A program made the position numbers and the translations under genes. 64,000 nt of DNA from Tsuneonella mangrovi (GTDB taxonomy: Bacteria; Pseudomonadota; Alphaproteobacteria; Sphingomonadales; Sphingomonadaceae), in the NCBI RefSeq assembly GCF_002269345.1, contig NZ_CP022889.1, positions 2,522,501 to 2,586,500 of the forward strand. Direction: 5' to 3'. Of this stretch, positions 1-64,000 are shown in pieces. Positions within the stretch are counted from its first letter, which is position 1. The number at the start of each line of letters is the position of its first letter. Under the pieces are notes generated by a model. It made no database searches and was not told where the DNA came from. It saw nothing but the letters and a program-made list of their open reading frames with translations.

Positions 1-625
1 AGCGGACGAACCGGGGTACGCCCGCCGGTATCAGCACCATCTCGACCAGGCCTTCGCCATCGGACTTGCGCGTGAGGTGGAAAATCACCCCGATCCCGAG
101 ATTGGCAACGAACGGGAACGGGTGCGCGGGGTCGATCGCCTGCGGGGTCAGCACCGGCAGCAGGTGGTCTGCGAACCACTCGCGCAGCCATTTGATCTGG
201 CTCGCCGCGATGCGTGCTTCATCGGCAATTCGGATACCTTGCGCGGCGAGGCGCGGGCGCAGGTCGGCGAGCGCGGCTTGCTGGCCGGCTTCCAGCTCAA
301 GCACGACTTCGCGGATCGCAGCGAGCTGCTGAAGCGGTGTCTTGCCGTCGATCGAGGTTTTTGTGATGCCGCGCCGCGCTTGTCCCTCGAGCCCGGCAAC
401 GCGAATCATCATGAATTCGTCGAGGTTGGACCCGGAGATCGAGAGGAACCGCAAGCGTTCGAGCAGCGGGTAATCGGGATTGCGCGCTTCGGCGAGCACA
501 CGGCGATTGAATTCGAGCCAGCTCAGCTCCCGATTGAAGTATCGCGTAGCAGGGTCCACCTCGTCGACCGAATGAGCCTCATCGAACGGCGCTGATTGCA
601 AGGGTGTGTCGGCCGGGCCGTCCAT
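1..625 (-). CDS. ppk1: Polyphosphate kinase 1, N-terminal part (cut by window edge)
   Basis: Ppk1 makes inorganic polyphosphate reversibly from ATP in the cytoplasm. The first 208 residues are present; the rest lies beyond base 1. Residues 32-43 read RELSWLEFNRRV, followed by LLERLRFLSISGSNLDEF (54-71), the hallmark start of the Ppk1 N-terminal domain, and then a long helical stretch ending in LTPQAIDPAHPFPFVAN. The ATG at 625 (MDGPADTP) is the first in-frame ATG upstream of the conserved block. The active-site histidines lie outside the window and cannot be checked. It diverges from a LysR gene across a 134-base gap that holds a palindrome. Confidence 0.93.
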   Translation of the reverse strand, partial: MDGPADTPLQSAPFDEAHSVDEVDPATRYFNRELSWLEFNRRVLAEARNPDYPLLERLRFLSISGSNLDEFMMIRVAGLEGQARRGITKTSIDGKTPLQQLAAIREVVLELEAGQQAALADLRPRLAAQGIRIADEARIAASQIKWLREWFADHLLPVLTPQAIDPAHPFPFVANLGIGVIFHLTRKSDGEGLVEMVLIPAGVPRFVR

Positions 626-677
626 GGGGGTTTCGCAAAGGGTTGGAAATCAGGGTCTGCGCGGATCATGTTGCAAC

Positions 678-695
678 TGCGTTACGCTTAACGCA
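678..695. promoter_or_regulatory. Palindrome, candidate operator between ppk1 and a LysR gene
   Basis: TGCGTTA-cgct-TAACGCA is a perfect inverted repeat with 7-base arms and a 4-base centre. It lies between the divergent starts of ppk1 (625) and the LysR-type regulator (760). LysR-type proteins often bind dyads near their own divergent promoters, so this is a plausible autoregulatory site. The assignment is inferred from position and symmetry only. Confidence 0.4.
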
Positions 696-759
696 ACCTC
701 CAAGCGCACCGTTGAGATTGCCGGAATGGGCGCGATTGGCTATCGGGCCTCTTCCGACC

Positions 760-1551
760 ATGAAGCGCACCCATTTGCCCTTGAACGCCTTGCGCGTATT
801 CGATGCCGCTGCGCGTCACCTTTCGTTTACCCGTGCGGCGGACGAATTGGCGGTGACCCCGGCTGCCGTCGGTCAACAGATTCGTGCGCTCGAAGACCAT
901 CTCGGCACGGTTCTATTCCGCCGGACGAGCAAGGGCCTGGAGCTAACGGACGAGGGCGGTGCAGGGCTTGATGCCCTGCGCGAAGGGTTCCTCAAATTCG
1001 AGGAATCGGTCCAGGCGATGCAGGCGGGGCAAGCGAGCGATCGGTTCACGATTGCCTGTCCGCGCGAATTCTATGCGACGTGGCTCGCTCCGCGCCTGGC
1101 TTCGTATCGAGCGCAGAACGAAGGCGTTCGCTTCCAGCTGATCGCGGACGAAAACGCCGATTTCACCGAGACCAACCTCGATTTCGCGATCCGGCTGGTC
1201 GACGGGCCGGGCGATCTCGAAGGGATCGAACTGGCACCGGCGCGGCGCGTGATCGTAGCTGCTCCCGGCGCGCCCGACGAATGGATCGACTGGCCCGGCG
1301 CGCCGCTTCCCGATGGGGCAGATGCCAAGGTGCAGGCGGGCAATGCCGGCCAGGCGCTGTCGAGCGCGACTGCGGGGCTGGGCAAGGCGATGCTGCCATT
1401 CCTGCTGGTCGAGGAGGCGATTGAAGCGGGTCGATTGGAAGTACTCGAAGGCCCGGACCAGGGGCGACGTGCCTACTGGCTGGTCGCACCGACGCCGCAG
1501 TGGCGGCAGAAGAAGGTCAAGGCGCTGATCGCGTTCCTCAGCGGGGAGTAG
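760..1551 (+). CDS. LysR-family transcriptional regulator (GcvA-like)
   Basis: DNA-binding regulator of 263 residues. The N-terminal winged helix-turn-helix is clear: LSFTRAADELAVTPAAVGQQ (21-40), then RALEDHLGTVLFRRTSKGL, the usual LysR dimer-helix entry. The wording is closest to the GcvA subgroup. The effector-binding half is shorter than usual (family about 300 residues) but runs without interruption to a natural stop. The ATG at 760 was chosen because MKRTHLPLNALRVFDAAAR matches the standard LysR N-terminus; the open frame upstream carries no homologous sequence. Target and ligand are unknown. It ends 9 bases from the convergent smc gene. Confidence 0.88.
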   Translation: MKRTHLPLNALRVFDAAARHLSFTRAADELAVTPAAVGQQIRALEDHLGTVLFRRTSKGLELTDEGGAGLDALREGFLKFEESVQAMQAGQASDRFTIACPREFYATWLAPRLASYRAQNEGVRFQLIADENADFTETNLDFAIRLVDGPGDLEGIELAPARRVIVAAPGAPDEWIDWPGAPLPDGADAKVQAGNAGQALSSATAGLGKAMLPFLLVEEAIEAGRLEVLEGPDQGRRAYWLVAPTPQWRQKKVKALIAFLSGE

Positions 1552-1560
1552 CTTCAGGGC

Positions 1561-4500
1561 CTATTCGGCGGCCATCAGTTCGGCTTGCCCGAGATCGACG
1601 CTGACCAGGCGGCTGATACCCTTCTCGACCATCGTTACTCCGAACAACCGGTGCATCCGGCTCATCGTCACTGCGTTATGTGTCACGATCAGGTAGCGGG
1701 TCTGGGTCTCGGCAACCATCGAATCGAGCAGGTCGCAGAAGCGATCGATGTTGGCATCGTCGAGCGGCGCGTCGACTTCGTCGAGCACGCAGATCGGCGC
1801 GGGGTTGGTCAGGAACAGCGCGAAGATCAGCGCAGTTGCCGTCAGGGCCTGTTCGCCGCCCGAGAGCAAAGTGAGCGATTGCAGGCGCTTGCCAGGCGGT
1901 TGTGCGAAGATTTCGAGGCCGGCTTCGAGTGGATCGTCGCTGTCGATCAGCGCGAGGTGGGCTTCGCCGCCTTCGAACAGGCGGGTGAACAGGCGGCGGA
2001 AGTGGGTGTTCACTTCCTCGAACGCGGCACGCAGCCGCTCGCGCCCTTCGCGATTGAGGCTGCCGATCGATCCGCGCAGGCGAGCGACTGCTTCGGTCAG
2101 TTCGGCTTGCTCTTCGGCACTGGCACCATGTTCGGCCTCAATCCGTTCGAGCTCCTCCGCGGCGACGAGATTGACCGGCCCGATCCGTTCGCGGCTGGCG
2201 ATCATCCGGTCGAGTTCTTCGGATTCGACGGGCGACTGCTTGACCGTTTCGTCATCGAACCCGAGCCGTTCGCCAAGCAGTTGCGGTGGGCACTGGAACC
2301 GTTCGCCGGAAACGCGCGCCATTTCCTCGCGGCGTTGCTCTTCGTTCTCGGCCCGGGCGGCGAGCCCGGCGCGGCCTTCACGGGCGGCGGCAAGCGCTTC
2401 GGTCGCGTCGGCCAGCGCACGATCAGCGGCTTGCGCGGTCTCGTTCGCTTTCGCGACCGCCTGTTCGGCTTCGGCAAGGTCTTCGGTCAGCCGCGCGCGA
2501 ACGGTATCGCCTTGTTCGATCTCGCGCATCAACCCTTCGGGCTTGGCAGCAACGACCGCGCGCTCTTCTTCGATCTCTTCAAACCGGCGTGCCATTTCGC
2601 TCAGTCGGCGGGCGGCATCGCCCGAACGCGCTTTCCAGCTGGCGATATCGCTGCGCTGCGCGGCGGTGCGTTCGCGCGCGACTGCCAGCGCCTGATCGTG
2701 AGCGGCGAGCTCCGCCGTAGCCGCTTGCAGGGTCTCGCGCGCGGCCTCGCTCTTGGCTTGCGCCGCATCGCGCGCTGCCCGTCCGACATCGGGCGAAGGG
2801 AGCGCGGCGCGCTTGTCTTGCGCGGTGGCGAGTTCTGCTGCGGCGGTTTCGCGCTGTTCGGCAAGGTCAGTCGCGGCGGCTTCGAGCTCGCTGAGCCGCG
2901 CTGCGTGGCGTTCGCATGCCGCTTCTGCCTGGTCGAGCGCACGCAGCGCGTGGCGTTCCGCCTCGGCGGCATCCTGCATTGAACGCTCGTCGGCGACCAG
3001 TTCACGCTGGAGCGCGGCGAGTTCGTCTTGCGCGGTAGCGTGCGCCTTCTCCGCCTCCGCCGCGGCTTCACGGCGAGGCGACAGCTGGGCGGACAGCTCG
3101 ACCAGTCGGTTTTCGGCTTCGAGGCGCGCTGCCTCCGCCGCCCCTTCGCCGCGCGCGACGAATCCGTCCCACCTGCGCAACGCACCGTTGCGTGTGACGA
3201 GCCATTCGCCCGGATCGAGCGCACGACCGTCGTCGCTCTCGGCAAAATGGACCAGCGCCAGTCGGGCTGCGAGTTGCGGGGGGCAATCGGTGACGTGTGC
3301 TGCAAGGCTGCCCGCAACCGGCGGCGGCGCGTCGGAACCGGTCCAGTAGCGGCCTTCGGCATCGTTCGAGGGAGCGCCGAGCGGAGCCCTCGCATCGCGC
3401 CCCAGCACGGCGGCGAGTGCGCGTTCATAGCCTGCCTCTGCGCGAACTTTGTCGAGCGCGGCGGGTAGGCCCTGACGGTTCGCCGCCTGCTTCGCGCGGG
3501 CTTGCCGGTCGCGTTCGAGTGCAGTGTGTTCGCGTTCCAGTCCGGCGAGTTCGGCGCGCGCGGAAGATAAAGCGTTTGCGGCCTCGTCGCGAGCGGCCTG
3601 TAGCGCTTCCTTGCGGGAGCGCTTGGTATCGAGCGCTTCCCTGAGGCTCTCGAGCCGCTCGCTCGCTTCGGTAGACGCGCGCTGTGCGGCTTCCACCGAT
3701 GCGGCGGGATCGCCCGACGCGGTGAGCGAGGCACGCATTTCCACCTGTCGCCGCGCTTCGCTGTCGAGGCGCGCGAGACGGCTTTCCGCCTGAGCCACTT
3801 CGGCTTCGGCCACCCGCCACTCGGCTTCGACCCCGGCGTGTTGCGCGGTCGCGTTGGCAAGCGCCAGTTCGGCAGCGCGCGCGGCGCGGTCGGTATCTTC
3901 CAGCCTTGCGGCAAGCGCCGGGCGACGTTCCTGGTCGACGGCGAGTTTCGCCTCGCTTTCGGCCAGCTCCTTCTCCAACCGTGCGAGCGCTTCCGCGGCA
4001 TCGCTGGTCAGCCGGTCGGCATCGCCGCGATCGGCCTCGAGCTGGGCCTTCTGCCGGTCGAGATCGGCAAGGCGCTGTTCGGCGGCTTCGAGCTGGCCGG
4101 TCAGCGCTGCCATCCGGTGTCCGTGCGCGCTGGCATCGTCGCGCCGGTCGGCGAGTTCATCGCGCACTTCTGCCAGCACACCGGCTGCTGCTGCCTGGGC
4201 CCTTTGTGCGGCGGTAACCCCGTCCTGCGCGGTGGCAACCCTGTCGTTGGCTCCTTGTGCTTCCTTGCGGGCGACTTCGGCGGCAGCGGCAGCGTCGCGC
4301 CAGCGGGCAAACAGCAGCCGCCCCTCGGCGACGCGAATCTGGTCCGAGAGCAGCTTGTAGCGTTCGGCCTGCTTGGCCTGGCGGCGCAGCGAAGCGATTT
4401 GGCTATCGAGCCCCGCCAACAAGTCTTCGAGCCGGGCGAGGTTGGCTTCGGTTTGGCGCAGCTTGCTCTCGGCATCGCGGCGGCGGACGTGAAGCCCAGC

Positions 4501-4983
4501 GATGCCGGCTGCTTCTTCAAGCATCATCCGCCGTTCGGTCGGCTTGGCGGCGATGACCTGCGCGATCTTGCCCTGGCTTACTAGCGCCGGGCTGTGCGCG
4601 CCGGTAGCCGCGTCGGCGAAGGTAAGCGAAACGTCTTTCGCGCGCACATCGCGTCCGTTGACGCGGTAGGCACTGCCCGCGCCGCGTTCGATCCGGCGGA
4701 CAACCTCGAGTTCCTCGCCTTTGTCATCGAGCGCATCGAGTACGACTTCGGCGAAATCACGGGGCGGACGTTGCGCAGTCCCGGCGAAGATGACGTCGTC
4801 CATCCCGCCCGAACGCAAAGATTTGGGCGAATTTTCGCCCATCACCCAGCGGATGGCTTCGAGCAAGTTGGACTTGCCGCAACCGTTGGGGCCGACAACC
4901 CCGGTCAGGCCCGGCTCGATACGCAGCTCCGACGGCTCGACAAAGCTCTTGAAACCACTGAGCTTGAGCCGCCTGAACTGCAT
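1561..4983 (-). CDS. smc: Chromosome partition protein SMC
   Basis: Condensin ATPase that organises and segregates the chromosome together with ScpA/ScpB (not in the window). Length is 1140 residues, normal for alphaproteobacterial SMC. The N-terminal head has Walker A GPNGCGKS (31-38). Long Ala/Glu/Arg-rich coiled coils flank a central hinge (roughly residues 490-620). The C-terminal head carries the ABC signature LSGGEQ (about 1040) and Walker B ending in DEVDAPLDD (about 1068). It starts with ATG at 4983, 30 bases downstream of the dsbA-like lipoprotein gene, and is probably the last gene of the leftward dciA-like / dsbA / dsbA / smc unit. Confidence 0.98.
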   Translation of the reverse strand: MQFRRLKLSGFKSFVEPSELRIEPGLTGVVGPNGCGKSNLLEAIRWVMGENSPKSLRSGGMDDVIFAGTAQRPPRDFAEVVLDALDDKGEELEVVRRIERGAGSAYRVNGRDVRAKDVSLTFADAATGAHSPALVSQGKIAQVIAAKPTERRMMLEEAAGIAGLHVRRRDAESKLRQTEANLARLEDLLAGLDSQIASLRRQAKQAERYKLLSDQIRVAEGRLLFARWRDAAAAAEVARKEAQGANDRVATAQDGVTAAQRAQAAAAGVLAEVRDELADRRDDASAHGHRMAALTGQLEAAEQRLADLDRQKAQLEADRGDADRLTSDAAEALARLEKELAESEAKLAVDQERRPALAARLEDTDRAARAAELALANATAQHAGVEAEWRVAEAEVAQAESRLARLDSEARRQVEMRASLTASGDPAASVEAAQRASTEASERLESLREALDTKRSRKEALQAARDEAANALSSARAELAGLEREHTALERDRQARAKQAANRQGLPAALDKVRAEAGYERALAAVLGRDARAPLGAPSNDAEGRYWTGSDAPPPVAGSLAAHVTDCPPQLAARLALVHFAESDDGRALDPGEWLVTRNGALRRWDGFVARGEGAAEAARLEAENRLVELSAQLSPRREAAAEAEKAHATAQDELAALQRELVADERSMQDAAEAERHALRALDQAEAACERHAARLSELEAAATDLAEQRETAAAELATAQDKRAALPSPDVGRAARDAAQAKSEAARETLQAATAELAAHDQALAVARERTAAQRSDIASWKARSGDAARRLSEMARRFEEIEEERAVVAAKPEGLMREIEQGDTVRARLTEDLAEAEQAVAKANETAQAADRALADATEALAAAREGRAGLAARAENEEQRREEMARVSGERFQCPPQLLGERLGFDDETVKQSPVESEELDRMIASRERIGPVNLVAAEELERIEAEHGASAEEQAELTEAVARLRGSIGSLNREGRERLRAAFEEVNTHFRRLFTRLFEGGEAHLALIDSDDPLEAGLEIFAQPPGKRLQSLTLLSGGEQALTATALIFALFLTNPAPICVLDEVDAPLDDANIDRFCDLLDSMVAETQTRYLIVTHNAVTMSRMHRLFGVTMVEKGISRLVSVDLGQAELMAAE

Positions 4984-5013
4984 CGCCGCGTTATCCCCCC
5001 TTCAGACGCGCCG

Positions 5014-5793
5014 TTACCGGGCGCCGGCGCGTTGCAGCGCCGCTTCCAGTTCGGTCCATGGTTCCGCGCCGACGGTCAGCTCGAGATTTGCGCCATTGAT
5101 CAGCAGCGTCGGTGTCGAATTGACTCCGTCGCTGCTGTACTTGTTCGAATTGTCGGCAACCTTCTGCGCGCGGTCGGTGTCGGCGAGGCACGAATTGGCC
5201 TGGTCGACCGAGAGACCGCGCTTGGCGAAGAAGTCGGTGTAGCCGAGCGCCTGGGAGATCGCGACAAACCGCTGTTTGGGCGGCAGGCTGCCCGCCGCCT
5301 GTGCCCGGTCTAGCGCGGCCTTGTCGTTGAGCACTTCGTTCATCTTGTCGAAGTTGGCGTAGATCTGCAGCATCAGCGGGAAGAACCGGTCCTTGCCGCC
5401 GCATTCTGCCAGAACGGTCAATGGAATGTCCTGCGGGTGGATCGCGAAACTGCGGAATTCCCAGCTGACCCGACCGCTATCGACGTATTTGTGGAGCAAC
5501 GGATCGTCGCCTTCCTGAGCCAGTCGTGCGCAGTGCGGGCACGACAGCGAGCCGTATTCGACCAGCTTGATCGGCGCGTTCGGATTGCCGATTACGTAAC
5601 CGCCCTGCGCGGTTTCGGCCACGGTGTCCGACCATTGCTGCCCGGCCGGCGGAGCGATCGGAGCGATCGCGCTCGCGCTCGACGGCGTGGTGGCAGCGGT
5701 CGTATCGTCCTTCTTTCCGCATCCAGCGACCGCCAGGGCTAGTGAGGCGGCAGCAAGCGTCAGGGCGGGGCGGCGAAGTGAAGTCAGAATCAT
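5014..5793 (-). CDS. DsbA-family thioredoxin-fold lipoprotein
   Basis: Periplasmic thiol-disulfide oxidoreductase, 259 residues. The N-terminus is a lipoprotein signal with lipobox LAVAGC (Cys25), followed by a Thr/Ala/Pro-rich linker. The thioredoxin-like domain has the redox motif CPHC at 85-88 after GNPNAPIKLVEYGSLS, and a cis-Pro-like loop STPTLL near the C-terminus. The ATG at 5793 gives a proper lipoprotein signal; the open frame extends further upstream without meaning. It follows a second CPHC DsbA-like gene by 125 bases and precedes smc. The CPHC motif and lipid anchor suggest an inner- or outer-membrane-tethered oxidase; the partner DsbB is not in the window. Confidence 0.9.
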   Translation of the reverse strand: MILTSLRRPALTLAAASLALAVAGCGKKDDTTAATTPSSASAIAPIAPPAGQQWSDTVAETAQGGYVIGNPNAPIKLVEYGSLSCPHCARLAQEGDDPLLHKYVDSGRVSWEFRSFAIHPQDIPLTVLAECGGKDRFFPLMLQIYANFDKMNEVLNDKAALDRAQAAGSLPPKQRFVAISQALGYTDFFAKRGLSVDQANSCLADTDRAQKVADNSNKYSSDGVNSTPTLLINGANLELTVGAEPWTELEAALQRAGAR

Positions 5794-5918
5794 ACAGGTA
5801 CTCTCGCGAATCTGCGGGTGGGCCAGGCTAAACCAGCCGTGCGGGACTGCGAAATTGCCGCCTCCGGGTATCCACAGTTGCGGACGGGACCGGAGAAAGC
5901 ATTTCAGGGACGAAAATC

Positions 5919-6599
5919 CTAAAGGCGTGCGTCGAGCTGCGGCTGGAGTGTCTCCCAGGTGAAGGTCCCCGTCAGCAGGAGGCCGTCGAGCACGAAGCCC
6001 GGCGTTCCAGGAATGCCCAATTTGTCTTCGGCGGCCTGGGTTTGATCGGTCAGCTTCTTCGCTAGCACATCGTCGGACAGGCAGCGATCGACCTGTGCAG
6101 GGGTGTAACCGCGTGAATCCATCATGTCGTAGAACCCCATGTCGCTGGCAATCGCCCTCCGGCGCGCAGCATAGTCGCCCGAAAACCAGCGGTTCTGCTG
6201 CGCCTTGGTGGCATTGATCGCCTTGGGCAGCCATTTGTCCTGCTCGAGCATGAACATCATGTGGTTGCGCATGAATTTGTCCCTCGGTCCGCAGGCGGCG
6301 AGCATCGCGGCAGTCAGGTCGATCGGGTCGCGGATGAAGCTGTGAATCGTCACCTGCACCTTGCCCGAGCCGATATAGGCGAGATCGAGCGCACCTTCGC
6401 CGTCTCGGGCGAAGTGCGCGCAGTGCGGGCAGGTGTAGCTGACGTACTCGTCGAGCTTGAGCTTGGCGTCGGGATTGCCGATCGCATGGGCACCCTCGGG
6501 AGTCACCGTCACGACGGTGTTCCAGTTGCCGGTTGCGGCAATGGCAAAGGCGGCGGCAAGCGTCACGGCGGCCAGCTTGGCCAAACGGGGCAATTTCAT
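5919..6599 (-). CDS. DsbA-family periplasmic thiol oxidoreductase
   Basis: 226 residues. An N-terminal hydrophobic segment (about 5-24) acts as signal or anchor. The redox motif CPHC is at 57-60 after GNPDAKLKLDEYVSYT, the substrate-facing loop reads GIPGTPGF near the C-terminus, and the insert between them is helical, as in DsbA. It is paralogous to the neighbouring lipoprotein (both have the GNP-x-A-x-x-KL-x-EY lead-in) but lacks a lipobox. The start ATG overlaps the stop of the dciA-like gene by four bases, implying translational coupling. Exact substrates are unknown. Confidence 0.9.
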   Translation of the reverse strand: MKLPRLAKLAAVTLAAAFAIAATGNWNTVVTVTPEGAHAIGNPDAKLKLDEYVSYTCPHCAHFARDGEGALDLAYIGSGKVQVTIHSFIRDPIDLTAAMLAACGPRDKFMRNHMMFMLEQDKWLPKAINATKAQQNRWFSGDYAARRRAIASDMGFYDMMDSRGYTPAQVDRCLSDDVLAKKLTDQTQAAEDKLGIPGTPGFVLDGLLLTGTFTWETLQPQLDARL

Positions 6600-7141
6600 T
6601 CGTCCTCCTGCGCCGCAATTGTCCGCGCCAGCGATTCGAGCACTGTTCGCAGCTCCGGATCGCCGATGTCGCGCAGGCTTTCGCCCAGTTCCATCGGGAT
6701 CGGCTTGAGCGACGGCGGCGCCTTGGGTCGTTCTTCTGCACGCGGTGGATTAACCGCTCCTTGCCGCAGCTTGATCCGGGCCACCGCCTTGTATCCGAAA
6801 AAACGGTTCACCCGCTCGATGATTTCCGGGATCACATGCTGGATCAACGGTGCGTGCGCAGGGGTGACGACCAGTTGCAGGATCCCGTCGGCCTTCTCGC
6901 CGGGCGGAAAACGGATCGCTTCGGGCGAGCAGACCTTTGCATGAGTGGCGCCGACGATCTCGGGCCAGCGCGTGACGATGCTCGACTGGATGAACCCGAA
7001 CCGGCGAAATGCCGCCCGCCCGACCTGCGGCGTAAGGTCGGAAATCGCCTTCGCCGGTCCGCCGCGGGGTCGTTCGTACCGGCGCGACCCCGCTTTGCCC
7101 GATTTCGGTTTATCGTCGCGTTCCATCGTCGCTGCGGCCAT
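6596..7141 (-). CDS. DUF721 / DciA-like protein
   Basis: 181 residues. Residues from about 30 (AISDLTPQVGRAAFRRFGF) through FGYKAVARIKLRQG match the DUF721 family, whose best-studied member DciA helps load the replicative helicase DnaB in bacteria lacking DnaC. Function here is inferred from the family. Start choice is uncertain: MAAATMERDD (7141) or the second Met at 7126. Both sit within 30 bases of the divergent mutY start, so the two promoters must overlap coding sequence. The stop overlaps the following dsbA start (ATGA). The C-terminal tail is Pro/Glu-rich. Confidence 0.82.
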   Translation of the reverse strand: MAAATMERDDKPKSGKAGSRRYERPRGGPAKAISDLTPQVGRAAFRRFGFIQSSIVTRWPEIVGATHAKVCSPEAIRFPPGEKADGILQLVVTPAHAPLIQHVIPEIIERVNRFFGYKAVARIKLRQGAVNPPRAEERPKAPPSLKPIPMELGESLRDIGDPELRTVLESLARTIAAQEDE

Positions 7142-7155
7142 GCCATAGCGCGGGC

Positions 7156-8187
7156 ATGACTGCCAGCGCGCAAACCATCTCCCCCGATCTGCTCGACTGG
7201 TACGACAGGAATGCGCGGGCGTTGCCGTGGCGCAGCCCACCGGGAGCGCCGCCTCCCGAACCATATCGCGTGTGGTTGTCCGAAGTGATGTTGCAGCAGA
7301 CCACGACGGCTGCTGTGGCTCCGTATTTCGCGGAATTCACGCGCCGCTGGCCGAGCGTCGAAGCGTTGGCCGCTGCGCCCGAGGCGGACGTGATGGCTGC
7401 GTGGGCGGGGCTGGGATACTATTCGCGGGCGCGCAACCTGGTGGCGACAGCGAGGATAATCGCCGAGCGGGAAGCGTTTCCCGATACTGAGGAGGCTCTG
7501 CGCGAGCTTCCCGGCGTGGGGGCCTATATCGCCGCAGCTGTGGCGGCGATCGCCTTCGGGCAGCGGGCGGTCGTGGTCGATGCCAATGTCGAACGGGTGG
7601 TTTCGCGGCTGTTTGCGCTTGGCTATCCGCTGCCCGGGGTGCGCAAGGCGATCCGCGAGAAGGCCGACGCGATCACACCGCACGCGCGGGCCGGCGATTT
7701 CGCGCAGGCGATGATGGACCTCGGTGCAACGATCTGCACGCCGCGCGAACCGCGCTGCTTGCTCTGTCCGCTCGCCGAAGACTGCGATGCGCGCGCGGGA
7801 GGCGATCCGGCACGCTATCCGGTCAAGGCGCCGAAGAAAGCCAAACCGCAACGCACCGGTACAGCGTGGTGGATCGAACGGGAGGGCGCAGTGTGGCTCG
7901 TGTGTCGACCTGCCAAGGGGATGCTCGGCGGGATGCGCGCGCTGCCTGACGATGGCTGGTCCGCTCGGGTAGACGGCTCGCGAAAGCCGCCGCTAGCGGG
8001 GGATTGGGAACGCGCCGGTACAGTGCGGCATTCGTTCACGCACTTCGACCTCGATTTGGAGGTGCAGGTGTTTCGCGCAGCGGAACCGCAAATGGCGGGC
8101 GACGGTGAATGGTGGCCGCTCGACGAAATCGATTCCGCCGGCCTCCCGACAGTGTTCGCCAAGGCGGCGCAGCGCGCGCAGGCCTAG
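7156..8187 (+). CDS. mutY: Adenine DNA glycosylase MutY
   Basis: Removes adenine mispaired with 8-oxoguanine in base-excision repair. 343 residues with all landmarks: catalytic Glu43 in SEVMLQQT, helix-hairpin-helix LPGVGAYIAAA (118-128), catalytic Asp142 in VVDANVERV, and the [4Fe-4S] ligands as C-x6-C-x2-C-x5-C at 194, 201, 204 and 210. The C-terminal part (about 235-343) is the NUDIX-like 8-oxoG recognition domain, with RHSFTHFDL-type wording. The ATG at 7156 lies just before the conserved LLDWYDRNARALPWR. Its stop codon overlaps that of the convergent small membrane protein. Confidence 0.98.
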   Translation: MTASAQTISPDLLDWYDRNARALPWRSPPGAPPPEPYRVWLSEVMLQQTTTAAVAPYFAEFTRRWPSVEALAAAPEADVMAAWAGLGYYSRARNLVATARIIAEREAFPDTEEALRELPGVGAYIAAAVAAIAFGQRAVVVDANVERVVSRLFALGYPLPGVRKAIREKADAITPHARAGDFAQAMMDLGATICTPREPRCLLCPLAEDCDARAGGDPARYPVKAPKKAKPQRTGTAWWIEREGAVWLVCRPAKGMLGGMRALPDDGWSARVDGSRKPPLAGDWERAGTVRHSFTHFDLDLEVQVFRAAEPQMAGDGEWWPLDEIDSAGLPTVFAKAAQRAQA

Positions 8188-8405
8188 AAAATCCCGCCGC
8201 CGAGCGACAGGCGGACAACTGCGATCGCCAGCACCACGAGGCAGAAGTTGCGCCCCTTGTCGCTGCTCGACAGTGCGCCAATGCCAGCGCCGAGCACGGC
8301 GATCGGCAGGACCAGCCAGTTGCCCCAGCCAAGCAGCGGGATAGTCGAAGGGATCGCCAGGATAAGCGCGACGAGGCCGATGAGAATCGATATGAGGTTC
8401 AGCAT
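8184..8405 (-). CDS. Small two-helix membrane protein, unknown function
   Basis: A 73-residue protein starting MLNLISILIGLVALILAIP, with two hydrophobic segments (about 3-20 and 25-45), a short polar loop SSSDKGRNF and a third weaker hydrophobic stretch. The stop overlaps the mutY stop. The frame stays open upstream of Met 8405, but that extension is Arg/Cys/Ser-rich and non-protein-like, so 8405 is preferred. I do not recognise the family. Conservation of the hydrophobic pattern and the exact convergent fit to mutY support a real gene. Confidence 0.6.
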   Translation of the reverse strand: MLNLISILIGLVALILAIPSTIPLLGWGNWLVLPIAVLGAGIGALSSSDKGRNFCLVVLAIAVVRLSLGGGIF

Positions 8406-8536
8406 GTGTGTTATATGGGTAACGCACCGGCTCGACGCAAGTCCCGTTGACCCGCGCCGGTCGATGCCGCACATCGCGTTGCGAAGAAGAACCGAACTGG
8501 AGCTGAGGGTCGATGGCATTCCGCGAGTTTGAAGTG

Positions 8537-9826
8537 ATGCAGGTTTCGCGCCGGACCCTGCTGCGAACGGGTGCGCTTGCTGGCATTGGTGCAGCCGCTG
8601 CGACAGTTCCGTTGGGGCGTTTCGCCTTTGCGGCGGACCTGGATCCCTGGACGAATGTGGCGCAGCTCGAGCGGAACTATGTCGACAAGAAAGAGGTCGC
8701 GAATATGGTCGCGGCCCTGGGTTGGAGCCAGCAGACTCCCGATTTCCTCTCGCGCGGTACTCTGGCTTTCGGTGCGAGCGCGCCTGCGGGGCCGGACAGC
8801 CTCTATCGCATCTATTCGATGACCAAGCCGATCACCGGAATGGCGGCGATGCAGCTGATCGATGCGGGCAAGCTCGGGCTCGACCAGCCAGTCTATGACA
8901 TTCTGCCCGCCTACAAGTCGATGACGGTCCAGAAGACCTACGACGGTTCATTGACCGACGTCGAACCGGCCACGCGCCCGATCACGATCCGCAACCTGCT
9001 GACCCACACCGCGGGATTGGGCTATGCGATCATCCAGAAGGGACCGATCCGTTCCGCCTATATTGCCGACGGGCTGGCTGCCGGGCAGCTTGCCAAGCTG
9101 CCCATTCCGGGAGTGAGCACCAATATCCAGGCACCGAGCCTGAAGGCGTTCGCCGACCGGCTTGCAAAGCTGCCGCTGGTATACCAGCCAGGCACCCACT
9201 GGTCGTATTCGGTCGGGCTCGACCTGCTCGGGCGGGTTATTGAAGTCGCCAGCGGCCAGCCGTTCGACCGCTACCTCGAAGAGCATATTTTTGAACCATG
9301 CGGGATGCACTCGACCTTTTTCGAAGTGCCATCGAATGACGTTTCGCGGCTGACCACCAACTACCTCGTGGCCAATGGCACTTTGATCGCGGGCGACCCT
9401 GGGACGGACTCGGTTTATGCGGAGCCGCCACCCTATCCGATGGGCGGGTCCGGGTTGGTCAGTTCCGCGCGTGACTATGACCGGTTCCTTCAGATGCTGC
9501 TCGGTTACGGAACGATCGGCGGAAGGCGAGTGATGAGCGAACTTGCGGTGCGCGTTGGGACTTCCAATCTCCTCCCGGACGGTGCCAGCGTTAAGGGCAC
9601 ATGGATCGAAGGCTCGGGTTTTGGCGCGGGCGGTCGGGTCGGACTAGGGGCGAGTGCTAGAACGTTTGGGTGGTCCGGCGCCGCAGGTACGGTCGGATTT
9701 GTCGATTTTCGCCATCGGCTTCGTGCTAATCTGATGACGCAATATATGCCATCCAACAGCTATCCGATCTATTCCGATTTCCATGCTGCGGTGGCAAACG
9801 ATCTCAACGATACGAGCAAGACATGA
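8537..9826 (+). CDS. Serine hydrolase, class C beta-lactamase / esterase fold, Tat-exported
   Basis: 429 residues. The N-terminus has a twin-arginine-like signal SRRTLLRTGALAG ending near FAFAAD, so the protein is probably exported folded. The beta-lactamase (PF00144-type) domain carries the nucleophile motif SMTK (94-97) after YRIY, a Tyr-containing WSYSVGLDLLGRVIE block for the second catalytic motif, and HTAG. Members include esterases, peptidases and AmpC-like lactamases; the substrate cannot be told. The start at 8537 (MQVSRR) is preferred over the start eight codons upstream because it gives a compact signal peptide. It overlaps the nudC start by four bases. Confidence 0.88.
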   Translation: MQVSRRTLLRTGALAGIGAAAATVPLGRFAFAADLDPWTNVAQLERNYVDKKEVANMVAALGWSQQTPDFLSRGTLAFGASAPAGPDSLYRIYSMTKPITGMAAMQLIDAGKLGLDQPVYDILPAYKSMTVQKTYDGSLTDVEPATRPITIRNLLTHTAGLGYAIIQKGPIRSAYIADGLAAGQLAKLPIPGVSTNIQAPSLKAFADRLAKLPLVYQPGTHWSYSVGLDLLGRVIEVASGQPFDRYLEEHIFEPCGMHSTFFEVPSNDVSRLTTNYLVANGTLIAGDPGTDSVYAEPPPYPMGGSGLVSSARDYDRFLQMLLGYGTIGGRRVMSELAVRVGTSNLLPDGASVKGTWIEGSGFGAGGRVGLGASARTFGWSGAAGTVGFVDFRHRLRANLMTQYMPSNSYPIYSDFHAAVANDLNDTSKT

Positions 9827-10695
9827 CGCCGCCGGTCGCCTTTGCCGGATCGCCGCTCGACCGGGCCGACCAGGTTCGCGCCGACCCGGAACGGCTGGCG
9901 GGCTTGATGAACTGGAAGGCGCGGCTGTTGCGGCTCGACGGGCTTCTTCCCGCGATTGCGGACGACGGCGGTCTGCTCTGGGGTACGCTGGCAGATGCCG
10001 CTCCCGAAGTGGAACTGGTGTTCCTCGGCCTCGACGATGGCAAGGCGTGTTTCGCTGCGGTGCCGCTGGAAGGCGACAACCTGCCGGCTTACGCGATCCG
10101 CGACATCTGGAACCTGCTCGGCGCGCTCTCGCCACCGGACCTGGCGACGTATGGCGGTGCGCGCAGCCTGGTCGACTGGCATGCGCGGCACCGTTTTTGC
10201 GCCAAATGCGGGCAACCGACGGCGCTCGCCAAGGGCGGCTGGCAACGCAATTGCGGGTCGTGCGGCGCGCAACATTTCCCGCGCACCGATCCGGTGACGA
10301 TCATGCTGGTCGAGCACGACGGAAAACTGATGCTCGGGCGCGGGCTCGGCTGGCCCGAGGGCCGCTATTCGGCGCTGGCCGGCTTTGTCGAACCCGGAGA
10401 AACGATCGAGGAAGCTGTCGCGCGTGAAGTGCTCGAGGAGACGGGCGTGATCGCGCACAGCGTGCGCTACGTCGCCAGCCAGCCGTGGCCGTTCCCGAGC
10501 CAGCTTATGATGGGCTGTCACGCGATGGCCGATGGCGAGGATATCCAGCTCGACACAACCGAGCTTTCCGAAGCGCGCTGGTTCACTCGCGACGAAGTGG
10601 CGCATGCGATGGCGGGAGGGGCCGATCCGGCATTCCTGCCGCCGCCGCCGACCGCGATTGCTCACACCCTGCTAGCATGGTGGCTTGCCCAATGA
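9823..10695 (+). CDS. nudC: NAD(+)/NADH diphosphatase NudC
   Basis: Hydrolyses NADH to NMNH and AMP, and in E. coli removes NAD caps from RNA. 290 residues: variable N-terminal domain, zinc ribbon with Cys126/129 and Cys144/147 (CAKC...CGSC), then the Nudix box from GFVEPGE (187-193) to REVLEETG (201-208), followed by SQPWPFPSQLM, the sequence that marks NudC within the Nudix superfamily. Start and stop overlap both neighbours by four bases (ATGA), so it is translated as part of the serine hydrolase / nudC / FrnE-like / SDR run. Confidence 0.97.
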   Translation: MTPPVAFAGSPLDRADQVRADPERLAGLMNWKARLLRLDGLLPAIADDGGLLWGTLADAAPEVELVFLGLDDGKACFAAVPLEGDNLPAYAIRDIWNLLGALSPPDLATYGGARSLVDWHARHRFCAKCGQPTALAKGGWQRNCGSCGAQHFPRTDPVTIMLVEHDGKLMLGRGLGWPEGRYSALAGFVEPGETIEEAVAREVLEETGVIAHSVRYVASQPWPFPSQLMMGCHAMADGEDIQLDTTELSEARWFTRDEVAHAMAGGADPAFLPPPPTAIAHTLLAWWLAQ

Positions 10696-11372
10696 CCGAA
10701 ATCGTCCCGATCGCCATCTGGTCCGATGTGATGTGCCCGTGGTGCATCATCGGTTACCGCAACCTGCAGCAAGGCCTCGCGATGCTCGAGGGGGAGATTG
10801 AGGCGCAGGTCAGCTGGTTGCCGTTCGAACTCAACCCGGACATGCCGCCCCAGGGCGAGGAAAGCCGCGCGCATATCGCCCGCAAGTACGGTCGCACCGG
10901 GGAACAGGCGAAGCAGGCTTCCGACATGATGGCCGAGCGTGCGCGGGCGGCAGGCTTCCCGTTCGATTATACCGGCGAAGGCGAGGCGCCGCCGTCGATG
11001 TTGTGGAACACCTTTGATGCGCACAAGCTCCTTCGCTGGGCGCTTGCGACTGAAGGTCCGGAGGCGCAGACGCGGCTCAAGCTGGCGCTGTTCGCCGCCC
11101 ATTTCCAGCAGCGCCGCCGCATTGGCGAACGCGATGTGCTGCTCGACGTAGCTGCTGAACAAGGGTTCGACCGGGAGGCAGTTGCTGCCGCGCTCGACGA
11201 TGAGCGTCTTGCGCAGGAGGTGCGTGCGGAAGAACGCCATGCGTGGGACATGAACGTTACCGGGGTTCCGGCGATGGTGATCGACGGCAAGTTCCTGGTT
11301 CCCGGAGCGCAGGAGCCGGAGACCTACGCCAATGTGCTGCGCCGGATTGTGGAGCGCAGGAACGATGGCTGA
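10692..11372 (+). CDS. FrnE-like DsbA-family oxidoreductase (cytoplasmic)
   Basis: 226 residues, no signal peptide. The redox motif CPWC at 15-18 in WSDVMCPWCIIG, a helical insert, and the closing VTGVPAMVIDGKFLVPGAQ are typical of the FrnE / 2-hydroxychromene-2-carboxylate isomerase-like branch of the DsbA family. Members act as cytosolic thiol-disulfide oxidoreductases or glutathione-dependent isomerases; the two-cysteine motif favours the former. The start ATG at 10692 overlaps the nudC stop. The end overlaps the SDR gene by eight bases. Confidence 0.9.
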   Translation: MTEIVPIAIWSDVMCPWCIIGYRNLQQGLAMLEGEIEAQVSWLPFELNPDMPPQGEESRAHIARKYGRTGEQAKQASDMMAERARAAGFPFDYTGEGEAPPSMLWNTFDAHKLLRWALATEGPEAQTRLKLALFAAHFQQRRRIGERDVLLDVAAEQGFDREAVAAALDDERLAQEVRAEERHAWDMNVTGVPAMVIDGKFLVPGAQEPETYANVLRRIVERRNDG

Positions 11373-12186
11373 TTTCTCGGGCAAGGTCGCGGTGATCACC
11401 GGCGGGGCCAGCGGAATCGGGCTCGCGATCGCGCGCTATCTGGTGGATGCGGGCGGGGCTGTCGTCCTCGCGGACCTTCCGGGCGAGCGGCTCGATGAGG
11501 CGGCGTCCGCGCTGGGCGATGCCGCGCTGGCTGTGCCGACTGACGTGACAAAACCCGAACAGATCGAGTCTCTGGCGGATGTAGCGTTCGGTTGGCGTGG
11601 GCGGGTCGACCTGTTGCTCAACAACGCCGGAGTTGGCGGTCCGCGCGGCAAGCAGTGGGAAGTCGATCCCGACGTGGCCCGCCGTCATTTCGACGTCAAC
11701 TTCTGGAGCGTGTGGGAGGGGTGCCGGGTGTTCGCTCCGCGCATGGCGGCGCAGGATCATCCCTCGGCGATCTACAACACCGCGTCGGAAAACGCGTTCT
11801 TTTGCGCCGTGCCGCAGTCCGGAGCCTACATCGCCGCCAAGCACGCCGTGCTGGGGATGACCGAGAGCCTGCGCGAGGACGTGCCCGACCATGTCAGTGT
11901 CGGCACGCTAATCCCCGGTTGGGTGGCCACGGCCATCGGGCCGGAGCAGGTGATGAAATACGGCATGGATGCCGACCGGTTCGCGTCGATCGTGGTGCCG
12001 CAAATGCTTGCGGGGGAACGGTTCTCGGTCGGCCATGCCTACAACGTTGTCCCCGTCCATGAACGGATCGACGCGCTCGACGCGGCGTTCGCCAAGTTCG
12101 CGCCGCGCTACGAAGGCGACGACGAGTATGATGTCCGCACGGTGATCGCCCGTGCAAATGCTGGTCGCGGCGGCGGCGGCAGCTAG
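11365..12186 (+). CDS. Short-chain dehydrogenase/reductase
   Basis: 273 residues, NAD(P)-dependent oxidoreductase. The cofactor motif TGGASGIG is at 12-19, with NNAG in the middle and the catalytic pair Tyr-x3-Lys in SGAYIAAKHAV. Asp at the end of beta-2 (VVLADLPGERL) suggests NAD preference, though this is weak evidence. The substrate is unknown. It is the last gene of a four-gene overlapping run, and its stop overlaps that of the convergent FAD-linked oxidase. The C-terminus ends in a short Gly-rich tail. Confidence 0.93.
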   Translation: MADFSGKVAVITGGASGIGLAIARYLVDAGGAVVLADLPGERLDEAASALGDAALAVPTDVTKPEQIESLADVAFGWRGRVDLLLNNAGVGGPRGKQWEVDPDVARRHFDVNFWSVWEGCRVFAPRMAAQDHPSAIYNTASENAFFCAVPQSGAYIAAKHAVLGMTESLREDVPDHVSVGTLIPGWVATAIGPEQVMKYGMDADRFASIVVPQMLAGERFSVGHAYNVVPVHERIDALDAAFAKFAPRYEGDDEYDVRTVIARANAGRGGGGS

Positions 12187-13547
12187 CCTGCGCCGCCCAA
12201 CGCGCCGCCGAACAGGTTGCCCGGATCGTACTTGGCCTTGATCTTGGCCAAGCGAGCGTAGTTCGGCCCGAAGCCTGCCTTAGTGCGCGCCAATTCGTCG
12301 CGATCGAGGTAGTTGAGGTAAACCGTCCCGTCGGAAAATGGTTTGAGCTTCTCGTAGCAGGAGCGGGCGACAGCGGTCGCTTCGGCATCGAGCGCCGGAT
12401 CTTCCCATCCAGCGGAAATGCCGAGATTGTAGCGCGCCGCACGATTGGCGAACGCGGTGTCTTCCGCTCCAACCCGGCCGACCGCACCGCCGAGCGATTC
12501 CATGAAGACCAGAGAATATTCCCCTGGTATCGTCCGTACTCCGTCGATCATCACATCGACCAGCTCGTCGCTCAGGTCGTCGACGAAGATCGATTTCCAA
12601 TAGAACCGCCCGCCGTGGGGTGATGCGCCTGCGAAGGATTGCTGGAATTCGACATAGGGCTGCGTGGCGATGAACCCGGTGATCATGTCGCCAAGTTCGA
12701 GCAGCGGCTGCAGTTCTGCGCTCGCAACTTCCTCGCTCCCGACATGACACGCGACCACGGCGGCGCATGGCTGCCCATGCCATTCGGGCGGGAAAGTCTC
12801 GTCGGCAGGAATCTTCATGAACACCGGGACCAGCGTCACATCGTCCGAGGCACCGTGCATGAATTCGCGGACATAGCGCATGACCTTGTGGGCGCTTTCG
12901 AGAGGGTAGAACGCCCATGCCGTGACGATTTCGGTACCGATCGAATGCAGACGGAAATCGAACCGTGTAACGATCCCGAACTGGCCGCCCCCGCCGCGCA
13001 GAGCCCAGAACAGGTCGGGGTGTTCGGCCGTGCTCGCCTCGACGATTTTGCCGTCGGCCAGCACGACTTGCGCGCCGATCAGGTTGTCGATCGTGAGACC
13101 AGCCTTGCGCGCGAGGAAACCGATCCCTCCGCCCAGCGTCAGCCCGCCGACGCCCGTGCTCGGCTCGATCCCTGCCGTCACTGCCAGCCCGTGTTCCTGA
13201 GTCGCTGCATCGAGCCCGCCCAGCAGGGCACCTCCGCCGACATGGGCGATCTTTGCTTCGGGATCGACAGAGATCGAATCCAGCGACGAAAGATCGATGA
13301 CCATGCCGCCTTCAGGGAGCGAAGCCCCGGAAACCGAGTGGCCACCGCAGCGGGCGACCGCTTGCATCCCGGCATCCCGCGCCGCTTTCACGGCCAGCGC
13401 CACATCGGCTGCAGAACCGCATTGCGCGATCACCGCTGGTCTCGATTCGATCATCCCGTTCCAGATCGCACGGGCCTGTTCATAGCCTTCGTCGACCGGC
13501 GTCAGGATCGATCCGCCAAAGCCATCTATCTGGAATTCCGCGCTCAT
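12183..13547 (-). CDS. FAD-linked oxidase, berberine-bridge type
   Basis: 454 residues. The N-terminal FAD_binding_4 (PCMH/VAO) domain has ARCGGHSVSGASL, whose His in the GGHS motif is the usual covalent FAD attachment site, and GGGIGFLARKAGLTIDN. The C-terminal BBE segment reads YLDRDELARTKAGFG...YDPGNLF. The second attachment Cys seen in bicovalent members is not obvious. Enzymes of this group oxidise sugars, alcohols or alkaloid-like substrates; the substrate here is unknown. The ATG at 13547 has a strong GAGGGGG ribosome site. Gene ends overlap with the convergent SDR. Confidence 0.92.
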   Translation of the reverse strand: MSAEFQIDGFGGSILTPVDEGYEQARAIWNGMIESRPAVIAQCGSAADVALAVKAARDAGMQAVARCGGHSVSGASLPEGGMVIDLSSLDSISVDPEAKIAHVGGGALLGGLDAATQEHGLAVTAGIEPSTGVGGLTLGGGIGFLARKAGLTIDNLIGAQVVLADGKIVEASTAEHPDLFWALRGGGGQFGIVTRFDFRLHSIGTEIVTAWAFYPLESAHKVMRYVREFMHGASDDVTLVPVFMKIPADETFPPEWHGQPCAAVVACHVGSEEVASAELQPLLELGDMITGFIATQPYVEFQQSFAGASPHGGRFYWKSIFVDDLSDELVDVMIDGVRTIPGEYSLVFMESLGGAVGRVGAEDTAFANRAARYNLGISAGWEDPALDAEATAVARSCYEKLKPFSDGTVYLNYLDRDELARTKAGFGPNYARLAKIKAKYDPGNLFGGALGGAG

Positions 13548-13673
13548 TGCAAAGCCCCCTCGAGTTTTGGGGAGCTGCGAACCTCGTGCATCATGCGCGT
13601 TCGCTCTTCCCCCAACCATTGGTTTCGCGACCGCGTCCGTTTGAGGATCAGCCTAGCGAAAAGGCTCGTGGGG

Positions 13674-14066
13674 TCAAATCAGCCCCAGCTTGCTCAGCTT
13701 CCCGGCAAGCCGCCCAGGCATCGCGTCGCCGACCACTTCGCCCTCGGCCAGATCGCGCGGGGCATTCTCTTCCGCAAGGTAGCGCCAACCCTGGTGGGCG
13801 CGCTTGGGTGTCGGATAGACGAGGATAAGCTTCGGCTCGAGCCAGATTGTCCAGCGCCCGTCAGGTCGCTGTTCGAACTCGCTGATCGGGCTCCGTGCCT
13901 TGATGGTGTGATCGAGGATCCAGTAGAGCGACCCGCCGATCATCTCTTCGTGCCGTTTGGGCAGGTAGCGGGTGGTCATTTCCGCGCGATCGCCGCGTTC
14001 GACCCACGCGCGCAGGTTCTCAAGCGAGCCTGAGCGGTAGGCGATCTTGGTCATTGAAAGCGGCAT
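13674..14066 (-). CDS. DUF1489 family protein
   Basis: 130 residues with no signal peptide or membrane segment. Sequence such as KIAYRSGSLENLRAWV, TTRYLPKRHEEMIGGSLYWILDHTI and FQGWRYL-like LAEENAPRDL matches DUF1489, a conserved alphaproteobacterial family without assigned function. Start at 14066 (MPLSMTKIAY) or 14054 (MTKIAY). It lies between the FAD-linked oxidase and mgtE, all leftward, with a 37-base gap to mgtE upstream, so it may be co-transcribed with mgtE. Confidence 0.85.
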   Translation of the reverse strand: MPLSMTKIAYRSGSLENLRAWVERGDRAEMTTRYLPKRHEEMIGGSLYWILDHTIKARSPISEFEQRPDGRWTIWLEPKLILVYPTPKRAHQGWRYLAEENAPRDLAEGEVVGDAMPGRLAGKLSKLGLI

Positions 14067-14103
14067 GGATAGCCACATAGCCCTTGCTCGGGCGAGTGCA
14101 ACG

Positions 14104-15576
14104 TCAGGCGAGGCCCACCAGCACCGCCAGCCCGAGGAAAGAGAAGAAACCCATCACGTCGGTCGCGGTGGTCACGAACACCGCCGATGACACCGCCGGG
14201 TCGACGCGCAGCCGCTCCAGAGTGACCGGAACCACGATCCCGGCAATCCCTGCCGTGAGGTTGTTGATTACCATCGCGGAGCCGATCACCGCGCCCAGCA
14301 GGGGGTTGTGGAACAGCAGGAACGTGCCGCCCCCGATCAGCGTGCCGAGTGCGATCCCGTTGGCGCATGCGATCGTCAGCTCGCGACCAATCGCGCGCCA
14401 CGTGTTGGCGCTGGTCAGCTGGTTGGTAGCAAGCGCGCGGACGGTTACTGCCAACGTCTGCGTACCGGCGTTGCCGCCCATACCCGAGACGATCGGCATC
14501 AGCACCGCAAGCAGCGCGAACTTGGCGATTGCGCCCTGGAACAGCCCGACCACCATCGACGCGAGTATTGCGGTGCCGAGGTTGATCACCAGCCAACTGA
14601 GCCGCGCGCGCACGGTCAGCGCGATCGGCTCGTTGATGTCGCCGTCGCCGGCACCCGAAAGCAACAGTGCGTCCTCGCCAGCCTCTTCGGAGATAATGTG
14701 CACCACGTCGTCGACCGTCATCTGACCGACCAGCCGCCCAGCCTCGTCGACCACGGCGGCCGAGATCAGCGCGTATTTCTGGAACATCAGCGCGACTTCT
14801 TCCTGGTCCATCGTCACCGGGATCAGCGTCTGGTCGCGCTTCATCACGTCGCTCAGGCGGATATGGCGCGGCGTCCGCAGCACCCAGCTAAGCTGGCAAG
14901 TGCCGACCGGCTTGTGTGCCAGGTCGACTACAAACACTTCCCAGAAATCTGTTGGCAGTGCGTCAGGGTCACCCGCTTCGTCGCGCAGATAATCGATCAG
15001 GTCGCCCACGCTGATGTGTTCGGGCACTGCCACGAACTCGCGCTGCATCAGGCGACCGGCGGTTTCCTCCGGATACGACAGCGCGCTTTCGATCGCGGCG
15101 CGGTCTTCCGGCTCCATTTCCGCCAGGACTGCCGCCTGTTCGTGCGGATCGAGGTCCTCGATCAGCTGCACCGCGTCGTCGGTTTCGAGCTGTTCGGCGA
15201 TTTCCGCCACTGCGTGGGCGGGTAGCGCGTCGATCATGTCCTCGCGGACGTAATCGTTCAGCTCGGAGATCACTTCGCTCGAGAGCAGGTCGGATACCGC
15301 TTCGGCGAGAGCCGGGCGATCCTCGCGCCCGACAAGCTCGAACAGGTCGGCAACGTCGGCCGGGTGGAGCGGCTCGACGAGGTCGTAGACTTCGCCCTTG
15401 TCGCCGGCATCGAGCGCCTCGACTACGCGGCGGACAAATTCCGACTTCAGGCGGTTTTCCTCGTCGTGGCGCTCATCATCGACGCGATCGTCGGGCTTGC
15501 CGCCCTCGTCGGGGCGCTCGCTCGCGCCCGCTGCGTCTTCGCGCAGGTCTTCGTCGATGAGTTCATCGCTCGCCAT
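14104..15576 (-). CDS. mgtE: Magnesium transporter MgtE
   Basis: Inner-membrane Mg2+ channel of 490 residues. It has an acidic N-terminus, the MgtE N-domain (AELAEQ-like repeats, VYDLVEPLHPADVADLFELV), two CBS domains in the middle (DVMKRDQTLIPV..., GRLVGQMTVDDVVHII), then about five membrane helices from residue 310 onward containing MPIVSGMGGNAGTQTLAV and the pore-lining segment, ending at GLAVLVGLA. In this family the cytosolic domains close the pore when Mg2+ is high. The ATG at 15576 (MASDELIDED) is preferred over the longer open frame. Confidence 0.96.
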   Translation of the reverse strand: MASDELIDEDLREDAAGASERPDEGGKPDDRVDDERHDEENRLKSEFVRRVVEALDAGDKGEVYDLVEPLHPADVADLFELVGREDRPALAEAVSDLLSSEVISELNDYVREDMIDALPAHAVAEIAEQLETDDAVQLIEDLDPHEQAAVLAEMEPEDRAAIESALSYPEETAGRLMQREFVAVPEHISVGDLIDYLRDEAGDPDALPTDFWEVFVVDLAHKPVGTCQLSWVLRTPRHIRLSDVMKRDQTLIPVTMDQEEVALMFQKYALISAAVVDEAGRLVGQMTVDDVVHIISEEAGEDALLLSGAGDGDINEPIALTVRARLSWLVINLGTAILASMVVGLFQGAIAKFALLAVLMPIVSGMGGNAGTQTLAVTVRALATNQLTSANTWRAIGRELTIACANGIALGTLIGGGTFLLFHNPLLGAVIGSAMVINNLTAGIAGIVVPVTLERLRVDPAVSSAVFVTTATDVMGFFSFLGLAVLVGLA

Positions 15577-15675
15577 GTCGCCTGCTCTAGGGAGGCGGGG
15601 GCGAAACGCAAGCAGCGGGTGACATTGACGCACAGCGCCCTATATCGGCGGCGAACCAACCAGCAGGAGTTCCAG

Positions 15676-16140
15676 ATGGCCGCCGAAAAGCTCACTTTCA
15701 CTCTCGACACCGGCAACGGGGAAGGCGGCGACGTCGTGATCAAGCTGCGCCCGGACCTTGCCCCCAACCACGTCGCGCGGATCGCCGAGCTGGCGAGCGA
15801 GGGCTTTTATGACGGCGTGGTGTTCCACCGCGTGATCCCCGGTTTCATGGCGCAGGGCGGTGATCCGACCGGGACCGGCATGAGCGGTAGCGACAAGCCC
15901 AACCTCGCGCAGGAATTCAATGCAGAGCCGCACGTGCGAGGCACTTGCTCGATGGCCCGCACGCAGGACCCGAACAGCGCCAACAGCCAGTTCTTCATTT
16001 GCTTCGACGACGCCCGGTTCCTCGACCGGCAGTACACCGTATGGGGCCAGGTCGAGAGCGGGATGGAACACATCGACGCGCTGCCCAAGGGCGAACCGCC
16101 GCGCGAACCTGGCAAGATCGTGAAGGCGACCGCCAGCTGA
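15676..16140 (+). CDS. Peptidyl-prolyl cis-trans isomerase, cyclophilin type
   Basis: 154 residues, cytoplasmic (no signal peptide). The cyclophilin core is complete: VVFHRVIPGFMAQGGDPTGTG with the catalytic Arg in FHRVIPGF, then CSMAR and SQFFICF...LDRQYTVWGQV. The family catalyses proline isomerisation and helps protein folding. The start ATG has an AGGAG site at 15665-15669. It diverges from mgtE with a gap of 99 bases and ends 26 bases before a convergent LysR gene. Confidence 0.96.
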   Translation: MAAEKLTFTLDTGNGEGGDVVIKLRPDLAPNHVARIAELASEGFYDGVVFHRVIPGFMAQGGDPTGTGMSGSDKPNLAQEFNAEPHVRGTCSMARTQDPNSANSQFFICFDDARFLDRQYTVWGQVESGMEHIDALPKGEPPREPGKIVKATAS

Positions 16141-16166
16141 CGAAACTACGGCTGGGGCGCGGCGGC

Positions 16167-17048
16167 CTAGAGCCCTGCGCCAACCAGCCAGTCATGGAAT
16201 AGCCGCACCGGCCGCTGCTCCAGGTCGCGCGGGCGGCACACGAACCAGTACGAATACGGGCTCTCGACGTCGACGTCGAACAGGCGCGCCAGGCGGCGGT
16301 CGCCCGAGCGCTTGAAGTGATCGTCGTGCATGATCGCGATGCCGAGACCTTGCGCGGCCGCTTCGAGCAACAACTGGCCCGAATCGTAGTGATCCACCGC
16401 CGCGGGCTCGAAATTCTTCAGCCCCAAAGCGTCGCGCCAGGCCTTGAAGCTGTCGGGCAATTCGTTGTGGATCAGGAACGTGTGCCGCGAGAGCTTCTCT
16501 GCGTCCGGCTTCCCGCCCAGTTCTGCGGCGATGTCTTCCGACGCGATCGCATAGACCCGGTTGTGGTCGAGCCGAACCGCGTGGAGCGAAGGATCGGGTT
16601 CCTCAAGCAGCACGATCGCAGCATCGAGGGTATCGCCCACCCGGTCGAGCAGGTGCGGGCCGGTATCGATATCGATGTGCAGCCGGGGATGGAGCTTGCG
16701 CAGCTCGGCGAGGCGCGGGAACAGCCGCTGCCCGCCGAACAGCGGCAGCACGCCCAGGTGCAGGCGCATCACGCCAAGGTTGTCGGACTGGTTCTCCACC
16801 GCAGAAGCGAGCGCCTCGATATGCGGCGCGACCGCATCGAAAAACATCTTGCCATCGTCGGTCAGCTGCATCGCCTGGTGCGCGCGTGTGAACAGCTTCT
16901 TGCCGACAAACTCCTCCAGCGTGCCGATCCGCCGCGACAGCGCCGACGGGCTGAGGTTGAGCTCGGCCGCCGCAGCGCGCGCCGAACCGAGGCGCACGAC
17001 GCGCAGGAAGGCCTCGAGGGCACGCAGGGGCGGAAGACGTCGGGTCAC
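16167..17048 (-). CDS. LysR-family transcriptional regulator
   Basis: 293 residues, full length for the family. The helix-turn-helix LGSARAAAAELNLSPSALSR (16-35) is followed by RIGTLEEFVGKKLFTRAHQAM, then a complete two-lobe effector domain. Start is GTG at 17048, directly before TRRLPPLRALEAFLRVV, the expected LysR opening. GcvA-like subgroup by wording. The ligand is not identifiable; neighbours (cyclophilin, corC) do not suggest a target. Confidence 0.9.
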   Translation of the reverse strand: MTRRLPPLRALEAFLRVVRLGSARAAAAELNLSPSALSRRIGTLEEFVGKKLFTRAHQAMQLTDDGKMFFDAVAPHIEALASAVENQSDNLGVMRLHLGVLPLFGGQRLFPRLAELRKLHPRLHIDIDTGPHLLDRVGDTLDAAIVLLEEPDPSLHAVRLDHNRVYAIASEDIAAELGGKPDAEKLSRHTFLIHNELPDSFKAWRDALGLKNFEPAAVDHYDSGQLLLEAAAQGLGIAIMHDDHFKRSGDRRLARLFDVDVESPYSYWFVCRPRDLEQRPVRLFHDWLVGAGL

Positions 17049-17124
17049 GGGGCGATGATGGGGGTGGGCAAGCCTGTTGTCGAGATGATTGTGAGCAAGC
17101 GCAGCATACGGTCACAAAAGCCGG

Positions 17125-18045
17125 TCAGTCGTCGGCATCTTCCTCCTTGGGCGGGGGATGCAACCGCAGGCGCTTCACATGGGTTTCGTCGCCGTCGGTG
17201 ACTTCGATCCGCCACCCGCTGGGGTGCTCGACGATCGTCCCGACCGGCGGGACCTGCTCGGCGAGTACGAAGGTCAGCCCGCCCAGCGTGTCGACCGCTT
17301 CCTCGACCTCGGCGAGGCGCGGATCGATCGTCTCGGCGACATCGTCGAGCTCGGCGCGGGCGTCACAGTCCCATATCCCGCCTTCGAGCGGCACGATCAT
17401 CGCTTCGGGCTCGTCGTCGTGCTCGTCCTCGATCTCGCCGACGATCTCCTCGACGAGGTCTTCGATCGTGATGATCCCGTCGGTGCCCGAGTATTCGTCG
17501 AGCACGACCGCGAGGTGGGTACGCTGCTGGCGCATGTCGGCGAGCACGTCGAGCGCGTTGCGCGTTTGCGGCACGAACAGCGGCTGGCGCATCAGCGTGG
17601 TCCAGTCGAGCGGCGGGTCACGCTTTTCCGCGAGGTAGGGAAACACGTCCTTGATGTGGATCATCCCGATCACGGTATCGAGCGAATCGCGATAGACCGG
17701 CAGCCGCGAATGGCCGTGCTCGGCGAAAGCGGCAACCACCTCGTTCCAGCTGCTCGCTGCATCGATCGCGACGATTTCGCCGCGCGGGATCGCCACATCG
17801 TCGGCGTCGTGTTCGGAAAAGTGCAGCAGGTTGCGCAGCATCTGCCGCTCGACTTGCGACAGGTCTCCGGTGGCAGAGGCTTCGCCTGCCTCTTCGCCGT
17901 GCGCCGCGTCGTGCTCGTCGATCGCTTCCTCGAGCTGTTCGCGCAGCGAACGCTCGTTGTCGTCGAGGTCGAACAGCTTGCGGATCGCGGGCCACAGCCC
18001 GCGGCTACTTTCCGCTTCTCCCGGTTGGGAATCGGTATCGGACAT
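17125..18045 (-). CDS. corC: CorC/HlyC-type CBS-domain protein
   Basis: 306 residues, no membrane segment. An acidic N-terminus (SLREQLEEAIDEHDAAHGEE), a CBS pair around 80-210 (DVAIPRGEIVAID..., GMIHIKDVFPYLAEK, TLMRQPLFVPQT, LAVVLDEYSGTDGIITIEDLVEEIVGEI) and a C-terminal CorC_HlyC domain (VAETIDPRLAEVEEAVDTLGGLTF) are seen. The family is linked to Mg2+/Co2+ efflux, and the gene commonly follows ybeY. Here it starts 5 bases after the ybeY stop, so the two are co-translated. Confidence 0.93.
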   Translation of the reverse strand: MSDTDSQPGEAESSRGLWPAIRKLFDLDDNERSLREQLEEAIDEHDAAHGEEAGEASATGDLSQVERQMLRNLLHFSEHDADDVAIPRGEIVAIDAASSWNEVVAAFAEHGHSRLPVYRDSLDTVIGMIHIKDVFPYLAEKRDPPLDWTTLMRQPLFVPQTRNALDVLADMRQQRTHLAVVLDEYSGTDGIITIEDLVEEIVGEIEDEHDDEPEAMIVPLEGGIWDCDARAELDDVAETIDPRLAEVEEAVDTLGGLTFVLAEQVPPVGTIVEHPSGWRIEVTDGDETHVKRLRLHPPPKEEDADD

Positions 18046-18050
18046 GGCCC

Positions 18051-18554
18051 CTAGTCGTTGCCCTCTTGCAGGTCTCTATCCTCATATGGGTTGCGGATGC
18101 CGATCATGGCAAGCGCCTTTGTCTCCAGCGCCTCCATCGCTTCGGCCTGTTCGTCGCTGTCGACATGGTCGTGCCCGGCGAGGTGGAGCAGCCCGTGGAC
18201 GATCAGGTGCGCGGCGTGATCGTCCAGCGAAATGCCCTTTTCCTCCGCTTCGCGCGCGCAAGTCTCGAAGGCGAGGGCGAGGTCGCCGAGCATTTCCGGC
18301 GGGCCTTGGGGGTCGAGATGGACGAGGTCGGCCCGCTCCAGCATCGGGAAGCTGAGCACGTTGGTCGGCTTGTCCTTGCCGCGCCATTCGCGGTTGAGCG
18401 CGTGGACTTCGGCGTCGCTGGTGAACAGCAGGCTGGTGGCGAGGCGCGGATTGGCGAGGGCGGGCTCTACCTGCGCCGCAGCACCCGCTGCACGCTCGGC
18501 CAGTGCGTCCCAATCGCCCGCAGGCCAGCTTTCGATGTCGATTTCGAGCTCCAT
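18051..18554 (-). CDS. ybeY: Endoribonuclease YbeY, rRNA maturation
   Basis: 167 residues. Metal-dependent single-strand RNase needed for 16S rRNA 3'-end processing and ribosome quality control. The zinc site H-x3-H-x5-H is intact in HGLLHLAGHDH, preceded by NVLSFPM and GDLALAFETC. The ATG at 18554 (MELEIDIESW) is preferred; an upstream Met at 18605 would add a Cys/Pro-rich lead not seen in the family. It sits between corC and, upstream, a PDZ-membrane protein rather than its usual partner phoH. Confidence 0.95.
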   Translation of the reverse strand: MELEIDIESWPAGDWDALAERAAGAAAQVEPALANPRLATSLLFTSDAEVHALNREWRGKDKPTNVLSFPMLERADLVHLDPQGPPEMLGDLALAFETCAREAEEKGISLDDHAAHLIVHGLLHLAGHDHVDSDEQAEAMEALETKALAMIGIRNPYEDRDLQEGND

Positions 18555-18814
18555 CAATCCACTCGGTTCGTCGCAGCTGGGGCACGGATGGAACACATGG
18601 AACACGGTCCTAAAGGAGAAAACGCGTTGGAGGGCGCGCCTATTGTTTCGAGCGGGAACGTGGGTGGGAAGGGGACGATTGTCATTGCGCCCCTATAGTG
18701 CGGATGCGCCGACGTAGGAAAGTTTGCGGGCGTCGGGATGACCGTTTTGAGGCGAGAAGTCGCTGAGGGATAACGTCCGCAATGGGGCGGAAAGGCGATA
18801 TCCCAGCCCACCTG

Positions 18815-20650
18815 TCAGGTTTGAAGAGACAGGCGATCTAACAATCGATCTCTCTCCTCCGAGACAGAGGTTACCGCGCGCCTGAGTTCGGCATTTTCTT
18901 TTTCGAGCTCGCGCGCGTGGAGTGCCTGCAGGTCGAGCCCGACCTGGTGCGCGGCCCATTCCAGATTTTCCAGTTCGTCGGGGCGGAAGTGCGAGCCGTC
19001 AGGCTTCCCCGCAAGCAAAGCGAAACCGATAAGCACCCCCTGGTCCAGCATTGGCAAGGCAAGAGCTCCCGGGAGCGCCACCTCACCATGTAACAGCTCG
19101 ATCGGCTCGCGCTCGGACCGCATCAGGGCAAAGGCGGTATTGTCCTCGTACTGCTCGTCTGCACCCGAAAGGCTACCTGCGGTCAGCTGATAGGCGCCGT
19201 CTGATTGCCCCATGTAGAGCGCCGCCTCGGCCCCTTCGGTATAATGCGACAGCTCTCGAACAAAGGCTTCGCACAGCACCTGCGCGCTGTTGAAATGCCC
19301 GGCGCTGGTAACAAAGCGCTTGAGCTGCATTTCCGCCTGCTGCCAGCTGGAGAAGAACCAGCGCTCGACATAATGCTCGACGAAGTCGCGCACCGGATGG
19401 AAGGCGAGGAAGATCGACACGGCCAGGCCGGCGTCGATCAGCGGGCTGCTTTCCTTGCCCTCGATCTCCAGCAGGTGGTGAAGGCCCCATTCGAGCAGGC
19501 CGAAGGTCGCCAGCAGGATCAGGCTGACGCTGCCGTATACCAGCGTTCGGTTGACGGTGAAGCCGATGTCGATGACCCGGTGGCGCAGGATCGCATAGGT
19601 GAACAGCATGATGCCGATTGCGCGGGTTGCACTGGAAGTGTTGGTGATGAAGCTCGGGTTGGCTTGGCTCTGGACCAATTGGTTATTGAAAGAAAATAGC
19701 ATATTGCCGATCACGAGCATCCCGACAGCCAGCACAAGCAATGCGGTCCGATGGCGGCTTTGCACGGTGCCGTGCCTCCAGCCGTACATTAGAGTCAGGA
19801 GGCTAAGCGTGAATGCGATTGGCCCGCTGAAGTTATGAATCGCCGTGACAAGAGGAGACAGCAACCACGCAGGTGTGAGATCCGGGATCACCGTGAAGAA
19901 CAGCCATGTGAGGAGCAGATCGGAAAGGCCGATGAGCATCGCTACCTTCAGCCAGCGCGGGACGGATACGCCCATCTCCCTAATGTAGGCCATCGCGAAG
20001 CCCAGCAGGATATATGACGATATGCTGCCGCCCATTGTACTCGAAGCAACGTACCAGAAGTGGTAGGCCCCCCGGCTCATCTCGACCCAACCGGTTGGAA
20101 ACGTCGTCATCCCCATCAGTGCTGTGCCAAGCAGGAAGGAGCTGCGCCGGTTCCAGCCGCGCCAAAGGATCACAATTCCGCCCAGTAGCATGAGGACGCG
20201 CACCGAATCGTCGATGGCTCTGTTGATCGGGTCCGGCACTGCCATCGGAGCGGGGTCGGCCCGTGTTGCAACGAGAGTGAAATCCTTGCTCGGGGGTGGG
20301 GTCAGGCGGATCAGGCGGATCTTTTCGCCCACCAGCGGCACGTTGCCGGGACCGTTGTGGTAATTTGAAACCAGTCGGTCGCCTGGCCTGATGCCCCGCG
20401 CGGCGGCTGCCGAGCCGGCCTCGACCGAAGTCACTACCATGACCTGGTTCGTCTGGTTCTCGAACACATAGCTAATGCCCCACGTGCCCGCCCGGTCATG
20501 CGAAATATTGGAGTAATTGATCTCCAGCAGGTTGGTGCCGAATGCTACAAAGGCCGTTAGCGCGGCAACGATCAGCCAGAAGGCCGGCGGCCGCCAACGC
20601 TGCTCTACCGCTTCCGCCTGTTGCATCGCTTGCCCCCAAATGCCTGCCAA
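18815..20650 (-). CDS. PDZ / multi-pass membrane / GAF-like sensor without output domain
   Basis: 611 residues. Layout: one membrane helix (about 23-42), an extracytoplasmic PDZ-like domain (about 60-135; VVTSVEAGSAAAARGIRPGDRLVS fits the PDZ groove), then about eight hydrophobic helices (about 150-400), a cytoplasmic GAF-like region (about 430-575) and a C-terminal coiled coil (HARELEKENAELRRAVTSVSEE). No kinase, cyclase, phosphatase or DNA-binding part follows. The start at 20650 has an AGGG site; Met at 20626 is an alternative. The membrane part is richer in A+T (45-55% in sampled lines) than its neighbours. I do not recognise a named family; role is probably sensory or scaffolding. Confidence 0.7.
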   Translation of the reverse strand: MAGIWGQAMQQAEAVEQRWRPPAFWLIVAALTAFVAFGTNLLEINYSNISHDRAGTWGISYVFENQTNQVMVVTSVEAGSAAAARGIRPGDRLVSNYHNGPGNVPLVGEKIRLIRLTPPPSKDFTLVATRADPAPMAVPDPINRAIDDSVRVLMLLGGIVILWRGWNRRSSFLLGTALMGMTTFPTGWVEMSRGAYHFWYVASSTMGGSISSYILLGFAMAYIREMGVSVPRWLKVAMLIGLSDLLLTWLFFTVIPDLTPAWLLSPLVTAIHNFSGPIAFTLSLLTLMYGWRHGTVQSRHRTALLVLAVGMLVIGNMLFSFNNQLVQSQANPSFITNTSSATRAIGIMLFTYAILRHRVIDIGFTVNRTLVYGSVSLILLATFGLLEWGLHHLLEIEGKESSPLIDAGLAVSIFLAFHPVRDFVEHYVERWFFSSWQQAEMQLKRFVTSAGHFNSAQVLCEAFVRELSHYTEGAEAALYMGQSDGAYQLTAGSLSGADEQYEDNTAFALMRSEREPIELLHGEVALPGALALPMLDQGVLIGFALLAGKPDGSHFRPDELENLEWAAHQVGLDLQALHARELEKENAELRRAVTSVSEERDRLLDRLSLQT

Positions 20651-20782
20651 AAGCCCTGTGAGCGTTCACTTTCATCTAATGCGCAAGCTATTTCAAGTCG
20701 CGAAGTCCCTCACGCCGCATCGGTTACCGCTCTGATTCAGATATGTACGCAATCGGGCCGTTAGAGGGCATCTGCGCCGCGG

Positions 20783-21814
20783 CTACTCTCCCTTGCCCTC
20801 ATACGCCTCGACGATCCGGCCCACGATCGGGTGGCGCACCACGTCGCTCGCGGTGAAGCGGCTCACGGCGATGCCTTCGATACCTTCGAGCTTGCCGACC
20901 GCGTCGGCGAGGCCGCTCATCGCGTCGCCGCCGGGAATGTCGACCTGTTTCGGGTCGCCGCACACCACCATCCGGCTGTTCTGGCCGAAGCGGGTGAGGA
21001 ACATCTTCATCTGCTCGCGCGTGGTGTTCTGCGCTTCGTCGAGGATCACGAAAGCATCGGCCAGCGTGCGCCCGCGCATGAACGCGATCGGGGCGACTTC
21101 GATCACCCCGCTTTCGATGTGCCGTTCGACCTGTTCGGGTGGCATGCAGTCGTAGAGCGCGTCGTAAAGCGGGCGCAGGTAGGGATCGACCTTCTCCTTC
21201 ATGTCGCCGGGCAGGAAGCCGAGCTTTTCGCCCGCTTCCACCGCCGGGCGCGAGAGGATCATCCGCTGAACGCTGCCGCTGATCAGCTGGCTGACCGCCT
21301 GCGCCACCGCGAGGTAAGTCTTGCCGGTCCCCGCCGGGCCCAATGCGAACACGATGTCCTTGCTCGCCAGGTTCTGCATGTAGGGGATCTGCCCCGCGCT
21401 GCGCGGGACGATCGTCTTGCGGCGGGTGCGGATCATGATCGGCGGCGCATTGTCCCCGCCGCGCACGATCCCTTCGAGCGTCGGCTCGCTCGACATCGCG
21501 ATCAGCGATTCGATCGCGCCAGCGTCGAGGTCTTCGCCGGTCGCCAGCCGGTCGTACATCGCGTTGATCGTGTCGCGCGCGCGGGCCACCGCATCGGGGC
21601 TGCCTTCGATCTGCACCTTGTCGCCGCGCGCCGAAATGAACACGCCCAAGCGGTTTTCGACCTGCACCAGGTTGGCGTCGAACTGGCCGAACAGCGGGCC
21701 GAGCAGCGACTGGTCCTCGAAGGCGAGTTCGGCGCGGGCGCGGCGCGGCGCGTGCAGCGGAGTGGGGGAAGGCGACATCACCGGATTGCCGGTGCGGGCA
21801 GGTTTGCGAGCCAT
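20783..21814 (-). CDS. phoH: PhoH-like ATPase
   Basis: 343 residues. PhoH family P-loop ATPase with an N-terminal KH-like region (about 40-90), Walker A GPAGTGKT (159-166) and Walker [10 protein letters not shown]. PhoH proteins are RNA-associated ATPases that usually neighbour ybeY and are thought to act in RNA processing. Start ATG 21814 (MARKPARTG) has an AAAGGAG site eight bases upstream. In most relatives ybeY follows directly; here the 611-residue PDZ-membrane gene intervenes. Confidence 0.95.
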
Positions 21815-21829
21815 GCGCTCCTTTCGGTC

Positions 21830-21842
21830 TTGCGAGTCGCAA
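21830..21842. promoter_or_regulatory. Perfect 13-base palindrome upstream of phoH
   Basis: TTGCGA-g-TCGCAA lies 16 bases before the phoH start codon, in the gap shared with the divergent lipoprotein gene. It could be an operator or a small hairpin in the phoH leader. No known regulator is assigned. Confidence 0.3.
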
Positions 21843-21954
21843 TCTAGGCGCGCTGCGCGATACGGCAAGGCGGAGCGACGAAGCGGGCGGTGGAAAAGAC
21901 GAGCCGTTCCCGCATGGTGCGACAGGCGCGTCATTTCCGCTATGGCCCGCGCCC

Positions 21955-22494
21955 ATGAAGCTAAGGACGATCCTCCCGCTCGCCGCTGCAATTGGCGTTG
22001 CAGCATGTTCCCCATCCGCCGACGACAATCCGCCCCCGGCCAAGGCAGCGTTGCCTGCCAGTGAGGACGCGCGGCTCGAATCGTTCCTCATCCAGCAGTT
22101 CGTCGCCGATGCACCGGTGAGCTACCGTGCGGGGCGGGTCGATCTCGACGGCGACGGAACCGACGAAGTGCTGGCCTATGTCGGCGGGCCGATGGTGTGT
22201 GGATCGGGCGGGTGCCCGTTGCTGGTGCTCAAGGACGACGGCAAGGACTTCAAGGTGCTGACCCAGACCAGCGTGACCCAGCTTCCCGTCGGGGTGCTCG
22301 ACAGCAGGACCAATGGCATGCGTGACCTGTGGGTGACGATTGGGGGTGGCGGGGCCGAAGGCGGCACCGTCAAGCTGGCGTGGGACGGCAAGAGCTATCC
22401 CACAAACCCGACCGTCGATCCGGCCACCAAGATCGCCAAGCCGGGGATCGAAGTGATCGGCAAGGGCGACTTGCGCAAGCTGAGCACCAGCTAG
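21955..22494 (+). CDS. Putative lipoprotein, unknown function
   Basis: 179 residues. Lipoprotein signal with lipobox GVAAC at 14-18 then [12 protein letters not shown] linker. The body contains [15 protein letters not shown], a calcium-loop or FG-GAP-like D-x-D-x-D-x-x-D pattern, and an [13 protein letters not shown] segment with two Cys, followed by [25 protein letters not shown]. This pattern is common in small periplasmic proteins of unknown role in sphingomonads. Convergent with astD downstream. Confidence 0.75.
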
Positions 22495-22515
22495 ATCCGC
22501 ACAAGCGAGGGCGAA

Positions 22516-23994
22516 TCAGTCAGACTTCTTGGCGACGGCGGTCTGTTCGTCGTCCTTGGCGGTGCGGCGTTTCCTGCGCCGCTCGGCCCTCAGGCCGACA
22601 CCGACGCTCGCGCGCGGCTGGTCCATTTCGGTGCTGGCAACCGGGTAGGCGCAATAGTCGGCGGCATAGAATGCGGCCGGGCGGTGGTTGCCCGATAGCC
22701 CGATCCCGCCGAACGGTGCCTTGGAACTGGCCCCGTTGGTCGGCCGGTTCCAGTTGACGATACCGGCGCGGATACCGGCCCAGAACTTGTTGTAATCCTG
22801 CGGGGTTCCGCCGATCAGCGAAGCCGAGAGGCCGAACCGGGTGTTGTTCGCTTCGGCCAGCGCGGCGTCGAAATCGTCGACCTTCACGACCTGCAGCAGC
22901 GGGCCGAACAGTTCGACGTCCGGCTTCTCGTCCAGCGCGGTTACGTCGATCAGGGCAGGACTGACGAACGGCTTGCCCTCGTCCGGCCGGCTCATGTGCT
23001 TGATCGCCTTGCCGCCGTGCGACAGCAGGTAAAGGAAGCTTTCGCCCAGCTGGTCGGCGGCTTCGTTGTCGATCACGCAGCCCATGAACGGGGCGGGATC
23101 GGCAAACGGTTCGTCGAAGATGATCCGGTCGGCAATGTTTTTCACTTCGTCGACCACGGCATCGTACATGCTGGCCTTGACGATCAGCCGCCGCGCCGCG
23201 GTGCAGCGCTGGCCGGCCGAAGTGAACGCGCTTTGCACGATCAGCGCGGCTGCGTCGGTGACCTTGGGGGTGTCGAGCACGATGATCGGGTTGTTGCCGC
23301 CCATTTCGAGCGCAACGATCTTGCCCGGGTTGCTCGCCAGCTTGCGGTTGATCGCGATACCCGCCCGCGCGCTGCCGGTGAACAGCACGCCGTCGACGTC
23401 TGCATGGGCCACAAGCGCCTGGCCTTCGGTCGGCCCGCCGATCAGCAGCTGGACCACCGCTGCAGGGATCCCGGCGCGGTGGAAGCAACCGACCAGGAAC
23501 TCGCCCACGGCAGGCGTTTTTTCGCTCGGCTTGAACACGACTGTGTTGCCCGCGATCAGCGCAGGGACGATGTGGCCGTTGGGCAGGTGGGCGGGGAAAT
23601 TGTACGGCCCGAGCACGACCATGACGCCGTGCGGCTTGTGGCGCACCGCGGCGGTACCCTGGAGAGCGCTGTCGAGCTTCTTCTGCCCGGTCCGCTCGGC
23701 ATAGGCGGTGACCGAGATATCGACCTTGGCGATCACCGATTCGACTTCGGTACGGGCTTCCCACAGTGGCTTGCCGGTTTCGCGCGCGATCAGTTCGGCC
23801 AGCTTGTCCTGGCCCTTGCGCACTTCATTGGCGAAGCGGCGGCACAGCTCGATACGGGTCGCCAGCGGCTGGCTCGCCCAGGCCGGGAACGCACGGCGCG
23901 CACGGTCGACCGTGGCATCGACATCGCCGGCCTTGCCGCGCCAGAGTTCGACACCGGTGGCCGGTTCGTATGAAATGAATTCGGCTTGCGACAA
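22516..23994 (-). CDS. astD: Succinylglutamate-semialdehyde dehydrogenase
   Basis: 492 residues. NAD-dependent aldehyde dehydrogenase of the arginine succinyltransferase (AST) pathway, converting N-succinylglutamate semialdehyde to N-succinylglutamate. Landmarks: GPYNFPAHLPNGHI (129-142), FTGSARAG (206-212), Glu230 in ALEMGGN and catalytic Cys264 in SAGQRCTAAR. TTG at 23994 is favoured as start (GGGAG about ten bases upstream; SQAEFISYEPATG matches AstD), over ATG 24036, which has no ribosome site. Oddities: no other ast gene is adjacent, and the C-terminus carries a basic tail (RRRKRRTAKDDEQ). Specificity is inferred from overall similarity. Confidence 0.88.
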   Translation of the reverse strand: MSQAEFISYEPATGVELWRGKAGDVDATVDRARRAFPAWASQPLATRIELCRRFANEVRKGQDKLAELIARETGKPLWEARTEVESVIAKVDISVTAYAERTGQKKLDSALQGTAAVRHKPHGVMVVLGPYNFPAHLPNGHIVPALIAGNTVVFKPSEKTPAVGEFLVGCFHRAGIPAAVVQLLIGGPTEGQALVAHADVDGVLFTGSARAGIAINRKLASNPGKIVALEMGGNNPIIVLDTPKVTDAAALIVQSAFTSAGQRCTAARRLIVKASMYDAVVDEVKNIADRIIFDEPFADPAPFMGCVIDNEAADQLGESFLYLLSHGGKAIKHMSRPDEGKPFVSPALIDVTALDEKPDVELFGPLLQVVKVDDFDAALAEANNTRFGLSASLIGGTPQDYNKFWAGIRAGIVNWNRPTNGASSKAPFGGIGLSGNHRPAAFYAADYCAYPVASTEMDQPRASVGVGLRAERRRKRRTAKDDEQTAVAKKSD

Positions 23995-24283
23995 GCGATC
24001 AGTTCTCCCGTTCCTGCCGTCCCGCGGCAGGCCCATTTGCAGCGACCCGTTTGAGTGCGCAGGCAGCGCGCATCCCGAGGACGCGATCCTGCGCAACCAT
24101 GATGAACATTTCCGAAACCGGGCCTTACGTCGAGTACGAAGACCGTTCAAGCCAAGTTGGCGTGCGGTTCGCTCTCGCGGCTTGCAGACGGGCGCACAGC
24201 GCGCGATAGGAGGGGCAGCAGGCGCCGACGCGGCGTTCGCGCTTCGCACGATTTGTACCTAGCCATGGATACCCGGCCCGCAG

Positions 24284-25201
24284 ATGGACAGCGTCAAGGC
24301 ATCAGCAGACATCGCGCAGCCCTACCCGGCGAACGGCGACCGGTCGTGGGCCGACCGCACCTGGCCGACTCAGGATCGACTCGATCTGCATTTCCGCGAC
24401 TATCCCGGCAGCAGCGATCGCCCGCCGGTGATCTGCCTGCACGGGCTGACCCGGAACGCGCGCGATTTCGCTGTGCTGGCGGATTCGATCGCGGAGGAGT
24501 GGCGGGTGCTCGTTCCCGAGATGCGCGGGCGTGGCCAGTCGGACTATGCGAAGGATCCGGCGAGCTACAACCCGCTGCAGTATGCCGCGGACCTCAAGGA
24601 GCTGCTGGCGCAAGAGGGCATCGACCGGTTCGTGGCGATCGGCACTTCGCTCGGCGGGCTGATGACGATGCTGCTGGCCTTGACCGAGCCCGAGCGGATC
24701 GCCGGGGCGCTGCTCAACGACGTCGGTCCGGTGCTGTCACCCGAGGGTATTGCGCAAATTTCCGAATATGTCGGGCAGGGGCGCAGCTTTCCCACGTGGA
24801 TGCACGCCGCGCGCGCGCTCGAAGCGCAGCACAACGGTGCGCATCCCGACTTCACGATCGACGACTGGCTGGCGATGGCCAAGCGCGTAATGCAGCTCGG
24901 TGCGGGCGGGCGGATTGCGTTCGATTACGACATGGCAATCGGTGACGCCTTTGTCGCGGGCAATGCCGAGCAGAGCGACGCCCCCGATATGTGGCCGGCT
25001 TTCGAAGCGCTCGCGGGGCGGCCGCTGGCACTGGTGCGCGGCGAGTTGTCGCAATTGCTGTCCACCGAAACCGCCGCTGAAATGAAGCGGCGGGTCCCCG
25101 AGCTCGATGTGGTCGTGATACCGCGCACCGGCCACGCGCCGCTGCTGACCGAGCCGCAGGCGCAAGCGGCTGTCGAATCGCTGCTCGCAAAGATCGCATG
25201 A
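24284..25201 (+). CDS. Alpha/beta hydrolase
   Basis: 305 residues, no signal peptide. Oxyanion motif CLHGLTRNARDF (51-62), nucleophile elbow GTSLGG with Ser122, and C-terminal catalytic His in RTGHAPLLTEP. The acid residue is probably the Glu/Asp in the strand before RGELSQLL. Typical of lipases, esterases and C-C hydrolases; substrate unknown. Its stop overlaps the glycosyltransferase start by four bases, so the two are coupled, but no pathway is evident. Confidence 0.9.
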   Translation: MDSVKASADIAQPYPANGDRSWADRTWPTQDRLDLHFRDYPGSSDRPPVICLHGLTRNARDFAVLADSIAEEWRVLVPEMRGRGQSDYAKDPASYNPLQYAADLKELLAQEGIDRFVAIGTSLGGLMTMLLALTEPERIAGALLNDVGPVLSPEGIAQISEYVGQGRSFPTWMHAARALEAQHNGAHPDFTIDDWLAMAKRVMQLGAGGRIAFDYDMAIGDAFVAGNAEQSDAPDMWPAFEALAGRPLALVRGELSQLLSTETAAEMKRRVPELDVVVIPRTGHAPLLTEPQAQAAVESLLAKIA

Positions 25202-26355
25202 CCGACCGGGCCGACGACTGCGGGCCGCCGCGCATCCTGCACTTGCACTCGACCTTCGCGGCGGGCGGCAAGGAGCGGCGCGCAGTGCGGCTGATGAACG
25301 CATTCGGCGAACATGTCTCGCACGCGGTGGTGTCCGGCGTTCCCGGCGAACTGTCCGCTGCGAACGAGATCGATTCGGGCGTCGATGTCGATTATCCCGA
25401 CGAATTCCCGGCGCTGAGCGGCAAGCCGACCCCGTGGCGCTTGCAGGCGATGGCGCAAGCGATGGCGGGATACGACCTCGTGCTGACCTACAACTGGGGT
25501 GCGATGGACGCGGTGATGGCGCATACGCTGTTCGGCAAGGCGATAGCGTTGCCGCCGCTGATCCACCACGAAGACGGGTTCAATGCCGACGAGCAATTGA
25601 AGCTCAAACGTGGGCGCAACTGGTACCGGCGGATCGCGTTGGGACGGGCGAGCGGGCTGGTGGTGCCCTCCGAGACGCTCGAGGGAATTGCGCTTACCAC
25701 CTGGTCGCAACCGTTCGGACGGGTCCGGCGGATACCCAACGGGATCGACACCGCAGCATTCGCGGCGAAACCCAAGCCCGATGCCTTGCGCGGCGTGATC
25801 AAGCACGAGGGAGAGCTGTGGGTCGGTACGGTGGCCGGGCTGCGTTCGGTCAAGGCGCTGCCTCGGCTGGTGCGCGCGTTCGCCGCCTTGCCCGAGCCGT
25901 GGCAGCTTGTGATCGTCGGCGAGGGCAATGAACTCGATGCCATCCGCGCGGAAGCATCGCATCTCGGGGTCGATCACCGGCTGCATTTGCCCGGATTCGT
26001 GCCCGATCCGGCAAACTATATAGGGCTGTTCGATATCTTCGCGCTCTCGTCGCTGAGCGAACAGTTCCCGATCTCGCTGGTCGAAGCGATGGCCGCCGGA
26101 TTGCCCGCAGCGGCCCCCGCGGTCGGTGACATCAGGGAGATGGTTGCCGAGGAGAACGAACCCTTCATCGTCGAGCCGGGAGACATCGCAGCGCTTTCGA
26201 TGGCGCTGGTGTCACTGGCGGCCGATGGCGACCTGCGCCGTTCCGTAGGAGAAGCCAACCGGGCCAAGGCGCGCGCAGAGTTTGACGAAGCCAAGATGAT
26301 CGCAGCCTATCGCCGGCTCTATTCGAGCGCGCTCGGCCGCGAGATTCCTGCCTAA
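25198..26355 (+). CDS. Glycosyltransferase family 4 (GT-B)
   Basis: 385 residues. The N-terminal acceptor half begins ILHLHSTFAAGGKERRAVRL, the usual GT4 opening. The donor half has IPNGIDTAAF (the G-x-D hinge), VGTVAGLRSVKALPRLVRA, VIVGEGNELDAI and the E-x7-E motif in EQFPISLVEAMAAGLP. It transfers a sugar from a nucleotide donor in the cytoplasm or at the inner membrane; acceptor and product are unknown and there is no polysaccharide gene cluster around it. Translationally coupled to the hydrolase upstream. Confidence 0.92.
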   Translation: MTDRADDCGPPRILHLHSTFAAGGKERRAVRLMNAFGEHVSHAVVSGVPGELSAANEIDSGVDVDYPDEFPALSGKPTPWRLQAMAQAMAGYDLVLTYNWGAMDAVMAHTLFGKAIALPPLIHHEDGFNADEQLKLKRGRNWYRRIALGRASGLVVPSETLEGIALTTWSQPFGRVRRIPNGIDTAAFAAKPKPDALRGVIKHEGELWVGTVAGLRSVKALPRLVRAFAALPEPWQLVIVGEGNELDAIRAEASHLGVDHRLHLPGFVPDPANYIGLFDIFALSSLSEQFPISLVEAMAAGLPAAAPAVGDIREMVAEENEPFIVEPGDIAALSMALVSLAADGDLRRSVGEANRAKARAEFDEAKMIAAYRRLYSSALGREIPA

Positions 26356-26484
26356 AACGGCGCGTACCGCCTTCACCTGCAGTTCACACGGGCGGGGACA
26401 GTCTGGCTTTGCGATTGAATTGACCCGGCTATCGTCTAAAGACCCCTCCACCCATTACCGGCAACCAACGGAGCGAGCCCCCAA

Positions 26485-27270
26485 GTGGCCCTGACACCCG
26501 GCAAATCCCTTTCTCGAGAAGAAAAGCGCGCCCAGCAGCGCGCCGCCGAAGACGAGGTCCTGCTGCGCGAGGTCGACGATGCCGTCCGGCAAGACCAGTA
26601 TGCGGATTTCTACCGCCGCTACGGGAAGGCGATCATCGGCCTGGTGATTCTCGGCCTTGCCGCATTCGGCGGTTACCTGTGGTATCAGGAGCACCTCAAC
26701 GCGCAGCGCGAGACGGCGTCCGAAACACTGGTCACCGCGCTCGACCAGGTCCAGGCGCGCAACCTTGCGACCGGCGACAAGGACCTTGCTCCGATTCTCG
26801 AAGGCAATGACGAGGGCGCGAAAACGGCTGCGCAGATGCTCAAGGCGGGCATCGCGATGGAGCAGAAGAAGCCGGCCGACGCGGCCAAGCTGTTCGAAGC
26901 GGTGGCTGCCGACCCCAAGGCACCCAAGCCGATGCGCGATGCCGCCACGGTGCGCGCGGTTGCAGCCAGTTACGATACGATGAAGCCGGCCGACGTGATC
27001 GCCCGGCTCCAGCCGCTGGCAGTGCCCGGATCGCCGTGGTTCGGCAGCGCCGGGGAAATGGTCGCGATGGCCTATCTCGACCAGGGCAAGAATGCCGAAG
27101 CGGGCAAGCTGTTTTCCAGCATTGCGGAAGACAAGGACACCCCCGACACTCTGAAGAGCAGGGCGCGCCAGATGGCCGGACTGCTGGGGGTCGATTCGAT
27201 CAAGGATGTCGACACCGTGATCAAGCAGCCGGGGATCAATTCCGAAGTAGCAGGCGGCCCGGCACAATGA
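26485..27270 (+). CDS. YfgM-like tetratricopeptide membrane protein
   Basis: 261 residues starting at GTG 26485. An N-terminal charged stretch (SREEKRAQQRAAEDEVLLREVDD), one membrane helix (about 50-68, AIIGLVILGLAAFGGYLWY), then a periplasmic TPR-like helical domain. In E. coli the homologue YfgM is a periplasmic chaperone partner of the SecYEG translocon. The stop overlaps the bamB start, and this pairing is the usual one. Conserved Ala/Asp-rich helices are visible but the TPR consensus is weak. Confidence 0.85.
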   Translation: MALTPGKSLSREEKRAQQRAAEDEVLLREVDDAVRQDQYADFYRRYGKAIIGLVILGLAAFGGYLWYQEHLNAQRETASETLVTALDQVQARNLATGDKDLAPILEGNDEGAKTAAQMLKAGIAMEQKKPADAAKLFEAVAADPKAPKPMRDAATVRAVAASYDTMKPADVIARLQPLAVPGSPWFGSAGEMVAMAYLDQGKNAEAGKLFSSIAEDKDTPDTLKSRARQMAGLLGVDSIKDVDTVIKQPGINSEVAGGPAQ

Positions 27271-28652
27271 CGGCGCGCGCGACACCGATGACAGGGAATA
27301 CACGAGCGATGACGGCGAGGGTTTTATCGACGACTGGGCGGGTAGTGCTGATCCTGGCGCTCGCGACCAGCGTTGCGGGCTGCAAGGTGTTTGGCGGCAA
27401 GGGACCGCGCACGACACCGACGATCGGCAACCGCCTTCCGATCCTGTCACAGATCGAAAACGGGGCCAAGGTCGATCCGGGGCTGGCCGGGATTTCGGTC
27501 GTGCTGCCGCCGCCGACTGACAATCCCGACTGGGCGCAGGCCGGCGGCACCGCGAACAAGGGGCCGGGCAACCTCGCGCTGGCCGACAACCCGCAACGGA
27601 TCTGGACCGCGCAGGTCGCCGGTTCGACCGATCGCCGCCGCCTCGCCGCCGCACCGGTGGTCGGGGGCGGCAAGCTGTTCGTGTCCGACACCGACGGGGT
27701 AGTGAGCGCGTTCGATGCCAACACCGGGGCGAAGGTGTGGTCCGACAAGACCGAGCTCGATGGCGCACCTGCGGCGGCCAACTTCGGCGGCGGCGTCAGC
27801 TACGCCAACGGCCATGTCTATGCCACCAACGGGGTTGGCGAAGTGGTCGCGCTGGACGCCAATACCGGCAACGAGATCTGGCGTGTCCACCCGGCGGGCC
27901 CGCTGCGCGGGGCGCCGACGATCGCATTCGGTTCGGTCTACGTGATGACGCAGGACAACCAGATCTTCGCGCTCGCTGAAACCGATGGGTCGGTGCAGTG
28001 GCAGGAATCGGGATCGAGCGCGCAGACCGGCGTGTTCGGCGTGGCAGCTCCGGCTGCCGGCCAGGGCACGGTGGTTGCCGGATACTCGACTGGCGAACTG
28101 GTCGCCTATCGCTACGAAAACGGCCGGGTACTGTGGTCCGATGCACTCGCGCGGACGTCAATTTCGACCGAGGTCGGTGCGCTGACCGACATCGATGCCG
28201 ATCCGATCATCGACCGTGGCCGGGTCTACGCACTGGGCCAGGGCGGCCGCATGGCGGCTTACGAGCTGGTCACCGGCCAACGCATCTGGGAACTCAACCT
28301 CGCAGGCATTTCTACACCGGCGGTTTCGGGCGAGTGGATCTTCACGCTGACCGACCAGGGCAAACTTCTGGCGATCTCGCGCAACACAGGAAAGGTGCGG
28401 TGGATCGCCGACCTGCCGCGCTACAAGAACGAAAAGAAGAAGAAGGACGCGATCTTCTGGCGCGGACCGGTGCTGGCGGGCAACCAGCTGTGGGTCGTCA
28501 ACACACTGGGGCAAGTCTGGACCGTGAGCGTAGGCGAAGGCTCCGCCGCAAGCTGGCAGCGGCTCAATGGGCCGGTATCGCTGCCGCCGATCGTGGCCAA
28601 TAAAACGCTCTATATCCTCGACGACAGCGGACGGATCTACGCCTTCCGCTGA
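27267..28652 (+). CDS. bamB: Outer-membrane assembly lipoprotein BamB
   Basis: 461 residues from ATG 27267, which overlaps the upstream stop; Met 27309 (MTARVLSTTGR) is an alternative that makes a shorter signal peptide. Lipobox ATSVAGC. The mature part is a PQQ-like beta-propeller with repeated blades: VGGGKLFVSDTDGVVSAFDANTGAKVW, YANGHVYATNGVGEVVALDANTGNEIW, and similar downstream. BamB assists the BamA complex in inserting beta-barrel proteins. In many genomes der follows; here an ICMT-like gene follows instead. Confidence 0.95.
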   Translation: MTARATPMTGNTRAMTARVLSTTGRVVLILALATSVAGCKVFGGKGPRTTPTIGNRLPILSQIENGAKVDPGLAGISVVLPPPTDNPDWAQAGGTANKGPGNLALADNPQRIWTAQVAGSTDRRRLAAAPVVGGGKLFVSDTDGVVSAFDANTGAKVWSDKTELDGAPAAANFGGGVSYANGHVYATNGVGEVVALDANTGNEIWRVHPAGPLRGAPTIAFGSVYVMTQDNQIFALAETDGSVQWQESGSSAQTGVFGVAAPAAGQGTVVAGYSTGELVAYRYENGRVLWSDALARTSISTEVGALTDIDADPIIDRGRVYALGQGGRMAAYELVTGQRIWELNLAGISTPAVSGEWIFTLTDQGKLLAISRNTGKVRWIADLPRYKNEKKKKDAIFWRGPVLAGNQLWVVNTLGQVWTVSVGEGSAASWQRLNGPVSLPPIVANKTLYILDDSGRIYAFR

Positions 28653-28735
28653 TCCTTCGGCAGGCGCGGGATAAAGTGTTCGGGCGGAACAGGTTTCCGG
28701 CCTCTTAACCCTTTTGCCTTACGGGTTGCCCGCAC

Positions 28736-30103
28736 ATGAGCGAGCAATCCGCCTCCCTTCCGGCGCAGCGCCCCGCGAGCGACGTTTCGGCAGCTGTCGG
28801 CCTGGCCGGCCTGGCCGGGCTGTTCGTGTGGGTGATGTTCTGCCGTCATTGGCCGTATCTCGTCGACACCTTCGGCCTGCCGGGGCCCCACGCACGGCTC
28901 GACGGGCCGTATGCCGCGCTCACCTCGCTGGTGTTCGTGGCGCTGCCGATGGTCGCGGTCTCGCTGATCAAGGACAAGGTCCACTTGCGTCCGTCGACCG
29001 GGATCGACTGGGCCCGCCCGCATTCGCTGGCCGAAGTCGCCGAGGTCTCGATCATCAAGCTCGGCGGGCTGTGGGCGACGTGGGCCGGAATCGGCCTGAT
29101 GTACGGCCTCGCAAGGTGGTACTGGAGCGGCGACTACCTGTTCGCAATGGAAGTGATCGGGTATGCGGCCGCTCCGCTTTTCGTGCTCTCGATCCCTTAT
29201 GTGCTGTGGCTCGACCGCTACCTCGTCAATCCGCGCGACCATGCGTGGCACTTCGGAGCCATGCTGCTTCGCCACGGCAATTACGACATCGCCGAAGTGA
29301 AGAAGCACTGGCGTGCGTGGATCATCAAGGGGTTCTTCGGCGCGTTCATGATCTCGATCCTGCCCGGCGGGTTCCAAGGCGTGGTCAACACCGATTTCGG
29401 CGCGATCGCCGCCAACCCGGTGGAGATCGGCATGGCACTGGTCAGCCTGCTCTTCCTGATCGACGTGCAGGTCGGGACTGTCGGTTACCTCGTGACGATG
29501 CGCCCGCTCGACGCGCACATCCGCAGCGGCAACCCGTTCCTTGCCGGGTGGGTCGCTGCGTTGCTGTGCTATCCGCCGCTCAACGGTATCGGAGTGCTCG
29601 ACTACGGCGTGGGCACGCCGGGGATGGCGGAAAACAACTGGACCTTCTGGTTCGCCGGGCACCCCGGGGTAATGTGGGTATGGGCTGCGCTGCTGACCGG
29701 GCTGACCGGCTACTACGCCTGGGCGACGGTCGCCTTCGGGTTACGGTTCTCCAACCTGACCTATCGCGGAGTGATCACCAATGGCCCCTATGCCTTCACC
29801 CGGCACCCGGCATACCTTGCGAAAAACACCTTCTGGTGGCTTTCGACGCTGCCGTTCCTCGTCACCGACGGATCGACGGTCGACGCGGTGCGCAATGGCT
29901 TCTTCCTCGCTTGCGTCAGCGGTATCTACTACTGGCGCGCGCGGACCGAAGAGATGCACTTGCTGTCTGAAGACGCCAAGTACCGCGCATACCACGCTTG
30001 GATGGCTGAACACGGGGCGATCACCGCACGGCTCCGCAAGTTGTTGCGGGGCGAGTGGCTGCGCAGGCCGGCAGCGCCGGCCATTCCCGAACCCGCCGAG
30101 TAA
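28736..30103 (+). CDS. Large membrane protein with C-terminal ICMT/PEMT-like methyltransferase domain
   Basis: 455 residues, mostly hydrophobic: about eight or nine membrane helices. The last third (about 330-440) has the isoprenylcysteine/phospholipid methyltransferase signature: ITNGPYAFTRHPAYLAKNTFWW (RHPAY motif) and the later EEMHLLSEDAKYRAYHAW with the paired Glu residues used for AdoMet binding. The N-terminal 320 residues are additional membrane helices, unusual since typical ICMT proteins are about 200 residues. The substrate (lipid, protein or small thiol) cannot be told. It lies 83 bases after bamB. Confidence 0.75.
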   Translation: MSEQSASLPAQRPASDVSAAVGLAGLAGLFVWVMFCRHWPYLVDTFGLPGPHARLDGPYAALTSLVFVALPMVAVSLIKDKVHLRPSTGIDWARPHSLAEVAEVSIIKLGGLWATWAGIGLMYGLARWYWSGDYLFAMEVIGYAAAPLFVLSIPYVLWLDRYLVNPRDHAWHFGAMLLRHGNYDIAEVKKHWRAWIIKGFFGAFMISILPGGFQGVVNTDFGAIAANPVEIGMALVSLLFLIDVQVGTVGYLVTMRPLDAHIRSGNPFLAGWVAALLCYPPLNGIGVLDYGVGTPGMAENNWTFWFAGHPGVMWVWAALLTGLTGYYAWATVAFGLRFSNLTYRGVITNGPYAFTRHPAYLAKNTFWWLSTLPFLVTDGSTVDAVRNGFFLACVSGIYYWRARTEEMHLLSEDAKYRAYHAWMAEHGAITARLRKLLRGEWLRRPAAPAIPEPAE

Positions 30104-30109
30104 TTCCCG

Positions 30110-30409
30110 CTAGATCGGGAGGCCTTCGTCGGCCTGGTGCAGCTTGAGGTCGCGGTCGCTCAGCCCGAGATCGCCCGCCGCAGCGCGCCATTCGGCCATG
30201 TGCGCCGACTTGCCGTGCGCCTTGACCGCATCGCTGTCTCGCCATGCTTCCGAAATATGGATCAGCCCGGGATCGAGGATGTCGCGGGCGAAGCCGTAGC
30301 GGATGCAGCCGTCTTCCTTGAGCGTGGCGGAAATCATCTTTTTCATCGCGGGCAGGCCTTGCTCGTACTTGTCTTCGGGTATCCGCACGGTTCCCATGAT
30401 CAGGATCAT
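30110..30409 (-). CDS. Antibiotic-biosynthesis-monooxygenase-fold protein
   Basis: 99 residues, a dimeric alpha+beta barrel of the ABM family: starts MILIMGTVRIPEDKYEQGL, then MKKMISATLKEDGCIRYGF and HISEAWRDSDAVKAHGKSAHMAEW. Members include quinol monooxygenases (YgiN) and heme-degrading enzymes; the conserved His in KSAHMAEW fits. Start 30409 has a GGAGAGAG site. Located 22 bases after gshA, so it is probably co-transcribed and may serve redox defence, but that is inference. Confidence 0.88.
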   Translation of the reverse strand: MILIMGTVRIPEDKYEQGLPAMKKMISATLKEDGCIRYGFARDILDPGLIHISEAWRDSDAVKAHGKSAHMAEWRAAAGDLGLSDRDLKLHQADEGLPI

Positions 30410-30431
30410 CGCTCTCTCCGCTTTGTCTTGG

Positions 30432-31802
30432 TTAGAAACTGTATTGGTAGACCTTCGTCACGTCGCCGCCCCATTCCCCGTCGTACATGTCGAGCAGGCG
30501 CTGGGCAGGGACCTTGCCGCTCTCGACGATCTCGTCGAGCGTCTCGAGGAAGCCGGTCTCGTTGTCGCCACCCGAATTGAGCCGGGCGCGGGCCTTGAGG
30601 CCGCTTCGGGCAATTGCGAGCACTTCGGGGGCGATGTCGCGCAGCGTCCTGCCGCCGGGGATCGGCGCGTCGAGCGCCAGCTTGGGCACCGAAGAACGGA
30701 GCGCCTCGCGCTCTTCCATCGTCCAGTCCTTGACGAGGTCCCACGCGGCATCGAGCGCGCCCTGGTCGTAGAGCAGCCCGACCCACAGCGCGGGCAGGGC
30801 GCAAATCCGGTTCCACGGCCCACCGTCTGCGCCGCGCATTTCGAGGAACGACTTGAGGCGCACCTCGGGAAATGCGGTGGAAAGATGGTCCATCCAGTCG
30901 CCTGCTGTCGGCTTCTCGCCGGGTAACGCGGGCAGCTTGCCGTCGAGGAAGTCGCGGAAGCTCTGCCCTGCGGCGTCGATGTACTTCCCGTCGCGGAACA
31001 CGAAGTACATCGGCACGTCGAGCATGTAGTCGACATAGCGCTCGTAGCCGAACCCCTCCTCGAACACGAACGGCAGCATCCCGGTGCGCGCGGGATCGGT
31101 GTCCGACCAGATGTGACTGCGATAGCTGAGGAAACCGTTGGGCTTGCCTTCAGTGAACGGCGAATTGGCGAACAGCGCGGTCGCTAGCGGCTGCAGCGCC
31201 AGGCTGGTGCGGAACTTCTGCGCCATGTCGGCTTCGCTCGAATAATCGAGGTTCACCTGGATGGTGCAGGTCCGCAGCATCATGTCGAGGCCGAGCGAGC
31301 CCACGCGCGGCATATGCCGCAGCATGATCGCGTAGCGGCCCTTGGGCATGATCGGCAGTTCATCGCGGGTCTTGTCGGGCCACATGCCGAGGCCCAGGAA
31401 ACCCACCCCGAACTTGTCGCCGATCGCTTTCACCTGTTCGAGGTGGCGGCCGGTTTCGGCGCAGGTCTGGTGGATATTTTCAAGCGGCGCGCCCGAGAGT
31501 TCGAGCTGCCCGGCGGGTTCGAGGCTGACGGTTCCGTCGTCACCGCTCATTGCGATGACCTTGCCACCCTCGATCACCGGCTGCCAGCCAAACTCCTGCA
31601 ATGCCAGCAGGATATCGCGGATACCTCCGGGTTCGTCGTAACTCGGGGCAGCGAAATCCTTGCGCCGGAATACGAGCTTCTCGTGCTCGGTGCCGATGCG
31701 CCACTTGTCCTTTGGCTTGGCACCTTCGGCGAGGGGGGCAACGAGCTGGTCGCGGCTCTCTATGACCGGATCGGCCTGGTTGGAAGTGGTCCGCGTGCTC
31801 AT
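30432..31802 (-). CDS. gshA: Glutamate-cysteine ligase (plant/alphaproteobacterial type)
   Basis: 456 residues. ATP-dependent first step of glutathione synthesis: joins Glu and Cys through the gamma-carboxyl. GCS2-class landmarks are KWRIGTEHEKLVF (34-46), SLEPAGQLELSGAP, LGLGMWPD, LRTCTIQVNLDYSSEADM and the SYRSHIWSDTDPARTG segment. Start ATG 31802. The class is the one found in plants and alphaproteobacteria, not the E. coli GshA class. Downstream is an ABM-fold protein; upstream, rsmE. Confidence 0.95.
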   Translation of the reverse strand: MSTRTTSNQADPVIESRDQLVAPLAEGAKPKDKWRIGTEHEKLVFRRKDFAAPSYDEPGGIRDILLALQEFGWQPVIEGGKVIAMSGDDGTVSLEPAGQLELSGAPLENIHQTCAETGRHLEQVKAIGDKFGVGFLGLGMWPDKTRDELPIMPKGRYAIMLRHMPRVGSLGLDMMLRTCTIQVNLDYSSEADMAQKFRTSLALQPLATALFANSPFTEGKPNGFLSYRSHIWSDTDPARTGMLPFVFEEGFGYERYVDYMLDVPMYFVFRDGKYIDAAGQSFRDFLDGKLPALPGEKPTAGDWMDHLSTAFPEVRLKSFLEMRGADGGPWNRICALPALWVGLLYDQGALDAAWDLVKDWTMEEREALRSSVPKLALDAPIPGGRTLRDIAPEVLAIARSGLKARARLNSGGDNETGFLETLDEIVESGKVPAQRLLDMYDGEWGGDVTKVYQYSF

Positions 31803-31852
31803 GGTCAGTGGCCCTACGCAACCGAATGTTTGCGCGCCAGCGAATTATTCTT

Positions 31853-32599
31853 TCAGGTCCAGTCGCCAGCCGACGCCATCCACACGGCCATTGCGGCGAT
31901 CGCTGCGGTCTCGCCGCGCAGGATTCGCGGGCCGAGCGAAATGGGGTGGGCTTGGGGATGCGCGCGGATCGCCTCGCGCTCGGCATCGTCGAACCCGCCC
32001 TCCGGGCCGACCAGCAGGGCGGCAGAGCCGGCGTGCGCCTTGAAGGCTGCCTGCGCGGGCTCGCCGCCCAGTTCGTCGGCAAAGAACAGCGCGCGGCCCG
32101 CGGGCCAATCCCGCAGCAGCGTATCGAGCGAAACCGGTTCGGCAAGCACTGGCAGCGCAGTGCGCGCGCATTGCTCTGCGGCTTCGATGGTAACGGTGCG
32201 CGCGCGTTCCACGTTGAGCTTGTCGGCCACGCAGCGACGGGTCACGATCGGGTGGATCGCCGCCACGCCCAGTTCGGTGGCCTTTTCGAGCACGAGGTCG
32301 AAGCGATCCTTCTTGAGCAGCGCAGGGCACAGCCACAGGTCGGGCACGGCCTCCCGCTCACGCAGCCGCTCGACTGGGTCGAGCACGACTGCGCGCTTGC
32401 CCACCGAAATTGCCCTTGCCGCCCATTCGCCGGTCGCGTCGTCGCACAGGATCACCGCGTCGCCTTCGCCAACCCGCATCACGCGAGCGAGGTAGTGCGC
32501 CTGGTTGCCCTCGATGGTTACTGCCTGCCCGGCAGCGAGCGGCGGCGCGACAAACAGGCGCGGGGCGCTGCGGGGCGGCCAGGCGGGAGTAGCGGGCAT
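31853..32599 (-). CDS. rsmE: 16S rRNA (uracil-1498-N3)-methyltransferase RsmE
   Basis: 248 residues. The N-terminal PUA-like part (PRLFVAPPLAAGQAVTIEGNQAHYLARVMR) is followed by the SPOUT knot with LLVGPEGGFDDAE and LGPRILRGETA, the two motifs that identify RsmE. It methylates U1498 of 16S rRNA. The ATG at 32599 is the start of this open frame's homology; the frame extends about 260 codons upstream but without homology. Diverges from ubiA with only 39 bases between start codons. Confidence 0.94.
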   Translation of the reverse strand: MPATPAWPPRSAPRLFVAPPLAAGQAVTIEGNQAHYLARVMRVGEGDAVILCDDATGEWAARAISVGKRAVVLDPVERLREREAVPDLWLCPALLKKDRFDLVLEKATELGVAAIHPIVTRRCVADKLNVERARTVTIEAAEQCARTALPVLAEPVSLDTLLRDWPAGRALFFADELGGEPAQAAFKAHAGSAALLVGPEGGFDDAEREAIRAHPQAHPISLGPRILRGETAAIAAMAVWMASAGDWT

Positions 32600-32638
32600 C
32601 CCTTTGCAGGTGGCACGGCGAGCGTTAGTGGACAAGGG

Positions 32639-33541
32639 ATGACCGACCAAATCGTCCCCGATACCGAGCACCGAGGGCTGGTGGCGCGCTTGCCGCAGCT
32701 GCCGCGCGATCTTGCGCAGCTCGCCCGGTTCGACCGGCCGATCGGCTGGTGGTTGCTGTTCTGGCCGTGCGCGTGGGGTGTCTGGCTTTCGGGCGGCGGC
32801 GCGCAGCTGGCACTGGTGGCGTGGATGCTGCTCGGCTCGATCGCGATGCGCGGGGCGGGGTGCGTTTACAACGATATCGTCGATGCCGATCTGGACCGGC
32901 AAGTCGCCCGAACCGCTGTCCGCCCGGTGGCGAGTGGGCGGGTGAGCCTTGCGCCCGCATGGTGCTGGCTGCTCGCACTGTGCGCGGTCGGCCTCGTCGT
33001 GCTGTTGCAACTGAGGTGGCAAGCGCAGCTGGTCGCGCTGGGCAGTCTCGCGCTGGTCGCCGCCTATCCGTTCATGAAGCGGATCACCTGGTGGCCGCAG
33101 GCGTGGCTGGGGCTGGTGTTCACCTGGGGCGCACCAGTCGGCTGGTTCGCGCTGCGAAGCGACCGGCTCGATGTGCTGGCTGCGCTCTACGGCGGGGCGA
33201 TCCTGTGGTGTGTTGGTTACGACACGATATACGCCTTGCAGGATCGCGAGGACGACGCGCTCGTCGGCATCCGCTCGAGCGCGTTGCGGCTCGGCGGCCA
33301 CGTGAAGGCCGGCGTGTGGGGGTTCTATGGTGGGGCCGTCGCGCTGTGGGCGTTTGCCTTCTGGTTGCTGCGGCACGACTGGGTCGCGCTGCTCGCACTG
33401 CTACCAGTCGCGCTGCACTTGGTCTGGCAGGCGGCGAGCCTCGATCCGGCGGATGCCGACAACCCGCTCGCCCGCTTCCGCTCGAACCGCTTTGCCGGGG
33501 CGCTGATGGCAGCGGCCTGCCTGGTGGTGGGGGCCAGCTGA
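32639..33541 (+). CDS. ubiA: 4-Hydroxybenzoate polyprenyltransferase UbiA
   Basis: 300 residues, integral inner-membrane protein with about eight helices. Adds the polyprenyl tail to 4-hydroxybenzoate in ubiquinone synthesis. Both Asp-rich motifs are present: NDIVDADLD (81-89) and YALQDREDD, plus RFDRPIGWWLLFWPCAWG at the start. Start ATG 32639 with AAGGG just upstream. Its stop overlaps the SRAP start by one base (TGATG). ubiG lies 0.6 kb further on the other strand. Confidence 0.96.
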   Translation: MTDQIVPDTEHRGLVARLPQLPRDLAQLARFDRPIGWWLLFWPCAWGVWLSGGGAQLALVAWMLLGSIAMRGAGCVYNDIVDADLDRQVARTAVRPVASGRVSLAPAWCWLLALCAVGLVVLLQLRWQAQLVALGSLALVAAYPFMKRITWWPQAWLGLVFTWGAPVGWFALRSDRLDVLAALYGGAILWCVGYDTIYALQDREDDALVGIRSSALRLGGHVKAGVWGFYGGAVALWAFAFWLLRHDWVALLALLPVALHLVWQAASLDPADADNPLARFRSNRFAGALMAAACLVVGAS

Positions 33542-34146
33542 TGTGCAACCTCTACCGCATGACCAAGAACCCGGATGAGGTCGCGCGGTGGTTCGGGGCC
33601 GACAACGCCGCGCAGGGCAGCAACTTCGGCGCGGAAGTCTATCCCGGCTATCCGGGGCTGGTGGTGGCCGAAGGCGCGGTGCGGCAGATGGCGTGGGGCT
33701 TCCCGCTGGCGCTCAAGGGCAAGCATGGCCAGCCGCTCAAGCCCAAGCCGGTCAACAACGCCCGCGAAGACAAGCTCTCCGGCCCGTTCTGGCGCGACAG
33801 CTTCGTGCACCGGCGCTGCCTCATCCCGGTGGTGGCATGGGCCGAGGCCGAAGGCGCGAAAGGAGCCAAGACCCGCACCTGGTACGGCCTGCCGCATCAT
33901 GAGCTGTTCGCGGTGGCCGGGTTATGGCGCCCGACCGCCGAATGGGGCGACGCCTACACTATGGTGATGGTCGATTCGTGCCCCGACATGGCCGAAGTGC
34001 ACGACCGGATGCCGACCATCCTCCACCGCGAGAGCTGGGACCGGTGGCTGCATGGCTCTCCCGAAGAGGCCTTTGCGCTGTGCCGCCCGTGGGACGATAC
34101 GCTGGCGGTCGACCGGACCAACCAGCCGTGGGGCGGGTGGAAGTAG
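33541..34146 (+). CDS. SRAP-family abasic-site processing protein (YedK/HMCES-like)
   Basis: 201 residues. SRAP proteins crosslink to abasic sites in single-stranded DNA through the N-terminal cysteine. Here Cys2 follows the start Met (MCNLYRM); the other active-site elements can be placed as NNARED, the Glu in VVAWAEAEG, and HDRMPTIL. The motif usually read as GFYEW is AWAEA here: Glu is kept but the aromatic neighbours differ. Coupled to ubiA by TGATG. No LexA-type box was recognised upstream, since the gene starts inside ubiA's stop. Confidence 0.9.
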   Translation: MCNLYRMTKNPDEVARWFGADNAAQGSNFGAEVYPGYPGLVVAEGAVRQMAWGFPLALKGKHGQPLKPKPVNNAREDKLSGPFWRDSFVHRRCLIPVVAWAEAEGAKGAKTRTWYGLPHHELFAVAGLWRPTAEWGDAYTMVMVDSCPDMAEVHDRMPTILHRESWDRWLHGSPEEAFALCRPWDDTLAVDRTNQPWGGWK

Positions 34147-34156
34147 GGTCGGTGCC

Positions 34157-34918
34157 CTATGCGGCCCGCCTCGCGCTGACGATGTAATTCAGCGACAGGT
34201 CGCCGGACAGCTGCAGGCCCTTGAGCGGCGAGAACGCGATTCCTTGCGGTTCGTTCATCTCCAGCCCTGCCTCGGCGAGCAACTCGTGCAGTTCGTCCGG
34301 AGTGATGAAATCGTCCCAATGGTGTGTGCCGCGCGGGATCATCCCGGTCGCTTCCGCCGCACCGACCAGCAGCAGGCGGCTCGCCGGGGTGCGGTTGGGG
34401 GTGGAAAGGATCAGCAGCCCGCCGGGCGCGAGGCGTTTGGCGAGCGCGGCGGCGAATGCAGGCTTGTCTGCCACATGTTCGATCACTTCCATTGCAGTGA
34501 CCAAATCGAATTCGCCGATGTCGAGCGCGGCGACTTCGCCCGCCATGTAGCGCACGTCCATCTTCATCGCTTCGGCATGGGCGGCAGCAGCGGCGATATT
34601 CTCCGGCGCAGCGTCGACCCCGGTGACGTCCGCGCCCAGCCGGGCGAGCGGTTCGCAAAGCAATCCAGCGCCGCAACCGACATCGAGTGCGGACTTGCCC
34701 GCCAGCGGCCGCAGGGTGTCGCTTTCGCTCGCCCAGTGCCGGTCGATCGCCGCGCGCACGAATTGCAGCCGCACCGGATTGATCCGGTGGAGCATCGCGG
34801 ACGAACCCTTCGGATCCCACCATTCGCTCGCCAGCTTGCCGAAATGCGCGGCTTCATCGGGGCGGATCGTTTGCCCGCCAGTAGAAGACCTATCGCGCTC
34901 GCGTGTTGCATCGACCAT
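34157..34918 (-). CDS. ubiG: Ubiquinone biosynthesis O-methyltransferase UbiG
   Basis: 253 residues. AdoMet-dependent methyltransferase acting twice in ubiquinone synthesis. Motifs: AAHFGKLASEWWDPKGSSAMLHRIN (UbiG-typical), motif I LDVGCGAGLL, GVDAAPENIAAA, and TAMEVIEHV. ATG 34918. Convergent with the SRAP gene (10-base gap) and divergent from lysC (51 bases). Together with nearby ubiA it places two ubiquinone steps within 2.3 kb but on opposite strands. Confidence 0.96.
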   Translation of the reverse strand: MVDATRERDRSSTGGQTIRPDEAAHFGKLASEWWDPKGSSAMLHRINPVRLQFVRAAIDRHWASESDTLRPLAGKSALDVGCGAGLLCEPLARLGADVTGVDAAPENIAAAAAHAEAMKMDVRYMAGEVAALDIGEFDLVTAMEVIEHVADKPAFAAALAKRLAPGGLLILSTPNRTPASRLLLVGAAEATGMIPRGTHHWDDFITPDELHELLAEAGLEMNEPQGIAFSPLKGLQLSGDLSLNYIVSARRAA

Positions 34919-34969
34919 GACACACCCCTAACAGCGCGCCGAAACCTCTTCCAGCGGGAGTTGCGAGAC

Positions 34970-36250
34970 TTGGCACGGATCGTGATGAAATTCGGCGGCA
35001 CTTCGATGGCCGGGACCGAGCGCATCCGCCGGGTGGCCAATATCGTGCGCAAGCAGGCCGCGAATGGCGACGAGGTGGCGGTGGTCGTCTCCGCGATGGC
35101 GGGCGAGACCGACCGTCTGGTCAACTTCTGCCGCGAAGCCAACCCGCTCTACGATCCCGCCGAATACGACGTGGTTGTCGCCAGCGGCGAGCAAGTGACC
35201 AGCGGGCTGCTCGCGCTCACGCTGCAGGCGCTGGGCTGCAAGGCGCGCAGCTGGCTCGGCTGGCAGCTGCCGGTTCACACGATCGAAGCGCACGCCAAGG
35301 CTCGGATCGAGGAGATCGAGAGCGACGCGTTGCTGGCCAGCATGGCGGCGGGCGAGATCGCGGTGATCCCCGGCTTCCAGGGAATCGGCGACGACGGCCG
35401 GGTGACAACGCTCGGGCGCGGCGGTTCGGATACCTCGGCGGTTGCAGTGGCGGCGGCGATCGGTGCCGACCGCTGCGACATCTACACCGACGTCGACGGG
35501 GTTTACACCACCGACCCGCGGATCGTCGCCAAGGCGCGCAAGCAGAAGGCGGTGACCTACGAGGAAATGCTCGAGCTTGCTTCGGTCGGCGCGAAGGTCT
35601 TGCAAACCCGCTCGGTGGGGCTCGCGATGAAGGAGGGCGTGCGGGTGCAGGTGCTCTCCAGCTTTATCGGCGACGATGCGATACCCGCAGACGATTTGCC
35701 CGGCACGATGATCGTGTCGGAAGAAGAAATGGAACAGATCCTGGAGGACGGCCAGATGGAACGCCAGCACGTGACCGGCATCGCGCACGACAAGAACGAA
35801 GCCAAGATCATCCTCACCCGCGTGCCCGACAAGCCGGGCGCGGTGGCGCATATCTTCGAACCGCTGGCCGATGCCAGCATCAACGTCGACATGATCATCC
35901 AGAACGTCGGCCGCGACAAGGGCGAGACCGACGTGACCTTCACCGTGCCGCAGACCGACTTGCCGCGCGCGCAGGCGCTGCTGGAAGACCGCCGGGGGGA
36001 CATCGGCTTCAACCGCATCATCACCGACAGCCACGTCGCCAAGATCAGCGTCGTCGGGGTGGGCATGAAGAGCCACGCGGGTGTCGCCGCGACGATGTTC
36101 AAGGCGCTGGCCGATCGCGGGATCAACATCCAGGCGATCTCCACTTCGGAGATCAAGGTCAGCGTGATGATCGACGAGGACGAGACCGAACTGGCAGTGC
36201 GCGTGCTGCATACCGCATACGGACTCGACGCCGAGGACGAGGCAGCCTGA
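34970..36250 (+). CDS. lysC: Aspartate kinase
   Basis: 426 residues. Phosphorylates aspartate, first step to lysine, threonine, methionine and diaminopimelate. Catalytic domain with KFGGTS (7-12), [15 protein letters not shown] and [14 protein letters not shown]-terminal pair of ACT domains ([21 protein letters not shown]..., [22 protein letters not shown]) for feedback control. Start TTG 34970 ([10 protein letters not shown], with GGGAG nine bases upstream) is preferred to ATG 34985, because family members begin with MARIV-x-KFGG. dapE, further down the same pathway, lies 15 kb away. No lysine riboswitch is visible in the 51-base leader. Confidence 0.96.
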
Positions 36251-36263
36251 GGAACGCATCGCG

Positions 36264-37439
36264 ATGAGCCACACCGCCACGATCCTGCTGCTCGGCTCTG
36301 GCGAACTGGGGCGCGAATTCGTGATTTCGGCCAAGCGGCTTGGCGCGAAGGTCATCGCCTGCGATGCCTACGACAACGCACCGGCGATGCAATTGGCGGA
36401 CGGGCGCGAGGTGTTCTCGATGCTCGACGGGGAGACCCTGCGGGCAGTCGCGGAGAAATACCGACCCGACTACATCGTGCCCGAGATCGAAGCGATCCGC
36501 ACCGAAGTGCTCGCCGAGCTTGAGGCCGAAGGCTTCAACGTGGTCCCCTCCGCCCGCGCGGTGCAGCTGACGATGAACCGCGACGCGATCCGCGATCTTG
36601 CCGCGGGCGAGCTGGGCCTCACCACCTCGCGCTATCGCTATGCCGAAAGCCTCGACGAAGTGCGCGAGGCGGCAGAGTTCACCGGCTTCCCCTGCGTGAT
36701 CAAGCCGGTGATGTCGTCGAGCGGCAAGGGCCAATCGACCGTGCAGGACGCAGCCGGACTGGAAGCGGCACGGGACTATGCGGTTGCCGGGATGCGCGGC
36801 GACCGCGCGCGGGTGATCGTCGAGGCGTTCGTCGATTTCGACTACGAGATCACCCTGTTGACGGTGCGCCACAAGGATGGCGTCAGCTTCTGCCCTCCGA
36901 TCGGTCACCGGCAGGAACGCGGCGACTACCAGGAAAGCTGGCAACCGATGCCGATGAGCGAAGCGGCGATCGCATCGGCGCAGGAAATGGCGCGCAAAGT
37001 CGTCGAAAATCTCGGCGGCGGCGGGCGCGGCTGGGGGCTGTTCGGGGTCGAGTTCTTCGTCAAGGGCGACACGGTGATCTTCTCCGAACTCAGCCCGCGG
37101 CCGCACGATACCGGGATGGTCACTCTGGCGAGCCAGAACCTCAGCGAGTTCGACCTCCATGCCCGCGCGATCATGGGCCTGCCGATCCCCGACACGATCC
37201 GCGCGCGTCCGTCCGCTTCGGCGGTGATCCTCGCCGACCGCGACGCGCAGGAATTGTCCTACTCCGGACTCGACGATGCGCTGGCGGCGCCGGGCACCGA
37301 CGTGCGGATCTTCGCCAAGCCGACCAGCCGCCCGTACCGCCGGATGGGCGTGGCGCTGGCGACTGCGGGCGATGTCGACGAAGCGCGGCGCAAGGCCCGA
37401 GATGCCGCGGCGAAGGTTCACATAAGCTACGGCGCCTGA
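36264..37439 (+). CDS. purT: Formate-dependent GAR transformylase PurT
   Basis: 391 residues. ATP-grasp enzyme that makes formyl-GAR from GAR, formate and ATP in purine synthesis. It opens with [21 protein letters not shown], followed by [13 protein letters not shown], the ATP-grasp core [15 protein letters not shown] and [24 protein letters not shown]. Start ATG is 13 bases after the lysC stop with GAGGAA in between, so it is likely in the lysC transcript. Confidence 0.96.
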
Positions 37440-37489
37440 AGAAAACGCGGGCGCTTGCCGCCTTGCGCGCGCTCACCTAGAGGCGCGCG

Positions 37490-38497
37490 ATGGCTTACGC
37501 AAAGACCCACGCGCTGATGAAGCGCGGCACTGAATTCCTCGGCACCGAGCACGCGATCCTGTGCGGCGCGATGAGCTGGGTGTCCGAACGCAACCTCGTC
37601 TCAGCGATTTCCAACGCGGGCGGGTTCGGCGTGATCGCCTGCGGGGCGATGACGCCGGAGCTGCTCGATGCCGAGATTGCCGCGACCAAGGCGATGACGG
37701 ACAAACCGTTCGGCGTGAACCTCATAACCATGCACCCGCAGCTGTTCGACCTGATCGCAGTATGCGCCAAGCACGGGGTGGGCCACGTGGTGCTGGCGGG
37801 CGGGATCCCGCCCAAGGGCAGCGTCGAAGCGATCAAGGCGTTCGGCGCGAAAGTCATCGTGTTCGCTCCAACATTGGCGCTGGCGAAGAAGCTGCTGCGT
37901 TCCGGTGGGGACGCGCTGGTGATCGAGGGAATGGAAGCCGGTGGCCATATCGGCCCGGTCAGCACGAGCGTGCTGGCGCAGGAATTCCTGCCCGCGCTGA
38001 GCGAGGAGCATATCGTGTTCGTCGCCGGCGGGATCGGCCGGGGCGAAGCGATCGCCGGATATCTCGAAATGGGCGCGGTCGGGGTGCAGCTTGGCACCCG
38101 TTTCGCCTGCGCGACCGAATCGATCGCGCACCCCGATTTCAAGAAGGCGTTCTTCCGTGCGGGCGCGCGCGATGCGGTCGCCAGCGTGCAGGTCGATCCG
38201 CGCCTGCCGGTGATCCCGGTCCGCGCGCTCAAGAACAAGGGCACCGAGGAATTCACCGCCAAACAGCGCGAAGTCGCGCAGCTGCTCGACGATGGCGCAG
38301 TCGAAATGGCCGAAGCGCAGCTGCAGATCGAACATTACTGGGCGGGCGCACTGCGCCGTGCGGTGATCGACGGCGACATCGAGAACGGTAGCCTCATGGC
38401 GGGCCAGTCGGTCGGCATGGTCAAGGAAGAGCAGCCGGTGGCCGAAATCATGGCGCAGCTGATGGGCGAATGCGAAGCGGCACTTGCCCGCCGCTAA
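37490..38497 (+). CDS. Nitronate monooxygenase / FabK-like FMN oxidoreductase
   Basis: 335 residues, TIM-barrel FMN enzyme of the 2-nitropropane dioxygenase family. Landmarks: AMSWVSERNLVSAISNAGGFGVIACGAM, PFGVNLITMHPQ, VIEGMEAGGHIGPVSTS with the conserved His, and VAGGIGRGEAIAGYLEMGAVGVQLGTRF. Family roles range from nitronate detoxification to enoyl-ACP reduction (FabK); sequence by eye cannot decide. Start ATG 37490. Same strand as purT, 50 bases downstream. Confidence 0.88.
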   Translation: MAYAKTHALMKRGTEFLGTEHAILCGAMSWVSERNLVSAISNAGGFGVIACGAMTPELLDAEIAATKAMTDKPFGVNLITMHPQLFDLIAVCAKHGVGHVVLAGGIPPKGSVEAIKAFGAKVIVFAPTLALAKKLLRSGGDALVIEGMEAGGHIGPVSTSVLAQEFLPALSEEHIVFVAGGIGRGEAIAGYLEMGAVGVQLGTRFACATESIAHPDFKKAFFRAGARDAVASVQVDPRLPVIPVRALKNKGTEEFTAKQREVAQLLDDGAVEMAEAQLQIEHYWAGALRRAVIDGDIENGSLMAGQSVGMVKEEQPVAEIMAQLMGECEAALARR

Positions 38498-38513
38498 GCG
38501 CGGTTGCTAGATT

Positions 38514-38536
38514 GCCTGCCTAGCGAGAGGGCAGGC
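38514..38536 (+). promoter_or_regulatory. Hairpin around the ribosome site of a VOC gene
   Basis: GCCTGCC and GGCAGGC pair perfectly (7 bases) around a 9-base loop TAGCGAGAG that holds the only Shine-Dalgarno-like stretch. The stem ends two bases before the ATG at 38539. Such a structure could lower or tune translation. It may also be chance in a GC-rich genome. Confidence 0.3.
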
Positions 38537-38538
38537 CC

Positions 38539-38943
38539 ATGATCGTCGAACGCCTCGACCACGTGAACATCATCACCGACCGGCTGGCGGAGACCGCCCG
38601 GTTCTATGCCGAATTGCTCGACCTGGAGGAGCGCGACGGTCCGCCGCCGCTGGCGCCCGAGCAGGTCCGCTGGATGTACGACCAGGCGGGCAACGCGATC
38701 CTGCATCTCAATTCGGTCGATTGCCCGCGCGCGTTCGAGCGAGAGGTCGAGCCGGGGAGCGAGACCGGGGCGATCCACCACGTCGCACTGCGCTGCGGCG
38801 ATTTCGACGAAGTGCGCGCCCGGCTCGATGCGCGCGGGGCGGACTATGCGATCAATGACCTGTCGTCGATCGGGCTGCGCCAGATCTTCACTCCCGATCC
38901 CAACAACGTGCTGCTGGAATTGAACTTTTTCGCCAGCGCCTGA
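38539..38943 (+). CDS. VOC-superfamily protein
   Basis: 134 residues, one pair of beta-alpha-beta-beta-beta modules: ERLDHVNIITDRLAETARFYAELLDLEE and IHHVALRCGDFDEVRARLDARG, ending FTPDPNNVLLELNFF. Metal ligands would be His7, Glu and His in these modules. The superfamily includes glyoxalase I, dioxygenases and drug-binding proteins; the reaction here is unknown. It is one of three VOC genes in the window. Confidence 0.88.
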   Translation: MIVERLDHVNIITDRLAETARFYAELLDLEERDGPPPLAPEQVRWMYDQAGNAILHLNSVDCPRAFEREVEPGSETGAIHHVALRCGDFDEVRARLDARGADYAINDLSSIGLRQIFTPDPNNVLLELNFFASA

Positions 38944-38959
38944 GCGCGCCGTTCATCGC

Positions 38960-39760
38960 CTACTGCGCGCCGCCCACCGGGGCGGGCGGTTTGTATTCGT
39001 AGGTGATGTGGATCCGCACCCAGTCGCCCACCTGCGACACGCCGCCGACTTGCGGCGGGCGAACCTTGAACTGCCACGCCGCCGCCAGCACCGCGCGGCC
39101 GATGCCCGATCCGCTCGGTTCCTCATCCTCGAGGATGCAGTGATCGACCCGGTATTCGGGTTCGGTCTGGCAGTTGATCGTCGCCCAGCCGGGGCCCGAG
39201 GCGGTCGAGAGATAGCCGCGCAGCTCGCTGTCGTAGGGCTTGCGATACCACGAAGCGGCATACATCGGCTGGCCGTTGGGGGCGTTGCCGACCCGCACCG
39301 AATCGCCCGGAACGCTGGCGAAGGCGGGGCCCATCATGTCGTCATTGGTGGAGCGCGGCTTGGCCTTCGGCATGGTGGCGATGTCGAACCCGGCCATCTG
39401 GCTGCGGGTGAGCGGGATGATCGCCGCCGGGGTGTTGGTCGGCACGGGCACCGGGACCGGGGTGATCTCGGCGGGCTTCTGGATCGATTGCGCCACCGCG
39501 GGCTTGCGGGTTTCGGCCTTGGCCTTTTCGGGAATCTTGGGCTTCGCGCCTTTGTCGCCCGACACATCGAAGGTCACCAGCGCTTCGCCCATGTTGGCTT
39601 GCTTGTGGACCGTTTCGCCCAGCGTGAGCAGCAGCAGGATGATGCCGAGTTCGATCGCCAGCGACAGGCCGAGCCCGCCCGCGCGCCGCCGCGCGCCCGG
39701 CCAGCGCTCGTCGAACCGCTCGAGCAGCCCTGCAAACTGTGCCCGCTGTGCCTGGAACAT
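38960..39760 (-). CDS. TonB-like energy-transducer-type protein
   Basis: 266 residues. One membrane helix (about 30-48, GLSLAIELGIILLLLTLGE), a long Pro/Lys/Ala-rich periplasmic linker (KAETRKPAVAQSIQKPAEITPVPVPVP) and a C-terminal domain ending AAAWQFKVRPPQVGG...WVRIHITYEYKPP, which resembles the TonB C-terminal fold. Two Cys (NCQTEPEYRVDHC) could form a disulfide. No exbB or exbD is nearby, and the C-terminal domain is divergent, so it may be a TonB paralogue with another partner. Confidence 0.7.
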   Translation of the reverse strand: MFQAQRAQFAGLLERFDERWPGARRRAGGLGLSLAIELGIILLLLTLGETVHKQANMGEALVTFDVSGDKGAKPKIPEKAKAETRKPAVAQSIQKPAEITPVPVPVPTNTPAAIIPLTRSQMAGFDIATMPKAKPRSTNDDMMGPAFASVPGDSVRVGNAPNGQPMYAASWYRKPYDSELRGYLSTASGPGWATINCQTEPEYRVDHCILEDEEPSGSGIGRAVLAAAWQFKVRPPQVGGVSQVGDWVRIHITYEYKPPAPVGGAQ

Positions 39761-39906
39761 GCGACCTCGTGACCGACCACCCGCCGGTGGTGAAGCATCC
39801 GCTCCCTTAACGGTCCGTGGCTGGCTTGGCTATCGGGGAGGGGGTGTTGCGGTCAATTCAGCCGATGACGAACATGACAGGTTGAGGCTCTCTTCGAGCC
39901 ACGGAC

Positions 39907-40413
39907 TCAGACGTCATTCCTTCCAGCCGCGTTGAACTTTTCAGCTGCTGAGATCGGTTTGGGGAGCTTCCTTGAAATCAACCACGCGAAGAATGCGCTT
40001 GTGATCGCTACCCCCCCCTCTCCAACGATAAGGCCGATCAACACCGCAATCTTTGCGGAATGCCCGCTTACCTCCCCTCCCAGTGCGATACTTACGCCTT
40101 CCCAGCTAAATGGAACATCAAGAACCAAAATCATCGCAATCATCCAAGCGACGCCATTGATGAGGTCAGCCACCATGTTTCCGATCGAAAACTTGGAAAT
40201 TTCGAGTCCAGTCATAGGGCGATTGACAGCTTTGCCATACCAAAGAAGCGCAAGTCCAATAGCAATGATCATGATTGGAGTTGACGTGATCGGAGGCTCG
40301 TTGCCTGTCTTTAGGGTATAAAGACCTGCCGCGCCTGCCGCGGTTATTTCTACAAGCCAGAATGCGAAGTTGAAGCGCAACATAGATACTGACTTGGGTC
40401 TGTCGGTCGTCAT
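39907..40413 (-). CDS. AT-richer four-helix membrane protein, unknown
   Basis: 168 residues, about four membrane helices (FNFAFWLVEITAAGAAGLYTL, PIMIIAIGLALLWYG, GNMVADLINGVAWMIAMILVLD, IAVLIGLIVGEGGVAITSAFFAWLI). No motif or family recognised. Two sampled 60-base lines each have 29 G+C (48%), against about 64% around, and codon use is correspondingly AT-ended. This points to recent acquisition. It stands alone between the tonB-like gene (146-base gap) and yifB (50 bases). Confidence 0.7.
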   Translation of the reverse strand: MTTDRPKSVSMLRFNFAFWLVEITAAGAAGLYTLKTGNEPPITSTPIMIIAIGLALLWYGKAVNRPMTGLEISKFSIGNMVADLINGVAWMIAMILVLDVPFSWEGVSIALGGEVSGHSAKIAVLIGLIVGEGGVAITSAFFAWLISRKLPKPISAAEKFNAAGRNDV

Positions 40414-40463
40414 AACGTGATCCTAATTGTGATGTGCGCCACGTTCCACCCCATACCCACCGT

Positions 40464-41972
40464 TCACGCCCGCGGCGGTTGCCTCCGGTAACTCAGCGCC
40501 TCGGCCACGTGGATGCGGCCGATCTGCTCTGCGCCCGCCAGGTCCGCGATCGTGCGCGCCACGCGGAGCATCCGGGTATAGCCGCGCGCGGAAAGGCGCA
40601 TCGCTTCGGCGGCTTGCATCAGCAGTGTGCGCCCCGGCTCGTCGGGGGTTGCGAAGGTCTCCAGCGCGGGGCCGTCGAGCTCGGCGTTGGTGCGCGCGCC
40701 GGTTTCATCGAACCGCGCAGTCTGGATCGCCCGTGCGGTGGCGACGCGCGCGGCGACTTCCGCGCTGCCCTCGGCGGGCGGGGGTAGCGCAAGGTCGGCG
40801 GCGCTGACGGGGTCGACCTCGACGTGGAGGTCGATCCGGTCGAGCATCGGGCCGGAGACTTTCGACTGGTAATCGGCGGCGCAGCGCGGCGCGCGGCTGC
40901 ACGCGAGCGCTGCATCGCCCAAATGTCCGCAGCGGCACGGGTTCATCGCCGCGATCAGCTGGACCCGCGCCGGATAGGCGACGTGCGCGTTCGCGCGGGC
41001 GACGTCGACCTTGCCGGTCTCGAGCGGCTGGCGCAGCGAATCGAGCACCGCGCGCTGGAATTCGGGCAATTCGTCGAGGAACAGCACGCCGAGGTGCGCG
41101 AGGCTGACTTCGCCCGGCTTCACTTTCAGCCCGCCGCCGGTGAGTGCCGCCATGCTCGCCGAATGGTGCGGCGCGCGGAACGGGCGGGTGCGGCTGATCC
41201 GCCCGCCTTCGAGCGTCCCGGCGACCGAAGCGACCATGCTAGTCTCCAGCGCTTCGGCAGCGGTGAGCGGGGGCAGGATGCCGGGCAGGCAACTGGCCAG
41301 CAGGCTCTTGCCCGCGCCGGGCGGGCCGACCATCAGCAGGTTGTGCCCCCCCACCGCAGCGATCTCCAGCGCGCGCTTGGCGGTTTCCTGCCCTTTTACC
41401 TGCTTGAGGTCCGGCCCGTGGTCGGGCTTGGCGATCTCGCCCGGTTGCGGATCGGGCAGGCGCTGGGTGCCCTTCAAGTGGTTGAGCAGGCTGACAAGGT
41501 CGGGCGCGGCAAGCACCGGCACGCCGCTCGCCCAGCGCGCTTCGGGGCCTTGCGATGCGGGGCAGATCAGCCCCGCCTCCTGCTCGCTGGCGTGGAGCGC
41601 GGCGAGCAGCACGCCGGGCGAGGGTGCCACCCGCCCGTCGAGCGCGAGCTCGCCCACCGCGACCCAATCGGCCAGTTGCTCGGCATCGGTCACCCCCATC
41701 GCCGCAAGCAGCGCCAGCGCGATCGGCAGGTCGTAGTGGCTCCCTTCCTTGGGCAGGTCTGCGGGCGATAGGTTGATGGTGATCCGCTTGGGCGGCAGCG
41801 ACAGGCCCATCGCGGCGAGGGCGGACTGCACCCGCTCGCGGCTTTCGCCCACCGCCTTGTCGGGCAGGCCGACGATGTTGAATTTCGGCAATCCCGGTGC
41901 GACTTGGCACTGGACTTCCACCGCGCGGGCATCGAGGCCCAGATAGGCAACCGTACGGACGAGTGCGACCAC
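40464..41972 (-). CDS. YifB/ComM family Mg-chelatase-like AAA ATPase
   Basis: 502 residues. N-terminal Lon-like fold domain (VEVQCQVAPGLPKFNIVGLPDKAVGESRERV), then AAA ATPase with Walker A MVGPPGAGKSLLAS and the RFDRPH/RAPHHSAS-type segment FRAPHHSASMAAL, Walker B FLDELPEFQR, and the C-terminal Mg_chelatase_C. The ComM branch is a helicase promoting branch migration in natural transformation. Start GTG 41972. Four Cys in CRCGHLGDAALACSRAPRC look like a zinc site. Confidence 0.92.
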   Translation of the reverse strand: MVALVRTVAYLGLDARAVEVQCQVAPGLPKFNIVGLPDKAVGESRERVQSALAAMGLSLPPKRITINLSPADLPKEGSHYDLPIALALLAAMGVTDAEQLADWVAVGELALDGRVAPSPGVLLAALHASEQEAGLICPASQGPEARWASGVPVLAAPDLVSLLNHLKGTQRLPDPQPGEIAKPDHGPDLKQVKGQETAKRALEIAAVGGHNLLMVGPPGAGKSLLASCLPGILPPLTAAEALETSMVASVAGTLEGGRISRTRPFRAPHHSASMAALTGGGLKVKPGEVSLAHLGVLFLDELPEFQRAVLDSLRQPLETGKVDVARANAHVAYPARVQLIAAMNPCRCGHLGDAALACSRAPRCAADYQSKVSGPMLDRIDLHVEVDPVSAADLALPPPAEGSAEVAARVATARAIQTARFDETGARTNAELDGPALETFATPDEPGRTLLMQAAEAMRLSARGYTRMLRVARTIADLAGAEQIGRIHVAEALSYRRQPPRA

Positions 41973-42117
41973 TAACCCCCCTTTGCGATCATCGCCTTAG
42001 TGGCGGCAAATAGCCCGCAAGTCGAGGGGGTTGGCGGCGAAGGCGCGAACGTCGTCAACGCAAAAGCAACCATTGTGCTTGGGCAATTGGCAAGCGGGCC
42101 CGGGGCAAGACGCGGTC

Positions 42118-42879
42118 ATGCGGTTCATCTCGCCCATCCTGCTTGCCATCGCCGCCGTCTCGGCCGTGCCCGCCCATGCGCGCACTGTCGTGACGCAAAC
42201 GGTGGTCGAGGAATGGGTCGAGGTGGATACGCCCGATAATGGGGCCGGGCGGTTCGTAGCGAGTGAGCCGGCGGCGATCCCCGCCGGTATCGCCAGCTTC
42301 GGGCCGTTCCGGGTTCTCGATGGAAGGCGCGCGGCGCTGGTCGATGCCACCGATGCGGCCAGCCCGCGCGCCTTTTCCGCGATGCTGCGCGCCTATCCGC
42401 AGATCGCCGAGCTCGAGATGGTCGAGTGCCCGGGCACCGACGACGACGTCGCCAATTTGAAGCTCGGGCGGATGATTCGCGCGGCCGGGCTGGTGACCCA
42501 CGTCCCGGCGGGCGGATCGGTGCGTTCGGGCGCGGTCGAGCTGTTCCTCGCCGGCAAGCAGCGCAAGATCGACGACGGCGCGGAGTTCGCGGTCCATTCG
42601 TGGGTCGACAGCGACGGGCGCCAGCCGGGCGATTTCGCGGCCAACGCGCAGGTCAACGAGACTTATATCGACTACTACGAAGCGATGGGGATGAGCGCGC
42701 ACCAGGCGCGTTCGTTTTACGACATGACCAATTCGGTACCCAATGCCGATGCTCGCTGGTTGACCGCGCAGGATATGCGGGGCTGGATTTCGGCCGGTTC
42801 GGGCAGCGAAAGCCGGGTCGTGGCAAAGCCCGCCGAACCGAAGATCGCCTATCTTGACTTGGGGCAGCGCATCCCCTAA
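42118..42879 (+). CDS. Periplasmic ClpP/crotonase-fold-like protein (COG3904-like)
   Basis: 253 residues with a cleavable signal peptide (about 21 residues, ending PAHA). The segment ELEMVECPGTDDDVANLKLGRMI...GLVTHVPAGGSVRSGAVELFLAGKQRKID...AEFAVHSW resembles COG3904-type periplasmic proteins with a ClpP/crotonase-like fold: Ser in SGAVELFLAG and His in VHSW could be catalytic. Function unknown. A Rho-independent terminator follows 18 bases after the stop. Confidence 0.55.
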   Translation: MRFISPILLAIAAVSAVPAHARTVVTQTVVEEWVEVDTPDNGAGRFVASEPAAIPAGIASFGPFRVLDGRRAALVDATDAASPRAFSAMLRAYPQIAELEMVECPGTDDDVANLKLGRMIRAAGLVTHVPAGGSVRSGAVELFLAGKQRKIDDGAEFAVHSWVDSDGRQPGDFAANAQVNETYIDYYEAMGMSAHQARSFYDMTNSVPNADARWLTAQDMRGWISAGSGSESRVVAKPAEPKIAYLDLGQRIP

Positions 42880-42897
42880 CCGCGCCAGCCTGTGAAC

Positions 42898-42923
42898 GGT
42901 CGCCGTTGCGGGCGGCCCTTTTT
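42898..42923 (+). terminator. Rho-independent terminator
   Basis: GGTCGCC / GGCGGCC stem (one G-T wobble) with a six-base loop, followed by CTTTTT. It separates the periplasmic protein gene from rpmH. Confidence 0.75.
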
Positions 42924-42963
42924 GTTGGCGTAACATGCGCTGCAATTTGAATTCGAGGATACG

Positions 42964-43098
42964 ATGAAGCGGACTTTCCAGCCCAGCAATCTCGTGCGCG
43001 CCCGTCGCCACGGTTTCTTCGCGCGCAAGGCGACCCCGGGCGGTCGCAAGGTGCTGCGTGCCCGCCGTGCCCGCGGTCGCGCCAAGCTCAGCGCGTAA
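42964..43098 (+). CDS. rpmH: 50S ribosomal protein L34
   Basis: 44 residues, [19 protein letters not shown] through [19 protein letters not shown]: the normal L34 length and sequence. GAGGA ribosome site is four bases before ATG. First gene of the rpmH-rnpA-yidD-yidC-engB cluster. A hairpin lies between it and rnpA. Confidence 0.99.
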
Positions 43099-43163
43099 CT
43101 TTCTGACGCCTCAAACGCCGACGGCCGCATGTGCAGCCTCGGCATCGGGCCGTTCGGCCGTGC

Positions 43164-43184
43164 GGGCTCCCGATTCGGGAGCCC
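43164..43184 (+). terminator. Strong hairpin between rpmH and rnpA (attenuator or partial terminator)
   Basis: GGGCTCCC-gattc-GGGAGCCC, perfect 8-base arms (10 if the loop is counted as one base). There is no T-run after it, so it is more likely a transcript-stabilising or attenuating structure that lets L34 exceed RnpA than a full terminator. Confidence 0.5.
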
Positions 43185-43236
43185 GTTCGCGTTCCGGGTC
43201 TTTGATTCGGTGTATTAGGAACCTATATCGCTTTCC

Positions 43237-43602
43237 ATGACCGTTTCGACCATCCGCAAGCGGGCCGATTTCCTCGCGGCGAATCGCGGGGTCCGGGTGG
43301 CGCGTCCGGGGTTCATCCTGCTCGCCCATCCCAACGAAGGGCAGGGCAAGCGCTTCGGGGTCACGGTGACCAAGCGGATCGGCACTGCGGTAGTTCGCAA
43401 CCGCATGAAGCGCCGCTTTCGCGAACTGCTGCGCGCAGCGTTGCCGGGTGAAGGGCTGGCCGACCACGATCATGTCCTGATCGGCCGCGAAGGCGGGATC
43501 GAGCGCGATTTCGCCGCCTTGCGGAGCGAGCTTTCCGCCGCGCTGGCGCGGGCCGCGAAGGGCGAAGGCGACCCGCCGCGACGCAGGCGGCGCAAACCAT
43601 GA
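43237..43602 (+). CDS. rnpA: Ribonuclease P protein component
   Basis: 121 residues. Protein subunit of RNase P, which matures tRNA 5' ends with the M1 RNA (rnpB not in the window). The RNR motif is clear: [25 protein letters not shown] (from about 45). The C-terminal tail is basic (PPRRRRRKP). Start ATG 43237; the stop overlaps the yidD start by four bases. Confidence 0.98.
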
Positions 43603-43808
43603 AGTATCTCCTGATCCAGATTGCCAGGTTGTGGCAGTGGGGGCCAAGCCGCGTACTGCCGCCCAGCTGCCGCTATGCGCCGACCTGCTCGCAATACGCG
43701 ATCGAGGCGCTGCAAAAACATGGCGCGATCAGGGGTGGATGGATGGCGTTGAAGCGTATATTGCGCTGCCATCCCTGGGGTGGCCACGGCTACGACCCCG
43801 TTCCGTAG
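43599..43808 (+). CDS. yidD: Membrane protein insertion efficiency factor YidD
   Basis: 69 residues. Amphipathic protein that aids YidC-dependent insertion. Core motif [19 protein letters not shown] (with its Cys pair), followed by [19 protein letters not shown]; both are diagnostic. Coupled to rnpA (ATGA) and 28 bases before yidC. Confidence 0.97.
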
Positions 43809-43836
43809 ACGGCAATAACAGACCGGATCGTTTCTC

Positions 43837-45645
43837 TTGGACAACCAGCGTAATCTCCTCCTCGCCGTAGTGCTTTGCGGTTTGCTGCTCTTCGGATGGG
43901 AGGCCGTGGTGCAACGGATCTATCCGCAACCGGCCGAACCGGCGAAAGCGGTTGCCGCGGCAGCCTCCCCCACCGCGATCCCGGGGGGCAGCACCGAGGC
44001 TGCCCCTGCGGAAGGTGCGACCAACGCGCCCAAGCACAAGCCGACGCGCGAAGGCGGGCTCGACGATCCCAAGCTCGAAGCGGTCGAATCGCGCGATCTC
44101 AAGACCGAACTGGTTTCGCCCGAGCGGGTGAAGATCGATGCGCCCGAAGTGGCCGGCTCGATCGACCTTGTCGGCGCACAGATCGACGACCTGACGCTCA
44201 CCAAGCACAGCCAGAGCGTGGAGAAGGACAGTGGTCCCGTCCGGCTGTTCTCGCCCGACGGCACGCCGGCGCAGTATTTCGCGCAGTTCGGCTGGATCGG
44301 GCAGGGCGTGAAGGTGCCCGACGGCAAGACCGTGTGGCAGGCGAGCGACGGCCCACTGACGCCTTCCAACCCGGTTACGCTGACATGGAACAACGGGCAG
44401 GGCCAGAATTTCCAGATCGAGTTTTCGGTAGATGACAAGTACCTGATCACCGCGCGCCAGACGGTCTCCAACACCAGCGGCGGCAGTATTGCGGTGCGGC
44501 CCTATGCGCTGATCAACCGCACCAGCTCCACCGCCAGCCTCAGCACCTACACGCTGCATTCGGGCCCGATCGGCGATTTCGGCAACGGGGTGGATTTCGG
44601 GACGGACTACAAGGACGTGGCCAGTGCAGGTTCGGTCACGCCGTCGGGCAAGGCCTCGTGGATCGGGTTTACCGATATCTATTGGCTGTCCGCGCTGGTG
44701 CCGCAGTCGAACGCGCAGGTCGACACGGACTTCCGCGCGCTCGGCAACGACATTTTCCGCGCCGACGTGATCTACGATTCGCTGACCGTGCCGAGCGGCC
44801 GCCAGATCGCCCGCACCACACAGCTGTTCGCTGGCGCGAAGGAAAGCGATGTCCTCAAAGCCTACGAAGATGCCGGCATCCCGCAGTTCAGCAACGCGAT
44901 CGACTGGGGCTGGTTCGGGGTGGTCGAAAAGCCGATCCTGTGGCTCCTCAAACACCTCTATGCGTTCGCCGGCAACTTCGGCCTGGCGATCATCCTGCTG
45001 ACACTGATCGTGCGCGGGGCGATGTTCCCGATCGCGCAGAAGCAGTTCGCCAGCATGGCGGCGATGAAGGCGATCCAGCCCAAGATGAAGGCGCTGCAGG
45101 AACGCTACAAGGACGACAAACAGAAGCAGCAGCAGGAAGTGATGGCGCTCTACAAGGCGGAAGGGGTCAACCCGCTCGCCGGATGCCTGCCGATGCTGTT
45201 GCAGATCCCGATCTTCTTCGGGCTCTACAAGGTGCTGATGTTGTCGATCGATATGCGCCACAAGCCGTTCATCCTGTGGATCAAGGACCTTTCCGCGCCC
45301 GATCCGCTGCACGTCCTCAACCTGTTCGGGTTGCTGCCGTTTACCCCGCCTGGGTTCCTCGGCATCGGCGTGCTCGCGATCCTGCTGGGCATCACGATGT
45401 TCCTCACCTTCCGCCTGAACCCCAGCGCGATGGACCCGATGCAGCAGAAGATGTTCAACTTCATGCCGTGGGTGCTGATGTTCGTGATGGCGCCGTTTGC
45501 GGCGGGGCTGCTTCTTTACTGGATCACCTCCAACCTGCTGACGCTGACGCAGCAGCAGTATCTCTATTCGAAGCACCCGCAGCTGCGCGCGCAGGCCGAC
45601 AAGGACAAGGCCGATCGCGAGCAGGCGAGCAAGGCCAAAGGGTGA
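43837..45645 (+). CDS. yidC: Membrane protein insertase YidC
   Basis: 602 residues, start TTG 43837. N-terminal anchor helix (LLLAVVLCGLLLFGW), a Pro/Ala linker, a large periplasmic beta-supersandwich domain (about 80-350), then the conserved five-helix insertase core from YAFAGNFGLAIILLTLIVRGAMFPIAQKQF, with NPLAGCLPMLLQIPIFFGLYKVL, and FNFMPWVLMFVMAPFAAGLLLYWITSN. The tail is Lys-rich. Inserts Sec-dependent and -independent inner-membrane proteins. Overlaps the next gene by four bases (GTGA). Confidence 0.98.
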   Translation: MDNQRNLLLAVVLCGLLLFGWEAVVQRIYPQPAEPAKAVAAAASPTAIPGGSTEAAPAEGATNAPKHKPTREGGLDDPKLEAVESRDLKTELVSPERVKIDAPEVAGSIDLVGAQIDDLTLTKHSQSVEKDSGPVRLFSPDGTPAQYFAQFGWIGQGVKVPDGKTVWQASDGPLTPSNPVTLTWNNGQGQNFQIEFSVDDKYLITARQTVSNTSGGSIAVRPYALINRTSSTASLSTYTLHSGPIGDFGNGVDFGTDYKDVASAGSVTPSGKASWIGFTDIYWLSALVPQSNAQVDTDFRALGNDIFRADVIYDSLTVPSGRQIARTTQLFAGAKESDVLKAYEDAGIPQFSNAIDWGWFGVVEKPILWLLKHLYAFAGNFGLAIILLTLIVRGAMFPIAQKQFASMAAMKAIQPKMKALQERYKDDKQKQQQEVMALYKAEGVNPLAGCLPMLLQIPIFFGLYKVLMLSIDMRHKPFILWIKDLSAPDPLHVLNLFGLLPFTPPGFLGIGVLAILLGITMFLTFRLNPSAMDPMQQKMFNFMPWVLMFVMAPFAAGLLLYWITSNLLTLTQQQYLYSKHPQLRAQADKDKADREQASKAKG

Positions 45646-46295
45646 GCGAGGAAGCGGAGGCCGCGCAAGCGGAACTGACCGAGCGGGCGCGCAAGCTGTT
45701 CGCCGGGCCGGTCGGCTTCCTGCTGTCGGCTCCGCAGCTCCACTTCCTGCCCGAGCCGGAGGTGCCCGAGGTGGCGTTTGCCGGACGCTCGAACGTCGGC
45801 AAGTCTTCGCTGCTCAACGCACTGACCGGCCGCAAGGCGATCGCCCGCACTTCGGTGACGCCGGGTCGCACGCAGGAGCTCAACTTCTTCGACGTGGGCG
45901 ATCCGTTGCAACTGCGGCTGGTCGACATGCCCGGCTATGGCTTTGCCAAGGCACCGGTGAAAGTGGTCGAGAAGTGGAAGCGGCTGGTGCGCGATTTCCT
46001 GCGCGGGCGGCAGGTGCTGAAGCGCACGCTGGTGCTGGTCGATTGCCGCCACGGCCTCAAGGACGTGGACCGCGAGATGATGAAGATGCTCGACGAGGCG
46101 GCGGTTGGTTATCGCCTGGTCCTGACCAAGGCCGACAAGGTCAAGGCGAGCGAACTGGAGAAAGTCCGCGCTGCCGTGGAGGCCGAAGCGCGCAAGCACT
46201 CTGCCGCCTATCCGCTGATCCACGTGACTTCGAGCGAGAAGGGCATGGGCATCGCAGAGCTACGCGCCGCGGTGCTGGAGGACGCGGAGAGCTAG
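45642..46295 (+). CDS. engB: GTP-binding protein EngB/YsxC
   Basis: 217 residues, start GTG 45642. Essential GTPase in 50S assembly. G1 GRSNVGKSS, G2 region TPGRTQEL, G3 DMPGYGFA, G4 TKADKV are all present, and the C-terminus ends SSEKGMGIAELRAAV. Coupled to yidC. Convergent with an FAD oxidoreductase, 12 bases away. Confidence 0.97.
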   Translation: MSEEAEAAQAELTERARKLFAGPVGFLLSAPQLHFLPEPEVPEVAFAGRSNVGKSSLLNALTGRKAIARTSVTPGRTQELNFFDVGDPLQLRLVDMPGYGFAKAPVKVVEKWKRLVRDFLRGRQVLKRTLVLVDCRHGLKDVDREMMKMLDEAAVGYRLVLTKADKVKASELEKVRAAVEAEARKHSAAYPLIHVTSSEKGMGIAELRAAVLEDAES

Positions 46296-46307
46296 TGAGG
46301 CGCTGCC

Positions 46308-47735
46308 TCAGGCAATCGAAGCGTCGGCCTCGGCGAAGTGGAGCAGTTCCTCGCGGGTCGGTCCCGGGAACATGCCGCGCATGGTCGCTGGATCGATTGC
46401 TGGCGTCGACTTCAGCTTCGCCGCAACGTCCTCCTGCGCGAAGATTTCCTCGAGGTGGTTGAGCCCGCAAATATAGGCGAGACCCGCCTTGTACATCGTC
46501 GCATCGCTGCCCATCAACGCCAGCATCTTCGAATAGGCGGCCTCCTTGGCACTGATCGTACGTTGCACGACGGTCCCCAGCCTTTCGGCCTCGACGTTGG
46601 AGAAGCGTTGCATGTCGACCATGGCCTGGTCGCGGAACCACGGAGCGACTGTGCTTTCCGTCTTCGCATCGAAGATCCTTGCAAGGGCAGCACGGTCCTC
46701 GCCCGCTTCGCGTATTGCGTCGCGCAGGCAAACCGCGTGCTTGACGCCGGTTGAGATACCTCGCCCGGCATTCGGGTTGGTACAGGCCCAAGCGTCCGCC
46801 ACCGCGACGAAGCCCAGCGCCACCGGTTTTCCATCGACCACGAAGCGCCGGTAGCGGTCGAGCGCGCCGGTCATTATCACGATGTCGGAGATCGGCTCGC
46901 CGTTGAGCCATCCCGCCTGGGCTGGGTGTGCGGCCACCACCCGGGTCCACACCTCGGGGTGCTTGAGCGCTCGCAGGTCCCGGTCCGCCGCACTGACGCA
47001 CAGCGTGACCGACCAGGTGTCGTTGTCGCCCGGCAGGACGAGTATCGAAATCGTCGGATAGTGGACATTCAGTGGTGTGGTGATCGCCGGCATCGTGCCG
47101 GTGAAATAGCGCGTAAAATAGGTGAACTTGCTGTCGGATTTTTCTTCGATCGGTGCCGGCGCGCCGATATCTGCCAGCCACTGCGGACTGCGGCTCGCCC
47201 GTCCGCTGGCATCGACCACCAGTTCGGCCCTAACCGGATCGCCGTCCTTGGGAACGACCCCGTTCACTTCCAGCACACCGTTTTCAGTCTTTCCCGGCAC
47301 GAGCGCGGTGATCGGTGCCCCTCGAGCTATGGCAATGCGCGGGTTCTTGTCCACCGCCTTGCGGAAGGCCCATTCGGCCATCGGTCGCCGCGTACTGTAG
47401 CACCAGAACTGGTGATCGGCGAATGCCTCGATCTGGTCGCGAAATGACGCGGGCAGCGGCTGGGTCAGATCGAGATAGATCGCGCCGGCATCGATCAGCA
47501 TCTGCTCGACCGCGGGAAATTCGCGTTCCAGCACGACACGGAGAGCCGGTTGCAGCAGGTGCGGCTGGCGAAACTGGCCGACACCCTTGCGGATCCAGTC
47601 GTCCCACGCCGAGCGGGGATCCTCGGGTATCGGGTTGGCATCCTGCTCGAACACGGTCACGCGGTGCCCATCGGCATCAAGCAACAGTGCTGTGGCGAGG
47701 CCGCAGATTCCGCCGCCTACGATCGCAACTTCCAT
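46308..47735 (-). CDS. FAD-dependent oxidoreductase (monooxygenase-like)
   Basis: 475 residues. Rossmann FAD motif VAIVGGGICGLATALLLDADG at the N-terminus (GxGxxG with E further on in FEQD), and a second FAD-binding block DAWACTNPNAGRGISTGVKHA. The tryptophan halogenase motif WxWxIP is absent. Probably an aromatic or polyketide hydroxylase or ring-modifying enzyme, substrate unknown. Start ATG 47735 has GGAGG six bases upstream; Met at 47741 is a less likely alternative. No biosynthetic cluster adjoins it. Confidence 0.82.
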   Translation of the reverse strand: MEVAIVGGGICGLATALLLDADGHRVTVFEQDANPIPEDPRSAWDDWIRKGVGQFRQPHLLQPALRVVLEREFPAVEQMLIDAGAIYLDLTQPLPASFRDQIEAFADHQFWCYSTRRPMAEWAFRKAVDKNPRIAIARGAPITALVPGKTENGVLEVNGVVPKDGDPVRAELVVDASGRASRSPQWLADIGAPAPIEEKSDSKFTYFTRYFTGTMPAITTPLNVHYPTISILVLPGDNDTWSVTLCVSAADRDLRALKHPEVWTRVVAAHPAQAGWLNGEPISDIVIMTGALDRYRRFVVDGKPVALGFVAVADAWACTNPNAGRGISTGVKHAVCLRDAIREAGEDRAALARIFDAKTESTVAPWFRDQAMVDMQRFSNVEAERLGTVVQRTISAKEAAYSKMLALMGSDATMYKAGLAYICGLNHLEEIFAQEDVAAKLKSTPAIDPATMRGMFPGPTREELLHFAEADASIA

Positions 47736-47962
47736 CGGCATCCTCCACCGTGAGCCCGGCCCGGGCATCAAAGATTCAACGCAGATTCGTCAGCGACCCG
47801 ATACAGTCGGATGCAGCAGCCATAGGCAAGGAGGGTCATCGAAGCAATTTGTTCCGCTTCGGTTTGGCGAGCAGGCAACAGCTTGGCGACGGGGACAATC
47901 GGGTCGTTAGCGGCTGGTCCGCTTTTGGCCCAAAAATTCAGCAAACTGCTGTCGCCCGTTGT

Positions 47963-48382
47963 CTAGGTCGCAAACAGCATCGCGTCGTCGGCAAAGGCTT
48001 TCATTTCCAGTGCGTTGCCGCTGGGGTCTCGGAAGAACATCGTCGCCTGTTCGCCGGGCAGCCCCTTAAAGCGGATGTGCGGTTCGATGCCGAAGGCAAC
48101 GCCAACGGCGGTCAGCTTGTCGGCCATTTCCTGCCAGCGCTCCATCGTCAGCACCACGCCGAAGTGCGGCACGGGCACGTCGTGACCGTCGACCGGGTTC
48201 GATGCCGTGTCTCCGCCGCCGCCAGGGGCGAGGTGCGCGACGATCTGGTGGCCGAAGAAGTCGAAGTCGATCCACTCCTCGCTGCTGCGCCCCTCCGGGC
48301 AGCCAAGCAACTCGCCGTAGAAAGCGCGGGCTTCGGCAAGATCGCGGACGGGGAAGGCGAGGTGGAACGGGCGCAGGTTCAT
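47963..48382 (-). CDS. VOC-superfamily protein, glyoxalase/dioxygenase-like
   Basis: 139 residues, two VOC modules: [24 protein letters not shown] and [20 protein letters not shown], closing [27 protein letters not shown]. Candidate metal ligands are His7, His in VPHFGV and Glu in LEMKAF. Closest in wording to VOC proteins annotated as extradiol-dioxygenase-like. Reaction unknown. Start ATG 48382, divergent from the GST gene. Confidence 0.88.
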
Positions 48383-48500
48383 GCGAATGCATTAGTCGCG
48401 TGGGCCGCAAAATCCTATCGATTCCCGTCCTCGGATCGTTCAGTCTCGACAGCGCCACGATGAACGCCTAGTGCCCCGACCCGGTGGAAAAGGAAGTCGC

Positions 48501-49169
48501 GTGAAGCTCATCATCGGCAATCGCAATTACTCGAGCTGGTCGCTGCGCGGGTGGCTCGCGTGCAAGCAGTCGGGCCTCGCGTTCGAGGAACTGACGGTCA
48601 ACATCAGCGGCGAGGACTGGGAAGAAGCCAAGCGCGCGATGGGCGAAGTCCAGCCGAGCCACGGCAAGGTCCCCGTACTGTGGGAGGGCGATGCGGTGGT
48701 GTGGGACAGCCTGGCGATCCTCGAGTTCCTCGCCGACCGGGTCGGGCGCGACCGGTTCTGGCCCAAGGACGACGTCGCGCGCGGGATGGCGCGAGCGATG
48801 GTCGCGGAAATGCATTCGAGCTACCTTGCGCTGCGCCGCGGGCTGCCGATGAACGTGCGGGCACGCCACGAGGGAGTGCAGCTGTCCGATGCGGTGAAGG
48901 CCGATATCGTGCGCATCCTCCAGCTGTGGGCCGAAGCGCGCGCGCGATTCGGGCGCGGTGGACCGTTCCTGTTCGGCACGTTCGGTGCGGCGGACGTGTT
49001 CTATGCGCCGGTGGTCAGTCGCTTCGTGACCTATGGGGTGGTGGTGCCGGGGTTCGCCCAGGCCTATATCGACGCGGTATGGGAACACGACTGGATGCAG
49101 GCCTGGATCAAGGGCGCAGAAGACGAACAATGGGTTATCGAACAATGGGATACCGTACCCGTGGCCTGA
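48501..49169 (+). CDS. Glutathione S-transferase
   Basis: 222 residues. Thioredoxin-like N-domain opening KLIIGNRNYSSWSLRGWLA (Ser pair at the usual catalytic place), SHGKVPVLWEGDAVVWDSLAILEFLA with the Glu/Asp-Ser glutathione contact, then an all-helical C-domain. Start GTG 48501 with AAGGAAG upstream. The 3' end overlaps the next gene by 40 bases in another frame. Substrate not known; a GSH producer (gshA) is 17 kb away. Confidence 0.92.
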   Translation: MKLIIGNRNYSSWSLRGWLACKQSGLAFEELTVNISGEDWEEAKRAMGEVQPSHGKVPVLWEGDAVVWDSLAILEFLADRVGRDRFWPKDDVARGMARAMVAEMHSSYLALRRGLPMNVRARHEGVQLSDAVKADIVRILQLWAEARARFGRGGPFLFGTFGAADVFYAPVVSRFVTYGVVVPGFAQAYIDAVWEHDWMQAWIKGAEDEQWVIEQWDTVPVA

Positions 49170-50044
49170 TCGCGCTTGCTGCTGCGGCGGTGCTGGCTTG
49201 CCTGCCCCAAGCCGCCTTCGCGTGGGGTGGATACGGCCACCGGACAACTGCCGCGATCGCGATGGACAACGTCTCGCCCGCCACGCGCCGGGCGATCGTG
49301 CGCTTGCTGGCGCACAGCCGCGAGCTGGGCACGCCCGATTGCCCGGTCCATTCGCTCGAAGACGCGTCGGTCTGGCCCGACTGCATCCGCAAGGAACGCT
49401 GGCGCTGGGGCTACACCGCACCGTGGCACTACCAGGACGAACCGGTGTGCGAGGATTATTCGGTGCGCCGGAATTGTGCCAATGGCAACTGCGTGTCTGC
49501 GCAGATCGAGCGCAACGAACGGATCCTGGCCGACGAACGCCTTCCCGCTGCACAGCGGCTGGCGGCCTTGGCCTTCGTGGTGCATTTCATCGGCGATATC
49601 CACCAGCCGCTTCACTCGGCCGACAACGAAGACGACAAGGGCGGAAATACCCGTCGGGTGGACTATGGCATCGTGCCCGACCTCAACTTTCACTCGATCT
49701 GGGACACAACGCTGACCGAGCGCGCAATCTCGAGCGCCAATCCGCCGCTGGTGCGTCGTTATTCGCCAGCCGAGAAGGCCGCGTTGGGTGGCGGTACGCC
49801 CGCCGACTGGGGGCGCGAGAGCTGGACGATCGCAAAGGACTTTGCCTATCGCGAGGCGTTCGGACGCGATCCGTGCGCGACGGGTGCCGCGCCGACGCCA
49901 GAGCATGGCGCGCTCAGCCAGCAGGCGATCGTTGCTGCGCTGCCGGTGATCGACGAGCGGATCGAGCAGGCGGGCATCCGCATCGCGCAGGCGCTCGACA
50001 AGGCGTTTGCGCCGGGCCCGCTGCCGCCGCCGGCAAGGAACTAG
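49130..50044 (+). CDS. S1/P1-type zinc nuclease
   Basis: 304 residues. Secreted single-strand nuclease family. Signal peptide ends AAFA before WGGYGHR, giving the mature N-terminal Trp that binds zinc; other ligands sit in HSLEDASVWPD, FVVHFIGDIHQPLHSADNEDDKGGN and LNFHSIWD. Two near-identical starts (MGYRT at 49130 and again at 49145) come from a 15-base repeat whose differences are all at codon third positions; either may be used. The first Met is inside the GST gene. Confidence 0.92.
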   Translation: MGYRTMGYRTRGLIALAAAAVLACLPQAAFAWGGYGHRTTAAIAMDNVSPATRRAIVRLLAHSRELGTPDCPVHSLEDASVWPDCIRKERWRWGYTAPWHYQDEPVCEDYSVRRNCANGNCVSAQIERNERILADERLPAAQRLAALAFVVHFIGDIHQPLHSADNEDDKGGNTRRVDYGIVPDLNFHSIWDTTLTERAISSANPPLVRRYSPAEKAALGGGTPADWGRESWTIAKDFAYREAFGRDPCATGAAPTPEHGALSQQAIVAALPVIDERIEQAGIRIAQALDKAFAPGPLPPPARN

Positions 50045-50054
50045 GCCACGCGGC

Positions 50055-50522
50055 CTAGGGGAGCCGCTCGGTCGGGTAGCGGGAACCGTCCTTGTGGGCG
50101 TATCCGTCGGGGTCGAACTGCATGTCGATATCGGGATAGTCTCCGCGGTCCTTGCTCTCGTCGCCCGCACTGACGACGACGAAGGTGCAGTCCGCGTTTG
50201 TGCGGTTTTGCAGGTGATGGCCGTTTTGGACCCCGGCAGGCCATGCAGCGACGTCGCCGGGCCGCATCACGGTCTCGCCGCCATCCTCTACCAGCACCGC
50301 TTCGCCGGTCACCATCACCAGCAGCTCGTCCTCCTCGCTGTGCCAGTGCCGCTGCGAGGACCACGCACCGGGCTTCAGCACAACATGGCTCGCGCCGAAC
50401 CGGGTCAGGCCGGATGATGGCGCCAAGCGGCGATACCAGCGCCCCGCCACTGGTTCGTCGAACGGGGGCGGATATCCTGTCGCGTTGGACTGCGGGATAG
50501 CGTCGAGATCAAGCTTGGGCAC
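50055..50522 (-). CDS. Cupin-domain protein
   Basis: 155 residues, start GTG 50522 with GGAG seven bases upstream. Cupin barrel with HWHSEEDELLVMVTGEAVLV (motif 1 with His/His/Glu) and the second motif GDVAAWPAGVQNGHHLQN (His). Ends in a charged tail with DIDMQFDPDGYAHKDGSRYP. Reaction unknown. Convergent with the nuclease (11-base gap) and divergent from dapE (53 bases). Confidence 0.88.
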   Translation of the reverse strand: MPKLDLDAIPQSNATGYPPPFDEPVAGRWYRRLAPSSGLTRFGASHVVLKPGAWSSQRHWHSEEDELLVMVTGEAVLVEDGGETVMRPGDVAAWPAGVQNGHHLQNRTNADCTFVVVSAGDESKDRGDYPDIDMQFDPDGYAHKDGSRYPTERLP

Positions 50523-50575
50523 GGCGGTCTCCGAACGGCTGGATTGCGTTGCGCTGCTGGTATAGCTCTGGGTCG

Positions 50576-51718
50576 ATGACCGACGCCAGCACCACCGCAT
50601 CCGTTGCTGAAATGGCCGAACGCCTGATCGCCTGCCCCAGCGTCACGCCTGCGCAAGGGCTGGTGTTTGATGCACTGGAGCAAATGCTCGCGCCGCTCGG
50701 GTTCGCGATCGATCGCTTCGTGGCCGGCGAGGCGCCGGACGGGCCGGTGGAGAACATGCTCGCGGTGCGCGAGGGTCCGAAGGGCAGCAGGCACTTCGCT
50801 TTCGCTGGTCACTTGGACGTCGTGCCGCCGGGCGAAGGCTGGACCAGCGCACCGTTCGCTCCCGAAACGCGCGGCGAACTGCTCTATGGGCGCGGCGCGG
50901 TCGACATGAAGGGCTCGATCGCCTCGATGGTCGCGGCGGTGGCAGATCTGCCCGCCGATGCGGGGACGATCAGTTTCATTATAACCGGCGACGAGGAGGG
51001 CCCCGCCGTCTTCGGCACCCGCGCGCTGATCGATCGGATGCGCGAACGCGGCCTGCAGCCCGACTTGTGCCTGGTGGGCGAGCCGACCTCGGTCCACCGG
51101 CTTGGCGACATGGTCAAGATCGGGCGGCGCGGATCGGTCAACATCTGGCTCGAGGTCGAGGGCACGCAGGGCCACGTCGCCTATCCGCACAACGCCGACA
51201 ACCCGATCCCCAAGCTGGTGGCGATGCTCGCCGAGCTCGACGCGCTGGTGCTCGACGAAGGGACCGAGTGGTTCCAGGCATCGAACCTCGAAATCACCGA
51301 GCTCGAAGTCGGCAACACCGCGCACAACGTGATCCCGGCGCTTGCCAAGGCACGCATCTCGATCCGGTTCAATGCGTTGCACACCGGGGCCGAGTTGGCC
51401 GCGAGAGTCACCGAGATCGCCGAGAAGCATGGCGGCAGGGCCAGGCCGATCATTTCGGGTGAAAGCTTCCTCACCCCGCCGGGCGAGTTCTCGCAGATCA
51501 TCTGCGATGCCGTGGAGGTCGAGACGGGCATCGTGCCGGAGCTTTCCACCAGCGGCGGCACCTCCGACGCGCGGTTTCTCAAGGATGTCTGCCCAGTGAT
51601 CGAGTTCGGCTTGTGCAATGCGACGATGCACAAGCGCGATGAAGCGGTTGCCCTCCCTGATCTGGCTACTCTCGCCCGGATCTACGCACGGATTGCGCGG
51701 GCGGCGCTGGCGCATTGA
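50576..51718 (+). CDS. dapE: Succinyl-diaminopimelate desuccinylase
   Basis: 380 residues. Zn peptidase-family (M20) enzyme making LL-diaminopimelate for lysine and peptidoglycan. Zinc and catalytic motifs: FAGHLDVVPPG (His, Asp), YGRGAVDMKG (bridging Asp), ITGDEEG (catalytic and metal Glu), LVGEPTS, and the closing His in CNATMHKRDE. GRRGSVNIWLEVEGTQGHVAYPH is the dimerisation-lid segment. ATG 50576. Same pathway as lysC. Confidence 0.97.
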   Translation: MTDASTTASVAEMAERLIACPSVTPAQGLVFDALEQMLAPLGFAIDRFVAGEAPDGPVENMLAVREGPKGSRHFAFAGHLDVVPPGEGWTSAPFAPETRGELLYGRGAVDMKGSIASMVAAVADLPADAGTISFIITGDEEGPAVFGTRALIDRMRERGLQPDLCLVGEPTSVHRLGDMVKIGRRGSVNIWLEVEGTQGHVAYPHNADNPIPKLVAMLAELDALVLDEGTEWFQASNLEITELEVGNTAHNVIPALAKARISIRFNALHTGAELAARVTEIAEKHGGRARPIISGESFLTPPGEFSQIICDAVEVETGIVPELSTSGGTSDARFLKDVCPVIEFGLCNATMHKRDEAVALPDLATLARIYARIARAALAH

Positions 51719-51785
51719 TGGCCCACTGATTGCGCCGGCGCGCCCGCGCTGTTAGCAAAGCCGTCGGACGCACAAGGGGAATACG

Positions 51786-53168
51786 ATGCCATCTGCTGAA
51801 TCAGCCGACACTGCGGTGCCGGACAGGCCCACTTCTGCCATCGGCTGGCTGCTGCATGCACTGTCGCGCCATCTCACGGCCTGCATCATGGTCGGGCTGG
51901 TGCTGGGCATATTCATGGGCTGGCTTGTCCATCAGGGCTTCCTGTCGGCGATCATGACCGACGAGCACTGGGTGCGCAGCTTCCAGATGCTGTCGACGAT
52001 CTTCCTCAACCTCATCAAGATGCTCGTCGCGCCGTTGGTGCTTGCGACGATCGTCGCGGGCCTCGCGCACATGGGCGACAGCACCGCGGTGGGGCGGATT
52101 GGCCTGCGCGCGATCAGTTGGTTCATCGTCGCCAGCCTCGTCTCGATCAGCCTCGGGCTGGTGCTGGTCAACCTGTTCCAGCCGGGGGCGGGGGTCGATA
52201 TCACCGCATCGACCCATGCCATCGGCGAGGTCAAGAAGCTCGATTTCTTCGAGTTCATCGAACACGTCTTCCCCAAGAACGTGATTGGTGCGATGTATGA
52301 CAACAACGTCCTGCAAATCCTTGTTTTTGCGTTGTTTGCTGGTGTCGGTCTGACCGCGCTGGGCGAACGCGGCAAGCCGCTGGTGCGCGGGGCGGAGGCT
52401 CTCGCCGACCTGATGCTGGAGATCACCGGCTACGTCATGCGGTTTGCCCCGTTCGCGGTGTTCGGCGCGCTCGCTAACGTGGTTGCGTCGAACGGCCTCG
52501 GGATACTCGAGGTCTATGCCAAGCTGCTTGGCGAGTTTTATCTTGCGCTGCTGATCCTGTGGACGCTGCTGATCCTGGCGGGCTGGGTGGTGCTGCGCGG
52601 GCGTGCCTTCAAGCTGGTAACCTACGTGCGCCAGCCGGTGCTGATCGCGTTCTCGACCGCATCGAGCGAAGCGGCGATGCCCAAGCTGTTCGAACAGCTC
52701 GACCGGTTCGGTATTCCGCGGCGCATTTCCGGCCTGATGGTCCCGCTTGGCTACAGCTTCAACCTCGACGGGTCGATGATGTACGCCAGCTTCGCGACGA
52801 TCTTCATCGCGCAAGCTTACGGCGTGGAGCTATCGATCGGCACCCAGATCGCGATCTTGTTGACGCTGATGGTCAGCTCGAAGGGCATCGCCGCGGTCCC
52901 GCGCGCGAGCCTGGTGGTGATCGCCGCGACGCTGGCGATGTTCGACCTGCCGGTCGAGGGTATCGCACTGGTGCTGGCGATCGATCACTTCCTCGACATG
53001 GGCCGTACCGCCACCAACGTGCTCGGCAACGCGGTGGCGACCAGCGTCATCACCAAGTGGGAAGGTATGCTCCAGCCGATGCGCGACCCCGATCTCGACG
53101 ATCCGGTCGCACCGCACGACACGCCCGAACACGGGCGCCAGGGCCTCAATCTCGAAGGCGGGCAGTAG
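51786..53168 (+). CDS. Dicarboxylate/amino acid:cation symporter (DAACS)
   Basis: 460 residues, inner membrane, about eight helices plus two re-entrant loops. FSTASSEAAMPKLFEQL is the first hairpin loop and MVPLGYSFNLDGSMMYASFATIFIAQAYG the substrate-binding helix; DMGRTATNVLGNAVATSVITKWEG is the C-terminal binding motif. GltP/DctA-like; whether glutamate, aspartate or C4-dicarboxylates are carried cannot be told. Start ATG 51786, 67 bases after dapE. Confidence 0.93.
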   Translation: MPSAESADTAVPDRPTSAIGWLLHALSRHLTACIMVGLVLGIFMGWLVHQGFLSAIMTDEHWVRSFQMLSTIFLNLIKMLVAPLVLATIVAGLAHMGDSTAVGRIGLRAISWFIVASLVSISLGLVLVNLFQPGAGVDITASTHAIGEVKKLDFFEFIEHVFPKNVIGAMYDNNVLQILVFALFAGVGLTALGERGKPLVRGAEALADLMLEITGYVMRFAPFAVFGALANVVASNGLGILEVYAKLLGEFYLALLILWTLLILAGWVVLRGRAFKLVTYVRQPVLIAFSTASSEAAMPKLFEQLDRFGIPRRISGLMVPLGYSFNLDGSMMYASFATIFIAQAYGVELSIGTQIAILLTLMVSSKGIAAVPRASLVVIAATLAMFDLPVEGIALVLAIDHFLDMGRTATNVLGNAVATSVITKWEGMLQPMRDPDLDDPVAPHDTPEHGRQGLNLEGGQ

Positions 53169-53309
53169 GTGCGTTCAGCGTAAGCGGTCTTTTGCCGCAA
53201 CCGGTGGCGCGAGATCGACCGCTTTGCCTTCGATCGTTTCAGCCCCTTTGAATCGTCAGGGTCCGCCGATTTCGGCCGACGGGCGAACATGCCTTCGCGC
53301 AGGATCGGC

Positions 53310-53681
53310 TCATTCATAGCTGACGATCTCCCATTCGATCCCATCCCAGTCGAAGAAGTAGAACCTGCGGCCGGGGTCGTAGTCGCCGTGATTGAGCGTT
53401 TCGAGCCCGGCATCGAGTACAACTTGCTCGGCCGCGTCGAGATCATCGACCACCAGCGCGACGTGTTGCAATGGAGCACCCTTCTCGAATGGGCCGGAGA
53501 TGCTCGGGTGATGGTAGAGCGCGACATATGTCGCATCGTCGCCGCAGTGGATCGTGTGACCGCCGTTGAGGGATGGCCCCTCCCACCGCCTGCGCCATCC
53601 GGCCAGCTTGGCGAGGAAATCCGCCATCCGCTGCGGATCGCTGACCGAGATGTTGACGTGTTCGAGAGTGCCGGTGGGCAT
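53310..53681 (-). CDS. VOC-superfamily protein, probable SoxR target
   Basis: 123 residues. VOC modules GTLEHVNISVSDPQRMADFLAKLAGW and LQHVALVVDDLDAAEQVVLDAG, ending FYFFDWDGIEWEIVSYE. Ligands fit His7, His in LQHVAL and Glu in EIVSYE. Start ATG 53681 (MPTGTLEHV). The divergent soxR gene and a SoxR box 66-84 bases upstream of the start, placed inside a -35/-10 pair pointing at this gene, make control by SoxR likely. The chemistry is unknown; VOC relatives detoxify methylglyoxal or redox-active compounds. Confidence 0.87.
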   Translation of the reverse strand: MPTGTLEHVNISVSDPQRMADFLAKLAGWRRRWEGPSLNGGHTIHCGDDATYVALYHHPSISGPFEKGAPLQHVALVVDDLDAAEQVVLDAGLETLNHGDYDPGRRFYFFDWDGIEWEIVSYE

Positions 53682-53738
53682 TGCGGGTTTCCTTCGTTCG
53701 ATTGACTCCAACGGCGACTTCGAATCGCCTGCTTGCCG

Positions 53739-53769
53739 GTTGTGCAACCTCAAGCTAACTTAAGGTCAA
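53739..53769 (-). promoter_or_regulatory. SoxR-type promoter for the VOC gene (SoxR box 53748-53765)
   Basis: CCTCAAGCTAACTTAAGG (53748-53765) is an inverted repeat with one arm mismatch and matches the established SoxR box, which is CCTCAAG-TTAA-CTTGAGG in the E. coli soxS promoter. On the minus strand a -35-like TTGACC (53764-53769) and a weak -10 CACAAC (53739-53744) are separated by 19 bases, the long spacer used by MerR-type activators. Geometry favours the VOC gene over soxR. Confidence 0.72.
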
Positions 53770-53781
53770 GGAGTTTTTGCG

Positions 53782-54243
53782 ATGTCCCGGAAAATGCGCG
53801 CAAGCGACCTGCTTTCGATCGGCGACCTTGCCCGCCGGACCGGTCTGTCGGTCTCGGCGATCCGCTATTACGAGGACCGCGGGCTGGTCGAACCGATCCG
53901 CACCGGCGGTAACCAGCGACGCTTCCTGCGCAGCGATATCCGGCGTCTGAGCTTCGTGATGATCGCCCAGCAACTCGGGCTTTCATTGGGAGAAATCGAG
54001 GAGGAGTTGCGGCGCCTGCCGCATGGTCGCACCCCCGATGCGCGGGATTGGCGGCGAATCAGCGGCAAGGTGCGCGATGCGATCGACGCGAAGATCGCGC
54101 TGCTCATGAAAACCCGAGAAGACCTTGACGGCTGCATCGGTTGCGGCTGCCTCAGCCTGAAGAAGTGTCGGCTTTACAACCCGCAAGACAAGTGGGCCGA
54201 AGGGGGCAGCGGGCCGCGCGTGCTGCGGTCGGGGGCGAGTTGA
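53782..54243 (+). CDS. soxR: Redox-sensitive transcriptional activator SoxR
   Basis: 153 residues. MerR-family HTH SIGDLARRTGLSVSAIRYYEDRGLVEP (12-38), dimer helix, and the [2Fe-2S] motif C-x2-C-x-C-x5-C at Cys118, 121, 123 and 129. SoxR senses superoxide or redox-cycling compounds by cluster oxidation. AAGGAG is eight bases before ATG 53782. The SoxR box sits immediately upstream; no soxS is present, as is usual outside enterics. Confidence 0.97.
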   Translation: MSRKMRASDLLSIGDLARRTGLSVSAIRYYEDRGLVEPIRTGGNQRRFLRSDIRRLSFVMIAQQLGLSLGEIEEELRRLPHGRTPDARDWRRISGKVRDAIDAKIALLMKTREDLDGCIGCGCLSLKKCRLYNPQDKWAEGGSGPRVLRSGAS

Positions 54244-54276
54244 CGGGGGGCTGCGAACGGCCCATCCTCCGGCGCT

Positions 54277-54798
54277 ATGGAACCAGTACTTGCCCATGTC
54301 GTCGATCGCTGTCGGGAAGCAGTGTCCGGGCCCGATCCGCAAACCAGGGTCATCGAGATCGTGCGCGAAGCGATGGCCGATCCTGCGATGCCGGCGGCGA
54401 TCGCCCCGCGATCCGAGTATGAAACGCTCGAGGATCTCGCGCTGCACCGCAGCCCCGAACTGACGATCTTCGCCGCCGCGTTCGCACCGGGCCTGGGGGT
54501 CGGTCCGCACAACCACAATATGTGGTCGGTGGTGGGGGTCTGCTCGGGCCAGGAAGAAAACCGGTTCTTCGAGCGCGACGGCGGGGGCCTGCGCGATGTC
54601 GGAGTGGAAACGGTTGAGGGCCCGGGCGTGTTGTCCAATGCCGCAGACGTCATCCACGCGATCCGTAACCCGCTCGACGTGCCGTTGCTGGCGCTCCACG
54701 TCTACGGCGGCGACCTGTTCGGCGTGCCGCGCAGCAGCTGGGATCCCGATACCCACGAAGAGGCGGTGTTCGACTGGAGCCGGTCCGTCGAAAACTAG
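54277..54798 (+). CDS. Cysteine-dioxygenase-like cupin
   Basis: 173 residues. Residues 60-130 form a cupin barrel with GVGPHNHNMWSVVGVCSGQEEN (the H-x-H metal pair and Glu) and a later His (DVIHAI), resembling PF05995 cysteine dioxygenases, which oxidise cysteine thiol to sulfinate. The fit is by motif only. 33 bases after soxR on the same strand, so possibly co-transcribed. Start ATG 54277. Confidence 0.78.
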   Translation: MEPVLAHVVDRCREAVSGPDPQTRVIEIVREAMADPAMPAAIAPRSEYETLEDLALHRSPELTIFAAAFAPGLGVGPHNHNMWSVVGVCSGQEENRFFERDGGGLRDVGVETVEGPGVLSNAADVIHAIRNPLDVPLLALHVYGGDLFGVPRSSWDPDTHEEAVFDWSRSVEN

Positions 54799-54813
54799 CG
54801 TGCGAACTTTGCC

Positions 54814-55344
54814 CTAGTGTTCCGGACCCAAAGCCGGGTCGAGGTCGCGCGGGCGGGCAAAGTGGACCAGCTTGCCGCAGTCCTTGCCGAGGTTCGCCCA
54901 GTCGTCGATCGCCAGCTCGAGCACTGCGAAGGTCGCGGTCGGGAATTTGACCGCTGCTTCATCGAACAGGGCATTCTCGTTCTCGGGCGGGACCAGCGCG
55001 AACAGCAGGTCCTGCAAGCCCGGGTTGTGGCCCGCCAGCAGCACCGCCTGGGCATCGCCGCCGTGATCGCGCAGCGCCTCCATCAGGGTATCTGCATCGG
55101 CGAGGTAGATCCGGCTATCGAACTTCGGTTCGATTTCGGGAAGTGCAGCGGCGAGGGTCAGCTTGACCCGCTCGGCCGGGCTGGCGAGCAACTTGCTCCA
55201 TCTTACTCCGTGGTCGCGGATATGATCGCCGATCAGCTTGGCGCCGCGCCGCCCGCGATCGTTGAGCCCGCGATCGAAATCGCGCGTGCCCATGTCGTCC
55301 CAATCGGATTTGGCATGGCGCAGGAGGCCGAGCAGCTTGGGCAG
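54814..55344 (-). CDS. SixA-like histidine phosphatase with apparent CTG start
   Basis: 176 residues if started at CTG 55344. Phosphohistidine phosphatase family: LLGLLRHAKSDWDD (catalytic Arg9-His10), RDFDRGLNDRG, the conserved SPAERV and second catalytic His106 in LLAGHNPGL. The next ATG (55293) would remove the catalytic RH motif. The stop codon of the upstream helicase (55351-55353) is in the same frame six bases before the CTG, so no ATG, GTG or TTG can start a complete enzyme. AAGGA lies 8-9 bases upstream of the CTG. SixA trims phosphate from Hpt domains in E. coli. Confidence 0.75.
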   Translation of the reverse strand: MPKLLGLLRHAKSDWDDMGTRDFDRGLNDRGRRGAKLIGDHIRDHGVRWSKLLASPAERVKLTLAAALPEIEPKFDSRIYLADADTLMEALRDHGGDAQAVLLAGHNPGLQDLLFALVPPENENALFDEAAVKFPTATFAVLELAIDDWANLGKDCGKLVHFARPRDLDPALGPEH

Positions 55345-55350
55345 GTCAAG

Positions 55351-58092
55351 TCATCCTTCGAGCGGGGATGCCGTAGCGTCGGCACCGTCTGGCTTTGCGA
55401 AAACACTGTTGGCGAGCCGTTGTAAAGCCTCCTCCAGTGTCAATCTGATGACCGGGGTGCCGGACGGGAAGGCTGACAGCAGCCGGCTGGGGAACGCGGG
55501 AGAGAGCACCACGAAGTGGCCGGCATCGTCGCGGCTGCGGATCAGGCGGCCGAAAGCCTGTGCCAGTCGCGCGCGGATGATCCGGTCATCATAGGCATTG
55601 CCGCCTCCCCCAGATTCAGCTGCTGCGGCACGCCGCGCGCGGTGGAGGATCGTCGGGCGCGGCCACGGGACCTGCTCCAGCACCACGCAGCGCAGCGAAT
55701 GGCCCGGCACATCGACCCCGTCGCGCAACGCGTCGGTACCAAGGAGGGATGCGGTGGGATCGTCGCGGAAGATATCGACCAGCGTGCCGGTGTCGATCGG
55801 ATCGACGTGCTGGGCGTAGAGTGGCAGTCCGCTACGTGCGAGCCGGTCGGCGATCCGGCCGTGAACCGCGCGCATCCGGCGGATCGCGGTAAACAGGCCC
55901 AGGACGCCGCCACCGCAGGCCTCGATGATCCGCCCGTATGCCCCGGCGAGCGCGGGAATATCGCCCTTGCGGATATCGGTCACGATCAGCACCTCGGCGC
56001 GATTGGCATAGTCGAACGGGCTCTCCGCTTCGCTCAGCAGCGCAGATGTGTCGAGGTGCGTCGCCCCGCTGCGGGCGATTGCCGCGTCCCAGTCCTCGCT
56101 GTCCTTCAGCGTCGCGCTGGTCAGCATTACTCCGTGTGCGGGTTCGAGCACGACTTTCGCGAATGGCTTCATCGGATCGAGCCAGTGGCGGTGGAGCCCG
56201 ATGTCGAATTCTCGGGCTTCGTTGCGATCGACTGCGAGCCAGTCGACGAACTCGGGGTCGCCCGGGCCGCCCAGCCGGTCGAGCAGCGCCTCCCACGCCG
56301 CCAGCAGGTCACATCGCCAGCCGAGCGAATGTCTCGCGCCCTCGATCCGCGCGCGGCCCTGCGCGTCGAGCCAGTCGGGCGGATCGGCGAGGATAGCTTC
56401 GAGCCGCCCGCCAAGGCGCAGCAGCGGGGACCGGATCGCGGACAGCGCACCGGCGGCTTGTCCGGCCAGTTCGACCACCGGTCCGTCGAGACCCGCCGCT
56501 TCGGTCTCGATGCCGTATCCCGCTTCCTGCCCACCGCTCTCGTCGCGGGCGTAAGTGACCGCGCGCACCGCGCCCAGCAACGCCTCGAGCGGGCCGGCGG
56601 GCACACCTTCGTTGAGGCGCTGCAGCCAGCCTTCGGAGGGCAACGAATGCGCTGCCTCCACCGCCGCTTCGATCGCGGTGCCGCCCGCTTCGTCATAACT
56701 GGCAACATCTGCAAGCCGCGCGGCGAGGCCACGGCGGCGGCCCTTGTGCGACTTCTCCGGGCCGACGATCCAGCGGCGCAACTCGATCGCCTCGGCCCCG
56801 GTGAGTGCAGCGGCAAAAGTGCTGTCGGCGGCTTCGAAAACGTGGTGACCCTCGTCGAAAACCACCCGCGTTGGGCGCTGGGCATGGTCTCTCCCACGCG
56901 CCGCGTTGACCATTACCAGTGCATGGTTGGCGATCACCAGGTCGGCTTGGGCGGAAGCGCGTGCGGCGTGTTCGATGAAGCATTTGCGATAGTGCGGGCA
57001 CCCGGCATAGACGCACTCTCCGCGCTGATCGGTGAGCGCGGCGATCCCGCGCTTGCGGAACAGCGGGCCGAGCCAGCCGGGCAGGTCGCCGCCGATCATA
57101 TCGCCGTCTTGCGAAAAGGCCGCCCAGCGCGCAACCAGCTGCGCCAGCACCGCAGGGCGACCGGCGAACCCGCCTTGCAATGCGTCTTCGAGGTTGAGCA
57201 GGCAAAGGTAGTTCTCGCGTCCCTTGCGCACCACCACCGGGCGGCTGCCGTCGAGGCGCGTGGGCGGCCATGCACGGGCGCTTTCCTGCCGAAGCTGGCG
57301 CTGCAGGTTCTTGGTGAAGGTGGAGACCCATACCGTCCCGCCCGAACGCTCCGCCCACAGCGAAGCTGGCGCGAGATAGCCCAGCGTCTTGCCGATCCCG
57401 GTCCCGGCCTGCGCGAGCAACAAGTGCGGGACATCACGCCGATCGCGCGGGGCGAAGACCTTGCCAGCTTCCCTGGCGTAGCGGCGCTGGCCTTCGCGGC
57501 GCTCAGCGCCTTCACCGGTCAGCCGTTCGAGCCGAGCTTCGACTTCGGGTTCCTCGATAAGCGCGTGGCCGGGCTGGGCCCGCTCGGGCGTTTCCTCCCA
57601 TTCTGGCAAGCGGGCGAACAGCCACTTCTCGGCGCGTTCGGGCCTGCGGATATGCGGGCCCAGGATCTGCGCCCACGGCCAGCGCAGTCGCACCAGCGAT
57701 TGCAGCGTGGACCACGCGCCTTCGCGTTCGGCCCAGTCTTCGCTTTCGCAAGTGGCCAGCAAATGCCCTGCGGCGAGCTGGAGGAATGCGGGCACGCCGT
57801 CGTCGCTTTCGGGTTCGGCGAGGCCCAGCGCATGGGCCAGCCCGCGCGGGGTTGGCACCGCGAACTTCGCCGGATGAATGAAGGCGAACAATTCCAGCAG
57901 GTCCAGCCCCGAGAGGTCGGGATAGCCGAGACGATTGGCCACCAGCGGGGCATTGAGGATCAACTGCGGCGTATCGGCCACCGCCATCACCGCTTCGCCC
58001 TTGCTTGCCCCGCGCGTGTTGCCGTTGGCATCGCGCAGCCATGTCCCGGCGTGGCTGGCATGAAGGGCAGGGAGAGGGAGTGGTTCGGGCAT
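55351..58092 (-). CDS. DinG/XPD-type ATP-dependent DNA helicase
   Basis: 913 residues. SF2 helicase with Walker A GTGIGKT (230-236), an FeS-cluster site with Cys297 (YLCLLN), 360, 365 and 371 (CVYAGCPHYRKC), and DEGHH (413-417) as motif II. Later motifs include VMLTSATLKDSEDW and LGTDALRDGVDVPGHSLRCVVLEQVPWPRP and AFGRLIRSRDDAGH. An N-terminal domain of about 200 residues is unlike E. coli DinG. It would unwind forked or R-loop DNA. ATG 58092; its stop is six bases before the phosphatase CTG, so the two are coupled. Confidence 0.92.
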   Translation of the reverse strand: MPEPLPLPALHASHAGTWLRDANGNTRGASKGEAVMAVADTPQLILNAPLVANRLGYPDLSGLDLLELFAFIHPAKFAVPTPRGLAHALGLAEPESDDGVPAFLQLAAGHLLATCESEDWAEREGAWSTLQSLVRLRWPWAQILGPHIRRPERAEKWLFARLPEWEETPERAQPGHALIEEPEVEARLERLTGEGAERREGQRRYAREAGKVFAPRDRRDVPHLLLAQAGTGIGKTLGYLAPASLWAERSGGTVWVSTFTKNLQRQLRQESARAWPPTRLDGSRPVVVRKGRENYLCLLNLEDALQGGFAGRPAVLAQLVARWAAFSQDGDMIGGDLPGWLGPLFRKRGIAALTDQRGECVYAGCPHYRKCFIEHAARASAQADLVIANHALVMVNAARGRDHAQRPTRVVFDEGHHVFEAADSTFAAALTGAEAIELRRWIVGPEKSHKGRRRGLAARLADVASYDEAGGTAIEAAVEAAHSLPSEGWLQRLNEGVPAGPLEALLGAVRAVTYARDESGGQEAGYGIETEAAGLDGPVVELAGQAAGALSAIRSPLLRLGGRLEAILADPPDWLDAQGRARIEGARHSLGWRCDLLAAWEALLDRLGGPGDPEFVDWLAVDRNEAREFDIGLHRHWLDPMKPFAKVVLEPAHGVMLTSATLKDSEDWDAAIARSGATHLDTSALLSEAESPFDYANRAEVLIVTDIRKGDIPALAGAYGRIIEACGGGVLGLFTAIRRMRAVHGRIADRLARSGLPLYAQHVDPIDTGTLVDIFRDDPTASLLGTDALRDGVDVPGHSLRCVVLEQVPWPRPTILHRARRAAAAESGGGGNAYDDRIIRARLAQAFGRLIRSRDDAGHFVVLSPAFPSRLLSAFPSGTPVIRLTLEEALQRLANSVFAKPDGADATASPLEG

Positions 58093-58335
58093 CGAATCCC
58101 ACGATGGGCAAAGCGGAACGAAAAGTAAACGCGGCGGCCGACGTGGCAATGGCCACAATAGCTTGGCAGGCGATCGGCTTGACTCCCCGACAATCAAAGA
58201 GGACGGTCGGCGCAGTTCAGAACAACCCGAGTCGCGAGGGTCGCTTCACGAACGCCTGCATGGGCGGGCGTCGAGGCGCTTCGGCGCGCGCTGTGCGTGA
58301 TGGATGCGCGCAGCGAATGGGAGAGGAATCTGACG

Positions 58336-58791
58336 ATGAAGAAGACAATTGCACTCGCGATCATGGCGATCGGGATTGGAACGGCGGGCATCGCGCACGC
58401 CGGCACTTCAACCTACACGACCACGGGAGGGGCGATGACCCGCGTGGGTACGCAAACGCCTGACGGCGGGATGTTCGGCGGCAGTTTGCAAGTTGGCACG
58501 TCTGTTCAGACGATGGCCGATGGCAGCAAAAGCGACGAGAGCTGGACTTGCATAGGGGTAACCCAGCCCCCGCACGACAAGATCTTCGACCAGCACGTCG
58601 CGTGCGATGTTACGTCGCCTTCGGGCGACTACTCGATTATCTTCGGCTGCAATATCATTTCAAAGGACGGCGATCAGGGCTGCGTTGGCGGGCTCTACGG
58701 CAAGACCGGCGCTTACAAGGGCAAGGGCGGCGCGACAACCTGGGCAGGCAAGAACGGAACCGGCACGGGCACCGCCCAGTGGAACGACTGA
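58336..58791 (+). CDS. Small secreted protein, possible dirigent/allene-oxide-cyclase-like barrel
   Basis: 151 residues: signal peptide ending near IAHA, then a beta-rich mature part with four Cys (TCIG, ACDV, GCNI, GCVG) that can form two disulfides. The Gly-rich end (GKTGAYKGKGGATTWAGKNG followed by GTAQW) resembles the tail of small calycin-like barrels such as allene oxide cyclase or dirigent-like proteins. This is only a resemblance. GAGAGGAA precedes the ATG at 58336. No neighbouring gene explains it. Confidence 0.65.
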   Translation: MKKTIALAIMAIGIGTAGIAHAGTSTYTTTGGAMTRVGTQTPDGGMFGGSLQVGTSVQTMADGSKSDESWTCIGVTQPPHDKIFDQHVACDVTSPSGDYSIIFGCNIISKDGDQGCVGGLYGKTGAYKGKGGATTWAGKNGTGTGTAQWND

Positions 58792-58930
58792 CCTGACCTG
58801 AGCCCTGTCACGGCGCGGGATCGCCGGCACCTGTCCGCCAGCGACTCCGCGCCGTGTACTGTTGTCGCAAGGGATCGCGGAACAGTTTCGCACTTGCAAC
58901 AACCGCGCCCATCGGCATAGGCGCGCAGGC

Positions 58931-60535
58931 ATGACCGAGACCGCACTCAACGAAGCCGCCCGCGTATCCAAGGCCTGGCCGTTCGAAGAGGCGCGCAAAC
59001 TCGCCAAGCGTTATCCCGCCGGCAAGCCCGGCGGCGAGCCGGTGCTGTTCGAGACCGGCTATGGTCCCAGCGGCCTGCCGCATATCGGCACCTTTCAGGA
59101 AGTCTTGCGCACCACGTTCGTGCGCCGCGCTTACGAAGCGCTGACCGGCGGTGCACCGACCCGTCTGGTCGCGTTCAGCGACGACATGGACGGGCTGCGC
59201 AAGGTACCCGACAACGTGCCCAACGCCGCTCTGCTGGAGGCCAACCTGCACAAGCCGCTGAGCCGCATTCCCGACCCGTTCGAGAAGGGGCACGAAAGCT
59301 TCGCGCACCACAACAACACGATGCTGCGCGAGTTCCTCGACCGGTTCGGGTTCGACTACGAATTCGTCGCTTCGAGCGACATGTACAATTCGGGCAAGTT
59401 CGACGACGCGCTGCGGCAAGTGCTGCGGCACAACCAGGCGATCCTCGACATCATGCTGCCCACGCTGCGCGAAGAGCGGCGGCAGACCTATTCACCGATC
59501 CTGCCGATCTCGCCCGCGACGGGCCGGGTGCTGCAAGTTCCGGTCGAAGTGGTCGATGCCGAAGCCGGGACAGTCCGGTTCACTGACGAAGATGGCTCCG
59601 TGGTCGAACAATCGGCGCTGGGCGGGATGGCCAAGCTGCAATGGAAGGTCGACTGGGCGATGCGCTGGTATGCGCTGGGCGTCGATTACGAGATGTACGG
59701 CAAGGACCTCACCGACTCCGGCGTTCAGTCGGGCCGGATCGTCAAGGTGCTCGGCGGGACCAAGCCCGAGGGATTGATCTACGAATTGTTCCTCGATGAG
59801 AAGGGCGAGAAGATCTCCAAGTCGAAGGGCAACGGCCTGACGATCGAGGAATGGCTGACATATGGCAGTGAAGACAGTCTCGGTTTCTACATCTTCCCCA
59901 ATCCCAAGAGCGCCAAGAGCCTCCACGCGGGCGTGATCCCGCGCGCGGTCGACGATTACTGGCAGTTCCGCGAACGGTTGGCCGAACAGGATATCGACAA
60001 GCAGCTCGGCAACCCTGTGTGGCACCTGCTGGGCGTGACCGACCCCGAGCGCAAGGGTGCAGGCGACACGCTGCCTGTGACCTACGGCCTGTTACTCAAC
60101 CTGGTCGGGGTACTTGGCGCGGAAGCGAGCGCCGATCAGGTGTGGTCCTATCTCGGCAACTATGTCGAGGATGCTTCGCCCGACAAGCACCCGGCGCTTG
60201 CCCGGCTGGTCGAGACTGCGCTGGCTTACAACCGTGATTTTGTCGCCCCGACGCTCGCCAAGCGCGCGCCGACCGCCAACGAAACGGCAGCGCTCAAGGC
60301 GCTCGATGCGGCGCTGGCGACGATGGCGCCCGATACCCCGGCGGAAGACATCCAGACCGAGGTCTACGAGATCGGCAAGCGCGAGGAATTCGGGTTCGAA
60401 AGCCTGCGCGACTGGTTCAAGGCGCAATACGAGACGCTGCTCGGTTCGGCGCAAGGACCGCGGATGGGCAGCTTCATCGCGCTTTATGGCATCCCCGAAA
60501 CGCGCGCGCTGATCGCGGAGGCGCTGGCAAGATGA
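58931..60535 (+). CDS. lysK: Lysyl-tRNA synthetase, class I
   Basis: 534 residues. Charges tRNA-Lys with lysine. The class I HIGH signature is present as GPSGLPHIGTFQ (45-56), and the KMSKS loop as EKISKSKGNGL. LysK occurs in archaea and in alphaproteobacteria, where it replaces class II LysS. Start ATG 58931. The stop overlaps the DUF1003 start (ATGA). Confidence 0.95.
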   Translation: MTETALNEAARVSKAWPFEEARKLAKRYPAGKPGGEPVLFETGYGPSGLPHIGTFQEVLRTTFVRRAYEALTGGAPTRLVAFSDDMDGLRKVPDNVPNAALLEANLHKPLSRIPDPFEKGHESFAHHNNTMLREFLDRFGFDYEFVASSDMYNSGKFDDALRQVLRHNQAILDIMLPTLREERRQTYSPILPISPATGRVLQVPVEVVDAEAGTVRFTDEDGSVVEQSALGGMAKLQWKVDWAMRWYALGVDYEMYGKDLTDSGVQSGRIVKVLGGTKPEGLIYELFLDEKGEKISKSKGNGLTIEEWLTYGSEDSLGFYIFPNPKSAKSLHAGVIPRAVDDYWQFRERLAEQDIDKQLGNPVWHLLGVTDPERKGAGDTLPVTYGLLLNLVGVLGAEASADQVWSYLGNYVEDASPDKHPALARLVETALAYNRDFVAPTLAKRAPTANETAALKALDAALATMAPDTPAEDIQTEVYEIGKREEFGFESLRDWFKAQYETLLGSAQGPRMGSFIALYGIPETRALIAEALAR

Positions 60536-61077
60536 CCCAACGGTCCATCGATCCCGAGAAACTGGCCCACGAGTTGCTGGGCCGGGTGCTCGAGGATCTC
60601 GATGCCGAAGAGCAGCGCGTTATCGAACGGGTCGCAAGTGGGACATTTGTCGGCGTCGATGCGGACGAAGCGGCGCAGCTTCATGCCAGTTTCGGCGACA
60701 GGCTGGCGGACCGTGTGGCAGCCATCGGCGGTAGCTGGGGATTCATCATCGCATTCGGCGTGGTGCTACTGGCGTGGATGCTGATCAACAGCCAGGTGCT
60801 TGGCGATCTGGGGATCCGACCGTTCGATCGGTATCCGTACATCTTCCTCAACCTGATACTCTCGATGTTGGCGGCGATCCAGGCTCCGGTGATCATGATG
60901 AGCCAGAACCGGCAGGCGGCGAAAGACCGGGTCGCGGCCAAACACGACTACGAAGTCAACCTGCGCACCCAACTCGAAATCCTGCGCCTGTCGCGCAAGA
61001 TCGACCGGTTCGCCCGCCAGGTGCTCGATGCGGAAGCGGCAAGAAAGGTCCAGCAATCCTCGGGAGAGGAAACCTAG
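60532..61077 (+). CDS. DUF1003 membrane protein
   Basis: 181 residues. Cytoplasmic N-terminus, two membrane helices (SWGFIIAFGVVLLAWMLINSQ and FLNLILSMLAAIQAPVIMMSQ), then a charged coiled C-terminus (KDRVAAKHDYEVNLRTQLEI). The sequence RLADRVAAIGGSWGFI and FDRYPYIFLNLILSM are the DUF1003 signature. Family function unknown. Coupled to lysK by the overlapping start. Confidence 0.93.
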   Translation: MTQRSIDPEKLAHELLGRVLEDLDAEEQRVIERVASGTFVGVDADEAAQLHASFGDRLADRVAAIGGSWGFIIAFGVVLLAWMLINSQVLGDLGIRPFDRYPYIFLNLILSMLAAIQAPVIMMSQNRQAAKDRVAAKHDYEVNLRTQLEILRLSRKIDRFARQVLDAEAARKVQQSSGEET

Positions 61078-61080
61078 AAT

Positions 61081-61749
61081 TCAAGCCCACTTGCGCGTGC
61101 GATACCACCGGGTGAGTACGTACTTGACCCCTTCGATCACCGGGGTTCCGGCATGCAGGGTGCCTTCGTTCGGCGTTCCGTCGGGCGAGGCGTTGTTCCA
61201 CACCAGCAGCACGCCCGGCTTGGGTTCGATCTTGGAGCCGACTTCGACGAAATGCGTTTCACCGCCCTTTTCGACGGTGTTGAGGAACGCCATCGCGGTC
61301 CAGCTGCGTTGCCCGCCGCGTTTGCGCTCCAGCTTCCAGTAGTCCTGGTCGGTGTAGAACCAGTCGTTGTGCGGCTTGAACTGCTGCCCCGGAAGGTAAC
61401 GTTGCGCCTGTAGCGTTTCGCCGCAGATCCCGTTGATGCCCAGCAGGTCGTCGATCCGCCGGCTGACCGCCATCACCAGCGGATCGAACGGGTCGAGATC
61501 GCCCGAATAGGAAGTGCGAAAACCGCTCGCATAGTCCTGCTCATGGAGCGAACTGGGGCGCGCAACCGCATCGGTCATGCGCATCATCCGGTCGCATTCG
61601 AGCGGAGTCAGGAACTCGCCGACGGCCCATATCTCGGCCTTGTCGGTCGGCACCTTGTAGGCCTTCGGGTCGGCCTCGAGCCGCTTGCGAACCGTCTCGC
61701 CAACACGCTTCAGCGCGTCCTTGTCGGGGATGACCTTGGTGCTTGCCAT
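61081..61749 (-). CDS. 2-Oxoglutarate/Fe(II) oxygenase, prolyl-4-hydroxylase-like
   Basis: 222 residues. The jelly-roll iron site H-x-D...H is visible: HNDWFYTD (His, Asp) and GTLHAGTPVIEGVKYVLTRWYR (His, with Lys/Arg for 2-oxoglutarate). Preceded by YLPGQQFK. Bacterial members hydroxylate proline in EF-Tu or other targets; the target is not known. Start ATG 61749 (MASTKVIPDKD). Convergent with DUF1003, 4 bases apart. Confidence 0.92.
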   Translation of the reverse strand: MASTKVIPDKDALKRVGETVRKRLEADPKAYKVPTDKAEIWAVGEFLTPLECDRMMRMTDAVARPSSLHEQDYASGFRTSYSGDLDPFDPLVMAVSRRIDDLLGINGICGETLQAQRYLPGQQFKPHNDWFYTDQDYWKLERKRGGQRSWTAMAFLNTVEKGGETHFVEVGSKIEPKPGVLLVWNNASPDGTPNEGTLHAGTPVIEGVKYVLTRWYRTRKWA

Positions 61750-61850
61750 GCGCAAACCCCTAGCAATCGCGCCACAAGGTTCAACCCCGGCGCTTGCTCC
61801 GCTTTGTCGCACTGCTACAAGACCCTTCGCAGCAGCAAAGGGTTCGCAAC

Positions 61851-62405
61851 ATGGCTATTGGCAAGACTACTCGATATTCGGGGGTGGCGATGCTGCTCCA
61901 CTGGCTGATCGCGATCGCGGTCATCGTGAACTGGCGCATCGCGGAGCACTCGCACGGGCTGCCTAAGGCAGAGCACGATGCGGTGATGCAGTACCATTTC
62001 GAAGTCGGGATGACGATCCTGCTGCTCACGGTGCTACGGATCGTGTGGCGCCTGATCCATCGCCCGCCGCCGATTGGCCCGCACCTCCAGCCATGGGAGC
62101 GAATGCTGGCGCGCACTCTCCATTCGCTGTTTTACGTCCTGCTGATCGGCCTGCCGCTGTTCGGCTGGATCGGCGTTTCCGGGTACGGGACTCACATCTC
62201 GTTCTGGGGCTTGTTCACGATCAACCCGCTTCCAGTCGGTTTCGGACCCGATGAAGCCAAGTCGATTATCGATATGCACGAGACGATAGCAGACACATTT
62301 CTGATCCTGATCGTCCTGCATACCCTCGGTGCGCTCAAGCACACGTTCTACGACAAGGATGGCAACCTCTGGCGGATGCTGCCGTTCGGCACCCCGCGCG
62401 GCTGA
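61851..62405 (+). CDS. Cytochrome b561 family protein
   Basis: 184 residues, four membrane helices: YSGVAMLLHWLIAIAVIVNWR, QYHFEVGMTILLLTVLRIVWR, LHSLFYVLLIGLPLFGWIG and ETIADTFLILIVLHTLGALKH. Heme-b His candidates are in LLHW, LHSLFY, YHFEVG and LIVLHTLGALKH. Di-heme quinol-linked electron carrier of the inner membrane (CybB-like). Start ATG 61851. A hairpin follows that serves mostly the opposite strand. Confidence 0.93.
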   Translation: MAIGKTTRYSGVAMLLHWLIAIAVIVNWRIAEHSHGLPKAEHDAVMQYHFEVGMTILLLTVLRIVWRLIHRPPPIGPHLQPWERMLARTLHSLFYVLLIGLPLFGWIGVSGYGTHISFWGLFTINPLPVGFGPDEAKSIIDMHETIADTFLILIVLHTLGALKHTFYDKDGNLWRMLPFGTPRG

Positions 62406-62421
62406 CTTCACGACCTGCATG

Positions 62422-62458
62422 AAAAAGCCCCCGCCGGCCGGCCAGGCTGGCGGGGGCT
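62422..62458 (-). terminator. Rho-independent terminator of the RcnB-like gene
   Basis: AGCCCCCGCC / GGCGGGGGCT stem of ten perfect pairs around a 13-base loop, followed on the minus strand by TTTTT. It ends the leftward RcnB-like transcript, and the stem may also stop cytochrome b561 read-through. Confidence 0.88.
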
Positions 62459-62496
62459 CTTGCTGTCGACGGACCCTTTCCTTCCCGTCGACGCGG

Positions 62497-63384
62497 CTAC
62501 CAGAAGAAGTCGTAGATCACGTCGACGACTTCGCCGGTGTAGGTGTTCACCAGCAGCACGTCGTCGTAATAGCGGACCCAGCGATAGGGGCCGTAGGCCG
62601 GCGGCAAGCGGTAGTAGTACGGATCGCTGATCCAGTAGCGGCTGCTGAAGAACAGGTTGTCGAGGTAGAATCCGATCCCGATCCGGCTGTAACTATAGCT
62701 TCGGTACGGCGCGTAGTAGCGTCCGATCCGGAAGATGTTGCGGTTGTAGCTGCGATAGCGATGCCAGTCGTAGCGCGAATTGTCCCGCCATCCGCGGTTC
62801 CAGTTGCGATAATCGCGATCCCGATGCCACTCGCGATGGCGGTCGTTCCTGTAGCGATCGTTGCGGTCACCCCGCCAGTCGCGCTGGCGCGCATCGCGAT
62901 AGCCATCGCGATAGGTTTGGCGATTGGTTGCGCGATCCTGCCGCCAATCGGTGCGCTGCCCGTCGCGGTACCCGTCGCGATATGTGCGGTTGCGCCCTGG
63001 GTCAGAGTAAGTCCGGTTGGGCTCGGCGCGGACTTCGACCTGGCGCTGGTCGCTGCGGTTCCATTCGCGAGTGCTGCGCTGCTGGGCAGTCTCGCTGCGA
63101 TTTTGGCTGCGGTTCCATGCGCGCTGGTCGCGCTGCTGCGAACGCTGGACCTGGCGATAGGGCTGCTGCTGCGGTCGCGCCTGTGCTTGCTGTGCCTGCT
63201 GCGGTGCCTGCCGCATCATCGGCCGGGCAGCAGGACGCGGGCGCTCGGCGCGGGCCTGTGCGCGGTCGCGTTCGATCCGTGAACCGGCCTCGACCGCATT
63301 GGCCTGCGCGGGAATCAGGGCGAGTCCAAGCGCAGCGGCAACGATGCCAGCGGTGCCGGTCTGCAACAGGGTCTTCAATGTCAT
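62497..63384 (-). CDS. RcnB-like secreted Arg/Tyr-rich protein
   Basis: 295 residues. Signal peptide ends PAQANA. The middle (40-220) is low complexity, rich in Arg, Tyr, Trp, Asn and Gln, with a repeated unit TYRDGYRD at about 134 and 158. The last 45 residues, WISDPYYYRLPPAYGPYRWV and then YYDDVLLVNTYTG-x-VVDVI, match the RcnB domain, known in E. coli as a periplasmic Ni/Co homeostasis protein. No rcnA nearby. Start ATG 63384. A strong terminator follows and an inverted repeat lies upstream. Confidence 0.82.
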   Translation of the reverse strand: MTLKTLLQTGTAGIVAAALGLALIPAQANAVEAGSRIERDRAQARAERPRPAARPMMRQAPQQAQQAQARPQQQPYRQVQRSQQRDQRAWNRSQNRSETAQQRSTREWNRSDQRQVEVRAEPNRTYSDPGRNRTYRDGYRDGQRTDWRQDRATNRQTYRDGYRDARQRDWRGDRNDRYRNDRHREWHRDRDYRNWNRGWRDNSRYDWHRYRSYNRNIFRIGRYYAPYRSYSYSRIGIGFYLDNLFFSSRYWISDPYYYRLPPAYGPYRWVRYYDDVLLVNTYTGEVVDVIYDFFW

Positions 63385-63468
63385 GGTGGCTCTCCAATCC
63401 ATGCCGCCCCACAACCTGCGGCCTGTGTCCATGAGAGTCGATCTAGTTCATCTTGGATGTCCTCAATC

Positions 63469-63495
63469 TGAACGGAATGGAATGGTTACCGTTCA
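63469..63495. promoter_or_regulatory. Inverted repeat between RcnB-like and clcA genes
   Basis: TGAACGG-13 bases-CCGTTCA, perfect 7-base arms, in the shared 158-base gap between divergent genes. Candidate operator; no regulator family is assigned. Confidence 0.35.
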
Positions 63496-63542
63496 TGCTC
63501 TCAACGCTCGACACGAGAGACCAAGCGGCATAAGCGATCCCC

Positions 63543-64000
63543 ATGCGATTCCCCGTTTTATCGAGCCGGCGCCTGCGTGAGAGCATGCCGGAAGAGTTCG
63601 TCAATCCGGAAGACTGGGGCCGCAGGATATCCACGCTCGTTGCGGCGGTTTTGATCGGCCTGACCGCGCTCGGGTTTGCCTGGGCGGGCGATCGTTCGAC
63701 CGCGATATTCGACAATTTGCAGCGTGCCTATCCATGGGTCCATTTCGTGCTCACGCCGCTATTGTTCACCGGCATTGTCTGGGCGACCGTCCGGTTTGCG
63801 CCCGGATCGCGCGGGTCGGGCATCCCGCAGGTGATCGCGGCGAGCCATATGCCGCAAGGCCGGGCAGCGGATGCGCTGGTGTCGATCCGAGTGGCGCTGT
63901 TCAAGGTCGTGGCGACGTTCTCCGCATTGCTCGGCGGGGCTTCGGTCGGACGCGAAGGACCGACGGTGCAGCTGGCTGCCGCACTGATGGTCAAGGTGCA
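63543..64000 (+). CDS. CLC-family chloride channel/antiporter, N-terminal part (cut by edge)
   Basis: 152 residues visible. Two of the CLC Cl(-)-binding motifs are present: GSGIPQV and GREGPTVQLA, between hydrophobic helices (STLVAAVLIGLTALGFAW and HFVLTPLLFTGIVWAT). The Glu in GREGP is the gating or proton glutamate. Rest of the gene lies beyond 64000. Start ATG 63543 (MRFPVLSSRRL). Confidence 0.93.
   Translation, partial: MRFPVLSSRRLRESMPEEFVNPEDWGRRISTLVAAVLIGLTALGFAWAGDRSTAIFDNLQRAYPWVHFVLTPLLFTGIVWATVRFAPGSRGSGIPQVIAASHMPQGRAADALVSIRVALFKVVATFSALLGGASVGREGPTVQLAAALMVKV

What the first reader, a model, noticed from the sequence alone, without database searches (positions are those of the whole stretch)
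54814..55350. SixA-like phosphatase whose only complete reading uses a CTG start
The catalytic LLGLLRH segment is in frame, and the upstream helicase's TGA (55351-55353) is in that frame just before it. Between that stop and the catalytic His there is no ATG, GTG or TTG; the only plausible start is CTG at 55344, with AAGGA 8-9 bases upstream. Starting at the first ATG (55293) would delete Arg9-His10. Standard gene finders would truncate this gene. Alternatives are reinitiation after the helicase stop or a real but inactive product.
Basis: partly seen in the sequence, partly recalled or inferred. Interest (0 to 1): 0.6.

Follow-up and report, generated by a model that had tools for sequence, protein, structure and literature searches.

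The report
Conserved CTG start in Tsuneonella phosphatase
A bacterial phosphatase gene appears to begin with the rare start codon CTG; the same CTG sits at the same place in six related species, so it is very likely real rather than an error, although no protein has been measured.

Summary
In detail: on the minus strand the helicase TGA (55353-55351) is in frame, no ATG, GTG or TTG precedes the catalytic Arg-His, and CTG 55344-55342 follows AAGGA by 9 nt. It is not an accident of one genome. Of 11 held species of the genus (inferred Tsuneonella), six have CTG at this codon, two GTG, and three GTG one codon later. Among 135 distinct loci examined, 129 have a usual start within four codons; the only six CTG starts are in this genus. 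Four of the six lack any usual alternative. Codons before the first internal ATG vary almost only synonymously at dS 0.7-0.9. Readthrough, +1 frameshift and internal ATG each fail in at least one species. The helicase stop overlaps the CTG or ends 1-6 nt before it, so initiation is probably coupled to helicase termination (inferred). CUG starts are known but rare; this one is kept across a genus. No protein evidence was available. Checking my control revealed a second gene in the same genome, an alpha/beta hydrolase, whose likely start is ATT in all 11 species.

The parts
54814..55344 (-). SixA-like histidine phosphatase gene read from CTG (176 aa plus stop TAG 54816-54814)
55342..55344 (-). 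CTG start codon, at the same codon in 6 of 11 genus members; GTG there in 2 more
55354..55358 (-). AAGGA Shine-Dalgarno-like site; its last base is followed by 9 nt before CTG. GGA-9 nt-CTG in all six CTG species by reading
55351..55353 (-). TGA stop of the upstream helicase, in frame with the phosphatase here
55351..58197 (-). upstream DinG/YoaA-like helicase ORF (mechanical TTG start)
   Evidence: Pfam Helicase_C_2 73.6 bits over its cut-off 25.3; NCBIfam YoaA 229.4 bits, below its cut-off 680
55315..55320 (-). catalytic Arg9-His10 codons (CGC CAT)
   Evidence: the H8A mutant of E. coli SixA is called the catalytic mutant in passages of PMC7948535
55291..55293 (-). first usual in-frame start (ATG, residue 18); would delete strand 1 and the RH motif
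55346..55354 (-). ATG-ACT-TGA in another frame, formed by GGA+TGA; basis of the +1 frameshift rival; absent in L007 and L008

Best explanation
The gene is a functional SixA-like histidine phosphatase whose translation begins at CTG 55344, decoded as formyl-Met. The ribosome site is AAGGA at the end of the helicase gene. Ribosomes ending helicase translation a few bases upstream probably supply much of the initiation (termination-reinitiation), which would let a weak start codon suffice. Shown by sequence: conservation of the CTG, absence of usual alternatives in four species, coding constraint upstream of the internal ATG, a near-constant Shine-Dalgarno position, and a complete predicted fold from this start. 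Inferred: that the codon is used in cells, the coupling, and phosphatase activity.
For: CTG at the same codon in the window and five other species at 76-78% protein identity to it, GTG there in two. No ATG/GTG/TTG between the upstream in-frame stop and RH in L001, L004, L005, L006. Codons +1 to +16 in eight species: nine columns vary synonymously, one changes the residue; dN 0.10-0.16 against dS 0.72-0.89 in seven pairs. GGA-9 nt-CTG in all six by reading. L008 has CTGA overlapping the helicase stop, the four-base overlap that 76 of 135 loci have at the usual start, and L113 has ATGACCAAG where L008 has CTGACCAAG. AlphaFold model from CTG: pLDDT 94.5, strand 1 = residues 3-9; best PDB match is putative SixA 2rfl. 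Helicase stop to CTG: 6 nt (L001, L005), 1 nt (L004, L006, L007), overlap (L008); passages of PMC10666635 report reinitiation at overlaps and very short distances.
Against: No protein or ribosome data. CUG complexes are reported as less stable than AUG/GUG/UUG (passage of PMC11497404). An in-frame CUG with an upstream SD in Caulobacter dnaA gave a toeprint but was not used in cells (passages of PMC8443254). L007 has an in-frame GTG 18 codons upstream and L008 one 109 codons upstream. The scored SD register differed in L006 and L008 (aligned spacing 4 and 10 against 7 in the other four). A 2-nt distance already lowered reinitiation by 5 to 70% in E. coli pairs, so at 6 nt initiation may rest on the SD alone.
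Confidence: 0.83

Rival explanations
1. Translation starts at the internal ATG (55293), giving a truncated, probably inactive protein; the gene is decaying.
For: It is the first usual start in the window, and L004-L007 have an ATG two codons later.
Against: The segment before it is conserved with almost only synonymous change; L008 has no usual start after CTG before codon 46; the product would lack strand 1 and Arg9-His10; the whole gene is under strong constraint.
Confidence: 0.04
2. Readthrough of the helicase TGA makes a helicase-phosphatase fusion.
For: In the window and L005 the TGA is in frame with the phosphatase.
Against: In L004, L006, L007 and L008 the helicase ends in a different frame, so readthrough cannot be the shared mechanism; the commonest arrangement is a four-base overlap in another frame (76 of 135).
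Confidence: 0.03
3. Initiation at ATG 55354 (ATG-ACT-TGA) followed by a +1 shift at the UGA into the phosphatase frame.
For: ATG-NNN-TGA occurs in L001, L004, L005 and L006 with the right spacing.
Against: L007 and L008 have no such ATG, the second codon is not conserved (ACT, ATC, ACC, AAG), and in L002/L003 the register differs. The ATG overlaps the SD.
Confidence: 0.03
4. Initiation at the next CTG (55335, residue 4).
For: That codon is CTG in six and TTG in two of the eight species.
Against: Leucine is encoded there in all eight and CTG is the commonest Leu codon of these genes (95 of 157 in the six CTG species). The SD would be at aligned spacing 16 in five of six and 13 in L006, against 9-10 in 35 of the 70 well-scored loci that start with GTG one codon later. 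It cuts into strand 1 and leaves the conserved (C/G)TG and (P/T)-Lys codons before it unexplained.
Confidence: 0.06
5. Sequencing or assembly error near the helicase stop removed a usual start.
For: Single-base changes at this spot could recreate an ATG overlap.
Against: Six genomes (G000, G003, G005, G006, G009, G010) carry the CTG with different flanking bases and three helicase-stop positions.
Confidence: 0.01

Closest known systems
Rare CUG start codons in bacteria
   Same: CTG preceded by a Shine-Dalgarno site and read as the start. Reconstructed switches to CUG are very rare: 2 of 61,358 AUG, 1 of 5,080 GUG and 1 of 2,468 UUG ancestral starts (passage of PMC5622118).
   Different: Here the CUG is kept in six species of one genus and present in both basal branches of its gene tree, rather than being a single recent switch.
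Termination-reinitiation gene pairs (ATGA/GTGA overlaps)
   Same: Helicase stop and phosphatase start overlap or lie 1-6 nt apart in the CTG species; 76 of 135 loci have the four-base overlap.
   Different: The start codon is CTG; dependence on helicase translation has not been tested.
SixA phosphohistidine phosphatase (PDB 2rfl, 1ujb)
   Same: Fold (TM 0.77/0.87 to 2rfl_E, 0.73/0.82 to 1ujb) and the R-H, R, H active-site residues.
   Different: NCBIfam sixA equivalog score 28.3 is below its cut-off 74.5; substrate unknown.

Membership tests
Histidine phosphatase superfamily, branch 1 (PF00300) | Pfam gathering score | tested here: met
   30.3 bits against 21.7
Histidine phosphatase superfamily, branch 1 (PF00300) | catalytic Arg-His near the N terminus, second Arg, second His | tested here: met
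   R9, H10, R59, H106 invariant in 19 aligned proteins; H8 of E. coli SixA as the catalytic residue from passages of PMC7948535, the other three recalled
SixA equivalog (TIGR00249) | NCBIfam equivalog cut-off | tested here: not met
   28.3 against 74.5 bits
SixA equivalog (TIGR00249) | SixA fold | tested here: met
   AlphaFold model; Foldseek hits 2rfl, 4hbz and 1ujb among the best ten
SixA equivalog (TIGR00249) | phosphohistidine phosphatase activity | not testable with these tools
   needs an assay
Bacterial CUG-initiated gene | no usual start that could give the full protein | tested here: met
   window and L004-L006 have none; L007 and L008 have only GTG 18 and 109 codons upstream, inside the helicase
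Bacterial CUG-initiated gene | CTG position conserved or replaced only by other start codons in near relatives | tested here: met
   CTG 6, GTG 2 of the 8 genus members with this register; the other 3 of 11 use GTG one codon later
Bacterial CUG-initiated gene | N-terminal formyl-Met peptide encoded from CTG | not testable with these tools
   no proteomics available
Termination-reinitiation coupled pair | stop and start overlap or lie a few bases apart | tested here: met
   6 nt, 1 nt or overlap in the six CTG species
Termination-reinitiation coupled pair | downstream translation depends on upstream translation | not testable with these tools
   needs reporter constructs

The most novel reading that the evidence does not exclude
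The CTG is selected, not merely tolerated: a deliberately weak start usable mainly by ribosomes that have just finished the helicase, so phosphatase dose is tied to helicase translation and possibly to initiation-factor levels. Together with the likely ATT start of an alpha/beta hydrolase in the same 11 species, it would mean that this genus keeps non-canonical starts as regulatory devices over its whole history.
Probability: 0.2. Interest if true: 0.65.

Novelty: new member of a known kind. Interest (0 to 1): 0.45.

Why it matters
With ATG, GTG and TTG only, the protein of four of the six CTG species would be started 17 or 19 residues too late and lose the active-site histidine, so an intact enzyme would look dead. 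The genus offers a natural series (CTG, GTG at the same codon, GTG one codon later; overlap, 1-nt and 6-nt spacings) with which the cost of a CUG start and its dependence on termination-reinitiation can be measured directly.

Tried and rejected
Readthrough, +1 frameshift, internal ATG, next CTG and sequence error were each considered and rejected for the reasons given under rivals.

Altered initiator tRNA as the cause: the tRNA-Met gene taken as initiator is identical over 77 of 77 bases in seven genomes, among them CTG users (G003, G005, G006) and GTG users (G001, G002, G007, G008), and 97% identical in G010 (CTG). In G000, G004 and G009 only a 21-base partial match was found. 5S rRNA is missing from the same three, while G000 yields 43 tRNA matches, not typed one by one. 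I take this as missing or masked rrn sequence in the held copies; the initiator tRNA of the window's own genome is untested.

RNA structure at the start: nothing beyond shuffles (z 0.45; the second sequence in that call was a useless 10-base stretch).

Genome control: the first attempts were dominated by wrong-frame ORFs and are not used for counts. (261 reciprocal pairs; 0.8 Mb of 2.70 Mb of G000 against 1.6 Mb of 2.79 Mb of G003) still contains some wrong-frame pairs. Of 58 pairs with five or more aligned columns ahead of the first usual start, four have at least 80% identity there: this gene (16 of 17, 4 synonymous) and three with 1 synonymous difference each. The looser rule of 10 identical residues and 3 synonymous differences gives 12 of 261: this gene, the hydrolase with the likely ATT start, and ten that I did not examine (their identity there is 26 to 64%). 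So I no longer hold that this gene is the only one of its kind in the sample.

Literature: nine searches, of which I saw titles and the starts of abstracts of the capped lists; none of those listed is about this gene, and one search found no paper holding both 'Tsuneonella' and 'start codon'. No search was made for ATT starts of hydrolases. The all-64-codon paper of Hecht et al. is not held.

Full report
The observation. On the minus strand the sequence reads GAA GGA TGA CTT GAC CTG CCC AAG CTG CTC GGC CTC CTG CGC CAT. The TGA at 55353-55351 ends the upstream helicase ORF and is in frame with the phosphatase. Between it and the catalytic CGC CAT there is no ATG, GTG or TTG. CTG is at 55344-55342, 9 nt after AAGGA. 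An ORF list with the three usual starts begins only at ATG 55293.

What the gene is. The reading scores above the Pfam threshold for the histidine phosphatase superfamily (30.3 against 21.7) but below the NCBIfam SixA equivalog cut-off (28.3 against 74.5). The AlphaFold model built on 19 sequences has mean pLDDT 94.5 and its first strand is residues 3-9 counted from CTG. Its best PDB matches are the putative SixA proteins 2rfl and 4hbz, with SixA 1ujb in the first ten; 2rfl also matches by sequence (E 8.8e-18). R9, H10, R59 and H106 are invariant in the 19 proteins. The H8A mutant of E. coli SixA is described as a catalytic mutant (passages of PMC7948535). I therefore call it SixA-like.

Relatives. 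All 11 held genomes of the genus have one match each. Six of the 11 (L001 = window, L004-L008) have CTG at the same codon, two (L002, L003) have GTG there, and three (L011, L012, L015) have GTG-AAG one codon later. I examined 146 loci, 135 distinct, mostly of the same family, out of a larger set (54 of 60 genomes matched, 284 of 298, 55 loci), chosen mostly from the best matches. By register they fall as GTG one codon later 77, ATG one codon later 34, TTG one codon later 10, CTG 6, GTG at the codon 3, ATG at it 2, TTG at it 1, other 2. L120 and L125 have CTG directly before a GTG start and are counted as GTG. Two loci (L089, L102) are out of register and have ATG four codons later; the two 'other' (L082, L141) have TTG or GTG three codons upstream. 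So 129 of 135 have a usual start within four codons of this place, and the six CTG starts are all in this genus.

Why the CTG is the start. In L001, L004, L005 and L006 no usual start exists between the upstream in-frame stop and the RH motif. L007 has an in-frame GTG 18 codons upstream and L008 one 109 codons upstream, inside the helicase. Across eight species the 16 codons after this position contain nine columns that vary only synonymously and one that changes the residue (P/T), while the two codons before it vary in sequence and would-be residue. dS between species is 0.72-0.89 and dN 0.10-0.16 in seven pairs. GGA stands 9 nt before CTG in all six by reading. My scored register gave aligned spacing 7 in four, 4 in L006 and 10 in L008; among the 70 well-scored loci with GTG one codon later 35 lie at 9-10; the next CTG would lie at 16 in five and 13 in one. 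In L008 the sequence is CTGACCAAG, the CTG overlapping the helicase TGA, where a species of another genus (L113) has ATGACCAAG.

History. In a tree of helicase plus phosphatase (21 loci) the genus is monophyletic (ultrafast bootstrap 99). CTG occurs in both basal branches; the three species with GTG one codon later form one clade (100). One gain with two losses and two gains with one loss both cost three steps, and several inner nodes are weak (50-62), so the number of origins is open.

How it probably works. In the six CTG species the helicase stop is 6 nt before the CTG (L001, L005), 1 nt before it (L004, L006, L007) or overlaps it (L008). The commonest arrangement among the 135 loci is a four-base overlap (76). 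Passages of PMC10666635 report reinitiation at overlaps and very short distances, already lowered by 5 to 70% at 2 nt in three E. coli pairs, by 40-80% at 14 nt and almost abolished by about 20-38 nt. I infer that ribosomes ending on the helicase initiate at CTG with help from the AAGGA site; at 6 nt the SD alone may do it. This is not shown.

Rivals. Readthrough fails because only L001 and L005 of the six have the helicase stop in frame. A +1 shift from ATG-NNN-TGA fails because L007 and L008 lack that ATG. The internal ATG fails because the upstream codons are constrained and L008 has no usual start from CTG to codon 46. Error fails because six genomes agree.

How unusual. A published reconstruction found four switches to CUG among 68,906 ancestral starts, the sum of three classes (passage of PMC5622118). 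A structural paper states that CUG complexes are less stable and that CUG is not a common bacterial start (passages of PMC11497404). In mycobacterial reporters CTG was not enriched (passage of PMC4633059). In Caulobacter dnaA a CUG with an SD was not used in cells (passages of PMC8443254), a caution against trusting a CTG from one genome. The initiator tRNA does not distinguish CTG from GTG users where it could be read.

The control, and what it turned up. In 261 ortholog pairs from parts of two genomes, this gene was the only one with ten or more residues at 80% identity and three or more synonymous differences ahead of its first usual start. Rechecking the rows below that line showed that the rule hid a second case. 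An alpha/beta hydrolase gene (L155 5437-6495; PF12146, 109.9 bits) has no ATG, GTG or TTG before codon 83 in the window's genome. All 11 genus members have ATT in the same alignment column. Before it stands GGAG at 7 nt, preceded by a conserved CTTACCAAANNGTAACCA (for ten loci; for L321's genome). That exact pattern with ATTAG occurs once in all seven genus members and in three other genera among 298 family genomes, and its backward control in none. A conserved AUU start is the likely reading. The alternative is that ATTAG belongs to a DNA control element and translation starts at another non-canonical codon. Ten other rows of the looser list were not examined.

Verdict. A real, conserved CTG start, very likely used; a rare but known kind of thing, in an ordinary enzyme gene. 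What would settle it is a single N-terminal peptide.

Noticed in passing
L155 5437-6495, + strand (G000:C1:2345437-2346495); ATT at L155 5527-5529: Alpha/beta hydrolase (PF12146) with no ATG/GTG/TTG before codon 83 in the window's genome; ATT sits in the same alignment column in all 11 genus members, 7 nt after GGAG and behind a conserved operator-like CTTACCAAANNGTAACCA. The exact site also occurs in three other genera of 96 sampled (10 of 298 genomes in all). Likely a conserved AUU start, perhaps more striking than the finding given.
   Followed up: partly
135 loci, e.g. window 55342-55353: A DinG/YoaA-like helicase and a SixA-like phosphatase gene are adjacent in most loci examined, with a four-base stop/start overlap in 76 of 135, suggesting a coupled pair of unknown joint function.
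   Followed up: partly
G000, G004, G009 (window's genome and two others): No 5S rRNA and no full-length initiator tRNA found in the held sequence, while 43 tRNA matches occur in G000; probably a missing or masked rrn operon.
   Followed up: partly
L228 1472-1548: The genus's initiator tRNA has an A-U pair where E. coli has the first of three G-C pairs of the anticodon stem (the E. coli comparison and the naming as initiator are recalled); identical in CTG and GTG users.
   Followed up: partly
L152 about 3890-3892 (G000:C1:2283890-2283892): An in-frame TAG is followed directly by codons conserved with G003 (14 of 16 residues, 7 synonymous differences), and the G003 ORF continues about 186 codons upstream; possible interrupted gene in the window's genome.
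   Followed up: no
L082 and L141: Only usual phosphatase start is three codons upstream of the common position (TTG and GTG), showing that the start drifts among these loci.
   Followed up: no
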